Assembly (NCBI GenBank): GCA_030680175.1
Contig: JAUXWO010000015.1
Location: 1-64,000 of the forward strand
DNA from: Vicinamibacterales bacterium
GTDB taxonomy: Bacteria > Acidobacteriota > Vicinamibacteria > Vicinamibacterales > UBA2999
Length of the DNA: 64,000 bases
Direction of reading: 5' to 3'
This document shows, piece after piece, positions 1 through 64,000 of the stretch. The translations under genes and the position numbers were made by a program. The first letter of the stretch is position 1. The number at the start of each line of letters is the position of its first letter. A model generated the notes under the pieces. That model had not been told where the DNA came from. It saw only the letters and a program-made list of their open reading frames with translations, and did not search any database.

Positions 1-1
1 C

Positions 2-361
2 CTGATCGTCGAGGTGGAGGCCGTGCCCGTCGCGGAGCTGACGGACGGCCCGCCCGGCGAGGCCTCCTCCGCCGTGCGCATGCGTGTCCTCGCCGCACGT
101 GCGCGTCAGCGGGAGCGGCTCGCGGCGCATCCCGGCCACACGGTGAACGCCACGCTCCAGGGCCGGGCGCTGGCGCAGCACTGCGCGCTCGACGCGACCG
201 GCCGCCGGCTGCTGCACCGCGCCGCCGAGCGGCTGCAGCTCTCCGCGCGCGGCTTTCATCGCGTCCTGCGCGTCGCGCGCACGATCGCGGATCTCGCCGG
301 CGCCGACCGCATCACGCCGGCGCACCTGGCGGAGGCGCTGCAGTACCGGATGGTGGAGTGA
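2..361 (+). CDS. comM: ComM/YifB-like Mg-chelatase-related ATPase, C-terminal part
   Basis: This is the 3' end of a gene that begins before the window; the frame is open from base 2 and stops with TGA at 359-361. About 119 residues remain. They match the C-terminal helical domain of the ComM/YifB family, with the QxxARQRER-like stretch (AARARQRERL), a CALD motif and a closing RTIADLAGADRITPAHLAEALQYR-type region that is typical of the Mg-chelatase C-terminal domain. ComM proteins are AAA+ helicases acting in branch migration during natural transformation in some bacteria. That role is family knowledge, and the ATPase core is outside the window, so it cannot be checked here. Confidence 0.85.
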   Translation: MIVEVEAVPVAELTDGPPGEASSAVRMRVLAARARQRERLAAHPGHTVNATLQGRALAQHCALDATGRRLLHRAAERLQLSARGFHRVLRVARTIADLAGADRITPAHLAEALQYRMVE

Positions 362-399
362 GAAGGGGCGTGATCGCGGCTTCCTGCGTCGTTCCATCG

Positions 400-434
400 T
401 TGACATCAAGGCATCAAGTGCCTAGCATCAAGGC
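400..434 (+). promoter_or_regulatory. vapBC promoter and operator, leaderless
   Basis: A TTGACA -35 box (400-405) and a TAGCAT -10 box (423-428) are separated by 17 bp. The ATG of the antitoxin begins 6 nt after the -10 box, so transcription should start at or next to the start codon. Overlapping the promoter are AGGCA/TGCCT inverted half-sites (409-413, 419-423, 431-435) and an 11-bp direct repeat CATCAAGGCAT (404-414, 426-436). They are placed as expected for autorepression by the RHH antitoxin. The boxes are seen; the autoregulation is inferred. Confidence 0.7.
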
Positions 435-677
435 ATGAGGACGACATTGACGCTCGATGACGATGTGGCGGTGAAGTTGAAGGCGGCGACGCGGGACCGG
501 CCGCTGAGGACCGTTGTGAACGAGGCGCTGCGCGCGGGACTGGCAGCGCTCGAGAAGCGCGTGCCGCCACGCACGCCCTACCGCACACGCGGTTTCGATC
601 TCGGACCGAGCCTCGTCGGCAGCCTCGACAACGTCGAAGAGGTCTTGTCCAGAGTGGAAGGCGAAGGGCACCCGTGA
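435..677 (+). CDS. vapB: VapB-type antitoxin, ribbon-helix-helix
   Basis: This 80-residue protein has an N-terminal ribbon-helix-helix DNA-binding segment (MRTTLTLDDDVAVKLKAAT, residues 1-19, then the helices to about residue 45). A proline-rich, acidic C-terminal tail follows that would bind and block the toxin. The stop overlaps the GTG start of the PIN toxin by 4 bp (GTGA), the usual translational coupling in type II toxin-antitoxin pairs. The start is fixed by the leaderless promoter just upstream. Binding of the AGGCA/TGCCT repeats is inferred from position, not shown. Confidence 0.85.
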   Translation: MRTTLTLDDDVAVKLKAATRDRPLRTVVNEALRAGLAALEKRVPPRTPYRTRGFDLGPSLVGSLDNVEEVLSRVEGEGHP

Positions 678-1105
678 TCCTCGTCGATGCGAACCTGCTG
701 CTCCATGCCGCCAACCACGCCGCCCCCGAGCACGAGCGCGCGCGTGTGTGGCTGGACGACCGGCTCAACGGAACGGTGGCCGTCGGGTTGCCGTGGCCGT
801 CGCTCCTTGCCTTCATCCGGCTGGCCACGAACCCCGTCGTGGTGCGGCATCCCGTGACGCCCGCCGCAGCGTGGCGCCAGGTGGACGAGTGGCTGACGTG
901 CGAACCGGTCTGGGTGCCGCTGCCAGGCAGCGCCCACCGAGAGATCGTTGGTGCGTTTCTGCGTGCGACGTGGATGACGAGCCGTCTGGTGCCCGACGCC
1001 CATCTGGCGGGACTCGCCATCGAGCACGGACTGACGCTGCACTCCACGGACGGCGACTTCTCGAAGTTCCCCGGCCTCAAGTGGGAGAACCCGCTGGCCG
1101 CGTGA
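674..1105 (+). CDS. vapC: VapC-family PIN-domain ribonuclease toxin
   Basis: A 143-residue PIN domain protein starting at GTG inside the antitoxin stop. Acidic residues expected at the metal site are visible at Asp5 (ILVDANLL), in RLVPDAHLAG and in STDGDF near the C terminus. The region usually carrying the second acid reads PWPSLLAFIRLATNP, typical of the VapC subfamily lacking the classic Glu there. PIN toxins cleave RNA, commonly tRNA or rRNA; the target cannot be told from sequence. With the overlapping RHH antitoxin gene this forms a complete type II module, with no sign of decay. Confidence 0.88.
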   Translation: MILVDANLLLHAANHAAPEHERARVWLDDRLNGTVAVGLPWPSLLAFIRLATNPVVVRHPVTPAAAWRQVDEWLTCEPVWVPLPGSAHREIVGAFLRATWMTSRLVPDAHLAGLAIEHGLTLHSTDGDFSKFPGLKWENPLAA

Positions 1106-1226
1106 TGCCCCGACGGACCTGGCGGCCGTCCCAGAGCGATGCGCCATGGCTGCGTGCGCATGCCGTTGAGTTGGTGTGGCCGGCATCTTGCGCGTGATGC
1201 GGGCGCACGAATCGCGCGGGCCGGCG

Positions 1227-1232
1227 TACAGT
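1227..1232 (+). promoter_or_regulatory. -10 box of ppc, leaderless spacing
   Basis: TACAGT lies exactly 6 nt before the ATG at 1239, and no Shine-Dalgarno sequence is present. No convincing -35 box is seen. The spacing matches several other genes in the window and suggests a leaderless transcript. Confidence 0.5.
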
Positions 1233-1238
1233 GAGGGC

Positions 1239-4022
1239 ATGGCCTCTCGCTCCGACGATCTCACGCCGCCGCTCTGGGCGCACGACGATCCGGCCGCTCG
1301 TCTGGCCGAACTGGTCGCCACCGATGCGGAGCTGAAGGTCGCGCCGCTCCGCCGTGATGTGCGCCTCCTCGGCACGCTGCTCGGCCGCGTCATCCGCGAG
1401 CAGGCGGGCGTGGAGCTGTTCAACGCGGTCGAGGCCCTGCGCACGCTCGCCATCCGGCACCGGGAGCGCGCCCAGAACGAAGGCGCGTCCGACCCCGCTG
1501 ATCTCGCGTTGATGCAGGAGGCCGAGCGGCTCGTCGACGTCCTCCCCGTCCACGAGGCCTACGGCCTGACGCGCGCCTTCGCCATCTACTTCGACCTGAC
1601 GAACCTCGCGGAGACGGCCCATCGCCGGCGGCGGCGGCGCGCCGCACGGTTGCGGCGCGACGAGGCGCCCCAGCCCGGGACCCTGCGCGGGACACTGCGG
1701 CGCCTGCGCGCGTCTGGATGCGATCGCGACGCGGTCCTCGGCCGGCTGCGCGAGGTCGAGGTGGTACCGGTCTTCACCGCGCACCCGACGGAGGTCTCGC
1801 GCCGCACCGTCCTCTTCAAGCACCGCCGGATCGCCGCCGCGCTCGACCAGCTCGACCGGGTGCCCCTCACCGATGCCGACGCCGCGGCCCACGAGGCGAT
1901 CATCACGGCGGAGATCACCGCCCTCTGGCAGACCGACGACGTGCGGCGACGGCGGCCGTCGGTGCTCGATGAGGTGCGGATGGGCCTCGACTACTACACC
2001 GACGTGCTCATCGACACGATGCCCGTCGTGTACGAAGAACTCGGGGCGGCGTTCGCCGACGCGTATGGCGAGCGTCCCGACAACGATGCGCTGCCGCGCG
2101 TGGTGCGGTTCGGCTCGTGGATTGGTGGCGATGGCGACGGCAACCCGCACGTGACCCCGGAGGTGACCCGCGCGGCCCTGCGGATGGCGCGCGAGGCGAT
2201 CCTCGACGCCTACGTGCACCGGCTCGAGGCGCTCGTCGAACGTCTCAGTGCCTCGACCATGCGGGTGCCCGTCTCGGAGGCGTTGCAGGCGCGGCTCGAC
2301 GAGTACACGCGGACGATCCCCTCGCTCGATCCGTTGCCCGATCGCCGATCGCCCACGGAGGTGTACCGCCACCTGCTCGGCTACATGGGGTGGCGGCTGC
2401 GCGCGGCGCGGGACCACCCCGGCACGGACCACGGCTACCCGGATGCCGCCGCGTTCACGCAGGATCTGCGCGCCATTCGCGACAGCCTGCGCGACAACCA
2501 CGGTGCGCGCGTGGCCGCCCTGCTGATCGACCCGCTCCTGCGGCAGGTCGAGACGTTCGGATTTCATCTGCACGCCATCGACCTGCGTCAGCACGCGCGG
2601 GTGCACGCGCGGGCGCTCGCCGATCTCGAGGGCGCCTCGGAGCGCCCCGGCCTGCCGGCGCCGCCGTCCGGGGACACGCGCCGCCTGCTCGACAGCCTGC
2701 GGGGCCTGGCGGACCTCAAGCGCGCGTATCCACCGCCCGCGATCCGGAGCTACGTCATCAGCGGCGCCCGCGGCGTGGAGGACGTCCTCACGCTGGTGCG
2801 GCTCCTCGAGACGAGCGGCGTCCAGGTGGCCGCCACCGGCGCGGACCCCGGCGTCATGCCGGTCCCCCTCTTCGAGTCCATCGACGATCTACGGCACGCG
2901 CCAGACGTCTGCCGGGATCTGTGGACGCGGACCGACTACGCGCGCCTCCTGGCCTCGTGGGGCGGCCGCCAGGAAGTGATGCTCGGCTACTCCGACTCCA
3001 ACAAGGACGGCGGGATGCTGACGAGCACATGGGAGATCTATCGCGCGCACCGGGCGCTGCATGACGTGGCGCGCGACTGCGGCGTCACGCTCGGCCTCTT
3101 CCACGGCCGGGGCGGCACGGTGGGCCGCGGCGGCGGTCCGACCCATCGTGCGATCACCTCGCAGCCACCCGGCGCCTTCGACGGGGCGATCAAGATCACG
3201 GAGCAGGGCGAGGTGCTCAACTGGAAGTACGCGGACCCCGTGCTCGCCGAACGCAACCTGTCGCTGATGGTGGCCGCGGCGCTCGATGCGCGGATCAACC
3301 TCCGTCCCCCGGCACCCGCCGACGAGGCGCGGTGGCACGCGGCCATGGAGACGCTCTCGGCGGACGCGTATGCGTACTACCGCGCGGAGATCGCGGAGCA
3401 TCCCGACACCCTGCCCTACTTCGAGCAGGCCACGCCGGTCGCCGAGCTCGATCACGCGCGCATCGGATCGCGTCCGGCCCGGCGCGGCGAGGCCCGCGGC
3501 CTCGACGACCTGCGTGCGATTCCGTGGGTCTTCGGCTGGATGCAGAGCCGGCACGTGCTGCCCGCCTGGTTCGGCGTGGGGTACGCGCTCGATCGATTCG
3601 CCGAAGGCGGCGCGGCGCACGCGGCCCTGCTGCGGGAGATGATGCAGGCCTTCCCGCTCTTCCAGGACCTCGTCCGCAACGTCGAGATCGGCCTGGCGAA
3701 GGCGGACCTGTCGATTGCGGCGCGGTACGCCGCGCTCGTGACCGACCGGTCGCTCGGCGACCGTGTCTTCAACCGCCTGTCCGCCGAATTCGCCCGTACC
3801 AGGCGTCTCGTCCTGCAGGTCACCGGTCAGTCGGACCTGCTCGAGCAGAACCCCGTGCTCGCGCGGTCGATTCGGTTGCGCAACCCATACGTCGATCCGC
3901 TCAGCCTCATCCAGGTGACGCTCCTCTCGCGCAAACGTGGCGGGGAGCGGAGCGACGCCCTGGACTACGCCTTGGCGGCCACCATCAACGGCATTGCGGC
4001 CGGGCTCCGCAACACCGGCTGA
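1239..4022 (+). CDS. ppc: Phosphoenolpyruvate carboxylase
   Basis: This 927-residue enzyme would carboxylate PEP with bicarbonate to oxaloacetate, an anaplerotic cytoplasmic reaction. Family signatures are intact: the catalytic His stretch VFTAHPTEVSRRTV near residue 180, LGYSDSNKDGGMLTS near 585, the glycine-rich FHGRGGTVGRGGGP near 620, and the C-terminal asparagine-containing tail ending RNTG. Length fits bacterial PEPC. The ATG at 1239 is preferred to an in-frame upstream start because a -10 box sits 6 nt before it and the upstream codons look non-coding. The gene stands alone; a palindromic repeat begins 3 nt after its stop. Confidence 0.95.
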   Translation: MASRSDDLTPPLWAHDDPAARLAELVATDAELKVAPLRRDVRLLGTLLGRVIREQAGVELFNAVEALRTLAIRHRERAQNEGASDPADLALMQEAERLVDVLPVHEAYGLTRAFAIYFDLTNLAETAHRRRRRRAARLRRDEAPQPGTLRGTLRRLRASGCDRDAVLGRLREVEVVPVFTAHPTEVSRRTVLFKHRRIAAALDQLDRVPLTDADAAAHEAIITAEITALWQTDDVRRRRPSVLDEVRMGLDYYTDVLIDTMPVVYEELGAAFADAYGERPDNDALPRVVRFGSWIGGDGDGNPHVTPEVTRAALRMAREAILDAYVHRLEALVERLSASTMRVPVSEALQARLDEYTRTIPSLDPLPDRRSPTEVYRHLLGYMGWRLRAARDHPGTDHGYPDAAAFTQDLRAIRDSLRDNHGARVAALLIDPLLRQVETFGFHLHAIDLRQHARVHARALADLEGASERPGLPAPPSGDTRRLLDSLRGLADLKRAYPPPAIRSYVISGARGVEDVLTLVRLLETSGVQVAATGADPGVMPVPLFESIDDLRHAPDVCRDLWTRTDYARLLASWGGRQEVMLGYSDSNKDGGMLTSTWEIYRAHRALHDVARDCGVTLGLFHGRGGTVGRGGGPTHRAITSQPPGAFDGAIKITEQGEVLNWKYADPVLAERNLSLMVAAALDARINLRPPAPADEARWHAAMETLSADAYAYYRAEIAEHPDTLPYFEQATPVAELDHARIGSRPARRGEARGLDDLRAIPWVFGWMQSRHVLPAWFGVGYALDRFAEGGAAHAALLREMMQAFPLFQDLVRNVEIGLAKADLSIAARYAALVTDRSLGDRVFNRLSAEFARTRRLVLQVTGQSDLLEQNPVLARSIRLRNPYVDPLSLIQVTLLSRKRGGERSDALDYALAATINGIAAGLRNTG

Positions 4023-4024
4023 AG

Positions 4025-4169
4025 AGGGGTCTGGCACCGTGACATCGAAATCCGCGCAGTTACTGCGTACCCACGCACGTGACGGGAGTCGGCTGGCGGC
4101 CACGCCGAGATTTCCACAGGGGCGTACGCGGAAACTGCGCGGATTTCGATGTCACGGTGCCAGACCCCT
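4025..4169. repeat. Palindromic repeat, GGGGTCTGGCAC-ended family, copy 1
   Basis: Two perfectly complementary 37-bp arms (4025-4061 and 4133-4169) enclose a 71-nt centre that can partly pair further. The outer ends read AGGGGTCTGGCACCGTGACA. The same 12-nt start AGGGGTCTGGCAC (and, apart from one base, the next 7) ends a second element at 32723-32822, while the inner stem sequences differ completely. The element fills the gap between the ppc stop and the -10 box of the next gene. No transposase is nearby, so it resembles a REP/MITE-like sequence. Transcribed, it would form a very stable hairpin without a U-tract. Confidence 0.85.
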
Positions 4170-4175
4170 TATACT
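4170..4175 (+). promoter_or_regulatory. -10 box of the M20 peptidase gene, leaderless spacing
   Basis: TATACT begins at the very next base after the palindromic repeat and lies 6 nt before the GTG start at 4182. Any -35 contact would fall inside the repeat arm. Confidence 0.55.
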
Positions 4176-4181
4176 TTCGCG

Positions 4182-5444
4182 GTGACTGACCTTGAACGCC
4201 GCGTCCTCGCCGCCCTCGACCCCGAGGCACTCGTCGACACGCTCTGCCGCTTCGTCGCCGTCCGCAGCCTCAACGGCACCCCCGGCGAAGACGACGCCCA
4301 GCGGTTCTTCGCGGGCGAGATGCGGGCCATCGGCCTCGACGTCGACACCTGGCCCCTCGACATGCCCTCCCTGCGCCGCCATCCGGCGTACACCGCCGAG
4401 ACCGAGCGCGCCGAGGGCCTCGGCGTGACGGGTTCGATGGGGCGCGGCGACGGGCCGTCGCTCATCCTCAACGGCCACGTGGACGTGGTCCCCGTGGGCG
4501 ACGAGCGGCGCTGGACCTACCCGCCCTGGCAGGGCACGGTCGCCGACGGCCGCGTGTACGGCCGCGGCGCCCTCGACATGAAGGGCGCGCTCTGCTGCGC
4601 GCTCTTCGCCGCCAAGGCGATCCGCGACGCGGGCGTCGCTCTCGCGGGCCGCCTGCTGATCCAGAGCGTCATCGGCGAGGAGGATGGCGGCACCGGCACG
4701 CTCGGCGCGATTGTCCGCGGGCCGGGCGCCGATGCCGCGATCGTCATGGAGCCGACCGAGCTGCAGCTGGCGCCCGCACAGGCCGGCGCCCTCAACTTCC
4801 GTATCACCGTGCCCGGTCGCACCGCGCACGGCGCGATGCGCGCCGAGGGCGTGAGCGCGATCGAGAAGTTCGTGCCGATCCTGCAGGCGCTGCTTGCCTT
4901 CGAAGCGGATCGCAACGAAGCCATCCGCGACCCCCTCTTCGCCAGCTACGCGCTCCCCATCCCCCTCTGCCCCGGCATCGTCCGTGCCGGCCACTGGGCG
5001 TCGAACGTCGCCGAGAGCCTCGTCTGCGAGGGACGCTACGGCATCGCGGTCGGCGAGGACCTCGCCGCCGCACGCGACCGCTTCGAAGACGCGGTGGCCC
5101 GCGCGGCCCTGGAGGACCCGTGGCTGTCGGAACACCCGCCGCTCGTCGAGTGGTGGGGCGCGCAGTTCGCGCCGGCCTCCATCCCCGCCGACCACGCGAT
5201 CGTACGCGCCGTCGGCGCCGCCTTCGAAGACGCCGCCGGACGTACGCCCCGGCTGCAAGGCATGACCTACGGCGCCGACATGCGCCTGCTCGTCAACCAG
5301 GGCGGCATCCCGACGATGATGTTTGGTCCTGGCGACATCCGCGTGGCGCACCAGCCCGATGAGCACGTGCCCATCGACGACCTGGTCACCGCGACCCGTA
5401 CCCTCGCCCTCACCGCCGTGCGCTTCTGCGGCACGCGCGCGTAG
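4182..5444 (+). CDS. M20 family metallopeptidase (ArgE/DapE/ACY1 type)
   Basis: A 420-residue zinc-dependent amidohydrolase. Metal-site motifs are clear: NGHVDVVPVGD near residue 101, GRGALDMKGALC near 131, the catalytic/metal pair in GEEDGGTGT near 170, a metal Glu in VMEPTEL, and a C-terminal His in RVAHQPDEHVP. The dimerisation lid carries PGRTAHGAMR. Substrates in this family are N-acyl amino acids or small peptides; this sequence does not single one out (acetylornithine deacetylase, succinyl-DAP desuccinylase and peptidases are all possible). An in-frame ATG at 4149 lies inside the repeat arm and is rejected in favour of GTG 4182, which sits 6 nt after TATACT. Confidence 0.85.
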   Translation: MTDLERRVLAALDPEALVDTLCRFVAVRSLNGTPGEDDAQRFFAGEMRAIGLDVDTWPLDMPSLRRHPAYTAETERAEGLGVTGSMGRGDGPSLILNGHVDVVPVGDERRWTYPPWQGTVADGRVYGRGALDMKGALCCALFAAKAIRDAGVALAGRLLIQSVIGEEDGGTGTLGAIVRGPGADAAIVMEPTELQLAPAQAGALNFRITVPGRTAHGAMRAEGVSAIEKFVPILQALLAFEADRNEAIRDPLFASYALPIPLCPGIVRAGHWASNVAESLVCEGRYGIAVGEDLAAARDRFEDAVARAALEDPWLSEHPPLVEWWGAQFAPASIPADHAIVRAVGAAFEDAAGRTPRLQGMTYGADMRLLVNQGGIPTMMFGPGDIRVAHQPDEHVPIDDLVTATRTLALTAVRFCGTRA

Positions 5445-5551
5445 GTCTACGAGAGAGCGCCGAACAGCGCACTGATGGCGACGGGCATGCGGCGTACCGT
5501 GTGACGCGCCGATTGCCGAGAGCCGAGAGCCGCACACCAACGAGGTCCCCG

Positions 5552-6721
5552 ATGCCAGGTCCGTCGACCCGATCCGTCCATCTGCTCTCTGAAACCGATC
5601 CCGCCACGCGCGCGGTGGTGGCGCCGCTGGTCGCCAACGCGGCGTTTGCGTACGACACGGTCGCCGACTGGCGGCGCGTGGCGCTCGGGGAAGTACCCGG
5701 CGACATCTACAGCCGGAACTCGAACCCGACTGTGCGCCTCTTCGAGCAGAAGATGGCGGCGCTCGAAGGCGCCGATGGCGCGGTGGCGTTCGCCAACGGC
5801 ATGGGCGCGATCGCCTCGACGCTCTTCGCGCTCCTCTCCCCGGGGCAGCGCGCCGTCACCCTGAAGGATGCCTACGGCGGCACCTACCTGACGTTCACCG
5901 AGCTGCTGCCGCGCTTCCAGGTGCAGTGCGCGGTGTGCGAGACCGACGACGCCGAGGCGATCGAGGCGGCGATCGGTGGCGGCTGCGACCTGCTGTACCT
6001 CGAGACGCCGACCAACCCCACGCTGAAGGTCGTGGATCTGGCGCGCCTGGCGGCGGCCGCGCACCGGGCGGGCGCAATCGTCATCGTGGACAACACGTTT
6101 GCCACGCCGATCAACCAGCAGCCGCTGGCGCTCGGCGCGGACCTCGTAATCCACAGCGCGACGAAGTTCATCGGCGGACACGGCGATGCGATGGGCGGCG
6201 TCGTGTGCGGACGGCGAGACCTGACGGATCGCATCTATCGGTGGCGGGAAATCGCCGGCGGCGCGCTCGACGCGCAGAACGCGTTCCTGCTGCTGCGCAG
6301 CCTGAAGACGCTCGGCCTGCGCATCGCGCGGCAGAACGACAACGCCATGGGCGTCTCGCGCTACCTCGAGACCCACCCGGCGGTCGCGCGCGTGCACTAC
6401 CCCGGCCTGCCGTCGCATGCGGCGCATGCGATCGCCGCGCGGCAGATGTCGGGCTTCGGCGGGATGCTCAGCTTCGAACTCCGCGGCGGCCTCGAGGCGG
6501 CGACGCGCGTGCTCGACCACCTGGATTACGCCTATCTCGCCGCGAACCTCGGGCAGGTGGAGACGGTCGCCGGGCCACCGTCGCTCACGAGCCACGTGGA
6601 ACTGACGGCCGAGGAACGTGCCGCGGCGGGGGTGCCCGAGGGGCTCATCCGCTACTCGGTGGGGATCGAAGACCTCGACGATCTCATCGGCGATCTCCGC
6701 AGCGCCCTCGACGCGCTGTAG
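5552..6721 (+). CDS. Cystathionine gamma-synthase / trans-sulfuration PLP enzyme
   Basis: This 389-residue fold-type I PLP enzyme carries the Cys/Met metabolism signature: SRNSNPTVRLFEQKMAALEG (residues about 50-69), the substrate-side DLLYLETPTNPTLKV, and the PLP lysine in HSATKFIGGHGD near residue 204. Members make cystathionine from an activated homoserine, or break down cystathionine or methionine; the exact reaction is not settled by motifs. The start at 5552 has a GAGG sequence 7 nt upstream. Its last 20 codons recur as a degenerate fragment at 8354-8416, evidence for a second copy that has been lost. Confidence 0.85.
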   Translation: MPGPSTRSVHLLSETDPATRAVVAPLVANAAFAYDTVADWRRVALGEVPGDIYSRNSNPTVRLFEQKMAALEGADGAVAFANGMGAIASTLFALLSPGQRAVTLKDAYGGTYLTFTELLPRFQVQCAVCETDDAEAIEAAIGGGCDLLYLETPTNPTLKVVDLARLAAAAHRAGAIVIVDNTFATPINQQPLALGADLVIHSATKFIGGHGDAMGGVVCGRRDLTDRIYRWREIAGGALDAQNAFLLLRSLKTLGLRIARQNDNAMGVSRYLETHPAVARVHYPGLPSHAAHAIAARQMSGFGGMLSFELRGGLEAATRVLDHLDYAYLAANLGQVETVAGPPSLTSHVELTAEERAAAGVPEGLIRYSVGIEDLDDLIGDLRSALDAL

Positions 6722-6748
6722 CGAGACGCGGACAGCGGGCCGCGGAGG

Positions 6749-7540
6749 TCAGTTGCGCGGCAGGACCAGCACCTGTCCCGGGTGAATCGTGGACGAGGTG
6801 AGCCCGTTCGCACGACGCAACGCCTGCACCGTGACACCGTGACGACGGGCAATGCGGGCGAGGCTCTCGCCGCGCTGCACGGTGTGGGAGGAGTGCCGTG
6901 CGGCCTCCGCCAGCACCGCCTCGGGCGATGCCCCAGTCAGGGACGCCACGTAGGCGACGTAGCTCGACGGGAAGAGGGCCACGTGGTAGTGCGGCGGGCG
7001 GTTCTCCCGCGTCGCATCGAGCACGTCCTGGCCGTCAAGGTGCAGCAGCGTCGACTCCAGCCAGCGACGGCACTGCGGCGCCGAGGGACGGCGAAGGTCC
7101 AGGGCCATCCCCGTCGGATGCACCGACCGCGCCGAGGCGTTGGACGGCTGGTGCGACGCGGGCCTCGTGAGGCTCGTCACCACGAGCGGTTCGCCGCAGG
7201 CGCGACGGTACTGAGCCGAGAGCCGCTCCACGAACAGCCGCACTTCCGGCCGCGCCACCTCGAACGACACGTTGTGCAGGCGGTAGTTCTCGTTGCCCTC
7301 CAGCGGCACGAGCAGCCCGGCGTTGACGAACCGCCTGACCTCAGGCCGCGCCTGCAGGTAGGTGAAGTCGTGACGCTCGGCTTCGCGGTTCTGGCGGGTC
7401 AGCGCCGCCTGACTGCCACGCAGCGTCTGCGCCAGGGCGTCGTCAGCCCAGCTCACCAGGGCGGCCGTCACCGCCGCGGCAGCACACAGCGCCCGGCGCC
7501 GCCTCGTTCCCCTCGTTGAACGCTCCATCTCGATCGTCAT
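6749..7540 (-). CDS. DUF5715 family protein with C-terminal LysM domain
   Basis: This 263-residue exported protein has a basic N terminus followed by a hydrophobic signal segment ending near ADDALAQ (residues 16-37). The middle (about 60-215) shows M15/DUF5715-type features: TSLTRPASHQ, SVHPTGMALDLR and PPHYHVALFP, which look like the zinc-binding and catalytic stretches of a D,D-carboxypeptidase-like fold. The last 45 residues form a LysM peptidoglycan-binding repeat (HTVQRGESLARIARRHGVTV). It is likely a periplasmic cell-wall protein. Hydrolytic activity is an inference. It is convergent with the preceding PLP enzyme gene. Confidence 0.75.
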   Translation of the reverse strand: MTIEMERSTRGTRRRRALCAAAAVTAALVSWADDALAQTLRGSQAALTRQNREAERHDFTYLQARPEVRRFVNAGLLVPLEGNENYRLHNVSFEVARPEVRLFVERLSAQYRRACGEPLVVTSLTRPASHQPSNASARSVHPTGMALDLRRPSAPQCRRWLESTLLHLDGQDVLDATRENRPPHYHVALFPSSYVAYVASLTGASPEAVLAEAARHSSHTVQRGESLARIARRHGVTVQALRRANGLTSSTIHPGQVLVLPRN

Positions 7541-7624
7541 CCCTTCGCTGTCCGCTCATCGCGGAACCACGTTGTCCCCGGTGAGAGACGGCGCGCCGGA
7601 CGCACCCAGCTCAGCCGCCGTGAT

Positions 7625-7653
7625 TTGACCCGCGCTCCGATACGAGGTACTCA
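7625..7653 (+). promoter_or_regulatory. marC promoter, leaderless spacing
   Basis: TTGACC (7625-7630) and TACTCA (7648-7653) are separated by 17 bp, and the ATG at 7661 follows 7 nt after the -10 box. No ribosome binding site is visible. Confidence 0.5.
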
Positions 7654-7660
7654 GCCCGGC

Positions 7661-8278
7661 ATGGACCCGTTCACACGCTCATTCCTGATGCTGTTCGTCC
7701 TGCTGAACCCGTTCATCATGACCACCTATCTGGAGGATCTGGTCAAGGAGATGACGTTCCGCGATTTCGCGGGCCAGTTGATCCGCGCGGGCGTGATCAG
7801 CTTCGGCGTGTTCGTGCTGTTCGCCTGGGGCGGCGACCGCGTGTTCGAGAACGTCCTGCAGATTCGCTTCTTCGCCTTCCTGATCTTCGGCGGGCTGACG
7901 TTCCTCATCATCGGCATCCGCCTGATTTCGGGCCTGTCACCGGGTGGGGTGGGCCGGCGGCCGGACGCGAACGGCGCGGCGGCCTCGATCGCCATGCCCT
8001 TCCTGGTGGGGCCCGGCACGATCAGCGCCAGCGTGCTCGCGGGCAGCCGTCTGCCGCTGCCCCAGGCGACCATCGCGATCGGCCTCGCGCTGACGGCGGC
8101 ACTTGCCGCCATCCTGGTCCTGAAGCGCGTCCATGACCTGCTGCGAACCCACAACGAGCCGCTCCTGCATCGCTACACCGATGTCGCGGGCCGTGTGACG
8201 GCGCTCTTCACCGGCTCGTTTGCCATCGACATGATCCTGCGCGGGTTCGAAGGCTGGATCGCCTTCCTGCGCACCTGA
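7661..8278 (+). CDS. MarC family integral membrane protein
   Basis: A 205-residue protein with about six hydrophobic segments. It starts with the family-like FLMLFVLLNPF and contains the conserved MPFLVGPGTIS between the third and fourth segments. MarC/YhgN-type proteins are inner-membrane proteins whose transported substrate is not firmly established. The start at 7661 is chosen because it agrees with the leaderless promoter and avoids an unlikely basic extension. A long hydrophilic loop (GLSPGGVGRRPDANGA) separates the two three-helix halves. Confidence 0.8.
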   Translation: MDPFTRSFLMLFVLLNPFIMTTYLEDLVKEMTFRDFAGQLIRAGVISFGVFVLFAWGGDRVFENVLQIRFFAFLIFGGLTFLIIGIRLISGLSPGGVGRRPDANGAAASIAMPFLVGPGTISASVLAGSRLPLPQATIAIGLALTAALAAILVLKRVHDLLRTHNEPLLHRYTDVAGRVTALFTGSFAIDMILRGFEGWIAFLRT

Positions 8279-8353
8279 TCCATTGCACCCCGCTGCACAC
8301 CCCGGCGTATCGGTCCGGCACGCCTGGACTTCAGGGTGGCATCCCGTCGAGTC

Positions 8354-8416
8354 ATGTCGATCGAAGACCTCGACGATCTCATCGGCGGTCTGCGCCGCGC
8401 CCTCGACGCGTTGTAG
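8354..8416 (+). pseudogene. Remnant of a second trans-sulfuration enzyme gene (last 20 codons)
   Basis: Read from ATG 8354, this fragment encodes SIEDLDDLIGGLRRALDAL followed by TAG. It matches the C terminus of the PLP enzyme at 5552-6721 (GIEDLDDLIGDLRSALDAL) with only a few changes, in the same orientation. Nothing upstream in the intergenic region resembles the rest of the enzyme. It is most simply a deletion remnant of a tandem or nearby paralogue, left between marC and the lipoprotein gene. It is not expected to be functional. Confidence 0.75.
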
Positions 8417-8470
8417 CCCGCCTCAGCGGTCGCATCCCCGGCAGGACTGCAACGGGTGGCGCTTTTCACG

Positions 8471-8476
8471 TAAGAT
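8471..8476 (+). promoter_or_regulatory. Possible -10 box for the lipoprotein gene
   Basis: TAAGAT about 55 nt upstream of the ATG at 8531. The gene itself has a GGAAGGA ribosome binding site 8 nt before its start. The -35 box is not obvious. Confidence 0.3.
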
Positions 8477-8530
8477 GGCCGATACTCGATGCAGGCGGCT
8501 GATCGCAGCCGCCGGAAGGACTGTATTGCC

Positions 8531-9016
8531 ATGCGTACCATGAACGTTGTCGCGGCCAGCCTCCTGGCCCTCTCCCTCACGGCCTGCTCCGCCCCGAAAG
8601 AACGCGAGTTCGGCCAGGCGGACCTCGCCGCCCTCAAGACCCTGCTGCAGGAGTTTGTGGTGACCTACAACGCCGCAGATGCGGCGAAGGTGGCCAGCTT
8701 CTTCGCCGGCACGGCCGTGGTCATGCCCCCCAACGCTTCGTCCGTCCGGGGGGTGGAACCGATCGAGCAGTACTACGTCGGCCGGTTCGCCGAGGGCGCC
8801 TCGGACCTCTCGCTCGAGCCACGGGATATCTCCGGGGCGGGCACGATTGCGTACGTCAGCGGCGACTACCGCCTGAACATGGCGCCCCCCGGGGGCCAGG
8901 AGCGGCGTGACCGCGGCAAGTTCCTCTTCGTGTTCCGCGACCTGCGCGGCAGCTGGAAGCTGGAATACCTGATGTTCAGCAGCGACTTCCCGCCGGTCGT
9001 GCCCTCGACGAACTGA
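8531..9016 (+). CDS. NTF2-like (SnoaL/DUF4440) lipoprotein
   Basis: A 161-residue protein with a lipoprotein signal peptide (residues 1-19, lipobox LTAC with Cys20) and a compact alpha+beta NTF2-like domain. Markers are LLQEFVVTYNAADAAKVASFF, the PPNA loop, and the strands around GTIAYVSGDYRLNM and GKFLFVFRDLRGSWKLEYLMFSSD. The family binds small ligands or acts as a scaffold; no catalytic residues can be assigned. It would be anchored to the periplasmic face of the inner or outer membrane. The start has a strong GGAAGGA site. Confidence 0.75.
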   Translation: MRTMNVVAASLLALSLTACSAPKEREFGQADLAALKTLLQEFVVTYNAADAAKVASFFAGTAVVMPPNASSVRGVEPIEQYYVGRFAEGASDLSLEPRDISGAGTIAYVSGDYRLNMAPPGGQERRDRGKFLFVFRDLRGSWKLEYLMFSSDFPPVVPSTN

Positions 9017-9046
9017 TCGGGGCCGTCACGGACAACGGCGCGCGGC

Positions 9047-10156
9047 CTATGCGAAGCGCACGGCGTGGACGGGTGGCAGGTTGGCAGACACCGCCTGCCA
9101 CGAGTCCCCGCCGTCCTCGCTGATCCACAGCGACCCCGTCGTCGATCCGAACGCCAGCGTCGTGCCCGTCGCATCGACGTCGAGCGCGTGGCGGAACACC
9201 AGATCGTACGCGTGCTCCTGGGGCAGCCCGCGCGAGAGCGTCTCGAACGTGCGGCCCCCGTCGCGCGTACGCGTGACCACGACGCGACCGTCCACCGGAA
9301 TCCGCTTCTCGTCCTTGATTGCCGGGACGAACCACGCGGTCTCGGGGTCGTGCGGGTGCACGGCGACGGCGAAGCCGAACGTCGAGGGCTTCACATCGGC
9401 GATCTCCAGCCACGTCACGCCGCCATCCACGGACCGGAAGATGCCGTTGTGGTGCTGCACCCACAGCACGTCCGGATCTCTCGGGCACTGCACCAGCAGG
9501 TGCGGGTCCTGGACGTTCGGCTCGAACGCGCGCTCAGGGGGCATGAACTCGGCGCGCATGCCCGTGCCGGCCAGGTCCCATGTGGCGCCGCCGTCTCGCG
9601 TGCGCCAGGCGCCGCCGCACGAGATGCCGATGAGCACGTGCGCCGAATCGCGCGGGTCGACACAGATCGAATGGATGCCCGGATGGTCGGCGCCGCCGCC
9701 GAACCACTCCTCGCGCCGCGGGTCATCCCACAGCGGCCGGTTGATCGCCCACGAGTCGCCGTGGTCCGTCGACCGGAACAGCCCGCCCGGCATCGTCCCG
9801 CACCAGATCACACCGGGCTCGTCGGCGCCACCGGGCTGGATGGCCCAGACGAGCTTCAGCGCCCAGTCAGCCGGGGTTCCCTCGACCGGCGTCTTCGGCA
9901 CATAGCCTTCGGGCTTCTCCGGATAGACCGGCGCGGCGATCTCCTGCCACGTCGCGCCGCCGTCCGGCGAGCGGTGCATCTTCACGCCGAAGTGGCCGTG
10001 GTTCAAGGTGGCGAACAGGTGCCCCGAGCGCGGATCGGCGACGGCCAGCGTGCAGTTGTCGCCGAGGAAGCTCGCGCGTGCGATGCCCCAGCCCGCACCG
10101 GCGCGCTCGAGGGTGAACAGGCCCTTGCGCGTCGCGACATGGCAGACCTCAGTCAT
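9047..10156 (-). CDS. Beta-propeller protein with BNR/Asp-box repeats
   Basis: A 369-residue protein without an obvious signal peptide. Repeated Asp-box-like motifs are visible (SPDGGATWQEI, STDHGDSWAINR, TRDGGATWDLA, SVDGGVTWLEI, TRDGGRTFETL, SEDGGDSWQAV), pointing to a six-bladed propeller of the sialidase/BNR or photosystem-assembly-like type. The sialidase active-site arginines are not recognised, so an enzyme call would be unsafe. Its ATG overlaps the stop of the MoaD/ThiS-like gene by 4 bp, which implies that the two products work together. A role in binding or presenting the ubiquitin-like partner is speculation. Confidence 0.75.
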   Translation of the reverse strand: MTEVCHVATRKGLFTLERAGAGWGIARASFLGDNCTLAVADPRSGHLFATLNHGHFGVKMHRSPDGGATWQEIAAPVYPEKPEGYVPKTPVEGTPADWALKLVWAIQPGGADEPGVIWCGTMPGGLFRSTDHGDSWAINRPLWDDPRREEWFGGGADHPGIHSICVDPRDSAHVLIGISCGGAWRTRDGGATWDLAGTGMRAEFMPPERAFEPNVQDPHLLVQCPRDPDVLWVQHHNGIFRSVDGGVTWLEIADVKPSTFGFAVAVHPHDPETAWFVPAIKDEKRIPVDGRVVVTRTRDGGRTFETLSRGLPQEHAYDLVFRHALDVDATGTTLAFGSTTGSLWISEDGGDSWQAVSANLPPVHAVRFA

Positions 10157-10431
10157 GATGTGGCTCCTCCCGAGAGCGACTGGACAACGTCGACGGCCTC
10201 GTCCGGCCCGACGGGATCGGCCAGCCCCCGCCGATCCTCGAGCTGACGGCCACCGATGAAGACGGCCATGTGCTTTCTGACGCGGCCCTGATCGTCGAGG
10301 ACGTAGCCGCGCGCGGCGGGATGGCGGACGAAGTAGGCGTCGAGCACCGCGCCTAGCGTCGCGCCTTCCACGTCCTCCGGCGGACAGGCCACATGGCGCT
10401 GGATGTTCGCGGTGAATCTGACGTGAGCCAT
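10153..10431 (-). CDS. MoaD/ThiS-like ubiquitin-fold protein with C-terminal extension
   Basis: A 92-residue small protein of the beta-grasp MoaD/ThiS type: strand ANIQRHVACP, helix region ATLGAVLDAYFVRHP, and the late VFIGGRQLED...DPVGPDEAVDVVQSLSGG. Sulfur carriers of this family normally end exactly in Gly-Gly, the site of adenylation and thiocarboxylation. Here three residues (Ala-Thr-Ser, 90-92) follow the Gly-Gly, so it would need trimming or has another role. The ATG at 10431 is preferred over an upstream GTG because homology begins there and a GAGGAG lies upstream. It is coupled to the BNR propeller gene by a 4-bp overlap. Confidence 0.75.
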   Translation of the reverse strand: MAHVRFTANIQRHVACPPEDVEGATLGAVLDAYFVRHPAARGYVLDDQGRVRKHMAVFIGGRQLEDRRGLADPVGPDEAVDVVQSLSGGATS

Positions 10432-10471
10432 CGCGCCGGCAACTCCTCGACCGTGACTGGCCACTCCACGA

Positions 10472-10583
10472 CGAGTGGAGTGGCGCGACTGAAGCGGTAC
10501 CGCCTGCGCCTCTGCTCAGCCGCGATCCCGCGGGCCCGCCCCACGGGCGGCCCGGTCGTCGATCGTCAACACCACTCCACTCG
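10472..10583. repeat. Small dispersed repeat of about 112 bp, copy 1
   Basis: It is bounded by perfect 12-bp inverted ends (CGAGTGGAGTGG at 10472-10483 and its complement at 10572-10583). The interior (GCGCCTCTGCTCAGCCGCG, GCGGGC..., GGGCGGCCCGGTCGTCGATCGT) is closely similar to the element at 28088-28200. An additional hairpin (10461-10469 with 10475-10483) forms at the left edge. It lies between mobB and the MoaD-like gene. No open reading frame or transposase is associated, so it looks MITE/REP-like. Confidence 0.75.
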
Positions 10584-10587
10584 ACGG

Positions 10588-10619
10588 CCCGGGCGGCGAG
10601 ACGCCATCGGTCGCCCGGG
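10588..10619. terminator. GC-rich hairpin downstream of mobB
   Basis: An 8-bp perfect stem (CCCGGGCG at 10588-10595, CGCCCGGG at 10612-10619) with a 16-nt loop lies in the gap after mobB on the minus strand. There is no U-tract, so an intrinsic terminator is possible but not certain. Confidence 0.35.
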
Positions 10620-10645
10620 TGCCCGCGTGGCGGAGAGCGCCTACA

Positions 10646-11266
10646 TTAGACCAGTGCAGGGGTGGCCGTCGACTGCGACGCGGGCGGGCGCGGGGTGTGG
10701 CGGGTGTGATACCACGCATCGAGGGGCCCCGATGCCGTGAGGGTGAAGAGCGGCCGCCCGTCGATGTGCCCGTCGGCGACCGGCCAATGGTCCGTCCCGC
10801 GCTGAGCGCAGGGGCCGATCACGAACGCGTCCGCCGCCGCGACGAGAGCGGCCGAGGAGGGCTTCCAGTCCTCGAGGGGGGGTGACAGCACGAAGATCGC
10901 GGTGGTGGCGCCGGCATGCTGCACCAGGCGGTTCGACTCGACGATGACGTTCATCCCGCTCGCACGCAGCCCCGCGACGAATTGCGCGGCCATCGGCATG
11001 ACGGCGTCGGCGGCGTGGCACAGCCACGCCCGCCGTGCGCCGGCCGCGAGGTAGCGTCCCGTCTGTCGATCAGGGCGGCGGCCATCGTCTTCTTCGACCA
11101 ACAGGCGGCCGGCCGGCCCCGGCGTATGCCGGTGCGCCGAGATCTTGACCGCCACCCAGGCCTCGTGCGGGCTGCGCCGCAGCAGGTGCTCGATGACGGT
11201 CGTCTTGCCGACGCCGCGGCAGTGCCCGCCCACGATGATGAGCTGGCCGTCCCCTATGACGCGCAC
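10646..11266 (-). CDS. mobB: MobB-like P-loop NTPase
   Basis: A 206-residue protein whose N terminus holds a P-loop (GGHCRGVGKTT, residues 13-23), followed by a helix and the VAVKISAHRH segment that parallels the KHxHH-type stretch of MobB proteins. MobB helps to make or deliver the bis-MGD form of the molybdenum cofactor. That fits the molybdenum enzyme encoded directly upstream. It starts at GTG with a GGAGGA site 5 nt upstream and overlaps the 3' end of the chaperone gene by 13 bp, placing it in the same operon. The C-terminal half is less recognisable, so a related GTPase-like function remains possible. Confidence 0.65.
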   Translation of the reverse strand: MRVIGDGQLIIVGGHCRGVGKTTVIEHLLRRSPHEAWVAVKISAHRHTPGPAGRLLVEEDDGRRPDRQTGRYLAAGARRAWLCHAADAVMPMAAQFVAGLRASGMNVIVESNRLVQHAGATTAIFVLSPPLEDWKPSSAALVAAADAFVIGPCAQRGTDHWPVADGHIDGRPLFTLTASGPLDAWYHTRHTPRPPASQSTATPALV

Positions 11267-11910
11267 GTGAATCCTCCATCCTCCTCGTCGTCGAGGACCG
11301 GCTGGATCACGGGCAGGCCGGGCGCGCGTGGACGCGACCCGACACGCGCGGCCAGCAGCGCCGAGGCGCGCGCGAGGTACGACACGCCCGAGGCCGCGAG
11401 CAGGCCCGCGATCGGCTCGGCCATCATCGCGAGGTGCTCACGCACGAATCGCTCACGGACCCGCGCGGTGAGCGCCGCCGTCTCGGGGTCGGCCGTCGCG
11501 ACGGCGAAGGCCTCCTTCAGATACAGGTAGGCGACGAAGCCCACCTCGACGGCGAGATGATCGGGGGGTTCGGGTGAGCCCGGCCGGTAGTCGAAGGCCT
11601 CGTAGTGGCTGACGAGCGCGGACATCAACGTCCCGAGTTCCAGCGTGTCGTGGTAGCTGACCTCGCGCGGAGGCGCCGGCCCTCCAGGCCCGAACACGGA
11701 ATGGAAGAGGCCTTCGCCGGCCTCGACGCCGGCCTCCGCCACCGCCGTGCGCAGCTCCCCCTCGGGGAGCTCACGCGCGAGCGCCTCCAGGTCCGCGCGC
11801 CACGCGTCCGAGGGACACTCGAAGAGGCGGCTGAGCAGCCGCCACTCCGCCGAGCCTCTCAGCAGCGCCCGCATCATCGCGTCGCGTTCGTCAGGACTGT
11901 CGGCGCTCAT
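11254..11910 (-). CDS. TorD/DmsD-type molybdoenzyme chaperone (delta subunit)
   Basis: A 218-residue, mostly helical protein with the acidic, leucine-rich composition of the TorD/NarJ chaperone family. It contains the segment ELPEGELRTAVAEAG and a YHDTLELGTLMSALVSHYEAFDYRP stretch that resembles the substrate-binding groove region. Such proteins bind the Tat signal or core of the catalytic subunit until cofactor is inserted. Its position after the gamma subunit gene (4-bp ATGA overlap) is the same as in ethylbenzene-dehydrogenase- and nitrite-oxidoreductase-type operons. The start has a GGGAGG site. Confidence 0.75.
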   Translation of the reverse strand: MSADSPDERDAMMRALLRGSAEWRLLSRLFECPSDAWRADLEALARELPEGELRTAVAEAGVEAGEGLFHSVFGPGGPAPPREVSYHDTLELGTLMSALVSHYEAFDYRPGSPEPPDHLAVEVGFVAYLYLKEAFAVATADPETAALTARVRERFVREHLAMMAEPIAGLLAASGVSYLARASALLAARVGSRPRAPGLPVIQPVLDDEEDGGFTCAS

Positions 11911-12761
11911 GGTGCCTCCCGCATCGACAGGGGCACCCAGCCGGTCCGCATCTTCCGGGCGCCCGCTTCCCCCGCACCGCCCTGCCACACCGCGAACGCC
12001 ACCGTCGCCGGCGCCTGCAGCGACAGGCCCTCGGGACGCGGGCGGACAATCACCACGGCCCAGCCATCCGCCGTCCGCACGCCCCCGCCGCGAGACACGG
12101 TCGTGGCCGCGGGCGACAGGGTGCCGGGGCCCTCCGCGACGAGATCCTCGACGGCGGAGGTGCGCCACGCCCCGCGCACGTTGCCCGCCCCCACGGCAGG
12201 CGCGTACCGCGTGGCCATGTCGCGCTGCGCGTCCGAGCCGCGCTCGAGCGACCGGGCGTCGAACGGGTAGTGATCGACGGTGGCATTCGGGTAGAGCTCC
12301 TGAATCGTGTCGCCCCGCCCGTTCACGGTCGCCTGCCAGTCGGCTCGCCAGAACGTGATGTCGACCCCCTGCCCCAGCTGTCCCATCTGCGGATCCGGGG
12401 CGCTGGCCGCCGCCTTCTGCGGGAACTGCACCGCGCACCCATCGGGAAACTGCCCGGGTCCGGGGCGATCGTCTGCCTCGACATCGGCCCACTCGAGGCG
12501 CAGGGCGATCTCGTCGCCGCTCACAAGGGCGCGCACGCGCACCGCGGCGGTCGAGGGCGTCATGAGGCGCGGCTCGACCAGGTCCTGCAGCAGCAGCGCC
12601 GCGACATGCTCGGGCGCCGCCTGCCAGGCCCGGTCCAGCGGATCGCCGGGCAGGGTGGCCGTCGCGACGGCCACGACATCGGGCGTCGGTGCCGGCGGGC
12701 GCCGGCACGCCGCGCCCGCCCCGAGCGCGACGACAAGCAGCACGGTCCAGATGGTGCGCAT
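11907..12761 (-). CDS. Heme b-binding gamma subunit of the exported molybdenum enzyme
   Basis: This 284-residue protein begins with a hydrophobic signal segment followed by AACRRPP, which could be a lipobox (Cys19). The rest resembles the EbdC/DdhC/SerC beta-sandwich gamma subunits. Those bind heme b with an axial Met and Lys; candidate ligands are Met in PDPQMGQLGQG (about residue 125) and Lys in GARKMRTGW near the C terminus, neither proven. It would pass electrons between the FeS subunit and periplasmic cytochrome c. It lies 9 bp after the beta subunit gene and overlaps the chaperone gene by 4 bp. Confidence 0.75.
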   Translation of the reverse strand: MRTIWTVLLVVALGAGAACRRPPAPTPDVVAVATATLPGDPLDRAWQAAPEHVAALLLQDLVEPRLMTPSTAAVRVRALVSGDEIALRLEWADVEADDRPGPGQFPDGCAVQFPQKAAASAPDPQMGQLGQGVDITFWRADWQATVNGRGDTIQELYPNATVDHYPFDARSLERGSDAQRDMATRYAPAVGAGNVRGAWRTSAVEDLVAEGPGTLSPAATTVSRGGGVRTADGWAVVIVRPRPEGLSLQAPATVAFAVWQGGAGEAGARKMRTGWVPLSMREAP

Positions 12762-12770
12762 GGCGTCCTC

Positions 12771-13898
<1,128 letters not shown>

Positions 13899-13901
13899 GG
13901 C

Positions 13902-17335
<3,434 letters not shown>

Positions 17336-17339
<4 letters not shown>

Positions 17340-18988
17340 GACGGTCCTCCCCAGGAGCGGATGAAGGTAATGAGGGACTCGAGTTCAGAGGCCGACAGCG
17401 TCCGGTAGGTCGACGACGGGGTGCCGAAGGCCGGCATCGCCGTGCCGCGCCGCCCGCGGCGCACGGTCTCCACGAAGTAGGTGTCGGTGGCGAGCTCCTG
17501 GAGGACGGGGTTTCGCAGCGCGGGCGCGTCCGCGCCCTCCCCCGCCGCCCCATGGCACCCCGCGCACGAGCCGGCGTACAGCCGTTCGCCCTCTCGGACA
17601 TCGCCAGCCACCCAGCGAGGCGGACGCGTCTCGCTCGGCGCGGGCACACCGGCGAGCGCACGCAGATGCGCCACCAGCGGCGGCACATCCTCGGCGGTGA
17701 GCCCGGTGGTCCCGTCAGCCCAGGCCCGCATCCGGGTACCGGGGCGTCCTCGAAGAATGGTCTCCGCCACGAGGGTGTCGGAGGCGAGGCCAAGGAAGTC
17801 GGGGTTGGCCACCGAGGGGAAGGCGGCGAGCCCGGCGGCGCGGTGCCCCTGCCCCTCCGGCCCATGACACCCGGCGCAGAACGCGGCGTAGACCGAGGCC
17901 CCATCCGACGCGAACTCGCGCACGCCGAGTCGAGCCACGCGGATCTGATCGAGCGGCAGATAGGACCCTGGCACCTCGCGCCGCCGCAGCGACAGCGTGA
18001 AGAGCGTCAGCGCCTGCACGTCCTCGTCTGACAGTCCGAGCGCCGGCATCTGCGATCCCGCCACCACGGACGAGGGCGCGCGGACGTGTGCGCTGAACCA
18101 GTTCTCGAGGCTGCGGCGTCCGGGCACGGGCGTGAAGTCGAGTTGACCCGGGTCCCGCTCTCCGATCCGGGTGAGGTCCGGCCCCGTATCGCCACCGACG
18201 CCGCTGACCTTGTGGCAGCCAAGGCACCCGCTCGACAGGAACACGCTCTTCGCCGCGATGAGGCGGGGCGCCGCGACGCGCGTGTGCAGGAACGTCTCGA
18301 GGTGCGCGCGGTCGGGCGCCGAGATCGGGCCGAAGGCGGTTGCCCACGGACCCGATGTCTCGGTGGCCGCCTTCGCCACGTGCGCGTCGTACCACGACGG
18401 GTCGTAGCCGGCCAGGCCCACGCGCGACAGATCCGGGCCTTCCATGCCCCCACCGTCGGGCCGGACCGTGCCGCCGCGCCCGTCCACGCGGTGGCAGGCC
18501 GCGCAATCGAGGCGAGCGTAGGTCGCGGCGGCCAGGTCGAGCACGTCGCGCCGCGGGACGCCGGTGGCGGTGTGGCAGGTGCCGCAGCCGGCTTCGCTCA
18601 TCGACACGGGGAGCATCGGCTCGGGCCAGAACCGCACGTGTCCGTGCGCATCCGCCTTGTCCGTGGCCCGCCCCTGCCCGCCGTGACAGACCGTGCAGCC
18701 GAACTCCGCGGGGTCGTGCACCACTGGACGATGCAGCGCCATCTGCGGTCCGGTCACGCCCTGCTCGCCCGGTCCCATCGCCACGTGGCAGGACACGCAC
18801 CGATCGGCCGTCCCGAGTCCGGGGTTCACGATCTGCCGGAGCATCACGGGAATCGGCCCCTCGTCACCCACGGCCGTGGCCTGCACCTGCCGCCACTCAC
18901 GCAGGTAGTTCTCCTGCACGGCGGCGACGACGAGCAGCGCCAGCACCCCGAGGCTCGAGACGAGCAGCAGCCACTTGTTCTTCTGCAT
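17336..18988 (-). CDS. Membrane-anchored seven-heme cytochrome c
   Basis: A 550-residue protein with one N-terminal membrane anchor (residues 6-23) and seven CxxCH heme c sites at about residues 64, 98, 135, 162, 255, 371 and 475. The first three are close together and tetraheme-like. The last three lie in separate class I cytochrome domains, each followed by a downstream Met that could be the axial ligand (MPALG, TRMRAW, TAMPAFG). It would face the periplasm and connect the Rieske/cytochrome b complex to the molybdenum enzyme. Its ATGA overlap with the alpha gene and 12-bp gap after cytochrome b support one operon. Confidence 0.85.
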
Positions 18989-19000
18989 GGCTGTCGACTC

Positions 19001-20554
19001 TCAGTGGCCGCCCGGCCAGTCGGCCGGTGACCAGAAGAATTCCCAGTTCGGCCCGCGGAAGTACGTGCCGATCACCGTGAGGACGATGAAGCCGCAGAGG
19101 AAGCAGGTGAACAGCCCGAGCGCCCCGGCGCGCGTCGACCCGTAGCGCCGCACGAGCCACACGGAGTACCACGCGTAGATGAGGGTCAGCACCGTCCCGG
19201 GATTGATGGCGGTGACCACGAGCTGCGGGATGTCCGGGAACCACTCGCGCAGCCACCCGAAGCGGATGGCGATCGACTCGACGATCAGCGCCGCGCTGAA
19301 GCCGAAGGCGATCGAGCGCTGGACGAGCCGCCAGCCGCCCGGCCCCCCGAACCACACCCCCGTCCCCTCCTCTTCGCGATCGAGGTACGGAATGAGACCG
19401 AGCCCGATCAGCACGATCGCCGGGATCCCGATGCCCCCCATGAACGCGGAGAAGGCCACGAGTTCCTGCAGCCCGAGGAAGTACCACGGCGCCTTGGCCG
19501 GGTTCTCGGGCACCTGCGCATTCGCCAGCTCCTTGAGCGGTGCGTCGGAGACGAGCGCGAGCGCGGTGCAGACGAAAAGCGTCAGCATGAGCACGCCGAG
19601 TTCCGCGTAGAAGAGGTGCGGCATCGACGGCACGGTGTGCTCGGGACCCGATCCCACGGCCGGCGTGCGGCCGCGCACGATGGCGGCCAGGTGATACGTC
19701 TTCACCGGCTCCTCGGTGAAGACCGGGTAGACGTCGGCGGGAGGCGGCCCGAGGCGCTGGTTGACGTCGGCCGGCTTCGTCAGGCCGCCGTCCTTCCGGA
19801 TCCGCCAGAAGTGCACGGCCATCAGCATCGCGGCCACCAGGGGCAGCAACATCACGTGCAGCAGGTAGAAGCGGATGAGCGCCTCGTCGCCGACGGTGTC
19901 CGACCCGAGCAACAGCAGGCGCTGCAGCCCGCCCGGGTCGAAGTGCTCGGTGATGCCGAGCGCGTCGGTGACCTCGCGGGGCGACTGCGCGATGTTCGCG
20001 CCGATGGTGATCGCCCAGAACGCCAGCTGGTCCCACGGCAGCAGGTAGCCGGTGAACGAGAGGCCGAGGGTCGTCACGAGCAGCGCCAGGCCGATGAGCC
20101 AGTTGAACTCGCGCGGGGCGCGGTACGAGGCCGTGTAGAAGGCCCGTGCCATGTGCAGGATCACCGTGACCACCATCACGTTCGCGGCCCAGCGGTGGAT
20201 GTTCCGCATGAAGCGGCCCGTCGGCACGACGAAGTGGATGTCCTTGATCGAGTCGTACGCGACGTCCGGGTAGGGCTTGTAGTAGAACATCAGGAGCACG
20301 CCCGTCACGAGCGTGATCAGGAACGCCGCCACGCTCGCGATGCCGAGCCCCGCCGTCGTCATCCAGCGGAGACTCCAGCGGTGGGTGCGCACCGAGTGAA
20401 GGTGCAGGAAGACGTTCCCGAACACGAACGACGAGCGCCCGCGATCGGTGGACGGCGTGCCGGTCCGGAACGCGGAGTGCACCATGCGCCCGGGGGCGGC
20501 GCGCAGGTGGTCGCGGAAGACCTGCAGCGGCGTGCGGGGCAGGGACAGGCTCAT
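19001..20554 (-). CDS. Cytochrome b (bc/b6f-type), full-length fused form
   Basis: This 517-residue membrane protein has the four-helix heme core followed by a C-terminal half, like a fused cytochrome b6 plus subunit IV. Histidines for the two b hemes are visible in HRWAANVMVVTVILHMARAF and in the fourth helix (FYLLHVMLLPLVAAMLMAVHFW). The quinol-site region reads SFTGYLLPWDQLAFWA, and the C-terminal part contains AKAPWYFLGLQELV. It would oxidise or reduce quinol with the Rieske protein next to it. The start at 20554 overlaps the Rieske stop (ATGA); an in-frame upstream extension is the shadow of the Rieske gene. Confidence 0.9.
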   Translation of the reverse strand: MSLSLPRTPLQVFRDHLRAAPGRMVHSAFRTGTPSTDRGRSSFVFGNVFLHLHSVRTHRWSLRWMTTAGLGIASVAAFLITLVTGVLLMFYYKPYPDVAYDSIKDIHFVVPTGRFMRNIHRWAANVMVVTVILHMARAFYTASYRAPREFNWLIGLALLVTTLGLSFTGYLLPWDQLAFWAITIGANIAQSPREVTDALGITEHFDPGGLQRLLLLGSDTVGDEALIRFYLLHVMLLPLVAAMLMAVHFWRIRKDGGLTKPADVNQRLGPPPADVYPVFTEEPVKTYHLAAIVRGRTPAVGSGPEHTVPSMPHLFYAELGVLMLTLFVCTALALVSDAPLKELANAQVPENPAKAPWYFLGLQELVAFSAFMGGIGIPAIVLIGLGLIPYLDREEEGTGVWFGGPGGWRLVQRSIAFGFSAALIVESIAIRFGWLREWFPDIPQLVVTAINPGTVLTLIYAWYSVWLVRRYGSTRAGALGLFTCFLCGFIVLTVIGTYFRGPNWEFFWSPADWPGGH

Positions 20555-21036
20555 ACCGGTACCCTGGTGCCCGACGGCACCGTCACCCCTTCGTCCACCG
20601 TGACGAGCCCGCCGCTGGTCGAGACCTGGAGCCAGTCCAGCGCGCGTGGCGCGGGCCCCCTGGTCACCTCCCCGCTGGCGGTGAACCCCGAGCCATGGCA
20701 CGGGCACTCGAACCCCTGCGTCGTGGCGTGCACGATGCAGCCGAGGTGGGTGCAGATGGTGGAGATCGCGTAGACCCCCTCGGGATCACGGTAGATCGCC
20801 ACCGCGCGGCCCGGCGGCACGAACGGCTCCCCCGCCGCCAGCGTGTCGGGCAGCGCCACCCTGAACTTCTTCGAGGGCGAGGCGAGGACCGCGGCCTTCG
20901 GCAGCCGGAACATCCCCACCGTCGCGAAGAGCAGGGCCGTCGCCATCGACCACAGCGACAGCAGGCCCAGGACATCGCGCCGCGGCATCGGTTCGGGGTC
21001 GAGGCGCGACCTGGTCGCGCCGGGTTTCACCGTCAT
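20551..21036 (-). CDS. Rieske [2Fe-2S] protein
   Basis: A 161-residue Rieske protein with an N-terminal membrane anchor (residues 21-45). The cluster motifs CTHLGC (95-100) and CPCHGSGF (111-118) supply two Cys and two His ligands plus the disulfide cysteines. It is the partner of the adjacent cytochrome b. Both ends overlap their neighbours by 4 bp (ATGA). The PMPRRDVL stretch before the anchor is a Tat-like double arginine, as in other Rieske proteins that are exported folded. Confidence 0.92.
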   Translation of the reverse strand: MTVKPGATRSRLDPEPMPRRDVLGLLSLWSMATALLFATVGMFRLPKAAVLASPSKKFRVALPDTLAAGEPFVPPGRAVAIYRDPEGVYAISTICTHLGCIVHATTQGFECPCHGSGFTASGEVTRGPAPRALDWLQVSTSGGLVTVDEGVTVPSGTRVPV

Positions 21037-22970
21037 GACACCCTCCAGCAGGTCGCCACCGCCACCCGTTCCATCTGAATCGCATCGGTCGGACAGCGCA
21101 TCACGCACAGCGCGCACCGGATGCAGCGGTCCTCGTCCTTGACGATCGCGGAATGCGCGTGGAGATCGACGCCGGCGCCCAGCGCGTCGGCGATCAGGTG
21201 GTCGATCTCCGTCGTGGCCGCCACCTCGCTCAGCGGCACGAGCTTTAGGCACTCGGTGGGACACACGTCGACGCACCCCCCGCAGAGGATGCAGCGCGTG
21301 CCGTCGAACACCGGCGTGACGCCGCAGTCGAGGCACCGCGACGCCTCGCGCATGGCCTGCCCCGCGTCGAACCCGAGTTCGACCGTCGCCTCCGGCGCCT
21401 CGAGGCGCGCATCCGGTTCCCGCAAGGGCACACTCTGGCGCCGGATCGACTCGTAGCCGCGCTCGCGCCGGTAGCCCGGAAGCGGCAGGTGCGAGGTGAC
21501 GGAGGCGGCGTGCAGGGTGTGACCGGTGATGTGCGCGTAGACGGCACGCGCCGCGGCCTTGCCGGATGCCACCGCATCGATGAGAAGGCGCGTGCCGTGC
21601 GCGAGGTCTCCCGCGACGAACACGCCCGGGGCGGTGGTCGCGAGCGTCGCCGGGTCCACCTTCGGCCACCCCGGCCGGGCCATCTCGACGTCCGAGCCGC
21701 CGGTGGCGAGGAAGTCCGTCACCGGTGACTGCCCGACCGCGAGCAGGACCGTGTCGCAGCCCAGCATCTGGCGGTCCCCGTCGTCGAAGACCGGCGCGAA
21801 GCGTCGGGCCTCGTCGTACACCTGGAGGCAGCGGCGGACGGCCAGGCCCTTGACCCGGCCCTGGGCATCGCGCACGACGGCGACCGGCCCCCAGCCGTTG
21901 AGGCGCTCGACGCCCTCTTCGTCCCCTTCGGTGATCTCGACCGTGTCGGCCGGCATCTCCTCGAGGCCCTCGAGGGAGATCAGCCGCACCCGGGTGGTCC
22001 CGGCCAGGCGGGCGGCGGTGCGCGCGGTGTCGGAGGCGATCTGCCGGACGACGGTGCGCGCCACGTCGTAGGCCACGTTGCCGCCCCCCACGACGACGAC
22101 GTCGTGACCGATGTCGAGCGATGTCCCGAGCGCGACGGCGCGCAGCAGGTCGACGCCACCGTACACGCGCGGGCCCGGCTCGCCGGGAAGGCCCAGTCCC
22201 CGGGACGCCTTGGCGCCCACCGCGATGATCACGGCGGCGAAGTCCCGGCGGAGGTCGGCAAACGTGACGTCGACGCCGACCTCGACCCCGCACCGGATCT
22301 CCACGCCGAGCGCCTCGATGACCGCCACTTCCCTCGCGATCAGCTCGCGCGGCAGCCGGTAGGCGGGCACCCCGACCGACAGCATGCCGGCGGCCACCGG
22401 CTCCCGCTCGAACACCACCGGCCGGAAGCCGCAGAGCGCCAGGTCGTGCGCGGCGGACAGGCCCGCCGGGCCGGCGCCGATGATGGCGACGCGCTCGGCG
22501 TCTCCGCGCATCAGCCGCCGATCGATGCCCGCGCGCAGCAGGGCTGCCAGCTCATCCGGGCTGGCCACGACCGAGGGTACATAGTGATGAAGGTCGTGGA
22601 GAATCGCGTCCGTGGGCCGTGCCTCCGGTCCGGCGACGTCGCACGCAAACCGCTTCAACGCCCGAATCGCGATGGGCCGATCAACCCCGACGAACTGCCC
22701 ATCGTCATCGACCCGCGGTACGCGGCCGCGACGGCAGGCGGCTTCACACGGGGCGCCGCAGATGCGGCCGCAGATGGAGGCGAACGGGTTCGGCCCGCGC
22801 GCAATCAGGTACGCGTCCTCGAAGCGCCCCTCGGCGATGGCGCGCACGTAGCCGCGCGCATCGGTGTGCACAGGGCACGCCTGCTGGCAGGAGATCAGGC
22901 CTGCGTGATACCCATCGCCCGGAACCGCCACCTGGAGAGGCTGCATGCCGTCGGCCCTCGATGCGGCCAT
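21033..22970 (-). CDS. FAD- and NAD(P)-binding oxidoreductase with three FeS regions (GltD-like)
   Basis: A 645-residue protein. The N-terminal cysteine region CQQACPVHTDARGYV...CGRICGAPCEAAC is the GltD-type cluster domain. An FAD site GAGPAGLSAAHDL follows near 160 and a second dinucleotide site GGGNVAYDVA near 300. The C terminus adds two ferredoxin-like [4Fe-4S] motifs (CILCGGCVDVCP, CIRCALCVMRCP). It is probably cytoplasmic and would move electrons between NAD(P)H, ferredoxin and the quinone/cytochrome b module encoded next. It is the first gene of the operon, directly downstream of the 34-bp palindrome. An alternative start at 22946 exists. Confidence 0.8.
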   Translation of the reverse strand: MAASRADGMQPLQVAVPGDGYHAGLISCQQACPVHTDARGYVRAIAEGRFEDAYLIARGPNPFASICGRICGAPCEAACRRGRVPRVDDDGQFVGVDRPIAIRALKRFACDVAGPEARPTDAILHDLHHYVPSVVASPDELAALLRAGIDRRLMRGDAERVAIIGAGPAGLSAAHDLALCGFRPVVFEREPVAAGMLSVGVPAYRLPRELIAREVAVIEALGVEIRCGVEVGVDVTFADLRRDFAAVIIAVGAKASRGLGLPGEPGPRVYGGVDLLRAVALGTSLDIGHDVVVVGGGNVAYDVARTVVRQIASDTARTAARLAGTTRVRLISLEGLEEMPADTVEITEGDEEGVERLNGWGPVAVVRDAQGRVKGLAVRRCLQVYDEARRFAPVFDDGDRQMLGCDTVLLAVGQSPVTDFLATGGSDVEMARPGWPKVDPATLATTAPGVFVAGDLAHGTRLLIDAVASGKAAARAVYAHITGHTLHAASVTSHLPLPGYRRERGYESIRRQSVPLREPDARLEAPEATVELGFDAGQAMREASRCLDCGVTPVFDGTRCILCGGCVDVCPTECLKLVPLSEVAATTEIDHLIADALGAGVDLHAHSAIVKDEDRCIRCALCVMRCPTDAIQMERVAVATCWRVS

Positions 22971-22986
22971 CCTGTCCCAGGCGCAA

Positions 22987-23020
22987 CCTGGGCGGTATGA
23001 CCGCGGTCATACCGCCCAGG
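22987..23020. promoter_or_regulatory. Perfect 34-bp palindrome upstream of the respiratory operon
   Basis: The half-site CCTGGGCGGTATGACCG is followed immediately by its exact complement, giving a 34-bp perfect palindrome centred between 23003 and 23004. It lies 17 bp before the first codon of the FAD oxidoreductase gene and 40 bp after the uspA stop. The inner GGTATGACC/GGTCATACC looks like a dimeric regulator site. The absence of a loop and of a T-tract argues against a simple terminator of uspA. Confidence 0.7.
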
Positions 23021-23059
23021 CGGAAGCACGATGGGGCGGCGCGGCGCCGGACGAAGCCG

Positions 23060-23503
23060 TCAGCTCCGCAGACGCCGCACCGAAACCACCGGGCACGAGG
23101 CGTGTCTGAGCACACGCTCGGTGACGCTGCCCACCCACAGCCGCTCGACCGCCCCTCGCCCGTGGGTGCCCATCACGATCATGTCCACACCATGGCCGTC
23201 GGCGTACGCCAGGATCTTCTCGGCCGGCGATCCGATCTCGACACTGACCTGGACGTCCAGCGCCTTTCGCTCGGCGGGCGGCGACAGCGCCTCCAACTGG
23301 GCGCGAGCGTCGGCTTCAATCCGCTCGAGCATCTGCGGCAGGTACGCCTGCTCCACACCCCACCCGAGCGTGACGGGGTCCGTGAGCACGTGGATGAGAT
23401 GCAGCGACGCGCCAAAGGCCTTGGCGAGCGTCACGCCGTAGGCCTTGGCTTCGAGCGAGGCGTCGCTGAAGTCAGTGGGCACAAGGATGGTAGTCGGCTT
23501 CAT
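23060..23503 (-). CDS. Universal stress protein, UspA family
   Basis: A 147-residue single-domain Usp. The N-terminal strand/loop ILVPTDFSDAS carries the conserved Asp, and the C-terminal nucleotide-binding motif GTHGRGAVERLWVGSVTERV fits the G-2x-G-9x-G(S/T) pattern of ATP-binding members. Such proteins often accompany anaerobic or respiratory gene clusters. Here it reads in the same direction as the molybdenum enzyme operon and lies 89 bp upstream. A GGAG site lies close before the ATG. Co-regulation with the operon is a guess based on position. Confidence 0.85.
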   Translation of the reverse strand: MKPTTILVPTDFSDASLEAKAYGVTLAKAFGASLHLIHVLTDPVTLGWGVEQAYLPQMLERIEADARAQLEALSPPAERKALDVQVSVEIGSPAEKILAYADGHGVDMIVMGTHGRGAVERLWVGSVTERVLRHASCPVVSVRRLRS

Positions 23504-23685
23504 TGGTCTCTCCAGTCAGGCGTACGCCTCCACGCACCACCTCGACCGTCCCGTGGGACAGCGCGGGTGGCGCCGGTGGCTCCCCTCGTTGACATCGCCA
23601 AGGAGCAAAGCCTGTACCAGTGGGAATCAGGAACAACCCCGGTGATGCGTGATGCAGTCGCCGGGGTACCGGTAGTGCCGGCGGA

Positions 23686-23691
23686 TAGGAT
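23686..23691 (+). promoter_or_regulatory. -10 box of mgtE
   Basis: TAGGAT lies 23 nt before the mgtE ATG, leaving room for a short leader that contains an AGGAAGGA ribosome binding site. No clear -35 box. Confidence 0.4.
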
Positions 23692-23714
23692 GAAGGACAG
23701 GAAGGACCATCATC

Positions 23715-25073
23715 ATGACGCCAGCGATCCCGACACCTCAGGCGATCGTCCAGATGCTGACCGACCGGCGCTGGGCCGATCTGCGAGCCACACTCGCCCG
23801 CCTGCCGGCGCCCGAGATCGCAGATCTGCTTCGGGCCCTCGGCACACCGGACCGCAGCGTCCTCTTTCGAGCCCTCAGCCGCGAGCCGGAAGCGGAGGTG
23901 TTCGCGCATCTGACCTCGGCCGAGCAGGATGCGTTGCTCCGCGAGCTGACCGACGACGAGACCCGGTCCCTCCTGGCCAACCTCCCGCCGGACGATCGGA
24001 CCCACCTGCTGGAGGAAATGCCGGGGCGGGTAACGCAGCGGCTCGTCAACCTGCTGTCTCAGGCGGACCTCCGCGAGGCCCGTGAGCTCCTCGGTTACCC
24101 GGACGAGAGCGTCGGCCGCCTGATGACCCCCGACTACGTCGCCATTCGACCGGCGTGGACGGTCGATGAGGCCATCGCGCACGTGAGGCAGCGCGGCACC
24201 GACTCGGAAACGATCGACGTGGTGTATGTCGTCGATGCCGACTGGCGGCTCGTGGACGAAATCGAACTCCGTCGCCTCATCCTTGCTGAGCCGGCCACGA
24301 TGGTCGAGGGCATCATGGACCACTCCTTCGTGAGCGTCCCGGCTGGCGCGGACCGGGAGGAGGCCGTCCGGCTCATGACCCGCTACGGGCTTTCCGTGCT
24401 CCCGGTCGTCGATTCCCAGGGCGTCCTGCTCGGCATCGTGACGGTCGACGATGCCTTGAGCGTCGCCGAGGAGGAAGCGACCGAGGACTTCCATCGCGTG
24501 GGGTCGGTGGGCCCCCTGCACATGAGCCTCAAGGACGCGTCCCTCGGCCTGCTCTACCGCCGCCGAATCGGCTGGCTGCTGACGCTGGTGCTCGTCAACA
24601 TCTTCTCGGGCGCCGGCATCGCCTATTTCGAGAACACCATCGCGGCGACCGTGGCACTCGTGACCTTCCTTCCCCTGCTGATTGACAGCGGCGGCAACGC
24701 GGGCTCGCAGTCGGCGACGCTCGCCATCCGGGCGCTGGCCACCGGGGATGCGGTCGCCCGGGACTGGCTCCGGCTCGTCACACGGGAGCTGGCCACCGCG
24801 ATGCTGATCGGCCTGACGATGGCCGGGGCCGTGTCGCTGCTGGGCGTGATCCGTGCACCCGAGATCGTCCCTGTCGTCGCCGTGACGATGCTGGTGGTGG
24901 TGGTGGCTGGGAGCCTGCTGGGACTGTCCCTGCCGTTTGTGTTCACCAGGGTGGGCTGGGATCCGGCCACTGCCAGCGGCCCCCTGATCACCTCGATGGC
25001 GGACATCCTGGGGGTATTCGTCTACCTTTCGGTCGCCACCTGGTATCTCGGCGCGACGCTGGCGTCCGGCTGA
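23715..25073 (+). CDS. mgtE: MgtE-type magnesium transporter
   Basis: A 452-residue channel-like Mg2+ transporter with the standard order: an N-terminal superhelical domain (about 1-130), two CBS domains (about 135-260) and five membrane helices (about 280-450). The pore signature is present (SGGNAGSQSATLAIRALATGD). In the family, Mg2+ binding between the N and CBS domains closes the pore when cytoplasmic Mg2+ is high; acidic residues in that region are consistent with this. A strong AGGAAGGA site precedes the ATG. Confidence 0.92.
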   Translation: MTPAIPTPQAIVQMLTDRRWADLRATLARLPAPEIADLLRALGTPDRSVLFRALSREPEAEVFAHLTSAEQDALLRELTDDETRSLLANLPPDDRTHLLEEMPGRVTQRLVNLLSQADLREARELLGYPDESVGRLMTPDYVAIRPAWTVDEAIAHVRQRGTDSETIDVVYVVDADWRLVDEIELRRLILAEPATMVEGIMDHSFVSVPAGADREEAVRLMTRYGLSVLPVVDSQGVLLGIVTVDDALSVAEEEATEDFHRVGSVGPLHMSLKDASLGLLYRRRIGWLLTLVLVNIFSGAGIAYFENTIAATVALVTFLPLLIDSGGNAGSQSATLAIRALATGDAVARDWLRLVTRELATAMLIGLTMAGAVSLLGVIRAPEIVPVVAVTMLVVVVAGSLLGLSLPFVFTRVGWDPATASGPLITSMADILGVFVYLSVATWYLGATLASG

Positions 25074-25191
25074 GCTCGAGACACGGCGCCCGCAGGTCTC
25101 GGCGCGGCGCGCAAGGCGCCTGCCGAGCTGAGTGGCGGTCGCGGGGCCGGGAGGACAGCGCGAACCGGCGGGCGCGCGGAAGTGAACCGGG

Positions 25192-26190
25192 TCAGACGCC
25201 GGTGCGCCGCCCGCCTTCGAGCACGTGGGCCATCCACCGCGACTGCGGCGACTGCTCGAGGCCGATCTTGATGGCCATCGTGATGGGCACCGAGAGCAGC
25301 GCGCCGGCGATGCCCCAGACCCAGCCCCAGACGATCACCGACAGCAGCACGGCCAGCGGCGACAGCCGCAGGCGCTGTCCGAGCAGCGTCGGTTCGAGCA
25401 GCGAGCCGAAGCCGATGTTGATGCCGATGTAACCGGCCACGGTCAGGGCGGAGGCGCCCGGGCCGAACTGGATGAGCGCCAGCAGCGCCGGCGGCACCGC
25501 CGCCAGAATCGATCCGAACGTCGGGATGTAGTTCAGCAGGAACGCCAGCAGGCCCCAGAGCAGGGCGAAGTCGATCCCCAGGAACACGCACCAGGTCCAG
25601 GCGGCCAGCCCCGTCATCAGGCTGATGCCGGACTTCACCCAGAGATAGGTCTGCAGGTCGCTGATGAATCCGGCCAGGGTGCGGCGCTGGGACTCGGTGA
25701 GGATGCGCTGCCGCAGCTCGAAGACGTTGGCGGCTTCCGCCAGGACGAACGCGGACACGATCACCACGATGAAGGCGACCGACAGCAGGGTGACGACGCC
25801 GGAGAGGGTCGCCAGGATCAGCTCGAGGGCGCGCGCCGGGTCGGCGAACGCCGTCAGCGCGGTCGTCTCGACGTTGTTCTTTTCCAGCCACGCGAAGGCC
25901 GAGGCGGTCATGGCCCTGAGGCGGGCTTCGTAACCGGGCACGGCCGAGGCGAACTGCCGGACCGCGGCGACCACGAGCAGGCTGGGCCCGGCCAGCGCCG
26001 ACAGGATGGCCACGACCGTCAGGAACACGGCCGGCACGATGTGGAGGCGGAACCGCTGGAGGAGCCGGACCAGGGGAAAGCTGAGCAGCGCGAGGAAGAT
26101 GGCAAGGACGAGCGGAATCATCACGGCCGAGGTGGCGCGCAGCCCCGCCCCGATCACCACCAGGCTGGCCACCCCGACGAGGACTCGCAT
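25192..26190 (-). CDS. AI-2E family transporter (PerM/YdiK type)
   Basis: This 332-residue membrane protein has about seven to eight hydrophobic segments in the AI-2E family layout. Two N-terminal helices are followed by a soluble stretch (about 80-150), and then the conserved C-terminal block YIPTFGSILAAVPPALLAL, GYIGINIGFGSLLEPTLLGQRL and VWGWVWGIAGALLSVPI. Members are variously linked to autoinducer-2 export or Na+/H+ antiport; the name is a family label only. The ATG at 26190 is preferred over longer extensions because hydrophobic sequence starts there. TATTCT lies 9 nt upstream. Confidence 0.85.
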   Translation of the reverse strand: MRVLVGVASLVVIGAGLRATSAVMIPLVLAIFLALLSFPLVRLLQRFRLHIVPAVFLTVVAILSALAGPSLLVVAAVRQFASAVPGYEARLRAMTASAFAWLEKNNVETTALTAFADPARALELILATLSGVVTLLSVAFIVVIVSAFVLAEAANVFELRQRILTESQRRTLAGFISDLQTYLWVKSGISLMTGLAAWTWCVFLGIDFALLWGLLAFLLNYIPTFGSILAAVPPALLALIQFGPGASALTVAGYIGINIGFGSLLEPTLLGQRLRLSPLAVLLSVIVWGWVWGIAGALLSVPITMAIKIGLEQSPQSRWMAHVLEGGRRTGV

Positions 26191-26224
26191 CACCTTCCCA
26201 GAATACCGAAGAACACGGCCCGGG

Positions 26225-26719
26225 CTAGACGGAACTGCGCGGCACGTCGCGGGCCGCCACCGGCCGCCACATCCAGACGGTGTCACGGCGGCCACACATC
26301 TTCTCGACCGCGCCGTCGAGCCCGCGCCAGATGTCGCGGAGGGGGATCCAGACGGTGGCCCACTGCGGCCGGGCCTTGAGCGCCGGCTCGAGCGATGCGT
26401 GGATGCCGCGCACGGCGAGCGCCAGCGGCGCGGCGGACTTCCACGCGCGGACGAGGTCGTCACGGAGATAGGTGAGGACGACGCGGCCGAGCCACGGCGA
26501 GGTGCCGTCGGCTTCCAGCGCGAGCGCGAGGCGGACGAGCGCGACGTCGAGCGGTCCGAACAGGCGCGTCTGCCCCTGCGTGCGACGCGGCAATTCCGTG
26601 CCGAGGCCACCGGTGACGAGCAGGTAGCGCACGCGCCGCGCGGTGCATGGACGTCCCGACAGCTCCTCGACGAGCGTCGCGACCTCCGCGGCGGTGAGCG
26701 CCTTCAGCGGCGAGGCCAT
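26225..26719 (-). CDS. Small protein with MerR-like helix-turn-helix region
   Basis: A 164-residue protein. The N terminus (KALTAAEVATLVEELSGRPCTARRVRYLLVTGGL, residues 6-39) looks like a winged-helix/MerR-type DNA-binding helix pair, followed by GQTRLFGPLDVALVRLAL as in MerR-like proteins. The C-terminal half contains several Trp residues and no recognised domain. It has a GAGGAG ribosome site. A GACAA-TTGTC palindrome over its own -35 box suggests autoregulation. It is transcribed towards the AI-2E gene, 34 bp away, and may be co-transcribed with it. No target is assigned. Confidence 0.55.
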   Translation of the reverse strand: MASPLKALTAAEVATLVEELSGRPCTARRVRYLLVTGGLGTELPRRTQGQTRLFGPLDVALVRLALALEADGTSPWLGRVVLTYLRDDLVRAWKSAAPLALAVRGIHASLEPALKARPQWATVWIPLRDIWRGLDGAVEKMCGRRDTVWMWRPVAARDVPRSSV

Positions 26720-27168
26720 CGCACGGGACTCCTCATACCTGCACGACGGTATACGGACGACAAGTATTTGTCAATCGTTGTTCGGTCCCTGCGCTGCGCA
26801 TCGTCGCACCGAACTGCACGCCCGGCTCTCGCCGCGTGGCGTGGCACCGGACGGCGTCTGCAGGACGCCTGAGCGACGGCGCGCCACCCGGCTGCCGCGG
26901 CCGGACGCGTCCGTGGAGGCCAGACGGACGCCGCTGCAGGACGTGTCGCCGTGGGCAAGGGGCCGTGTGCGCGGGCGCTCACGAGGCTGCCCACTGCCGG
27001 GCAAGGTTCGTCTTTTGTTCTCCCAGTCTTCAACCAACGGCTTCAAATTTCCGTATTGCCGTGGTAACCTCCTCCGGTCCCGGCTCCGATACGAAAGGCA
27101 CGTCTGGCGTTCACCTCCGCGACGCATGCGTCGTCGAGGGTGCGCCACGGAAACCGCACACAAAACTG
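26720..27168. other. Divergent intergenic region between the HTH gene and the M23 peptidase gene
   Basis: About 450 bp without a convincing gene. The left end carries the promoter of the HTH gene. Most of the rest is GC-rich without structure. A locally AT-richer patch at about 27005-27075 (with TTTTGTTCT and AAATTTCCGTATT) is the likeliest place for the M23 gene promoter, but no clear pair of boxes is seen. Confidence 0.4.
26746..26774 (-). promoter_or_regulatory. Promoter and palindrome of the HTH gene
   Basis: On the minus strand TTGACA (26774-26769) and TACCGT (26751-26746) are 17 bp apart, about 27 nt upstream of the ATG. A perfect GACAA-n4-TTGTC palindrome (26759-26772) overlaps the -35 box and could be an autoregulatory operator. 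Confidence 0.55.
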
Positions 27169-28092
27169 ATGCGTTCAAAGCGATACACGATCCTGCTCGC
27201 CGACCGGAACACCGGCGTGGTCCGTCGACTGACGATTGGCCTCCGTCCCGCGATCGCCATCGTCTCGGTCGCGATGGGCCTGCCGATGCTGATCGGCCTC
27301 GGTGCAGCGCTCAAGGCGCATGCCGAGGTGGCGGGGTTGTATGCGACGACGAGCCAGCTCGAGTTCGAGAACGCCAACTACCGCGCGACCACCGAAACGC
27401 TGACCGGCCAGATTCAGGGCCTGCAGGCCGCCATGGACGACCTGGGCGCCCGCGCCGCGCTCGACCCGCAGCTGCAGGTCGCGATGGACAAGCTGCCGGC
27501 GATCGTGAAGTCGCGCGCCATGGGCGGCGCGCTCTCCCCCGGCTCCCCGCTTGCGGGCTCGACGACGCCCGGCGTCAACTCCCCGGAAGACACCTTCGGC
27601 CTGCTGCGCGACCTGCTGTCGGGCCTCGAAGCCCGCCTGCGACTCGTCCGCAACGATGTCGACAGGCGCAACGCGCTGGCCGCGGCCACGCCGTCGATCT
27701 GGCCGGTGCATGGCTGGCTGTCGTCAGGGGTGGGCACCCGCGCCGACCCGTTCACCGGTGATCGCGACTACCATCCCGGCCTCGACATCTCCGCCGACCG
27801 CGGGTCTCCGGTCTACGCCACGGCCGACGGGACGGTACGCCACTCGTCCTACCAGGGGGCGTACGGGAACCTGGTGATCGTCGACCACGGCTTCGGCCTC
27901 GAAACGCGCTACGGCCACCTGTCGGCCTTCAAGGTGAAGGCGGGCGACACGGTGAAGCGTGGCGACCTCGTCGGCCTGGTCGGCTCGACCGGCCGCGCGA
28001 CGGGTCCGCATCTGCACTACGAGGTGCGCGTCAACGACCGCATCCTCAACCCGCTGCAGATGCTGCTCGGCCAGCGTCGCTCCGCGGACTAG
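27169..28092 (+). CDS. M23 family metallopeptidase, membrane-anchored
   Basis: This 307-residue protein has a basic start, one transmembrane segment (about residues 24-50), a helical/coiled region (50-180) and a C-terminal LytM/M23 domain. The zinc and catalytic residues are intact: HPGLDIS (His and Asp), RYGHLSAF and GPHLHYEV (HxH). It should cut peptidoglycan cross-links or, like NlpD/EnvC, work with amidases in the periplasm. The ATG at 27169 was chosen as the start of the conserved anchor; no ribosome site is evident. The TAG stop lies inside the first bases of a dispersed repeat. Confidence 0.85.
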   Translation: MRSKRYTILLADRNTGVVRRLTIGLRPAIAIVSVAMGLPMLIGLGAALKAHAEVAGLYATTSQLEFENANYRATTETLTGQIQGLQAAMDDLGARAALDPQLQVAMDKLPAIVKSRAMGGALSPGSPLAGSTTPGVNSPEDTFGLLRDLLSGLEARLRLVRNDVDRRNALAAATPSIWPVHGWLSSGVGTRADPFTGDRDYHPGLDISADRGSPVYATADGTVRHSSYQGAYGNLVIVDHGFGLETRYGHLSAFKVKAGDTVKRGDLVGLVGSTGRATGPHLHYEVRVNDRILNPLQMLLGQRRSAD

Positions 28093-28200
28093 TGGAGTGT
28101 ATCGACTGCAGAGCCACTCCCAGCGCCTCTGCTCCGCCGCGATCCTGCGGGCCGCCCAGCGGGCGGCCCGGTCGTAGATCGTCTACGCCCCTCCACTAGT
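28088..28200. repeat. Small dispersed repeat of about 113 bp, copy 2
   Basis: Perfect 10-bp inverted ends (ACTAGTGGAG at 28088-28097, complement at 28191-28200). The interior AGCGCCTCTGCTCCGCCGCG, GCGGGCCGCCCAGCGGGCGG and CCGGTCGTAGATCGTCTAC matches the copy at 10472-10583. The left end supplies the stop codon of the M23 peptidase gene. The central GGGCCGCCC/GGGCGGCCC part can form a hairpin that may also end transcription. Confidence 0.75.
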
Positions 28201-28218
28201 GCCCACGCCCTCCGTTCC

Positions 28219-28248
28219 TTGACGCCTCTCGTACCGGGGCGCTAACAT
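28219..28248 (+). promoter_or_regulatory. secA promoter
   Basis: TTGACG (28219-28224) and TAACAT (28243-28248) are separated by 18 bp. Transcription would begin near 28255, about 26 nt before the secA ATG. It begins just outside the dispersed repeat. Confidence 0.6.
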
Positions 28249-28280
28249 GGGCGGATACTTCGGTTCGGTCCCTCCAATCC

Positions 28281-31183
<2,903 letters not shown>

Positions 31184-31187
<4 letters not shown>

Positions 31188-32725
31188 CACCCAAGACCGA
31201 GACCTCCGCTCCTGCCTCCCTCGCCCTGCGCCTCGAGACGGCGCTGACCTTCGACGACGTCCTCCTGGTTCCCCGCTATTCGAACGTGCTGCCGGCCCAG
31301 GTGGACGTGACCACGCGGCTGACGCAGCGCATCGCGCTCACCGTGCCAATGCTGAGCGCCGCCATGGACACCGTCACCGAGTCGGAGATGGCGATCGCGA
31401 TGGCGCAGCACGGCGGCCTCGGGGTGATCCACAAGAACCTGCCCATCGAGGAGCAGGCGTCCGAGGTGGACCGGGTCAAGCGGTCCGAGAGCGGGATGAT
31501 CGTCAACCCGATCACCCTCTCGCCGCACCGGCGCATCAGCGAGGCGCTGGAGCTGATGCAGCGCTACCGCATCTCGGGCGTCCCGATCACCGAGGACGGC
31601 AGCAAGGAAGGCCGCCTCGTCGGCATCCTCACCAACCGCGATCTCCGCTTCGAGACCAACGTGACCCGGACGGTCGCCGAGGTGATGACCAAGGACAACC
31701 TCATCACCGTCGCCGTCGGCACCACGCTCGACGAGGCGCGCGAGATCCTGCATCGCCGCAAGGTCGAGAAGCTGCTCGTCGTGGACGCGGATTACCGGCT
31801 GAAGGGCCTCATCACCGTCAAGGACATCCAGAAGGCCATCCGCTACCCGAACGCCTGCAAGGACGACCTCGGCCGGCTGCGGGTCGGGGCGGCGATCGGG
31901 ATTGCCAAGGACACGCTGGAGCGCGCGGCCGCCCTCGTGGCGGCGCACGTGGACGCCCTCGTCGTCGATACCGCGCACGGCCACTCGCAGGGCGTGCTGA
32001 ACATCGTCGAGCAGGTGCGGCTGGCGTTCCCCGACGTGGACATCATCGCCGGCAACGTCGCGACGGCCGAGGCGACCGAGGCGCTGATTGCGCGCGGGGT
32101 GAACGGCGTGAAGGTGGGCATCGGCGCCGGCTCGATCTGCACGACGCGCGTCGTCGCCGGTATCGGGGTGCCGATGGTCTCGGCGGTGCATGAATGCGCG
32201 CAGGCGGCCGCGAAGCACGACGTCCCCGTCATCGCGGATGGCGGCATCCGCTTCTCGGGCGACGTGGTGAAGGCGCTCGCCGTGGGCGCCAGCGCCGTGA
32301 TGATCGGCAACCTCTTCGCCGGCACGGACGAGAGCCCGGGCGAGCTCATCCTGTATCAGGGCCGCACGTTCAAGGAGTACCGCGGGATGGGGTCGATCGG
32401 CGCGATGCGCAAGGGCAGCCGCGACCGCTATTTCCAGGACGACTTCGAGATCGAGAACACGCCGGGGCCGTCAGCCAAGGGCTCGACCGAGAAGCTGGTG
32501 CCGGAGGGCATCGAGGGCCGCGTGGCGCACAAGGGCAGCATGGCCATGGTCGTGCACCAGCTCGTCGGCGGCCTGCGCGCCGGGATGGGCTACTGCGGCG
32601 CGGCGACGATCCCCGACCTGCAGCGCGACGCCCGCATGATCCGCATCACGAACGCCGGCCACCGCGAGAGCCACGTCCACGACGTGACGATCACCAAGGA
32701 AGCCCCGAACTACCGCGTGGAGTAG
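31184..32725 (+). CDS. guaB: Inosine-5'-monophosphate dehydrogenase
   Basis: A 513-residue enzyme oxidising IMP to XMP with NAD+, the rate-limiting step of GTP synthesis. The TIM barrel starts with [17 protein letters not shown]. Two CBS domains follow (about 105-225), and the catalytic loop [15 protein letters not shown] holds the active-site cysteine. [13 protein letters not shown] and the flap YFQDDF...EGRVAHKGS are intact. The gene overlaps secA by 4 bp, an uncommon pairing, and has no separate promoter. The stop codon TAG coincides with the first bases of a palindromic repeat. Confidence 0.96.
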
Positions 32726-32822
32726 GGGTCTGGCACGGTGACACGGGAAAGTGGTGCTGTTTCTGCCACGCCCCTGTGGCAGAAACAGCCTCATTTTCCC
32801 GTGTCACCGTGCCAGACCCCTA
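32723..32822. repeat. Palindromic repeat, GGGGTCTGGCAC-ended family, copy 2
   Basis: A 100-bp element with perfect 28-bp arms (32723-32750 and 32795-32822), a second 13-bp inner stem (32757-32769 with 32776-32788) and a 6-nt loop GCCCCT. The outer ends AGGGGTCTGGCAC are shared with the element at 4025-4169; the interior is unrelated. It lies between the convergent guaB and tsaE genes and includes both stop codons. As RNA it would be a long bidirectional hairpin, possibly ending both transcripts. Confidence 0.85.
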
Positions 32823-33222
32823 TCGCGCGGGCGTCGGCGCCTCGGTCCTCGATACGGACTGATACCGCGCCGGCGGGGACCCGGGCCAGGCGATCGGGCC
32901 ACTCGACCGCGAGCACGCCCTTCCCCGTCACGTCCGCGTCCAGGCCCAGTTCGTCGAGATCGGCGGTCTCGAGCCGGTAGAGGTCCACGTGGAGGAGCGG
33001 CAGCCGGCCGCCGTCGTACTGGTGGACGAGCGTGAACGTCGGGCTCGTGACCTCGCCCGGATCGATCCCAAGACCCTCGGCCAGCCCCCGCACGAACGCG
33101 GTCTTCCCCGCGCCCAAATCACCAGACAACAGGAGCACCGCCCCCGGCGCCAGCGTGGCGGCCAGCGCCGCCGCGATCGCGCGCGTCTCGCGCTCCGACC
33201 CCGACACCACGGGCGCGCTCAC
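32791..33222 (-). CDS. tsaE: tRNA threonylcarbamoyladenosine synthesis ATPase TsaE
   Basis: A 143-residue P-loop protein (Walker A GDLGAGKTAFVRGL near residue 33; SPTFTLVHQY and LHVDLYRLE follow). With TsaB and TsaD it makes t6A at position 37 of ANN-decoding tRNAs. It begins at GTG inside the nnr stop (GTGA overlap), so the two are coupled. The last codons (GVWHGDTGK and the TGA) are read from the palindromic repeat, so the native C terminus was probably a little different before the repeat arrived. Confidence 0.9.
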   Translation of the reverse strand: MSAPVVSGSERETRAIAAALAATLAPGAVLLLSGDLGAGKTAFVRGLAEGLGIDPGEVTSPTFTLVHQYDGGRLPLLHVDLYRLETADLDELGLDADVTGKGVLAVEWPDRLARVPAGAVSVRIEDRGADARAIGVWHGDTGK

Positions 33223-34796
33223 TCGGACTTGGCCACGACGCGCCGCCGCGCCGAGAGCTCGAGCGCCGCATCGCCGAGGTGCGAGATCAGGTCCACGGCC
33301 GTCATCGCCACCTCGCCTTCGTCGGCGTCGGCCAGCTCCCCCGCCACGCCGTGCAGGTAGGTGGCGATCTGCCCGGCGACCTCCGCATCCAGCAGCTGCC
33401 CCAGCCACGCGGCCACCATGCCCGTCAGCACGTCCCCCGTGCCGCCGGTCGCCATCCCGGCACAGCCGGTCGGATTGATGTACGCGTGCCCGTTTGGCGC
33501 CGCGATGATCGTGCGGTAGCCCTTCAGGATCACGTAGACCTTGTGGGTCGTCGCGAAGTCCACGGCGATGCCCAGCCGGTTGGCCTGCACGTCCTCGACG
33601 CTGGCCCCGATGAGGCGCGCCATCTCGCCCGGATGCGGCGTGATGATGAGGTCGCGGCCCTCGCGGCCGACGAGGAGCGACGGTTCGTCCGAGAACGCGT
33701 TCAAGGCATCGGCGTCGAGGACCAGCGGCACCTCCGCGCGCTCCACCAGGCCCCGCACGAACGTCGTCACGCCCTCGCCTCGTCCGAGGCCGGGGCCGAC
33801 GGCCATCACATCGGCGTCGAGGCCGAGCACATACTCGAGCGCGGCGTAGTCGATCGTGCCGTCCACGGTCTCGTCCACGCCTTCCGTCATGAACTCGAGG
33901 CCGTGCGCCGAGACAACCGGCTGGCACGAGCGCGGCGTCACGACGGTCACGAGGCCCGCGCCTGAGCGCAGGGCGCCCTGCGCCGCCAGCACGGCTGCCC
34001 CCGTCTTGCCTCGGGAGCCGGCCACCACCAGCACCCGGCCGTAGTCACCCTTGTGCGAGTCGGCCTCGCGCGGCGGGAGGCACGCGCGCATGCGCTCGCG
34101 CGTCAGCAGCATCAGCCGGGGACCCTCGACGGTATCGATGACCTCGCTCGGGATGCCGATATCGGCAATCACGACCTCCCCGGCCCGCGCCTCGGCCGGC
34201 GGGAGGATCAGCGGCAGCTTCGGCGCCCCCAGCGTCACCGTCACCGCGGCCTCGACCGTATCGCCCGGCAGCTCCGACGTGTCCGCCGACATGCCCGACG
34301 GCAGGTCAATCGCGACGATGGGGATGCCGGCGCCGTTGAGGTCGGCGACGACCGTCTCGAGCATGCCGGTGAGCGGGCCGTGCAGCCCCGTCCCGAAGAT
34401 GGCATCCACGATCAGGTCGCTCTGCGCCACCTCCGAGAAGTGGAGTTCCCAGGACTGCTCATCGCCCACCTCGACCACGGTCACGCCGAGCCGCCCCAGC
34501 ACCTCGAGGTTGGTGCGGGCATCGCCCTTCACCTCGGCCACCCGGCCGATGAGGAACACGGACACGTCGGCGCCCCGCTGCTGGAGCGTCCGCGCGACGA
34601 CGAACCCGTCGCCGCCGTTGTTGCCCCGTCCGCAGACCACCGCAATCGTCCGGTCGAGCAGGTCGCTGTAGAGCGACTCGAGGGCCGCCACCACCTGGCG
34701 GCCGGCGTTCTCCATCAGCACCACCGAGGGAATGCCGATGTCGACCGTGGTCCGGCGGTCGACCTCGCGCATCTGCGCCGTGTTCAGGATTCTCAT
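33219..34796 (-). CDS. nnr: Bifunctional NAD(P)HX epimerase / ADP-dependent dehydratase
   Basis: A 525-residue metabolite-repair enzyme joining two domains. The N-terminal epimerase (about 1-215) carries VVCGRGNNGGDGFVVAR. The C-terminal ribokinase-like dehydratase (about 225-510) carries SHKGDYGRVLVVAGSRG, the PHPGEMARL block and the phosphate loop CAGMATGGTGDVLTG. Together they convert damaged hydrated NAD(P)H back to NAD(P)H. The ATG at 34796 has an AAGGG site; an upstream in-frame start lies in a heptamer repeat and is rejected. It is followed by tsaE with a 4-bp overlap, a common pair in bacteria. Confidence 0.93.
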   Translation of the reverse strand: MRILNTAQMREVDRRTTVDIGIPSVVLMENAGRQVVAALESLYSDLLDRTIAVVCGRGNNGGDGFVVARTLQQRGADVSVFLIGRVAEVKGDARTNLEVLGRLGVTVVEVGDEQSWELHFSEVAQSDLIVDAIFGTGLHGPLTGMLETVVADLNGAGIPIVAIDLPSGMSADTSELPGDTVEAAVTVTLGAPKLPLILPPAEARAGEVVIADIGIPSEVIDTVEGPRLMLLTRERMRACLPPREADSHKGDYGRVLVVAGSRGKTGAAVLAAQGALRSGAGLVTVVTPRSCQPVVSAHGLEFMTEGVDETVDGTIDYAALEYVLGLDADVMAVGPGLGRGEGVTTFVRGLVERAEVPLVLDADALNAFSDEPSLLVGREGRDLIITPHPGEMARLIGASVEDVQANRLGIAVDFATTHKVYVILKGYRTIIAAPNGHAYINPTGCAGMATGGTGDVLTGMVAAWLGQLLDAEVAGQIATYLHGVAGELADADEGEVAMTAVDLISHLGDAALELSARRRVVAKSE

Positions 34797-34811
34797 GCGC
34801 CCTTCAACCCA

Positions 34812-34860
34812 CCCACTACCCACCACCCACTACCCACTACCCACTCCCCACCACCCACCT
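34812..34860. repeat. Heptanucleotide tandem repeat (CCCACTA-type)
   Basis: Seven consecutive 7-bp units in the divergent gap between nnr and the aminotransferase gene: CCCACTA, CCCACCA, CCCACTA, CCCACTA, CCCACTC, CCCACCA, CCCACCT. It is 16 bp upstream of nnr and about 35 bp upstream of the other gene's -10 box. Confidence 0.85.
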
Positions 34861-34894
34861 CCAGCATTGTGCCGCACACCGGCCGCCATCGGTC

Positions 34895-34900
34895 TACAAT
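34895..34900 (+). promoter_or_regulatory. -10 box of the aminotransferase gene
   Basis: TACAAT lies 10 nt before the ATG at 34911, predicting a leader of only a few bases and no ribosome binding site. Confidence 0.5.
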
Positions 34901-34910
34901 CTACCCTCGT

Positions 34911-35822
34911 ATGGCTGCCACTTACGTCAACGTCAACGGCGTCCTGACCGACGCCGCCCACGCCACGATTTCCGTCTTCGACCATGGCTTTCTCTTCGGC
35001 GAGGGGGTCTACGAGGTCTGCCGCACCTACAACGGCGAGCCCTTTCTGTTCGACCGCCACATGCAGCGGATGCGCGCGTCGGCGGCGATGATCGCGCTCG
35101 ACGTGCCGTGTTCGGACGACGAGTTCCTGCGGCGGGCGAAGGAGACGATGGCCGCGGCCGGACTCGGCCGGCAGCCCGACGGCTCGGTGCGCGACGCCTA
35201 CGTCCGCATCCTCCTCACGCGCGGCATCGGCGAGCTGACCTACGATCCCGCCGCCACGCCCGTCCCCTCGGTCGTCGTCATCGTGAAGCCCAACGTGCAG
35301 GTCCCGGCCAGCCAGCATGCCAACGGCGTCCCCATCATGTTCGTGGACATCGTCCGGAACCACCCGCAGTCGGTGAGCCCGCTCATCAAGAGCAACAACC
35401 TGCTGAACAACGCGCTCGGCATGCAGCAGGCGCTGAAGCGTGGGGGTGTCGAGGGTGTGTTCCGGAACTATCGCGGCGAGATCTCGGAGTGCGCGCAGTC
35501 GAACCTCTTCATCGTCTCGGGCGGCGTCGTGCGGACGCCCGGACTCGAGGCGGGGCTGCTGGCCGGGATCACGCGCGCGTTCGTCCTGGAGATCGCGGCG
35601 GAGCTTGGCTACCGCACGGAAGAGGCGGTGCTGCGGGATGCCGACCTGTTCGGGGCGGATGAGGCGTTCCTGACGAGCACGACGAAGGAGATCGTCCCGG
35701 TCGTGCGCGTGGACGATCGCCCCGTGGGCACCGGACGACCGGGCCCCATCACCCAGGCGCTGCTGGCGGAGTACCGTCGCAAGGCCGAGGCGATGACGGC
35801 CGCGCCGCACGCCCCCGCGTAA
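34911..35822 (+). CDS. Class IV aminotransferase (IlvE/Dat type)
   Basis: A 303-residue fold-type IV PLP enzyme. The start VNVNGVLTDAAHATISVFDHGFLFGEGVYE is typical. The PLP lysine is Lys160 in SPLIKSNNLLNN, the glutamate follows in RGEISECAQSNLFIV, and the phosphate-binding end reads TPGLEAGLLAGITR and FLTSTTKEIVPV. Branched-chain aminotransferase, D-amino acid aminotransferase and aminodeoxychorismate lyase share this fold; the STTKEI ending favours an aminotransferase. The gene is convergent with gcvP, 4 bp apart. Confidence 0.85.
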   Translation: MAATYVNVNGVLTDAAHATISVFDHGFLFGEGVYEVCRTYNGEPFLFDRHMQRMRASAAMIALDVPCSDDEFLRRAKETMAAAGLGRQPDGSVRDAYVRILLTRGIGELTYDPAATPVPSVVVIVKPNVQVPASQHANGVPIMFVDIVRNHPQSVSPLIKSNNLLNNALGMQQALKRGGVEGVFRNYRGEISECAQSNLFIVSGGVVRTPGLEAGLLAGITRAFVLEIAAELGYRTEEAVLRDADLFGADEAFLTSTTKEIVPVVRVDDRPVGTGRPGPITQALLAEYRRKAEAMTAAPHAPA

Positions 35823-35826
35823 CGGC

Positions 35827-38703
35827 TTACGCGTACGCTTCCATCGGCGGGCAGATGCACATCAGGTTGCGATCGCCGTAGGGGTTGTCGATCCGGCCGA
35901 CGCTCGGCCAGAACTTGTGGTCGCGGACCCACGGCAGCGGGAACGCCGCCTGCTCGCGCGAGTAGGGATGCGGCCAGGTGTCGGCGCCGATGGCCGACGC
36001 CGTGTGTGGGGCGTTCTTCAGGACGTTGTCCTTCTTGTCGGCCTTCCCCGTCACCACGTCCTCGATCTCGCCGCGGATCGCGATGAGCGCGTCGCAGAAC
36101 CGATCGAGCTCCGTCTTGTCCTCGCTCTCGGTCGGCTCGATCATCAGCGTGCCGGGCACGGGGAACGAGACGGTCGGCGCGTGGAACCCGTAGTCCATCA
36201 ACCGCTTCGCGACGTCGCCCTCTTCCACGCCGTGCGCCTTGAACTTGCGCAGGTCGAAGATCATCTCGTGCGCCACGCGGCCGTTCGCCCGCGTGTACAG
36301 CACGTCGTAGTGATCCTGCAGCCGCGCCTTGATGTAGTTCGCGTTCAGGATGGCGTACTTCGTGGCGTCGGTGACGCCCGTGCCGCCGAGCAGGCGGATG
36401 TAGGCGTAGGAGATCAGCAGGATGCTGGCGCTCCCCCACGGCGCGGCCGAGACCGCGGGGATCGCGCGGTCGCCGCCCACCTGCCGCAGCGGATGGCCCG
36501 GCAGATAGGGCGCGAGGTGCGCGGCCACGCCGATCGGCCCCATCCCCGGCCCGCCGCCGCCATGCGGGATCGCGAAGGTCTTGTGCAGGTTGAGGTGGCA
36601 CACGTCCGCGCCGATGAGCGCCGGGCTCGTCAGCCCGACCTGCGCGTTCATGTTCGCGCCGTCCATGTAGACCTGCCCGCCGTGCTCGTGCACCGTGGCG
36701 CAGATGTCACGAATCGCGTCCTCGAACACGCCGTGCGTCGACGGATACGTGACCATCAGTCCGGCCAGCGCCTCGCGGTGCTGTTCCGCCTTGGCCTTGA
36801 GGTCGTCCACGTTGATGTTGCCATTGGCGTCCGACGCCACGACGACGACGCGGTAGCCGGCCATGACGGCGCTGGCGGGATTGGTGCCATGCGCGGAGGC
36901 CGGAATCAGGACGACGTCGCGGTGGCCCTGTCCGCGGTCACGCTGGTACGCGCGAATCACCATCAGGCCGGCGAACTCCCCCTGCGCCCCGGAGTTCGGC
37001 TGCAGCGACACCGCCGCGAACCCGGTGATCTCGCAGAGCGCCGCTTCCAGCTCGCGGCAGATCTGCCCGTAGCCTTCGGTCTGCGCCGCGGGCGCGAACG
37101 GGTGGATGCGCGAGAACTCCGGCCAGGAGACCGGGTACATCTCGGTGGCCGCGTTCAGCTTCATCGTGCAGGAGCCGAGCGGGATCATCGAGATGTCGAG
37201 GCCGATGTCCTTGCGCTCGAGCTGCTTCAGGTAGCGCATCATCTGCGTTTCCGAGCGATGCGCGTGAAACACCGGGTGCGTCATGAACGCGGACGTGCGC
37301 CGCAGCGGCTCCGGGAGCACGTGCCCGCTGAGCGCCGCCGCATCGGCGCTGCCCTTGGGTGCGCTCTTCCCCGCCGCCGTCGCGAAGATCCCGATGATCG
37401 TCTCGACGTCCGCGGTCGTGACCGTCTCGTCGATGGCGAGGCCGAGCGCCGTGTCGCTCACCGGACGGAAGTTGAACCCGGCCGTGTCGGCGGCCGCGTG
37501 CACCGCCGCGATGCGCGCCGCGTCGCCCGTGATGCGGAGCGTGTCGAAGTAGACGCCGTTCTGCTCGGTGAACCCGAGCGCACCGGCCGCGCCGGCGACC
37601 AGCCGCGCGTGCGCATGGATGCGGCCCGCGATCGTGGTCAGGCCGTCGGGGCCGTGGTAGACGCCGTACATCGCCGCCATGTTGGCCAGCAGCGCCTGCG
37701 CCGTGCAGATGTTCGACGTGGCCTTCTCGCGGCGGATGTGCTGCTCGCGCGTCTGGAGCGCCATGCGGTACGCGCGCCGGCCGTGCGCGTCCACGGACAC
37801 GCCGATGATCCGGCCCGGCGTGTGCCGGACGTACTCGGTGCGTGTGGCGAAGAACGCGGCGTGCGGACCGCCGAAGCCCATCGGCACGCCGAACCGCTGC
37901 GCGTTGCCGAACACGACGTCGGCGCCCATCTCGCCGGGCGGCGTCGTGAGCGTGAGCGCCAGCAGGTCCGTGGCCACGGCCACGAGGACGCCGGCCGCGT
38001 GCGCACGCTCGATGAACGGGCGCAGGTCGTCGAGGCGGCCCGCCTCGTCCGGGTTCTGCACGAGCGCCGCGAACACGCGCGGGTCGGTGAAGTCCATCTC
38101 GCTGGCCGGCACGATCCGCAGTTCGATCCCGAGCGGCTCGGCTCGACTCCTCAATACGTCGATCGTCTGCGCGTAGCACCGATCCGACACCAGGAACACC
38201 GCATCGTCCGGCAGCGTGCGGGTGTGGACGCGGTGCAGCAGCGTCATGGCCTCGCCGGCCGCCGTGCCCTCGTCCAGCAGCGACGCCGTGGCCACGGCCA
38301 TCCCCGTCAGGTCGCAGACCATCGTCTGGAAATTGAGGAGGGACTCGAGGCGGCCCTGGGCGATCTCGGCCTGGTACGGCGTGTAGGGCGTGTACCAGCT
38401 CGGGTTCTCGAACAGGCACCGGCGGATGACGCTCGGCGTGTGCGTGTCGTAGTAGCCGAGGCCGATCAGGCTGCGCCGCACCGTGTTCTTCGCCGCGACC
38501 TGTGCCAGGCGCGCCAGGTAGGCCGGCTCGCTTTCGGGCGGCGGCAACTGGAGCGGGCCGGGCAGGCGGATGCTCGCCGGGATCGCTTCATCGATGAGCT
38601 GATCGAGCGAGGCGGCGCCGACCGCCTCCAGCATGGGCGCCAGGTCGGCGGGTCGCGGACCGATGTGGCGGTAAGGGAAGAGATCGCTGGCGTGCAGGGT
38701 CAT
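35827..38703 (-). CDS. gcvP: Glycine dehydrogenase (decarboxylating), P-protein
   Basis: A single-chain, 958-residue P-protein (both halves fused, as in E. coli). It decarboxylates glycine and passes the methylamine group to the lipoyl arm of H-protein. The N terminus [14 protein letters not shown] is diagnostic. The PLP lysine is in [18 protein letters not shown] near residue 700, and the STHGVFE and [10 protein letters not shown] blocks are present. It is the last gene of gcvT-gcvH-gcvP, with 27 bp after gcvH. The start has no striking ribosome site, so it may rely on re-initiation. Confidence 0.97.
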
Positions 38704-38730
38704 CAGGGGTCTGCCGGGCGCGTCGGGCGC

Positions 38731-39096
38731 CTACTTCACAAGGTCGGAGTACTGGGCCGCGTCGAGCAGGTCGGCCGGCTCGCCGCTGATCTTGATCTTC
38801 ACCATCCACGTCTCGTGCGGCTGCTCGTTGATGGCTTCCGGCTTGTCGCGGAGGCTGGTGTTGACCTCGACGATCTCGCCGTTGACGGGGGCGAAGAGCT
38901 CGGAGACGGCCTTGACCGACTCAATCGTGCCGAACGACTCGCCCGCCGTCACCGTGGCGCCCACCTCGGGCAGCTCCACGTAGACGACATCGCCGAGCTG
39001 CTTCTGCGCGAAGTCGGTGATGCCGACGATGCCGTGGCCGTCCTCGAGACGGATCCACTCGTGGTCCTTGGTGTACTTCAGGTCGGCGGGATACAT
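38731..39096 (-). CDS. gcvH: Glycine cleavage system H-protein
   Basis: A 121-residue carrier with the lipoylation site in GTIESVKAVSELFAPVNGEIVEVN (lysine of ESVKA, about residue 63). It shuttles the aminomethyl group between P- and T-proteins. Length and the start YPADLKYTKDHEWIRLEDG are standard. It lies 2 bp after gcvT. Confidence 0.97.
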   Translation of the reverse strand: MYPADLKYTKDHEWIRLEDGHGIVGITDFAQKQLGDVVYVELPEVGATVTAGESFGTIESVKAVSELFAPVNGEIVEVNTSLRDKPEAINEQPHETWMVKIKISGEPADLLDAAQYSDLVK

Positions 39097-39098
39097 GG

Positions 39099-40217
39099 TC
39101 AGCTCCTCGGACGCTTGTAGAACGGCATGGGCACGACGCGCGCGCGGGCGCGGCGGCCACGAACGTCGATTTCAAACTCGGTGTCGATGGCGATCATGTC
39201 GATGGGCACGTAGGCCATGCCGATGGCCTTCTTCAGGAAGGGCGTCTGCGTGCCGCTCGTGACGTGGCCCACGGGCTGGCCGTCGCGCAGCACCGCGTGC
39301 CCGTGGCGCGCGATGGCGCGGTCGAGCATCTCGAAGCCCACGATCTTGCGCGTGGTGCCGTCCGCCTTCTGCGCGCGCAGCACGTCGGCGCCGATGAACG
39401 CGTCCTTGCTCCAGCCGACGATCCAGTTCAGGTCGCACTCCACGACGCTGGTCGTCTCGTCCATGTCGTTGCCGTAGAGGCGCATGCCGGCTTCGAGGCG
39501 GAGCGTGTCGCGGGCGCCGAGGCCGCACGGCACGAGGCCGTGGTCCTTGCCGGCGGCGAGCAGCGCGTCCCACAGGCGCGGCGCGAAGGCCGGCGGCACG
39601 AAGATCTCGACGCCGTCCTCGCCCGTGTAGCCCGTGCGCGAGACGGTGCCGCGCAGGCCCGCGATCTCGCCATGCGCGAACCAGTAGTACTTGATGGCGC
39701 TCAGGTCGATCGCCGTCAGCGACTGGACGATGGCGCGGGCGTTCGGGCCCTGGACGGCGACGAGCGCGTAGCGGTCGCTGGAGTTGACGACGGCCACGTC
39801 ACCGGCCTCGGGGGCCTTCGCGGCGATCCAGGCGTAGTCCTTCTCGATGTTGCCGGCGTTGACGACCAGCAGGAAGTGGCTCGGCGCGAACCGGTACACC
39901 AGCACATCGTCCACGAACCCGCCGGAGGGGGTGGTGAGGGCGGAGTACTGGGCCTGGCCCACCTGGAGCTTGCTGGCGTCGTTGCTGGTGATGTGCTGGA
40001 CGGCGGCGAGGGCGTCCTTGCCGGCGAGTTCGATCTCGCCCATGTGGGAGACGTCGAAGAGGCCGGCGGCGGTGCGAACGGCGTGGTGTTCTGCCGTGAT
40101 GCCGGCGTATTCGACGGGCATGTCCCAGCCCCCGAACGGCACCATGCGGGCACCGAGGGCGACGTGGGAGGCGTGCAAGGGGGTCTTCTTCAGAGGGGCG
40201 CCGGTCGGCTCGGTCAT
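39099..40217 (-). CDS. gcvT: Glycine cleavage system T-protein (aminomethyltransferase)
   Basis: A 372-residue folate-dependent enzyme that releases ammonia and transfers the methylene group to tetrahydrofolate. Recognisable blocks are MVPFGGWDMPVEY, FDVSHMGEIELAG, the folate-site SRTGYTGEDGVEIF and LGARDTLRLEAGMRLYGNDMDE. The ATG at 40217 is chosen because homology begins just after it; a TTG at 40250 would overlap the -10 box. It is the first gene of the gcvTHP set. No glycine riboswitch is recognised upstream. Confidence 0.95.
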   Translation of the reverse strand: MTEPTGAPLKKTPLHASHVALGARMVPFGGWDMPVEYAGITAEHHAVRTAAGLFDVSHMGEIELAGKDALAAVQHITSNDASKLQVGQAQYSALTTPSGGFVDDVLVYRFAPSHFLLVVNAGNIEKDYAWIAAKAPEAGDVAVVNSSDRYALVAVQGPNARAIVQSLTAIDLSAIKYYWFAHGEIAGLRGTVSRTGYTGEDGVEIFVPPAFAPRLWDALLAAGKDHGLVPCGLGARDTLRLEAGMRLYGNDMDETTSVVECDLNWIVGWSKDAFIGADVLRAQKADGTTRKIVGFEMLDRAIARHGHAVLRDGQPVGHVTSGTQTPFLKKAIGMAYVPIDMIAIDTEFEIDVRGRRARARVVPMPFYKRPRS

Positions 40218-40249
40218 CAGGGTCTCGGACGTGAAGGTCTGCGTGCACA

Positions 40250-40255
40250 ATCATA
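40250..40255 (-). promoter_or_regulatory. -10 box of gcvTHP
   Basis: TATGAT on the minus strand, about 33 nt before the gcvT ATG. The predicted leader is about 26 nt. The -35 box is not clear. Confidence 0.4.
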
Positions 40256-40338
40256 CACGCTGGCCCCGGCGCGCGAAACCCGGGCGACCGCGTCCGGACC
40301 ACCCCGGCCGAGACCTCGCCTCCCTCCGATGCCCGGGC

Positions 40339-41796
40339 TCAAGGCCCTGGCAACGCCGACGGGTCCGAGGCCGCCTCATCGTCATCCCCGTCCCGGTCGC
40401 GAGAGACGCGGCGGGGGGCCTCGGCCTGCGTGCGCGGCTGGTACGTGAGGTACGCCTGCAGCGTGTGGTAGCTGATCCCCAGGCGCTTGCAGGCCTGGCG
40501 CTTGTTCCCCTCGAAGCGGTCGAGCACCAGCCGTGCGTAGCGGCTGCCCCAGGCGCGCATGCTGTCGTCGCGCTGCAGCGACGGCAGCAGGTACTCGCCG
40601 TACACGCCTCGCAGCGCCGCCGGGAGATCGTCGAGTCCGATCCGCCTTGACTCGGCCGTGGCCACTGCGCCCTCGATCAGCCGCTCGAGTTCGCGGACGT
40701 TGCCGGGCCAGTCGTACGTGAACAGGGCGTCCGCCGCAGAGGCCGTCAGGCTGAAGTGGCCGCGGGCATCGTGCCGGGCCAGGAAGTACCGTGCGAGTTC
40801 GAGTACGTCCTCGCGACGCGCGCGAAGCGGGGGCACGCGGACATCGACCCCACTGAGCCGATAGAACAGATCCGCCCGGAAGGCCCCCTTCGCGACCAGC
40901 CCCGCCAGTGGCTTGTTGGTGGCCGCGACGACCCGCAGGTTGACGCGGCGCGTCCCCTGCCCACCGACACGCTCGACGGTGAGGTCCTGAATGGCGCGCA
41001 GCAGCTTGGCCTGTGCGGCGAGCGACAGGTCCGACACTTCGTCGAGGAAGAGCGTTCCGCCATCGGCATGCTCGAACTTGCCGCGACGCCCGCGCACCCC
41101 GGTGGCCGTCCGGTCCTCGATGCCAAAGAGTTCGGCCTCGAGCAGCGTCTCGACCAGGGCCGCGCAGTTGATCGCCACGAAGGGCCCGAGCCGGCGGCGG
41201 CCGATTTCGTGGATCTGCCGGGCGACCAGCTCCTTCCCGGTGCCGCTCTCGCCTTCGATCAGCACGGTGAAGTCGGTGGTCGCCACGCGTTCGATACGCT
41301 CGCGCAGCGCCCTCATCAGCGCGCTCGACCCGATGAGCGGCGCGGCCCCATCCCCGGCCGGCATCCCATCACGGAATGCGCGCCACACGCGGATGCGGTC
41401 GGCCTCGAGCACGAAGGTGGCCAGACACGCCGCGCCCTCCAGGATCTGGCACGTCCACTCGTCTAGGCCCTGGCCGCTCTCGGCCGACGCCTCGAGCACG
41501 ACCTGCCGGGTCCCGTCGACCATGGGCACATCAAAGGCGATGGCATCCCGCGCGCGCATGGGACGCCCCAGGCGCAGCTTCGCGGCCTGTTCCAGTTCAT
41601 GGAGGCGGAGATTGCGCACGGGCAGCACCGCGGCCAGCTGACGCTCGAAGACGGACCGGAGCGGCAGTCGACGCGTGCCCGCCGCGTACTCGGCGGCCAG
41701 CGCCCGCACGAGCGTCAGTAGGCCGGCGCGGCGGTCCGCCCGCCGTGCCACGCGTCCCTCCTCCGGCTGCACATCAACGGGCTGAACGAGTGCCAT
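40339..41796 (-). CDS. AAA+ enhancer-binding-like regulator with altered GAFTGA loop
   Basis: A 485-residue protein: a GAF-like N-terminal region (about 30-140), an AAA+ domain with Walker A GESGTGKE (182-189) and Walker B TLFLDE (248-253), and a C-terminal Fis-type HTH (NKRQACKRLGISYHTLQAYL, 431-450). Sigma-54 activators carry GAFTGA in loop 1. Here the aligned residues 229-234 read RTATGV, so normal sigma-54 contact is doubtful and it may act as a repressor, a sigma-70-type regulator or by a variant contact. A GGAGG site precedes the ATG. It follows comEA, fimT and pilZ on the same strand, so control of pilus/competence genes is possible. Confidence 0.8.
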   Translation of the reverse strand: MALVQPVDVQPEEGRVARRADRRAGLLTLVRALAAEYAAGTRRLPLRSVFERQLAAVLPVRNLRLHELEQAAKLRLGRPMRARDAIAFDVPMVDGTRQVVLEASAESGQGLDEWTCQILEGAACLATFVLEADRIRVWRAFRDGMPAGDGAAPLIGSSALMRALRERIERVATTDFTVLIEGESGTGKELVARQIHEIGRRRLGPFVAINCAALVETLLEAELFGIEDRTATGVRGRRGKFEHADGGTLFLDEVSDLSLAAQAKLLRAIQDLTVERVGGQGTRRVNLRVVAATNKPLAGLVAKGAFRADLFYRLSGVDVRVPPLRARREDVLELARYFLARHDARGHFSLTASAADALFTYDWPGNVRELERLIEGAVATAESRRIGLDDLPAALRGVYGEYLLPSLQRDDSMRAWGSRYARLVLDRFEGNKRQACKRLGISYHTLQAYLTYQPRTQAEAPRRVSRDRDGDDDEAASDPSALPGP

Positions 41797-41901
41797 GTCT
41801 GCCTCCAACCTGCGCGGTCGCGCTCTGGCCCCCAAACAAGTCGGATGCCAACGTGGTCCTGCGCGATGAGGCCGTGAAGAGTTGTGCTGATCGGCCATGC
41901 C

Positions 41902-41911
41902 GTGACGTCAC
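41902..41911. promoter_or_regulatory. Short palindrome GTGACGTCAC
   Basis: A perfect 10-bp palindrome in the 180-bp gap between pilZ and the AAA+ regulator gene. It could be an operator for the regulator gene; there is no direct support beyond position. Confidence 0.25.
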
Positions 41912-41976
41912 CTCCGAGCCGGCGGGTAGTCCTCACCCCGGCGCATCTCTCCGCTTCCGTCCGCCATGGGCCACCG

Positions 41977-42312
41977 CTACCCGCTACCCTGCCCTTCGCG
42001 ATCCACCGCCAGCGGTTCCTCGAAGGCCAGCGCGCCGCGGTAGCGGAGGGGATCGAGTTGGGCCACAGCGCACCGCAGCACGCGTGCCGGAAGGACGCGC
42101 CGGCTGCGCGGGCCGACCAGTTGCAGTTCCGTGCGCATGCCCGGCCGCATCCGTCGCGTGGACTCGAGCAACGCCCCCTGGCTGGACAGGTTCACTACGA
42201 CAACCTCCTGCCCCGGCCGCAGCAGCGCCACGTCCAGCCACGGTGTCTCGTGGGGCCGCCGTCTCGCCTCCGCGCGCCGGTCGTCGACTCCCGCATTCAG
42301 TGCGGCCGCCAC
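41977..42312 (-). CDS. PilZ-domain protein (c-di-GMP binding motif intact)
   Basis: A 111-residue single PilZ domain. The RxxxR motif (DDRRAEARRR, residues about 9-18) and the NxSxxG motif (VVNLSSQGALLES, about 43-50) that bind cyclic di-GMP are both present. The best start is GTG 42312, which overlaps the 3' end of the FimT/GspH gene by 16 bp; codons upstream of it are a shadow of that gene. It probably tunes pilus or surface functions together with its neighbours; the partner is unknown. Confidence 0.75.
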   Translation of the reverse strand: MAAALNAGVDDRRAEARRRPHETPWLDVALLRPGQEVVVVNLSSQGALLESTRRMRPGMRTELQLVGPRSRRVLPARVLRCAVAQLDPLRYRGALAFEEPLAVDREGQGSG

Positions 42313-42884
42313 GCGCCGGCCCCGGGATCGAAGCGCAACACCCGGGTCCGTCCCGTCGCGCCGAAGATGCGCACCGCGAACTGCGGGCCACGCGGGCCGG
42401 CCACGTACAGCGTGCCGCTTGTCGCCGAGCCCACGGGGCTCCACGACAGCATGTTCGCCGCGCCAAGCCGGATCGGGTCGTCGCCCAAGGCCACTGCGGC
42501 GCCCCCATCGATCCCGGGAGTGGAGAAGACCACGGCGAAGTCCACGTCGCCGAAGTGGTCGCCGAGTGCGTCGCTCGGCCCCAGTGGACGGTCGACGCCG
42601 CTCGCGATGTCCGCACTGCGAACGCCGTTTCCATTGCCATCCACGAAGGCCGTGAACCGCACGCCCCCGTCTACCACCTGGAACTGCAGCGCCACGTGCG
42701 CGCCGCGTCGCGCGGCCTCGAGACGGGCCGCGTGCACCTTGGTGGCCACGTACCTCGCCGCGCCATGGGCCCTCGCATCGGCGGCGGCCTGGCCGAGTAT
42801 GGGCACGCTCACGACGCTGAGCAGTGCGACCAGGCCCGCCACGACCACCATCTCCACGAGCGTCGTTCCGCGTTCCCTACCCAT
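42297..42884 (-). CDS. Type II/IV pseudopilin, GspH/FimT family
   Basis: A 195-residue prepilin. The N-terminal MGRERG precedes TTLVEMVVVAGLVALLSVVSV, so prepilin peptidase would cleave after Gly6 and leave the conserved Glu at +5 and a hydrophobic helix. The C-terminal part has the GspH-type strands with VDGGVRFTAFVDGNGNGVRSADI. It is a minor pilin of a pilus, secretion or DNA-uptake machine. A GGAGGG site lies 6 nt before the ATG. It overlaps the pilZ start. Confidence 0.85.
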   Translation of the reverse strand: MGRERGTTLVEMVVVAGLVALLSVVSVPILGQAAADARAHGAARYVATKVHAARLEAARRGAHVALQFQVVDGGVRFTAFVDGNGNGVRSADIASGVDRPLGPSDALGDHFGDVDFAVVFSTPGIDGGAAVALGDDPIRLGAANMLSWSPVGSATSGTLYVAGPRGPQFAVRIFGATGRTRVLRFDPGAGAWRPH

Positions 42885-42980
42885 GCGCAGTCCCTCCGGC
42901 GGTCTCGCCTGCCTCGACCAGGACGCGGCGACCACCGCCCCCACGGCGGCCGCCGTCCCTGGGCAGACGGGTCCCTGACG

Positions 42981-43325
42981 CTAGGCCCACGCCCCCGAGG
43001 GACTCGCCTTGGGCGGCGTCACGCTGATGAGCGGCTTCAGCCGGAGGAAGCTCTTCTCGCCGATGCCCTGCACGTTCATCAGCTCCTCGACCTTCTTGAA
43101 GTCGCCGTTCTTCGTGCGGTACTCGACGATGCGCTCGGCGGTGCGCGGGCCGATGCCGGGCAGGCGTTCGAGCTCGGCGGGTGATGCGGTGTTGAGGTTG
43201 ACGGTCGCGGCCGGCGCCGCCGCCTGGGCCGCGCCGCCGGTCTGCGGGGCTGCGTGCGCCATCATTGCGACGCCGCCGATGAGCGACAGCCACACGACGA
43301 AGAGCCAGCGAGCCGATGCGTGCAT
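42981..43325 (-). CDS. ComEA-like helix-hairpin-helix protein
   Basis: A 114-residue exported protein with a signal peptide (1-25, ending AHA), a short Ala-rich linker and two helix-hairpin-helix motifs: VNLNTASPAELERLPGIGPRTAERIVEYR and FKKVEELMNVQGIGEKSFLRLKPLI. In ComEA such motifs bind incoming double-stranded DNA in the periplasm. A strong AAGGAGG site sets the start. It heads a group with the FimT-like pseudopilin and PilZ genes, consistent with DNA uptake (and with comM at the left end of the window). Confidence 0.85.
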   Translation of the reverse strand: MHASARWLFVVWLSLIGGVAMMAHAAPQTGGAAQAAAPAATVNLNTASPAELERLPGIGPRTAERIVEYRTKNGDFKKVEELMNVQGIGEKSFLRLKPLISVTPPKASPSGAWA

Positions 43326-43745
43326 GGGATCCTCCTTCAGGAACCGAACAGGGTTGACGCCGCGCGGCACGTGCCGCCAGCCGACAGCGAGGTCAGCGCA
43401 CTGTGAACCGGCGCCGACCGCGCGGCAGTGGCGTCCATCGCAAGGACCGCGCCAGCCGCTCGCCCGGGCGCCGCCGCGCAATTCAGGCCTGTTCCGGCTC
43501 GTGCTTCCCCGCTTCATCAGCGCGGACCACGCGCCCGCGTGAACCGCGGTTGGCGCGCCGAGAGGCAGAGCCCTACTCCTCGGCGCGTACGGCCCGGTTC
43601 TCACACGTGCCGGCACGCGCAACTCTCGTTGCGGCCGTGCAGCCACGGTTGCCTCTCGAGAAATCTCTGGCGCCGGCTGGTGGGCGTGTGGGGGAAGAGT
43701 GGCGATGGGTGGAGGCGAGAACCGCTGAGGCGCGTCGGTGCCGCC
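43326..43745. other. Intergenic region between the C39 operon and comEA
   Basis: About 420 bp with no convincing gene or RNA. It should contain the comEA promoter, but no clear boxes were found. A few short open frames lack ribosome sites and recognisable sequence. Confidence 0.4.
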
Positions 43746-44309
43746 TCACTGCTGGCGGTCAACAGACGACGGGGCGTCGACGACAGGCAGCAGCGCGAAG
43801 CCTGACCACACGCGAGCAAAGATGGCCGCGTCGTACGACAGTCGCCCGGCGCGCGGGTCGGCCACGATCAGCCGATCGCCGTGGTGCGCTTCGACGACAA
43901 CGTAGTGGTTCCAGGAGAGGTGGGCGATCCAGGGAGGGGGCAGCGTCTCATGTCGCGCCGGTGCCACAGAGACGGGTCGCAATGCGAGTCCCTCGGAAGC
44001 CGCTCCGATGGACATCTCGGTCAATGAGAGGCCGCCTGGTGGCACAGACAGCTTCGTGAAGAACTGTTCCGTGTCCACGCCATGGCCCATACGCTCCAGG
44101 AGCATGATGAGCGCCGCGACGCCGCAGTCGTCGACCGTCCGCTGATGGACGACGCCCCGGCTGTCGAGCGCCTGGACAAGGGCCGGGTGTTCGACCCGAT
44201 ATGCCGTGGCCAGGAGCGCGCAGACAAGGGCCGCAGCCCCGGAGGCGCCTGCAACCCCACGCGCCGTGGGGCGCCACGGACCCACCTCCTCACCTGAAAC
44301 CGTCCTCAT
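43746..44309 (-). CDS. Membrane-anchored C39-family peptidase
   Basis: A 187-residue protein with one N-terminal transmembrane segment (about 18-40) and a C-terminal papain-like C39 domain. The oxyanion Gln and catalytic Cys are in HQRTVDDCGVAAL, the His in SWNHYVVVEAHHG and the Asp in LIVADPRAG, so the triad is complete. Unlike bacteriocin exporters of the PCAT type, there is no ABC transporter fused to it. Basic residues before the segment predict that the protease faces the periplasm. C39 enzymes cut after double glycine. It is the last gene of a five-gene operon whose first gene encodes a double-glycine precursor. Confidence 0.75.
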   Translation of the reverse strand: MRTVSGEEVGPWRPTARGVAGASGAAALVCALLATAYRVEHPALVQALDSRGVVHQRTVDDCGVAALIMLLERMGHGVDTEQFFTKLSVPPGGLSLTEMSIGAASEGLALRPVSVAPARHETLPPPWIAHLSWNHYVVVEAHHGDRLIVADPRAGRLSYDAAIFARVWSGFALLPVVDAPSSVDRQQ

Positions 44310-44968
44310 CGCACGAGCAGTTCAAACAGCGCTACGGTTCCCTGAATCACGACGACGGTGACGGAGGCTGTGATGGCCGCGGTCCGGAGCGGCAGACGCT
44401 GCAGCACCATCAAGCCCGCCGTCGCGATGGCCACCGACCAGACCTCGAACGGTCCGAAGTGCCGACCGACGAGCATGACCACGTCGGGCAGGTCGCCCGC
44501 CAGTGCGAGCACGGCATCGAATCCCGTGCGAACCTCGACGGCAGAGCCCGGAGCACCGGTCAACTCACGCGCCCAGAGGACAATGGCCACCAGAAGGCGC
44601 CGAAAGATCTCGACCCCCTGCGTGACCGCCGCGATCAGAAAGCACGTCCGCCATTCCGTCTCGAAGCCACCGAACACCGGAAACGTCCAGAGCAGTCCTG
44701 CCATGACGGTTGCACTCGCCAGCGCCCCGACTGGCGCGAACGCTCCGATGTTCAGCACGACGATGCGCCAGGCCAGGCCCTCCTCGACTGGCACGCCAGA
44801 CGTCTGAATGGTGGCCAACATAAACGGGATGAGCCATGCGGCGCTGGCCACCGTCGCAACCAGCAGGCCGACCACCACAACCAGCAGAGGCTGCGTCTTT
44901 GAGTACGGCCGAAGGGCCTCACGCGGCCACAGTGGGCCGGACAGCGGGAGCAGCAGGGCGTCGAGCAT
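44306..44968 (-). CDS. Yip1-like multi-spanning membrane protein
   Basis: A 220-residue protein with about five hydrophobic segments and the PLSGPLWPREALRPYSKTQPLLVVVVG start seen in bacterial Yip1-domain proteins. No catalytic motif is visible. It overlaps the C39 peptidase gene by 4 bp (ATGA) and follows the ABC permease gene by 15 bp. In such a cluster it could serve as an immunity or export partner, which is speculation from context. Confidence 0.6.
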   Translation of the reverse strand: MLDALLLPLSGPLWPREALRPYSKTQPLLVVVVGLLVATVASAAWLIPFMLATIQTSGVPVEEGLAWRIVVLNIGAFAPVGALASATVMAGLLWTFPVFGGFETEWRTCFLIAAVTQGVEIFRRLLVAIVLWARELTGAPGSAVEVRTGFDAVLALAGDLPDVVMLVGRHFGPFEVWSVAIATAGLMVLQRLPLRTAAITASVTVVVIQGTVALFELLVR

Positions 44969-44983
44969 CGGCCACCTCGATTC

Positions 44984-45679
44984 CTAGTTGCGCCGGGCGA
45001 CCAGCGCCTCGTCCGTCAGCATCGCGAGAGCCACGCGAAGGGTGACGAACAAGAGGAGGGTCGTCCCCATCACGAGCAACACAAGCAGCGCGGGTCTGAG
45101 CAGGAGCAGTCCGAACCAGAGCCCGATGACCACGGCCATCATGGGTCCAGACACCAGCAGCGCCATGCTCGAGGCTGTCTGTGGATCGGTCGTTCGCCCC
45201 GATGCCACCATCACGACGGCCGTGAGTAGACATCCCAGCAGCAGGACGAGCAGCAGCAATCCGGATGCGACCGGCCATGACCACAGCGCGGCGCTCTGCC
45301 CCGGGAGCAGCCACAACGCCAGCAGGAGTGCCAGGGCCACGGCGGCCGTCTCGACGAGGGCGATGCCGTAGATCGCCAGCGCCTTGCCGGTCAGCAGGTC
45401 AACCTTCGAGATCGGCAACAGCAGCAGCGCCTCCAACGTGCCACGGCTGCGCTCGTGTACGAGTACGTGTGCCCCTACGGAGACCGGGGTCCCGCACACC
45501 GCGATCAGCAGCAGCCCGCCGGCCAGACCTGCGGCGTCCTCGCCCGCGGTCTGGATGATGCGGTTCAGCGTGAGCGTCAGCAACGTGAACAACGCCATCG
45601 CATGGGTCACGAGCAGCACGCGATTCCTGAGGATGCTCTGCCATTGGAGCCGTGCGACCCGGAGCAGATGCTCGCTCAA
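44984..45679 (-). CDS. ABC-2 type transporter permease
   Basis: A 231-residue protein with six hydrophobic segments in the ABC-2/NatB layout: a first helix LLVTHAMALFTLLTLTLN, the cytoplasmic HERSRGTLEALLLLPISKVDLLTGK loop typical for coupling to the ATPase, then paired helices. It begins at TTG inside the ATPase stop (TTGA overlap), which implies coupled translation. With the ATPase it probably exports a peptide or lipid or protects the cell from its own peptide (compare BcrAB/LanFE-type immunity exporters). Confidence 0.75.
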   Translation of the reverse strand: MSEHLLRVARLQWQSILRNRVLLVTHAMALFTLLTLTLNRIIQTAGEDAAGLAGGLLLIAVCGTPVSVGAHVLVHERSRGTLEALLLLPISKVDLLTGKALAIYGIALVETAAVALALLLALWLLPGQSAALWSWPVASGLLLLVLLLGCLLTAVVMVASGRTTDPQTASSMALLVSGPMMAVVIGLWFGLLLLRPALLVLLVMGTTLLLFVTLRVALAMLTDEALVARRN

Positions 45680-46425
45680 TGCACTCTCGCCTCCTCTCCA
45701 CCGGCTCCTCGCCTCAGCCGGGCGTAGACCGCATCCAGATCTGAGGCGCCGGACAGCCCGACCTCACGCGCCATGTGCTCGAACCCCTCGTACTCTCGGG
45801 TCGCCCCCTCGGCCAGGACGAGCAGCCTGTCGCTCAGGCCCGCGAGATCCGACAGCGTATGGCTGCTGATCAGGATGGCTGCGCCCCGCCTTGTGCGCTC
45901 CCGCAGCACCTGCTTGATGTCGTGTCGTGCCAAGGGGTCCAGGCTCTCGAAGGGCTCGTCCAGGAGAATCACCTGCGCCCATGGGTGGGTCGCACGGGCT
46001 ACCGCAAGGCGCTGCCTGTAGCCCGTGGAAAGCGTCGACACTTGCGCCTCCTTCACACTCCAGAGGCCGCAGGTCGTGATGGCCATCTCGACAGCGGCCT
46101 CACGTTCCATGACGCCGCCTCCGTAGAACGACAGGAAGAACCGCAGGTTCTCGAGGACGGTCAGTTCATCGTAGTGACCGGCGCGCTCGATCAGCGCTCC
46201 GAGATGCGCACGTGCCACAACGGCCTCCGCGTGTTCCATGACGGTCACACGACCGGATGAAGGGTTGAGCAGCTTCGCAGCAAGGCGCAGGAGCGTGGTC
46301 TTGCCGGCTCCGTTATCTCCAATGAGTCCGACGACCTCGCCAGCCGACAGACGGAAGCTGACATCGCGCACGACCATCTCGCCATCGAACGCTTTGGAGA
46401 CCGATTCGAACAGCAGCCGTGACAT
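45676..46425 (-). CDS. ABC transporter ATP-binding protein
   Basis: A 249-residue ATPase: Walker A GDNGAGKTT (about 37-45), signature LSTGYRQRLAVARA, Walker B VILLDEPFESLDP, and an H-loop in ISSHTL. The signature starts with LSTG, as in NatA/CcmA-like exporters. Start 46425 has a GAGGAG site. It is followed at once by the permease gene and preceded by 142 bp after the small precursor gene. Confidence 0.88.
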   Translation of the reverse strand: MSRLLFESVSKAFDGEMVVRDVSFRLSAGEVVGLIGDNGAGKTTLLRLAAKLLNPSSGRVTVMEHAEAVVARAHLGALIERAGHYDELTVLENLRFFLSFYGGGVMEREAAVEMAITTCGLWSVKEAQVSTLSTGYRQRLAVARATHPWAQVILLDEPFESLDPLARHDIKQVLRERTRRGAAILISSHTLSDLAGLSDRLLVLAEGATREYEGFEHMAREVGLSGASDLDAVYARLRRGAGGEEARVH

Positions 46426-46567
46426 GGTTTCTCCTCGCTGGAGTGCCACCGCTCGACGGGGACGGACGGTGCCCGTTGGACAACGGGTGAACGTGCCCTC
46501 TGGCACGGCACCATCGCGGCGCCGGGCATCGTCCGCCCCGCGTTCGGTCGCAGGCCTCAGGCCAGCG

Positions 46568-46858
46568 CTACATGTTCTGGTAGATCAGGCGCCCGAGACC
46601 CCAGAGCGCGCACGCCGCCAGACCGACCGTACTCGCAGGAAAGACGAGCGCACCGACGGCTGAGATCGCGCAGCCCGCATCGATAGCCACCCCCCAGTTC
46701 ACGCCGCCACGCACCGTCTCGAAGTCACACAGCGGGGCCTGCGCAACCGCAAGCAAGGACTGGGCCTCCACCGGGCCCGCGAGGTTCACGAGGGCCAGCA
46801 GCACGAGCACCGCCAACCCGAGCGCCGGTGAAACCGACCACTTCGCCACTTCACTCAT
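46568..46858 (-). CDS. Small secreted double-glycine precursor peptide (bacteriocin-like)
   Basis: A 96-residue product. Residues 1-32 look like a Sec signal peptide (hydrophobic core LGLAVLVLLALVNLAG, cleavage near VEA-QS). Next comes a 20-residue propeptide ending CDFETVRGG. It fits the double-glycine leader rule: Val at -4, Phe at -7, Asp at -8. The remaining 44 residues (starting VNWGVAIDAGC) are glycine-rich and hydrophobic with two cysteines (core residues 11 and 31), like class II bacteriocins. The GGAGGAGGT ribosome site is the strongest in the area, fitting a highly made peptide. An alternative is a small two-helix membrane protein. No name is assigned. Confidence 0.6.
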   Translation of the reverse strand: MSEVAKWSVSPALGLAVLVLLALVNLAGPVEAQSLLAVAQAPLCDFETVRGGVNWGVAIDAGCAISAVGALVFPASTVGLAACALWGLGRLIYQNM

Positions 46859-47268
46859 CACGCACCTCCTCCGCCGCAGGTCTTCACGCGGCGTTCGAGG
46901 TGCGAGGGGCAAGGTCGGGGCCACATGCCCCGTGCGCCCGTATGTTCATCACGCACATGGACTTCATCGATTCGGCGTCCTGCCCATGATGGTTCGCTTG
47001 CGAGCGGGACGCTCACTCCGGTTTGCGAGCGGGCGCACGTCTGCGTTCCACTCGCGGATTCCCGACGACAACCGAAGTCCGGGTACAGCAACGACAGTTG
47101 CCCCTTGGATTGGTGTGCCGACGTGGTTGGCTCACGGGTAGCGCTCCGTGAGAATTCGCACCCTGCGCCACAATCCGAAGCGGGCACGAACTACCCTCTA
47201 CCCGTGTCGTCACGGTCAGCGTGCCGTCGCCCCTCCGCGCGCGCCTGACTCCGCGATAAGATCGTTCG
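46859..47268. other. Divergent region between the precursor operon and the spermidine-synthase-like gene
   Basis: About 410 bp, visibly less GC-rich than the flanking plus-strand genes. The right end holds the leaderless promoter at 47257. The promoter of the minus-strand operon must lie in the left part but was not identified. No gene is supported; a 69-codon open frame at 46932 has no ribosome site or recognisable sequence. Confidence 0.4.
47257..47262 (+). promoter_or_regulatory. -10 box of the spermidine-synthase-like gene, leaderless spacing
   Basis: TAAGAT lies exactly 6 nt before the GTG start at 47269. There is no ribosome binding site. Confidence 0.5.
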
Positions 47269-47943
47269 GTGAGACCCTGGGAGCTGCTCGGCGAGACCGA
47301 GGCGCCGGACGGCACCGCGATGGCCCTGACCCGGCGGTCGGGGGAATACGTGATCCTCGCCGGCGGCGAGAGCCTGATGTCGAGCCGCATGCACGGCTCC
47401 GAGGAGGCGCTGGCCACGCTCGGCTGCGAGGACGCCCGCCACCTCGAGGCGCCCCACGTCCTCGTCGGCGGCCTCGGCATGGGCTTCACGCTGCGCGCCG
47501 CCCTCGACCTCCTGCCGCCCGGCGCCACCGTCACCGTCGCCGAACTCATCCCCGCCGTCGTCGACTGGAACCGCGGACCGCTCGGGCCGCTCGCCCACCA
47601 TCCACTGAAGGATCCCCGCGTGCGTGTGGACCCGCGCGACGTCAGGCTCGTCCTCGAGACCGCCACGGCCGCCTTCGACGCCGTGCTGCTCGATGTGGAC
47701 AACGGACCCGCGCCGTTCACCTCCGACGACAACGCCACGCTCTACGCCGACCGCGGCATCGCGGCCATCCGCCGCGCCCTGCGGCCGGACGGGGTCCTGG
47801 CCGTTTGGTCCGCGCGCGAGGACCGCAAGTTCGAACAGCGCCTGCGCTACGGCGGCTTCCGCGCCCGGGCCGAGCGCGTGCGCGGCCGCCTCCGCAAGGG
47901 CGGCCCGCACCACGTCATCTTCGTCGCGACGCTCGAAGCGTAG
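47269..47943 (+). CDS. Spermidine synthase-like class I methyltransferase-fold protein
   Basis: A 224-residue Rossmann-fold protein resembling the catalytic domain of spermidine synthases and related SAM-dependent enzymes. It has the nucleotide loop LVGGLGMGFTLRAAL (about 65-79), the acidic VTVAELIPAVVDWNR strand end, and YADRGIAAIRRALRPDGVLAVWSARED near the C terminus. The N-terminal beta-strand domain of true polyamine synthases is short here and the gatekeeper loop is not recognised, so a different aminopropyl- or methyltransferase role is possible. It starts with GTG, set by the -10 box spacing. Confidence 0.65.
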   Translation: MRPWELLGETEAPDGTAMALTRRSGEYVILAGGESLMSSRMHGSEEALATLGCEDARHLEAPHVLVGGLGMGFTLRAALDLLPPGATVTVAELIPAVVDWNRGPLGPLAHHPLKDPRVRVDPRDVRLVLETATAAFDAVLLDVDNGPAPFTSDDNATLYADRGIAAIRRALRPDGVLAVWSAREDRKFEQRLRYGGFRARAERVRGRLRKGGPHHVIFVATLEA

Positions 47944-47978
47944 CCGCGTCACGTCGCGGACATGGAGCGACGGGGGGC

Positions 47979-48212
47979 ATCCGCAGATTGCACGGATTAC
48001 ACCGATTCCGGACGGGCGAGCGCCCCGCGGCTGCGGGTCCCAGGACCCGCAGCCTGGCGTACGAGTGGGGCCGGATCCGAGTGAGTGTCCCTGCCGACTG
48101 CACTCACTCGGATCCGGCCCCACTCGTACGCCCGGCCGGCCCCGGGCCGGCCGCGGGACGCGACCCCACTAAGCTCCGTGAATCCGCGTCATCGGCGTAA
48201 TCCGCGGATCCG
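47979..48212. repeat. Nested palindromic element between convergent genes
   Basis: Three nested or adjacent inverted structures. The outer imperfect arms are ATCCGCAGATTGCACGGATT... (47979-48012) and a matching segment near 48178-48212. A perfect 11-bp stem lies at 48030-48040/48043-48053 (GCTGCGGGTCC). A perfect 32-bp stem with a 13-nt loop lies at 48056-48087/48101-48132. The ATCCGCG...GGATTACGC type outer arms recur widely in bacterial intergenic repeats. It may act as a two-way transcription end for the genes on both sides. Confidence 0.7.
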
Positions 48213-48217
48213 GCCCC

Positions 48218-49339
48218 TCAGAACTTCGCCACCAGCGCGACCGCAATCACCGTGTCCCGCCGCTCGAACCCCGGCACCGGCTGATTCACCATGCGCAGTT
48301 CGTGGGCGACGCGGATCGACAGCACCCGCGTCATCGTCGTCGTCACGGCGAGCGTGTTCGACAGACGCCAGTCCTCGCGCTCATCGAGCGATGCCGTCAC
48401 CAGCGCATCGTCGGTCACCGCCGTGGCGCGGGTGATCTGCCATCGGTAGGCGCCGCCGAGGTTGGCCAACGCGGACGAGAGCGTGGGGCTCGCCAGACGC
48501 GTCTCGCGCGAGTAGCCGAGCGCGGCGTCCAGGCGAAGCCGGTGCGCGCCGCTCGTCGACACGTTCCAGCCCAGCCCGGCGTCGGTCGTGACCCGGCGGT
48601 CGATGCCGGCGAACTCATTCGCCAGGTAAGCGCCGCGGCCGAACACCTCGAGGTGCGGCGTCAGCCGCCGCGACTGCCGCACGTCGGCCGTGAGCGCCTC
48701 GGCCGTGCGCACTTGGTCGGTCTCGCTGCGCACGAATGACGCCTTCGCGTCGGTGCGCCACGCCCCCGGCCGCCACGTCACCGCCCCACCCACGCCGAGC
48801 GTCTGCGTTTCGGTATTGCCGCCGGTCGAGACCAGCGACAGCTCGCCCGACCGCTCCCAGAGCGGCGGCGGCGCGTTCTCGCGCGCGAACTGCTGCGCCA
48901 GACCCCCGCCGGCCGGGCCGGCATGCCGCAGCGCCAGCCGCCACCCCTCGCCGTCGTGCCGCCAGACGTCCGTCACCAGGCTGCGGATGATCGCCCGGTC
49001 GCACGTCTCGGGATCCCGGAAGGTCGTGAGGACGAACGAGACCACGGCCGAGGCCTCGCCGTTGTCGAGCAGCCGGAAGTCCGTCAGCTCGAACGTGTCG
49101 CCCCAGCAGAGCGTGAGCGCATTGGCGAGCCACCTCTCGCGCGGCACGTCCGGCAGCCCACGCAGGACGAAGTCCGGGGCGAGCAGCGCCTCGAAGCCGG
49201 CGGCATCCTTGGTCGTCAGGGCCGTCGCGAGCCGCGTCTCCAGGGCACGGAGGGCGTCTGCCTCGGGTGACTGCGCACGGGCCGGGGTGGGGACGAGCAT
49301 CGAGACGAGCAGCACGAGCAGAACCAGGAATGAGTGCAT
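48218..49339 (-). CDS. NTF2-like domain fused to a DUF481 outer-membrane barrel
   Basis: A 373-residue exported protein with a signal peptide (1-22, ending ARAQ). Residues about 25-150 form an NTF2/DUF4440-type domain (ALETRLATALTTKDAAGFEALLAPDFVLRG; WRHDGEGWRLALRHAG). Residues about 165-373 are a DUF481/YdiY-like beta-barrel with alternating strands (GELSLVSTGGNTETQTLGVGG, TVIAVALVAKF) ending in Phe, as outer membrane proteins do. The fusion suggests a periplasmic ligand-binding cap on a membrane barrel; the function of DUF481 is not established. Confidence 0.75.
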   Translation of the reverse strand: MHSFLVLLVLLVSMLVPTPARAQSPEADALRALETRLATALTTKDAAGFEALLAPDFVLRGLPDVPRERWLANALTLCWGDTFELTDFRLLDNGEASAVVSFVLTTFRDPETCDRAIIRSLVTDVWRHDGEGWRLALRHAGPAGGGLAQQFARENAPPPLWERSGELSLVSTGGNTETQTLGVGGAVTWRPGAWRTDAKASFVRSETDQVRTAEALTADVRQSRRLTPHLEVFGRGAYLANEFAGIDRRVTTDAGLGWNVSTSGAHRLRLDAALGYSRETRLASPTLSSALANLGGAYRWQITRATAVTDDALVTASLDEREDWRLSNTLAVTTTMTRVLSIRVAHELRMVNQPVPGFERRDTVIAVALVAKF

Positions 49340-49415
49340 GCCTTCAGTGTTGCAGGTGCAGGCCGCAATGGAAAGCACCGCGGACGCGCCAGTGGACAGA
49401 CCGCCGGCCGTACAT

Positions 49416-49428
49416 GTATGTTGCATAC
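49416..49428. promoter_or_regulatory. Palindrome in the padR promoter
   Basis: GTATG-TTG-CATAC, a perfect 13-bp palindrome ending 4 bp before the padR ATG (49433). PadR proteins bind short AT-rich palindromes in their own promoter, so this is the likely autoregulatory site. Confidence 0.55.
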
Positions 49429-49432
49429 CTAT

Positions 49433-49774
49433 ATGGATGCCACCGACACGACGTCGCTCCAGAAAGGCAGCGCCGAACTGCTGGTGCTGGCCGTCCTCGA
49501 CGGCCCGGCCCGCCACGGCTACGAACTCGCGCAGATCATCGAGACGCGCTCCGACGGCCGCCTGCGCTTTCAGGCCGCCACGCTCTATCCCCTGCTCTAC
49601 AAGCTCGAAAAGCGCGGGCTGGTCGCCGGCAAGTGGGTCGAGAAGCCCGGCGAGCGCCGCCGGCGCTTCTACCGCCTCACGCCCGCGGGCAAGACGATGC
49701 TGCGCGAGCGACGGAAGCTCTGGCGCGCGTTCCTCGAGGCGCTCGACCAGGTCGCCGCCGTGCGGCACGCCTAA
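49433..49774 (+). CDS. PadR family transcriptional regulator
   Basis: A 113-residue winged-helix protein. The body LQKGSAELLVLAVLDGPARHGYELAQIIETRSDGRL, FQAATLYPLLYKLEKRGLVAGKW and RRFYRLTPAGKTML is the full PadR N-terminal domain. The short C terminus places it in the PadR-s2 group. The ATG at 49433 follows the palindrome; the longer upstream reading lacks similarity. It is directly followed (14 bp) by an ADOP permease gene, the standard PadR-ADOP pair of acidobacteria, and probably represses it. Confidence 0.9.
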   Translation: MDATDTTSLQKGSAELLVLAVLDGPARHGYELAQIIETRSDGRLRFQAATLYPLLYKLEKRGLVAGKWVEKPGERRRRFYRLTPAGKTMLRERRKLWRAFLEALDQVAAVRHA

Positions 49775-49788
49775 GACAGAGGCCCCCC

Positions 49789-52506
49789 ATGGACTGGCGC
49801 GCCTACGTCCGTCAGCGGCTCCCCGCCCTCGACATCCCCGGCAGCCGCGAGGCCGAGATCGTCGAGGAACTCGCCCTGCAGCTCGAAGCCGCCCACGACC
49901 GCGCCCTGAGCGCCGGCGCCAGCGGCGATGAAGCGTTCGCCCGCGCGGCCTCCGAGGTGCCCGACTGGCAGGCCTTTGCCGACGCCCTGCTGCACGCCGA
50001 ACGCCCCGTGGCGGCGCGCCTGCCGTCCGCCGTCCGCCTGTCCGCCGATCCCCCCGTGCCCGGCGCTGCCAGAGGAGCCGTCATGCAGGACCTTCTTCAA
50101 GACATCCGCTACGCCGTCCGGTCGTTCCTGCGCGCGCCGCGCTTCACCATCCCGGCCGTCCTCGCGCTGGCCCTCGGCGTCGGCGCCACCTCCGCCATCT
50201 TCAGCGTCGTGCGCGGCGTGATGCTGGAGCCGCTGCCCTACGCGAGCCCGGACCGCATCGTCTCCATCTGGGAGGCGAACGTCAGCCTCAACCAGACACG
50301 GAACGTCGTCAGCGCGGCGAATTTTCTTGCGTGGAAGGAGCGGAATCGCTCGTTCGAGTACCTGGGCCTGACCGGGCCGTCGCGCTTGATTTTCATCCTC
50401 GACGGTCAGCCGCACGAAGTGTCGGGCCTCATCGCTTCGTCCGAGGTCTTCGCCGCGCTCGGCGTGCAGCCGGCGATGGGCCGCACCTATACCGCAGAAG
50501 AGGACCTCGAGGGCAACGCTGGCGTGATCATGATCAGCCACGAGTTCTGGCGGTCTGGGCTGGGTGGGCGCCCGGACATCCTCGGCACAACCGTGGTCGC
50601 AAACGGCCGGCCTTTCGAAGTCATCGGTGTGATGCCGCCTCGATTCACCATCGAAGGGCAGCGGGCCGACTTCTATCGCACGTACGCCTGGACGCTCGAA
50701 GCGCTCCGTTCCGCGACGGGGCGCGGAACGTCGCATGCCATCGCGCGGCTTCGTGACGGCGTCACACTGGCGCAAGCGCAGGACGAGATGCGGACGATTG
50801 CAGCGGTGCTCGAAAAGGAAGAGCCGCGGCGTAACACCGGATGGTCCGTCGCGGTCGTGCCGATACACGAGATCACGACCGAGACCATCCGGCCGGCGCT
50901 GCTCATCCTTGCGGGAGCCGTGCTGCTGGTGCTGCTCATCGCCTGTGTGAACGTCGCCAACCTCCTGCTCGCCCGCAGCACCGTACGGCAGCGCGAGCTC
51001 GGCCTGCGCACGGCCCTTGGCGCCGGACGATCGCGGCTTCTTCGGCAGATGCTGACGGAAAGCCTGCTGCTGTCGGTCATTGGCGGCGTGGCGGGTATTG
51101 CGCTCGCGGCGGCGTTCCATCGCGGGCTGCTGGCGCTGGTAGCCGACCGCATTCCGGTCCCGCGGCTCGATCAGGTGACGCTCGATTTCACGGTCGTCGG
51201 CTTCACCATGGCGCTCTCGCTCGGAACGGGTCTGCTCTTCGGCCTCGTTCCGGCGCTGATGGCCACGGCAATGGCCAACGATGCGCTCCGCGAAGGCGGC
51301 CGGCATGGCAGCGGCCCGCGATCGCGGCGCGCTCTGGGCACGCTCGTCGTCGCCGAGGTCGCGCTGTCGCTGGTACTGCTCGCCGGAGCGGGATTGCTCA
51401 TCCGCAGCTTCGTCAAGCTTCAGAGCATCGACCCGGGATTCCGCGCTGAAGGCGTCTTCACTGCACGCGTCAATGCACCATCGGCGCGCTATCCCACTGG
51501 AGGCGACGCTGAAAGGTTCTTCTCGCGCGCGTTGGAGGCCATTCGGCAGATCCCCGCTGTGCAGAGCGCCGCCGGTATCTCGTTTCTCCCGCTGGCCGGT
51601 CCGGGCATGGGAACGAGCTTCTACCGTACCGACTTGCCCATTCCTGCTGACGGCGAGCGGCCGGGGACGGAAGTGCGGCCGGTGACGCCGAACTACTTCC
51701 GCACCATGGGAATTCCGCATTTGGCTGGCCGCGACTTCACCGAGGCGGATAGCGCTGATGCCCCGCTCGTGGCGGTTGTGAGCGAGGGGCTCGTTCGCCG
51801 GATGTACCCGGGAGAAAGCCCACTCGGCAAGCGCTTGCAGGTGGCGATCGGCCGCGCCGAGGGCATGGACGTCGAGATTGTCGGCGTCGTCGGCGATGTG
51901 AGGTTTGCCTCGCTCGATGCGGAAACGCGGCCCGCGGTTTACATTCCACTGCCGCAACTCTCCATTGGCCTGGTGACATTCGTGGTGCGCACCGGCATGG
52001 AGCCCCTCACCCTGACCAGCAGCGTGAGCGCGGCGGTGCGATCGCTCGATCCGGAGGTGCCGCTGGCGGACGTCCGGACGATGGAGGCCGTGGTCGACGC
52101 GACGCTGGCGCGCCCGCGCGTCGTCGCGGTGCTCCTGAGCGCGTTCGCCGCGCTGGCGCTGCTCCTCGCCGGCGTCGGCATCTACGGCGTGATGGCGTAC
52201 TCCGTGGCCCAGCGGACGCAGGAACTCGGCGTGCGCATGGCGCTCGGCGCCACGCCCGCGTCGGTGTTCCGCCTGGTGCTGGGACAGAGCCTGCGGCTCG
52301 TGCTCGCGGGCGTGGCGCTCGGGCTGGTCGCGGCGGCGGGGCTCACGCGGCTGCTCGAGGCGCTGCTGTACGACACGGCCCCGCTCGATCCGTGGACGTT
52401 TGGCGCGACGGCGCTGCTGCTCGTACTGGTGTCGATGCTGGCGTCGTACGTCCCGGCGCGCCGCGGCACGCGCATCGCCCCGGTGGAGGCGCTGCGCGCG
52501 GACTAG
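49789..52506 (+). CDS. ADOP-family ABC transporter permease (MacB/FtsX-like)
   Basis: A 905-residue protein. An N-terminal cytoplasmic segment (1-90; SREAEIVEELALQLEAAHDRAL) is characteristic of acidobacterial duplicated orphan permeases. Two FtsX/MacB units follow, each with a membrane helix, a large periplasmic core and three helices (RFTIPAVLALALGVGATSAIFSVV; IALARSTVRQRELGLRTALGA-type; AYSVAQRTQELGVRMALGATPASV at the end). No ATPase gene is adjacent, as usual for this family. Codon use in the middle (about 50300-52000) is clearly less G/C-biased than at both ends, suggesting a patchwork origin. Confidence 0.9.
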   Translation: MDWRAYVRQRLPALDIPGSREAEIVEELALQLEAAHDRALSAGASGDEAFARAASEVPDWQAFADALLHAERPVAARLPSAVRLSADPPVPGAARGAVMQDLLQDIRYAVRSFLRAPRFTIPAVLALALGVGATSAIFSVVRGVMLEPLPYASPDRIVSIWEANVSLNQTRNVVSAANFLAWKERNRSFEYLGLTGPSRLIFILDGQPHEVSGLIASSEVFAALGVQPAMGRTYTAEEDLEGNAGVIMISHEFWRSGLGGRPDILGTTVVANGRPFEVIGVMPPRFTIEGQRADFYRTYAWTLEALRSATGRGTSHAIARLRDGVTLAQAQDEMRTIAAVLEKEEPRRNTGWSVAVVPIHEITTETIRPALLILAGAVLLVLLIACVNVANLLLARSTVRQRELGLRTALGAGRSRLLRQMLTESLLLSVIGGVAGIALAAAFHRGLLALVADRIPVPRLDQVTLDFTVVGFTMALSLGTGLLFGLVPALMATAMANDALREGGRHGSGPRSRRALGTLVVAEVALSLVLLAGAGLLIRSFVKLQSIDPGFRAEGVFTARVNAPSARYPTGGDAERFFSRALEAIRQIPAVQSAAGISFLPLAGPGMGTSFYRTDLPIPADGERPGTEVRPVTPNYFRTMGIPHLAGRDFTEADSADAPLVAVVSEGLVRRMYPGESPLGKRLQVAIGRAEGMDVEIVGVVGDVRFASLDAETRPAVYIPLPQLSIGLVTFVVRTGMEPLTLTSSVSAAVRSLDPEVPLADVRTMEAVVDATLARPRVVAVLLSAFAALALLLAGVGIYGVMAYSVAQRTQELGVRMALGATPASVFRLVLGQSLRLVLAGVALGLVAAAGLTRLLEALLYDTAPLDPWTFGATALLLVLVSMLASYVPARRGTRIAPVEALRAD

Positions 52507-52527
52507 CCGGGTGGACCTAACCTGGCG

Positions 52528-54066
52528 CTAGACGGAGGCTTGGGCAAACCGAGTGTCGAGTCCCGCCCGCTTCAGCAGGCCTTCGAAGCCCGCCTTGTCG
52601 ACCGCCTTCAGGTAGGCCTCCTGGGGCTCGACGAGCTTCTTCGTCACCAGCTCCATCAGGGCCTCGTTGAGCGAGACCATGCCCTGCGCGCGCCCGACCT
52701 GCATCATGGACGGGATCTGGAAGGTCTTCGCCTCGCGGATCAGGTTGCTGATGGCGCTGTTGATGAGCAGCACCTCGAGCGCCGCGATCCGGCCGCCGCC
52801 GATCTTGCGGCACAGGTTCTGCGCGATCACGCCCTTCAGCGACTCCGACAGCATCACGCGGATCTGCGACTGCTGATCCGTCGGGAACTGGTCGATGATG
52901 CGGTCGACGGTCGAGGCCGCCGTCGTGGTGTGGAGCGTCCCGAAGACGAGGTGTCCGGTCTCCGCCGTCTCGATCGCAATCGCCACCGTCTCGAGGTCGC
53001 GGAGCTCGCCGACGAGCACGATGTCCGGGTCCTCGCGCATGGCGGCGCGCAGCGCGTCCTTGAAGCCGTCCGTGTGGGTGCCGACTTCGCGCTGGTTGAT
53101 CAGGCAGCCCTTGTTGTCGTGCACGAACTCGATCGGGTCCTCGATCGTGATGATGTGATCGGACCGGTGGCGGTTGATGTAGTCGATCATCGCGCAGAGC
53201 GTCGTCGACTTGCCCGAGCCGGTGGGACCCGTCACGAGCACCAGCCCCTTGGTGAGGTGGCAGAGCTGCAGGATGTGCTGCGAGAGCCCGAGCTGCTCGG
53301 CGGTGAGGATCTCCTCCGGGATGACGCGGAACACGGCGCCGCGCCCCTTGCGATCGAGGAAGACGTTGGCGCGGAACCGGGCGAGACCGCGGATCTCGTA
53401 CGCGAAATCGGTATCGTGCCGGCGCGCGAACTCCTCGCGGTTCTTCGCCGGCATGATCGGATCGAGCAGCGCCTCGATCTCGCCGGCCTCGAGCGGTCCC
53501 GCCCCGGCCTCGAGCGGCTGCATGTGCCCATCCTTGCGGACGAGCGGCGGCATCCCCGACGAGACGTGCAGGTCGGAGGCCTTGCTGGCCACCATCAGGC
53601 GGAAGAGGCGATCGATCGCCGGCGCGTTCGGGTCGACCACCACCGGCGGGGGCGGGGCCGCGGGCGGCGCGGCGGCCGGAGCCGGACGGGCCGCGACGGC
53701 CGCACGCGCCGGTGCGGCGGCCGCGGCCCTGGGCGGCGCCGGCGGCGCGTCCTGGCTCCGCGGCACGAACGTGACGGCGAGCTCCGCGCCATTGCGCAGA
53801 ATGGTCACCGTGTAGGCGCTGCCGTCCGGCGTGGCGTAGTCGAAGTCGACGGACTGCTCCTGCGGCAGGCGCCGGCGCGCCTGCTCGGGCACGATGGGCG
53901 CGATCATCTGCAGGATCTCCTGCCGTGTCAGCGCCGCCCCCGTCATCGTCTGCGCCGCCCCGCCTGCGTCGAGCATGCGCGCCGGGCTGCCGGCGGCCAG
54001 ACGCAAGCCGCGCGCCCCGGCACTCGCCAGCGTCTGCAGCAGGTTGTCGACGGCGTCGGCGCCCAT
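52528..54066 (-). CDS. PilT/PilU-type ATPase with duplicated N-terminal domain
   Basis: A 512-residue protein; normal PilT has about 350. The C-terminal part (about 148-512) is a full retraction ATPase: Walker A TGPTGSGKSTT, Asp box IEDPIEFVH, Walker B DPDIVLVGELRDLET, and His box TGHLVFGTLHTTTAASTVDRIID. Before it, residues about 5-105 look like a degenerate copy of the PilT N-domain (compare VDNLLQTLASAGARGLRL with IDRLFRLMVASKASDLHV), joined by an Ala/Pro-rich linker. It likely powers pilus retraction or a related machine at the inner membrane. The start overlaps the stop of the next gene (TGATG). Confidence 0.88.
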   Translation of the reverse strand: MGADAVDNLLQTLASAGARGLRLAAGSPARMLDAGGAAQTMTGAALTRQEILQMIAPIVPEQARRRLPQEQSVDFDYATPDGSAYTVTILRNGAELAVTFVPRSQDAPPAPPRAAAAAPARAAVAARPAPAAAPPAAPPPPVVVDPNAPAIDRLFRLMVASKASDLHVSSGMPPLVRKDGHMQPLEAGAGPLEAGEIEALLDPIMPAKNREEFARRHDTDFAYEIRGLARFRANVFLDRKGRGAVFRVIPEEILTAEQLGLSQHILQLCHLTKGLVLVTGPTGSGKSTTLCAMIDYINRHRSDHIITIEDPIEFVHDNKGCLINQREVGTHTDGFKDALRAAMREDPDIVLVGELRDLETVAIAIETAETGHLVFGTLHTTTAASTVDRIIDQFPTDQQSQIRVMLSESLKGVIAQNLCRKIGGGRIAALEVLLINSAISNLIREAKTFQIPSMMQVGRAQGMVSLNEALMELVTKKLVEPQEAYLKAVDKAGFEGLLKRAGLDTRFAQASV

Positions 54067-54548
54067 CAGCCCTCCACCTCGGATAGCGCCACGATGTGCG
54101 CGGCGTTGATCAACAGCGTCCGGTCGGGCTGCTCGAGGTAGCGGAATCGCTCGCCCGCATCCGCGCAGTAGTCGCTCAGGCGATCGCGGCCCGGCGGGCT
54201 GTAGATCATCACGGTCCCCGTCAGGGACTCGCCGCTCGTCAGCAGCATCTTCACCAGGCGCCTCGTGGCCACGTCGTAGCCGGCGTCGAGCTGCGCCTCG
54301 ATGACGGGGGCGGGCAGCGCGACCTTCAGGACATGGGCGCGGTTGACCAGCGCCGTCTCGCCCGTCCCGGCCTCGAAGGGGAAGAAGCCCGGCTCGAGGT
54401 TCAGCAGGTCGCCCACGCGTTCCGGGCCGGCGTGGGCGGCACTCGCCCCCGACAGGAAGAGAAAACCGGCCATCGTGGCGCCGGTCGTCAGCGTCAGTTC
54501 GGCCGCTTCGCGCCGCTTCTGGACGCGGAATTCGGACATGCGCGCCAT
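54066..54548 (-). CDS. Hypothetical protein with RLSDY motif, paired with PilT-like gene
   Basis: A 160-residue protein with no strong signal peptide, although a hydrophobic patch (GATMAGFLFLSGASA) lies near the N terminus. It contains GTVMIYSPPGRDRLSDYC, similar to the RLSDYLN-type motif of small proteins found beside pilus/motility genes. Two similar TALVNRAHVLKVAL and TLLINAAHIVALSE segments suggest an internal pair of strands. The stop overlaps the PilT-like ATG by one base (TGATG), so the two are co-translated. No function is assigned. ATG 54539 is an alternative start. Confidence 0.6.
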   Translation of the reverse strand: MARMSEFRVQKRREAAELTLTTGATMAGFLFLSGASAAHAGPERVGDLLNLEPGFFPFEAGTGETALVNRAHVLKVALPAPVIEAQLDAGYDVATRRLVKMLLTSGESLTGTVMIYSPPGRDRLSDYCADAGERFRYLEQPDRTLLINAAHIVALSEVEG

Positions 54549-54610
54549 GCTAACACTTCCGCTGGCGCCCCGGTGGGGGCGACCGGACGCGCGGGTGCGT
54601 CATACTGTGC

Positions 54611-55339
54611 ATGGTGCCCACCCTCTCGTTCATCGTCCCCGCCCACAACGAGGAGCAGCTCCTCGGCCGGACGCTGGCCGGCCTCCACGCGGCGGCCCGC
54701 GCCGTGGGCGAGTCGTACGAGATCATCGTCGCCAACGACGCCTCGACCGACCACACCGCCGCGGTGGCCGAAGCGGCGGGCGCCACGGTGGTGCACGTCA
54801 CCTGCCGGCAGATCGCCCGCACGCGCAACGCCGGCGCGGCCGCCGCGTCGGGCCGGCTGCTGATCTTCGTCGATGCCGACACGCACGTGCCGCCGGAGAC
54901 GCTGCGGGCCACGCTCGCGGCCTGGCGCGACGGCGCGATCGGCGGCGGCGCCAGCGTGCACCTCGATGGACGGCTGCCGCTCCACGTCCGGATGCTGATG
55001 CCGGCCTTTCGCGCGGGCATGCGGGCGGCGCGCCTGGCGGCCGGCTGCTATGTGTTCTGCATCCCGCCGGTGTTCGCGGCGATTGGCGGATTCGACGAGC
55101 GGCTCTTCGCGGGGGAGGAACTCGCGTTCAGCCGCGCGGCGCGGCGGCACGGACGGTTCGTGGTGTTAGGCGAGGGCGTGCTGAGCTCCGGCCGGAAGAT
55201 GCGCACCTACCGGTTGCGGGAGCTCCTGCCGCTGGCGATGGCCGTGGTGCGGCAGGGTCCGGCCGCGCTGCGCAGCCGGGCCGCGCTCGGGGTCTGGTAC
55301 GACGAGCGCCGTCACGACCCGGAAGACACCGCCGCCTGA
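54611..55339 (+). CDS. Family 2 glycosyltransferase
   Basis: A 242-residue GT-A fold enzyme. It has the N-terminal SFIVPAHNEEQLLGRTL, the nucleotide-sugar site VANDASTDHT, the DxD motif IFVDADTHV (about residues 87-95), and an acceptor-side GGFDERLFAGEEL. No membrane helices, so it acts in the cytoplasm, probably on a membrane-bound acceptor. The ATG at 54611 or GTG at 54614 lies a few bases after TACTGT/CATACT, again suggesting a leaderless mRNA. Convergent with qhpE (4 bp apart). Confidence 0.85.
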   Translation: MVPTLSFIVPAHNEEQLLGRTLAGLHAAARAVGESYEIIVANDASTDHTAAVAEAAGATVVHVTCRQIARTRNAGAAAASGRLLIFVDADTHVPPETLRATLAAWRDGAIGGGASVHLDGRLPLHVRMLMPAFRAGMRAARLAAGCYVFCIPPVFAAIGGFDERLFAGEELAFSRAARRHGRFVVLGEGVLSSGRKMRTYRLRELLPLAMAVVRQGPAALRSRAALGVWYDERRHDPEDTAA

Positions 55340-55343
55340 GCGT

Positions 55344-56027
55344 CTATCGCTCGGTGCTCGCCTTGCGCGCGAGCATGCCGGTGACGTTTGCCACGGCAAA
55401 GCTCAGCCCCTTCAGGTTGTCCTCGGGCGACACATCCGGCAGCGGACGCGGATAGCCCGTCGCCCACGCATGGAGGTCGCCGTCGGCCTCGACCTCGAAG
55501 CGGCACTCCTCGCGCGGGATGGACCAGTCGAGCGAGACCGCCACCACGCCCGGCAGCGCCCCGGGCAGCCAGCGCGCATCCGGCTCGGGCGCGGCCGCGA
55601 TGATCACGACCCCGCTCGCCTGCGCTTCCTTCACGGCCTCGGCCAGCGCGCGCTCGTGCGCGGGGTTCGACGTGCCGAGGCTCAGGTTGATCATGTCCAT
55701 GCCGCGCGCCACCGACCAGTGGATCGCGCCGACGAGCGCCTCGACGGTGGCCTCGAGCTTCTTCTGGAAGACCTTGACCGCGTAGACCTGCGCCATGGGC
55801 GCCTTCTCGCGAATCACCGCGGTGACGGCGGTGCCGTGGCCGAGGAAGTCCAGGTAGTCGGCCGACATGCGTCCGTCGGGCCCGTAGCCCATGCCGCCGG
55901 CGACGCCCTTGACGTGCGGGTGCACGGGGTTGACGCCGCTGTCGATCACCGCCACCCGCACGCCGCGGCCAGTGGCCTCGGGCAAGTCCGCCAGGCGCAG
56001 CGGCCCGTTCTGCATCCCACTGATCAT
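55344..56027 (-). CDS. qhpE: QhpE-like subtilisin-type protease, leader peptidase of QhpC
   Basis: A compact 227-residue subtilase without a signal or propeptide. The catalytic triad can be read in VAVIDSGVNPVHPHVKG (Asp), DFLGHGTAVTAVIREKAPMA (His) and LKGLSFAVANVTGML (Ser), with the GMDMINLSLGT block between. In Paracoccus, QhpE removes the leader of the gamma subunit after cross-linking and before export. Position and size fit that role. Its ATG overlaps the ABC transporter stop by 4 bp. It is the last gene of the operon. Confidence 0.8.
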   Translation of the reverse strand: MISGMQNGPLRLADLPEATGRGVRVAVIDSGVNPVHPHVKGVAGGMGYGPDGRMSADYLDFLGHGTAVTAVIREKAPMAQVYAVKVFQKKLEATVEALVGAIHWSVARGMDMINLSLGTSNPAHERALAEAVKEAQASGVVIIAAAPEPDARWLPGALPGVVAVSLDWSIPREECRFEVEADGDLHAWATGYPRPLPDVSPEDNLKGLSFAVANVTGMLARKASTER

Positions 56028-57781
56028 CGCGTCTCCAGTCTCTCGCCCGCGCCGGCGCCGAACAGCTGCGCAAACGCGCCGCCTGCCCGCATCAGCGCCT
56101 CCGGTGGCCCTGCCTCCACGATCCGCGCGCCCTCGAGGACGATCACGCGGTCCGCGTTCATCGCCAGCTCGCGCCGATGGGAGATCAGGATCGTCGTCCG
56201 ATCCCGCATCACGGCGCGATACCCGTCGATCACGTGCCGCTCCGACACGGGATCCAGAGCCGCCGTCGGCTCGTCCAGCACGAGCACGGCCGGCCCCGCG
56301 AGGAACGCCCGCGCCAGCGCGATGCGCTGCCGTTCCCCGGCCGAGAGCGCCAGCCCGCGCTCGCCCACCACGGTATCGTACTGCTTCGGCAGGGCTGCGA
56401 TGAAATCCGCGATCCCGGCCGCCCCGGCCGCGGCGCGCACGTCGTCGTCGGTGGCCTCCGGCCGGACGTACCGAATGTTCTCGGCCACGGTGGCATGGAG
56501 CAGCGTCGGCTCCTGCTCCACCAGCACGACATGACGCCGCACATCCTCGAGCCGCAGCGTGCGCAAGTCGTGGCCATCGACCCGCACCGTGCCGCGGTCG
56601 GGGTCGAGGAGCCGCAGCATCAGGTGCGCGATCGTCGACTTCCCGCTGCCGCTGCCGCCGACGATCGCCACGGTCTCGCCGGGATATACCTCGAAGCGCA
56701 CATCCTCGAGAACGAGCACACCGCGGTCGGTGCCCAGGGTCACGTCCTCGAACGCCACGGCGCCCCGGGGCGCCGTCCACGTCCGCGCCTCCGCCGCCTC
56801 CACGACCTCGACCGGCGCATCGAGGATCTCGAGCACCCGCCGCCACGACACACGCGCCGTGGCCAGGCTCGCGTAGAGGCCCATCAGCGCCTGCGCCGGC
56901 GCCATCACGCGCATCTGGTACGCGAGGAACGCGCCGAACGTCCCGAGCGAGAGGCTCCCCTCCACCACGCGCGAGCCGCCGTAGAGAAACACGACGGCGG
57001 TCCCGAGCGACAGGGCGACGCCCGGCAGCCCCCCGGCGAAGTAGGTCACCCGCTGCATGGCCATCAGCGCGTCGATGAACGCATCGTTCAACCGCCGGAA
57101 CCGGGTGGTCTCCCGCCCCTGCGCGTTCGACGCGACGATGAGCGTGGTGGCCTGGAGGGTTTCGATCAGGAAGCTGCCGATATCGGCGCTGCGCTGCCGC
57201 ATCACCAGCACACGCGCCTCCAGCCGGCGGCGGTAGCGGACGAGCGCCCAGAGGCTCAGGGGCATGGCGGCGGCGCCCAGCAGGAACAGCCGCCAGTCGA
57301 GCCAGACGAGCATGACGAGGCTGCCGGCGAGAAACAGGACGTTGCCCACCCACGCCAGCGCCGCCTCCGCGGCCACGCGCTGGATCTCGCCGATGTCGTT
57401 GTTGAGGCGCGAGACGATCTCACCGAGCCGCGTGCGCGCGTAGAAGCGCGGCGACAGCCGCTGCAGGTGCGCGTAGAGCGCCAGCCGCATGTCGAAGAGG
57501 ATCTCGGCGGAGACGCGCGTGTAGCGCAGCCCGCTGACCACGTTCAGGGCGAACCCCAGCACGCCGAGGCCGGCGAAGGTCGCCACAATGCGAACGAGCG
57601 CCGCCATGTCGCGGCCGAGCAGCGCCGTGTCGATCAGGTCCTTGGAGAGGTACGGAATGGCGAGCGACGTCGCGGTGCTGATCAGGCTGATTGCGACGAC
57701 GAGCGAGAGGCGGCGCCAGTAGGGGCGCAGGTACGCAAAGGCGCGGCTCAGCTCGACGTCGCCCTCGCCGCCGGCCGCCAC
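56024..57781 (-). CDS. qhpF: QhpF-like ABC exporter (membrane plus ATPase domains)
   Basis: A 585-residue half-transporter: six membrane helices (about 20-310) and an ATPase domain with Walker A GGSGSGKST, signature LSAGERQRIALARA, Walker B VLVLDEPTAALDP and an H-loop ISHRRE. It starts at GTG, 7 bp after qhpB. In the quinohemoprotein amine dehydrogenase system the exporter carries the cross-linked gamma subunit across the inner membrane, which agrees with its place between qhpB and the leader protease. Confidence 0.85.
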   Translation of the reverse strand: MAAGGEGDVELSRAFAYLRPYWRRLSLVVAISLISTATSLAIPYLSKDLIDTALLGRDMAALVRIVATFAGLGVLGFALNVVSGLRYTRVSAEILFDMRLALYAHLQRLSPRFYARTRLGEIVSRLNNDIGEIQRVAAEAALAWVGNVLFLAGSLVMLVWLDWRLFLLGAAAMPLSLWALVRYRRRLEARVLVMRQRSADIGSFLIETLQATTLIVASNAQGRETTRFRRLNDAFIDALMAMQRVTYFAGGLPGVALSLGTAVVFLYGGSRVVEGSLSLGTFGAFLAYQMRVMAPAQALMGLYASLATARVSWRRVLEILDAPVEVVEAAEARTWTAPRGAVAFEDVTLGTDRGVLVLEDVRFEVYPGETVAIVGGSGSGKSTIAHLMLRLLDPDRGTVRVDGHDLRTLRLEDVRRHVVLVEQEPTLLHATVAENIRYVRPEATDDDVRAAAGAAGIADFIAALPKQYDTVVGERGLALSAGERQRIALARAFLAGPAVLVLDEPTAALDPVSERHVIDGYRAVMRDRTTILISHRRELAMNADRVIVLEGARIVEAGPPEALMRAGGAFAQLFGAGAGERLETR

Positions 57782-57788
57782 GGCGCGG

Positions 57789-58916
57789 CTACCTCGCCGC
57801 GGGCGATGCCGCGGGCGCGGGCAGCACGAAGAGCTGCGTCGTCTGGTCGGCGGTCATCTGGATCGTGCGGAGGTGCTTGAACGACGCGGCCTCGTGGATG
57901 TCGATCGTGGCGCCCGCGTTGAAAAGGTACAGCAGGCGCCCGTTCGACGACGTGCGCAGCGCCATGCGCGGCCGGCCCGGGAACGCCGTGCGTCCGGCCA
58001 GCGTCTTCGTCGCCAGGTCGAACGTCCACATCTCGTAGTGGCCGATCTGCTGCAGCAGGCCGTAGCCGCGCGTGCGGTCGGGCGCCATCGTGAACCCGAC
58101 GCCCTCGGCGGGACCGATGGGCGTGAAGTCCACGCGCTTGCCCACCAGGTCCACGCGCCCGATGCCCATCAGGCGCCGGTGCTGGACGGGATCCTGCATG
58201 GTGAAGAGGCCCGTGAAGAAGCCGGGATCGTCGTTGACGTCGTCCACGGGACCAAAGCTCACGCGCCCGAGTCCCGACTCGAGCGGACGGCTGAGGGCCC
58301 AGGTGTCGACCTCGGTGAAGTTCTCCGTCTCCAGGATCACCACGTCGTCGCCGAAGAAGTAGAGGAGCTTGCCGTCCGGGGAGAAGCGGATGTTGACGAA
58401 CTCGCGCTCCTCGCCGCGAGGCCACGGCAGCGTGCGCGCCACCTTGCGCGCTTCGAGGTCGTATACCTGCAACGTCGCGTCGCCAATCACCCACCGGTCG
58501 CGCTGCTTCGTGGCATCGCGCGTCAGCAGCACCATGAAGCGGTCGAGCGGATCGATGGCCATGCCGCGGATGCGGGTCTGGCGCGCCGCCTCGCTGAGCG
58601 TGAAGCTGCCCCGTGATTTCCGGGACGCGATGTCGACCATCTCGACCTTCTCGTACTGCCAGTTCAGGATGTAGAAGGTCTTGCGGTCCTGCGACAGCGT
58701 CAGCGACCTGGGGATGCCGGTCTCGAGCTTGATCGCGCCGATCTGCTGCTCGGTCGCCTCGCTGAAGATCTGGATCTCGCCGCCGTACGTCCCGATGTAC
58801 AGAAGGTGATTGCCGCCCGAGGGCGACGGCGCACGGCCACGGCCCTGCGCGGACACGGCAACGGCGCCGGCCACAAGGGCGGCGATCACGAGGGCAGGCA
58901 CTACACGTCTCAGCAT
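57789..58916 (-). CDS. qhpB: Quinohemoprotein amine dehydrogenase beta subunit (seven-bladed propeller)
   Basis: A 375-residue exported protein with a signal peptide (1-24, ending VSAQG) and YVTN-type beta-propeller repeats (HLLYIGTYGGEIQIFSEA; IRFSPDGKLLYFFGDD; GRLLYLFNAGATIDIHEAA). In the known enzyme the beta subunit forms part of the active site cleft against the gamma subunit. It lies 16 bp after qhpC. The start agrees with the signal peptide; longer readings upstream are shadows of qhpC. Confidence 0.85.
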   Translation of the reverse strand: MLRRVVPALVIAALVAGAVAVSAQGRGRAPSPSGGNHLLYIGTYGGEIQIFSEATEQQIGAIKLETGIPRSLTLSQDRKTFYILNWQYEKVEMVDIASRKSRGSFTLSEAARQTRIRGMAIDPLDRFMVLLTRDATKQRDRWVIGDATLQVYDLEARKVARTLPWPRGEEREFVNIRFSPDGKLLYFFGDDVVILETENFTEVDTWALSRPLESGLGRVSFGPVDDVNDDPGFFTGLFTMQDPVQHRRLMGIGRVDLVGKRVDFTPIGPAEGVGFTMAPDRTRGYGLLQQIGHYEMWTFDLATKTLAGRTAFPGRPRMALRTSSNGRLLYLFNAGATIDIHEAASFKHLRTIQMTADQTTQLFVLPAPAASPAAR

Positions 58917-58932
58917 CGGTCGCGTTCCTGCG

Positions 58933-59271
58933 CTACGGGAAGATGAGGTCGATCTTCCGCCAGTCCTTCTGTGCCGCCGCGCACTTCGCGGTCCAGTCCG
59001 GCGCATGGTTCAACTGATCCGGCACCTGCGCCGGCCAGAAGCAGCCGATGTGGCAGTCGAACAGATCCCGCTCGACGGGCTGGCAGAGGCCTGCCGTGCC
59101 GCCGTTCCGGTCGGCTTCCCATCCCGGCGAAAACACCAGCGAGCATCCCGGCGGGATGTGGGGGCCTTCCGGCTGCTGGGGCGGCCCGCCCGACTGCAGC
59201 GCGACGACGCCTGGCGCGGTCACCTGTTCGACGCGCGCGGCCTTCACGTTGATCGCTTTGAGGTGCTTCAT
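58933..59271 (-). CDS. qhpC: Quinohemoprotein amine dehydrogenase gamma subunit (CTQ carrier)
   Basis: A 112-residue precursor. Residues 1 to about 35 form the leader that would be removed by the protease. The Cys and acid positions match the three thioether cross-links described for this subunit: Cys43-Glu52 (9 apart), Cys63-Asp69 (6) and Cys77-Asp85 (8). Cys73 and Trp79 (6 apart) would form cysteine tryptophylquinone. The LCQPVERDLFDC and CFWPAQVPDQLN segments recall the Paracoccus subunit. A fifth cysteine (Cys97) is extra. The start overlaps the qhpD stop by 4 bp. Confidence 0.88.
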   Translation of the reverse strand: MKHLKAINVKAARVEQVTAPGVVALQSGGPPQQPEGPHIPPGCSLVFSPGWEADRNGGTAGLCQPVERDLFDCHIGCFWPAQVPDQLNHAPDWTAKCAAAQKDWRKIDLIFP

Positions 59272-60752
59272 ACGATGGCTTCCGTTCGGGCGAGCGTGCC
59301 CGTGCTCTCGTGGCCGGCCGCCTGCGGCGCGTCGTCGAATTGCCGGAGGAAGCCGGGGTTCTGCGCCGCCAGCGCGCCGTAGATCTCCAGGCAGGTGTGC
59401 GTCCACCCGCGGATCCACTCGCAGTAGTGCAGGTTGGGGGCGGTGGTCGCGCCGTGGCGCGTGTTCGCCTCGTGATAGCAGCCGCCGGCGCAGATCGGCC
59501 GCGCCCAGCACGTGCGGCAGTCGGTCTTCTCGTCGATGTGATGCGAGGCCAGGAACGCCTGCTGGGCGCCGCGGTCCACGCCGTCGCGCACCGAGCCGAT
59601 CGTGTGGTCCGCGGACCCGGCGAAGCGGTGACAGAGGGCGACCTCGCCGTCGGTGGCCACGCCCATCAGCCCGATCCCCGCCCCGCACGGATACGCCTTG
59701 GCGTGTCCCTGGTGGATCTCCTGGAGCGTCTCGCGGACGTTCGAGAATCCGTGATGCCGGTTCTGCAGCGAGGCCTCCAGGAAGTCCTGGGCCAGGGCGC
59801 GGAACTGCGCGAGCAGGTCGTCGAAGCCGTTGCCGGCAATCGCGTAGTCGCGGCCGGGCGCGGTCGTGACGGGCGCGAAGCCCACCTCCCAGAACCCCAT
59901 CTCCTCGGTGAGATGCTGGAAGATGCGGCGGATGTCGAGCGTCTGGCGCGTGAGCGTGACGCGCGCGCCGATGGGGCGCGTCGTGTGACGCGCGAGCAGC
60001 GCCTTGATCTTCGGCGCCACGACGTCGTAGCTACCCGTCCCGTTGTGGAAGACGCGGAACTTGTTCTGGAGTTCCTCGGGCCCGTCGATCGAGATCGTCA
60101 CACCGATGCGTTCGGTGGCCAGGAAGTCGATCACCTCGGGCCGCAGGAGCGTGGCGTTGGTCGTCAGGCTGAAGTCGACGTCCTTCCCCACCGCGGCGGC
60201 GCGCTCCCGGGCGTAGGCGACCGTGGCCTTCAGCACCGGGAAGTTCAGGAGCGTCTCGCCGCCGAAGAACGTCATGTGGGCCGTCGGGTTCCCGCCGGCC
60301 TCGCGGAGCATGAAGTCCACGCTCTCGCGGGCCGTCTCCGCGCTCATGAACTTCGGCTGCTTGCCGTTCTCGGTGTCGACGATCTTGTCCTCGCCGTACT
60401 CGTAGCAGTACGTGCACGCGAGGTTGCACTGGTTCGTGACGTTGACGACCAGCGTCTGCAGCGGGATGTGCGTGAGCGGGATCACCTTCGGTGCCGGCGC
60501 CGCGGGGCCGGCCGGTCCCACCGCCCGTGCGCGCTGCAGGTCGGCCAGCGCCTCGACGATCTCGTCCTCGGTGAAACGCGGCGACAGGCGGCGGGCCAGT
60601 TCGCCTTCCGCCTGCGGTCCCTCCGCGAGCGCGTCGAGCACCGCCTCCGAACAGGAGTCCACGGCGAAGACGGCGGCGCTCGGCACGAGGTACAGGAACC
60701 GGTGCCCCGCCGCCTCGAACGTGTGGAACTCGCGAAGGGCCAGCGCGCTCAT
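59268..60752 (-). CDS. qhpD: Radical SAM/SPASM maturase QhpD
   Basis: A 494-residue enzyme. After a roughly 90-residue peptide-binding N-domain (PqqD/RRE-like), the radical SAM motif CNLACTYC holds Cys109, Cys113 and Cys116. The C-terminal SPASM region binds further FeS clusters (CGAGIGLMGV; CHRF; CRTCWARPICAGGCYHE; HYCEW). In the family it makes the Cys-to-Asp/Glu thioether bonds in QhpC. It overlaps qhpA by 4 bp at its start and qhpC by 4 bp at its end, so catalytic subunit, maturase and substrate peptide are translated together. Confidence 0.92.
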   Translation of the reverse strand: MSALALREFHTFEAAGHRFLYLVPSAAVFAVDSCSEAVLDALAEGPQAEGELARRLSPRFTEDEIVEALADLQRARAVGPAGPAAPAPKVIPLTHIPLQTLVVNVTNQCNLACTYCYEYGEDKIVDTENGKQPKFMSAETARESVDFMLREAGGNPTAHMTFFGGETLLNFPVLKATVAYARERAAAVGKDVDFSLTTNATLLRPEVIDFLATERIGVTISIDGPEELQNKFRVFHNGTGSYDVVAPKIKALLARHTTRPIGARVTLTRQTLDIRRIFQHLTEEMGFWEVGFAPVTTAPGRDYAIAGNGFDDLLAQFRALAQDFLEASLQNRHHGFSNVRETLQEIHQGHAKAYPCGAGIGLMGVATDGEVALCHRFAGSADHTIGSVRDGVDRGAQQAFLASHHIDEKTDCRTCWARPICAGGCYHEANTRHGATTAPNLHYCEWIRGWTHTCLEIYGALAAQNPGFLRQFDDAPQAAGHESTGTLARTEAIV

Positions 60753-62506
60753 TGCGTCACCGACGGATCCCACCGCATGTAGAGCGGGACGGTGACGAGC
60801 AGATGCGCGCGCGCCCGGAGCGGCGCGGGGGCGCCCTCCGGCTGGTAGCTCGCCACGACCCACACGTCGCCGATGTTGTTGCGCTCGCCGGCGCGCCCGG
60901 GGTTCGGGCCATCGATGTTCGGCGTGAACCGCCCGGTCCGCGGGTCGATCTCCCCCACGAACTTCACGTCGTCATCGCCGTAGATGGCCGTGAACTCCTC
61001 GACCGTCCACGTGGCGGGGACCACGCCGAGGTTGAGGTCGTCAGGCGTGCCGGGACGGCCGTCGGGGCCGTTGTGACGCCCCCACGCTTCGAACTGCGCC
61101 AGCATCTTCGGGAACTGCACCCCGCCGACGCGCGCCATGTTCCACGCGGGCGTTACCGTGATGGCATCCACGCGGTCGTAGACGGCGAGCGCCTGCGCCT
61201 TCGAGGCGCCGCCGACGAAGAGGTCGCGCATCCCCACCGCCGCGTCGGCGGCCACGTCGACGGTCACACGCACGGCGTCGGCGGAGGCGCTCTCCACCGA
61301 GGCGATCGTCACGCCGGGCCCGAGATCGATCTGCGCGGCCGTCAGGCCGGCGGGCAGGGCCGCGCCATGAATCGTGAGCGCCTGCCCCGCCTGCCCCACG
61401 CGGAGCGCGGTGATGTCGGTGCCGAGCACGCGCGGCTCGGCGCCGATGCGCTCGAGGCGCACATCGAGGCCCTCTTCGTCGTAGCCGCCCGTGTACCAGC
61501 GGCCGTCAATCGCGCGCCAGTCCCGGTCGACGAACATCACCTCGCGCAGCGACGTGTCATCGTCGCCGCCCACGGTCGAGCGCCCGCGCCACTGGAACCC
61601 CGTGTAGACGACGACGCGGCCCGCCCGGGCCACCGTCTCGCCCCCGCGCGCGTACTGGTAGGTGATGGTCGTCGTGAACTCGTCGGGCATGTTCGCGACC
61701 GGCGCGATCACCATGCGGCCGAAGACCGCGCCCTTGCCCGGCTCCCACCCGCTGAGCGCCCACGTGCCCTCGAGGCGGGGCGGGCGCATCGTGGCCGACC
61801 ACGCCGACCACTCGGGGGTCTTGAGCGGGAAGGCCTGCGCGAGATGATCGACGGCCTTCTCCACGGGGTGGCGCGTGTCCGGCGGACGGCCGTCGGCGCC
61901 GCGGCCCGTCGGGGCGGGTCCCATCCGGCGGAAGCCCTGCGAGTCGATGAGCGGATACCAGCCGCGGTGCATGGCAATTAGCAGGTCCCACTCGGAGCGC
62001 GTGCGGCGCTGCGAGATCACGCGGCCCATGGAGTGGCACGCCGAGCAGGTGGCCTGCACGTCGCTGCTGGCCTCGTAGGTGTAGTCTTCGAGCCGCCGCT
62101 GGACCTCGAAGGCCGCCGGGCGCGCTTCCTCGGGCGCCAGGCCCAGGTGGTTCGACAGGTACTTGACGATCTCGCGGGCCTCGGCCGGGTCGAGCTGCAC
62201 GCCGTTGAGCGCCACCATGCGCCGCACGGTCTGCTGCCAGCCTTCCGGGGTCGTCCGCCGGTAGGAGATCCGCGTGAGCTGGTTCTGCTCGTCCCGCCGG
62301 TGGCACGTCGCGCAGGACTTCTGCACGACGAAGCTCGGCACGGGGATGCCCTCTTCAGGGGTCGCGGCCGGGGTTGCGGGCGCGGGACCGCCGGATCCGG
62401 GTCGCTGGGTTTGCGCCAGGATGGCCGGCGCGGAGGCCGTCAGCCACAGCAGCGCGGCGACGGCAAACAGACGTGACATCAGTGGCATGCGGCCTCTTGG
62501 TGGCAC
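60749..62506 (-). CDS. qhpA: Quinohemoprotein amine dehydrogenase alpha subunit (diheme)
   Basis: A 585-residue periplasmic protein. A signal peptide (basic start, core LFAVAALLWLTASA, end near ILAQ) is followed by a diheme cytochrome domain with CATCH (65-69) and CSACH (154-158), then beta-sandwich domains. The alpha subunit takes electrons from the quinone cofactor of the gamma subunit and passes them to a periplasmic cytochrome or azurin-like acceptor. GTG 62506 is chosen because TATGTT lies exactly 6 nt upstream; ATG 62488 and 62479 are alternatives. It heads qhpA-D-C-B-F-E. Confidence 0.9.
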   Translation of the reverse strand: MPPRGRMPLMSRLFAVAALLWLTASAPAILAQTQRPGSGGPAPATPAATPEEGIPVPSFVVQKSCATCHRRDEQNQLTRISYRRTTPEGWQQTVRRMVALNGVQLDPAEAREIVKYLSNHLGLAPEEARPAAFEVQRRLEDYTYEASSDVQATCSACHSMGRVISQRRTRSEWDLLIAMHRGWYPLIDSQGFRRMGPAPTGRGADGRPPDTRHPVEKAVDHLAQAFPLKTPEWSAWSATMRPPRLEGTWALSGWEPGKGAVFGRMVIAPVANMPDEFTTTITYQYARGGETVARAGRVVVYTGFQWRGRSTVGGDDDTSLREVMFVDRDWRAIDGRWYTGGYDEEGLDVRLERIGAEPRVLGTDITALRVGQAGQALTIHGAALPAGLTAAQIDLGPGVTIASVESASADAVRVTVDVAADAAVGMRDLFVGGASKAQALAVYDRVDAITVTPAWNMARVGGVQFPKMLAQFEAWGRHNGPDGRPGTPDDLNLGVVPATWTVEEFTAIYGDDDVKFVGEIDPRTGRFTPNIDGPNPGRAGERNNIGDVWVVASYQPEGAPAPLRARAHLLVTVPLYMRWDPSVTQ

Positions 62507-62512
62507 ACTTGT

Positions 62513-62518
62513 AACATA
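62513..62518 (-). promoter_or_regulatory. -10 box of the qhpADCBFE operon, leaderless spacing
   Basis: On the minus strand TATGTT ends 6 nt before the GTG start of qhpA. The region just upstream is the heptamer repeat, which would lie over the -35 position. Confidence 0.5.
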
Positions 62519-62530
62519 AACGGACGGACG

Positions 62531-62616
62531 TTCGCCAATTCGCCAATTCGCTGTTCGCTATTCGCCATTCGCTGTTCGCTCTTCGCTCTTCGGTATCCGC
62601 TGTTCGCTCTTCGGCC
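62531..62616. repeat. Heptanucleotide tandem repeat (TTCGCTA-type)
   Basis: About 12 units of 7-8 bp (TTCGCCA, ATTCGCCA, ATTCGCTG, TTCGCTA, TTCGCCA, TTCGCTG, TTCGCTC twice, TTCGGTA, TCCGCTG, TTCGCTC, TTCGGCC) fill most of the 136-bp gap between qhpG and qhpA. No gene overlaps it. Confidence 0.85.
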
Positions 62617-62642
62617 GGCACCCCCGGCACCCCGCCCCCCCC

Positions 62643-64000
62643 CTAGACCAACCAGCCGCGCGCGACGGCCGTGGCCAGGACCGTCAGAAACACCGCCAGG
62701 TCCACCGGCGCCTCGTGCGCGCAGTAGGCCTCGAACAGGTCCGGCGCCTGCGCATGCGCGGGCGCCAACTCGATCAGCCGGACGATGTCCACGCCCTGGA
62801 GGTAGCGGAGGCCCTCCGGCGTGCGCTCCGTGACAAGGCGGGACTCCCACACGACCTCGTGCCCGCGAATCGCCGGGCGGGGCTCGAGCCGAAAGGGACC
62901 CGGTGTCAGCGCGAGCGCCGGCGCACGGCGGATGCGCTCGAACGCCTCACGCACCCGCCCCTCGTCCTCCGGGTGCGCCTCCCCCGTCTCCTCATCGTCG
63001 CCGCTCGCCGGGGCCTGCCGGCCGGTCCAGAAGGGCTCCGTATGTCCCTCCGCCGCGGTGGCGAAGTGCTCCACGGCCAGCCGGCGCAGCCCCGCATACA
63101 TCCGGTGCTCGCGCGCCTCGAAGTACGCGAGCGCCGTTTCGCGCATCGCCGGGCGCGTCAGGCTCGTGTGGACCGCGACGGCCGCCGTCCATCCCGACAC
63201 CAGCGCCTTGCGGACGCCTGCCGACGACAGCGGATCGACAAACGAACCGGCATCGCCCACGAGCAGGACGTGGCCATGAACGTAGCGGGTGGCGTGGTAC
63301 ATCGACGCGTCCCAGCCCCAGGGCCCCTCCTGCAGGACCGCGTCCCCGACGAGCGCGTGGAACCGCGGCGCCTTGGCGAGTTCGCGCCGGTACACCTCCA
63401 CCGACGCCTGGCCGCGGGCGAGCGCCGAACGCCGGGGGTCCACCATCACGGCGACGTGCCGCATCCCGGATCCCACCGGGACCGACCAGGCCCAGCCATC
63501 CTCGTAGGATTCGATCAGCGTGTGCGTATCGTCCGGCACCGGCCACCCGCCCGCGCGCTGCCACACCCCGACCATGGCCACGCTGCGCAGGCCGGGCTCC
63601 GGGACCCGCACGCCGGGCTCCCGCGCGAGCACACCCGCCCGTCCCGTGCAATCGAGGACGAACTGCGCGGTGGCGGCGCGCGCCTCCTCGGAGGTGAACG
63701 CCCGCGACTCAACCGTGACGCCCGCGGCCGCCGCAGACGCCAGGAGCACCCGCGACAGCGCGGCCACCTCCGCCTGCCACCCCCGCGCGCCGGCGGCGAA
63801 CGGCTCCACACGCATGCGGTCCCCGCCCCACCACGCGGTGTTGCCGGATGTTCGAACGAAGCCGGCCGCATCGACGGCCTCGGTGACGCCGATCAGGTCG
63901 AAGATCTTGGCGCCGCTTGGGGGGATGGAGACGGCGAGGCGGGCGCCGCCGTCGGGCGCGGGCCGCGTGACGAGCCGCACACGATGGCCGAGTCGCGCGA
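62643..64000 (-). CDS. qhpG: QhpG-like FAD-dependent monooxygenase, 5' end outside window
   Basis: The frame is open to the right edge, where residues ARLGHRVRLVTRP match the end of the N-terminal FAD-binding beta-alpha-beta unit, so the true start lies past 64000. About 452 residues are present. They include the second FAD motif VLLVGDAGSFVDPLSSAGVRKAL and the C-terminal helical part, as in glutathione-reductase-class monooxygenases and halogenases. QhpG hydroxylates the tryptophan of the gamma subunit on the way to the quinone cofactor. Position before qhpA on the same strand supports this. A halogenase or geranylgeranyl-reductase-like role is the alternative. Confidence 0.75.
   Translation of the reverse strand, partial: ARLGHRVRLVTRPAPDGGARLAVSIPPSGAKIFDLIGVTEAVDAAGFVRTSGNTAWWGGDRMRVEPFAAGARGWQAEVAALSRVLLASAAAAGVTVESRAFTSEEARAATAQFVLDCTGRAGVLAREPGVRVPEPGLRSVAMVGVWQRAGGWPVPDDTHTLIESYEDGWAWSVPVGSGMRHVAVMVDPRRSALARGQASVEVYRRELAKAPRFHALVGDAVLQEGPWGWDASMYHATRYVHGHVLLVGDAGSFVDPLSSAGVRKALVSGWTAAVAVHTSLTRPAMRETALAYFEAREHRMYAGLRRLAVEHFATAAEGHTEPFWTGRQAPASGDDEETGEAHPEDEGRVREAFERIRRAPALALTPGPFRLEPRPAIRGHEVVWESRLVTERTPEGLRYLQGVDIVRLIELAPAHAQAPDLFEAYCAHEAPVDLAVFLTVLATAVARGWLV

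Follow-up and report, generated by a model that had tools for sequence, protein, structure and literature searches.

The window is a stretch of 64,000 nucleotides from a Vicinamibacterales bacterium (contig JAUXWO010000015.1). A five-gene operon on its minus strand (43746-46858) is probably a self-contained cluster for a membrane-active peptide. This peptide would be exported by Sec, cut by a C39 peptidase and most likely of the bacteriocin type, with ABC-2 and Yip1 proteins as protection or extrusion. The operon seems to be a member of a so far unnamed cluster family in Acidobacteriota, Gemmatimonadota, and Bacteroidota. Small bacteriocin-like peptides with disulfide bonds appear to leave the cytoplasm via Sec in these clusters, and a membrane-anchored C39 protease would then trim them on the outer face of the inner membrane, not within the cell.

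Organization of the operon

The operon encodes, in this order, a precursor peptide, an ABC-2 ATPase, a permease, a Yip1-like protein, and an anchored C39 peptidase. The precursor gene (96 aa) was placed by ORF calling at 46568..46858, on the minus strand like all the features that follow. Its ribosome binding site, GGAGGAGG (46865..46872), carries GGAGG 6 nt ahead of the ATG. After a spacing of 142 bp comes the ABC-2 type ATPase of 249 aa (45676..46425), which matches Pfam ABC_tran at 2.4e-26 and an HMM of the clusters, made without the window, at 3.6e-47. The ABC-2 permease (231 aa, TTG start, 44984..45679; Pfam ABC2_membrane_3, 6.5e-9) overlaps the ATPase gene by 4 bp. It is separated by 15 bp from the gene of the Yip1/YknW-like membrane protein (220 aa, 44306..44968). 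This last protein is sub-threshold in Pfam alone (Yip1 0.003, YknW_fam 0.007); an HMM of Yip1 proteins from neighbouring clusters, with the window excluded, recovers it at 5.3e-11. Finally, the C39 peptidase gene (187 aa, 43746..44309) overlaps the Yip1 gene by 4 bp. These coordinates bear out the first-pass annotation, which had read five genes on one strand with 4-bp overlaps or short gaps.

The gap between the precursor and ABC genes holds an intergenic RNA hairpin (46430..46567), detected by its folding energy. It reaches -81.3 kcal/mol over 46430-46575, with a z of -3.65 against shuffled sequence. Strong hairpins are common where a small peptide gene needs expression above the rest of its operon. 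This hairpin may set the ratio of the precursor to the operon. A sigma-70 promoter scan found no promoter, and a PHROGs search gave no informative family.

Two other regions of the window were noted by eye. Positions 435-1105 carry a small antitoxin-like and PIN-like ORF pair, possibly a VapBC toxin-antitoxin module. The operon at 12771-20707 resembles alternative complex III (an ActB-type iron-sulfur/molybdopterin protein and partners).

The precursor peptide

The precursor has three parts. Residues 1-32 (46763-46858) form the signal, assigned by heuristics only, with an n-region, a hydrophobic core and a V-E-A signal peptidase I site, as in Sec substrates. Residues 33-52 (46703-46762) form a propeptide ending in FETVRGG. 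The core, VNWGVAIDAGCAISAVGALVFPASTVGLAACALWGLGRLIYQNM, spans residues 53-96 (46571-46702). The sequence thus confirms the 96-residue product first described, with its Sec-like signal, FETVRGG propeptide and 44-residue core with two cysteines. We defined a double-glycine leader by hydrophobic residues at -7 and -4, Gly at -2, and Gly, Ala, Ser or Thr at -1. The window precursor shows F-7, V-4, G-2, and G-1, plus D-8.

Neither Pfam nor NCBIfam holds a family that matches the precursor. Searching acidobacterial genomes for the 96-aa product, as had been proposed, gave a divided answer. The precursor alone returned matches at chance level in 297 genomes of the phylum; the neighbourhoods of C39 genes did lead to relatives. 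A precursor HMM drawn from other genomes, with the window excluded, placed the window precursor first among 917 window ORFs, with GG|VNW in register. This match is weak (E 0.11), and the HMM held a few badly trimmed N-termini and one looser member, so that its ranking is usable and its E-value is not. The best single match, also weak (E 0.0013), is a precursor of a Bacteroidota cluster (L228). Both share the ending CALWG, and in that cluster Yip1 overlaps C39, as in the window. Similarity of sequence thus joins the window precursor weakly to those of the family.

The AF2 model of the precursor has modest confidence (pLDDT 66.5). Its core is a helix-turn-helix. C63 and C83 flank the F73-P74 turn, each at about 10 residues. 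Among 20 cores with two cysteines, which were hand-picked and do not form a blind test, the prolines tend to fall halfway from one cysteine to the other (mean offset 0.13 vs 0.25 if uniform). This position of the proline suggests a hairpin core closed by a disulfide.

An unfused and anchored C39 peptidase

The peptidase belongs to family C39 by its Pfam Peptidase_C39 score (8e-23, above the cut-off), its Gln/Cys/His/Asp residues and its structural match. It consists of a transmembrane segment at about residues 18-40 and a catalytic domain at about 45-178. Residues Q56, C62, H135, and D151 are invariant in 10/10 aligned members, as expected from the intact Gln/Cys/His/Asp first noticed. The AF2 model has a pLDDT of 85, mostly over 90 in the domain. 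Its best PDB match is 6mpz, in which a double-glycine protease binds its leader peptide. An HMM of nine relatives, with the window excluded, recovers the window C39 at 6e-30.

It is not a PCAT exporter, in which C39 forms one chain with the transmembrane and ATPase domains of an ABC transporter. The protein has 187 aa, has no Walker A, and its branch lies apart. More precisely, a maximum likelihood tree built from 111 C39 domains separates 45 unfused C39s, that of the window among them, from the ABC-fused ones by a branch with support 99/98; the root is midpoint only, and the window C39 is a long branch whose exact place is unsure. The 44 unfused relatives come from Acidobacteriota, Gemmatimonadota, and Bacteroidota and are mostly anchored by a transmembrane segment. 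Another four C39s carry the label unfused yet group with ABC-fused C39s; three of these four are truncated by contig ends.

In 37/41 members, the stretch ahead of the anchor carries more positive charge than the one behind it. This bias on the N side predicts a periplasmic catalytic domain. The orientation had been proposed from the window alone, where the bias is weak (KR 2 vs 1); the group as a whole speaks for it as N-in/C-out.

A periplasmic C39 of the FapD/FilB kind could also serve a Fap-like system that makes amyloid or pilus fibres. The window C39 does match the FapD (3e-4) and FilB (2e-8) models, weakly and far below their cut-offs. However, the family search gave no match of the FapD model in the genome, the core has no N/Q-rich repeats and the operon has no outer-membrane pore gene. 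Moreover, canonical C39 sites are absent from Fap proteins (PMC5557850). We consider this fibre reading scarcely credible. The FapD identity was rejected at 20 bits against the NCBIfam NF058616 cut-off of 330 bits, with no match in the genome. The Fap fibre system was likewise rejected, as the core repeats and the pore gene are missing here. Two unfused C39s (L071, 9279-9971; L072, 9658-10365) have signal-like N-termini, look FilB/FapD-like and stand without Sec/double-glycine precursors. They would represent a different use of exported C39.

A recurrent family of clusters

We found the relatives through a C39 search of 297 phylum genomes, extended by a scan of 84,980 species genomes and phylum samples. 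A single-sequence Yip1 search gave no match in the 297 genomes. The unfused C39s lie in a recurrent neighbourhood. Its small proteins are built from a Sec-like signal, a double-glycine leader and a short, hydrophobic core that contains cysteines. The accompanying genes encode an ABC-2 ATPase, a large permease, Yip1 and an anchored thioredoxin of TlpA-like type. The pattern is also present in Gemmatimonadota and in Bacteroidota, including an Ignavibacteriales genome. In 237 genomes of another phylum (that of G430), only fused C39s were found at E 1e-30. Yip1 and the ABC-2 ATPase lie within 7 kb in most clusters. The thioredoxin adjoins C39 in most Acidobacteriota clusters, and MauE is present in one Bacteroidota cluster. 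At 12771-13834 of L228, MauE-like and thioredoxin-like genes stand beside three precursors, which suggests a dedicated periplasmic redox chemistry.

The window cluster has an anchored C39 of the unfused group, Yip1, ABC-2 proteins and a Sec and double-glycine precursor on the same strand, as in the family. It is atypical in its upstream precursor, its short permease, its long-branch C39 and the absence of a thioredoxin gene.

We counted small ORFs with a Sec-like signal and a C39 leader by one fixed rule set, within 3 kb downstream of C39. They occur at 34/48 unfused loci, vs 1/48 on the opposite strand and 2/42 at ABC-fused loci; the 48 loci include close relatives and are not 48 independent events. 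The other 14 show no downstream precursor by this heuristic. The window, with its upstream precursor, is among them, and some are FilB-like. Some of these 14 may use other substrates. Together with the anchored C39 group, the bias of the anchors and the thioredoxin and Yip1/ABC-2 partners, these counts give comparative support to the two-step pathway of the first-pass annotation (Sec export, then an extracytoplasmic Gly-Gly cut).

The set of 55 non-redundant precursors, a few of which are likely false positives of the heuristic, has L at -12 in 22 and D or E at -10 in 26. Both positions were free of the search pattern, so this class II leader pattern counts as support. The number of cysteines in the core is even in 51/55, and the median core has 43 aa. 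In seven pairs of related precursors, conservation is higher in the prepropeptide than in the core: 88-100% vs 38-65% identity in six pairs, and 61% vs 49% in the most distant one. One Gemmatimonadota locus carries several tandem copies whose leaders are almost identical. In the cluster L231 (G1128 contig 1, 123000-142000, C39 at 9183-9848), five tandem precursor-like genes lie downstream of the anchored C39. Three have a near-identical signal and leader, and their cores differ.

The small protein could instead escape C39 processing and stay in the membrane as a stable subunit of the ABC-2 transporter. It is hydrophobic, with two predicted helices in the core, and its gene adjoins the ABC genes. 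However, other clusters have 2-5 different copies per transporter. The prepropeptide is conserved more strongly than the core, the C39-type leader positions are kept, and the precursors associate with unfused C39, not with ABC-fused C39. Such a subunit is very improbable, and we rejected it on these grounds.

The same pathway might also yield a signalling or envelope peptide rather than an antibacterial one, with Yip1/ABC-2 exporting or recycling it. Related C39 proteins help to export pheromones (ComA) or serve amyloid fibre systems (FapD, PMC5557850). Nevertheless, the cores across the family are hydrophobic, Gly/Ala-rich, Cys-paired, variable, and often in tandem, as in bacteriocins. The Yip1/ABC partners match those of bacteriocin clusters (PMC11580447), and no two-component or receptor gene was recognised within the window operon. 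We regard a signalling or envelope role as rather unlikely.

Distribution and transfer

The operon has a GC3 of 0.81, compared with 0.91 (sd 0.03) in the 30 other genes of the window (p 2e-5). Across 162 genomes of the window's order, an unfused C39 of the anchored type is found only in the window genome (E 1e-12). The other C39 matches in this order lie in open frames of 455 residues or more. The low GC3 and the sole occurrence among 162 genomes fit a horizontal acquisition. So, the less G/C-biased codon use reported at first holds, and the hint of transfer drawn from it is strengthened.

In the relatives, the synteny of the flanking SpeE-like gene revealed no empty site, and only this gene was common; one relative keeps PilT-region genes besides it. 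Searches of plasmids and phages yielded no C39 match that was more than partial and distant, and most of the matches belong to ABC exporters. A tyrosine-recombinase-like ORF lies about 1-2 kb upstream of C39 in three loci (L054, L055, L058). Such an ORF adjoins several Thermoanaerobaculia/Holophagales clusters and may aid spread.

Proposed pathway and significance

The precursor would be exported by Sec, and signal peptidase I would remove its signal. A single N-terminal anchor would tether the C39, whose catalytic domain would lie in the periplasm. Behind the signal, the leader ending in FETVRGG would be recognised by the anchored C39 and cut after Gly-Gly, as the family-wide leader conservation and the co-occurrence point to. 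A disulfide between C63 and C83 would probably close the freed core of 44 residues into a helical hairpin. The ABC-2 ATPase/permease and Yip1 would most likely clear the peptide from the inner membrane of the producer, or help its extrusion. We infer both the bacteriocin role and the immunity role. For the latter or for extrusion, the analogues are the Yip1/ABC genes near leaderless and circular bacteriocins and the action of YknWXYZ against SDP.

The usual teaching places double-glycine processing in the cytoplasm and couples it to an ABC exporter fused to the protease. The first description of this operon likewise took C39s as normally fused and cytoplasmic. This stands with a caveat, since a periplasmic C39 has a precedent in FapD (PMC5557850). 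The literature searched (mostly open-access) and the family libraries contain no description of Sec-exported double-glycine peptides with anchored C39 and Yip1, which is weak evidence of novelty. We lean slightly towards a separate, unrecognised maturation route in at least three diderm phyla. Here, anchored, periplasm-facing unfused C39s would act on peptides that are exported by Sec and oxidised in the periplasm, and little-cultured bacteria would hold a large reservoir of disulfide-closed helical-hairpin antibacterials. An anchored C39 group with Sec-exported leader peptides would show that Gly-Gly processing is separable from transport. For a periplasmic C39, the clusters would supply candidate substrates with clear leaders. 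They would also give a simple rule for genome mining (unfused anchored C39 plus Yip1), which would point to many antimicrobial peptide candidates across Acidobacteriota, Gemmatimonadota, and Bacteroidota.

Comparison with known systems

Class II bacteriocin systems built around a peptidase-containing ABC exporter (PCAT, ComA, NHLP exporters) share with the present clusters the C39 fold and catalytic residues, the small variable cores and the leader pattern L-12, L-7, V-4, G-2, and G/A/S/T-1. However, the present C39 is unfused and anchored, with its domain predicted outside. Its precursors bear a Sec signal before the leader, and separate ABC-2/Yip1 genes replace the fused exporter.

In the fap amyloid system of Pseudomonas, the C39 protease FapD works in the periplasm, and its target was left unclear by that study (PMC5557850). 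The likeness consists of an unfused C39 active in the periplasm and of Sec-exported proteins in the same operon (PMC5557850). The present C39 differs in its score, well below the FapD cut-off, in the lack of fibre repeats or a FapF pore, and in a likely substrate with a canonical leader.

SDP is a Sec-exported toxin peptide of 42 aa with two cysteines, like the core of the present precursor. Its maturation depends on SdpAB instead of a C39 enzyme, the predicted protease for this precursor. In Bacillus subtilis, YknWXYZ protects against the SDP (SdpC) toxin, so that a Yip1-type YknW and an ABC transporter act as protection (PMC8144471). YknXYZ is MacAB-like, whereas the present transporter is ABC-2.

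The clusters of leaderless and circular bacteriocins are not known to have a C39 or a Sec signal. Unlike the present precursor, their peptides have no leader or are cyclised. Yip1 proteins accompany these bacteriocins, with Yip1 and ABC genes beside a small hydrophobic peptide, as here (PMC11580447).

Finally, in archaeal islands a C39 peptidase occurs with several double-glycine leader proteins per locus (PMC6393860). As described, the islands resemble the present cluster in joining C39 and double-glycine proteins in one locus. They differ in their archaeal host; the present cluster is bacterial, with a Sec signal, an anchored C39 and Yip1.
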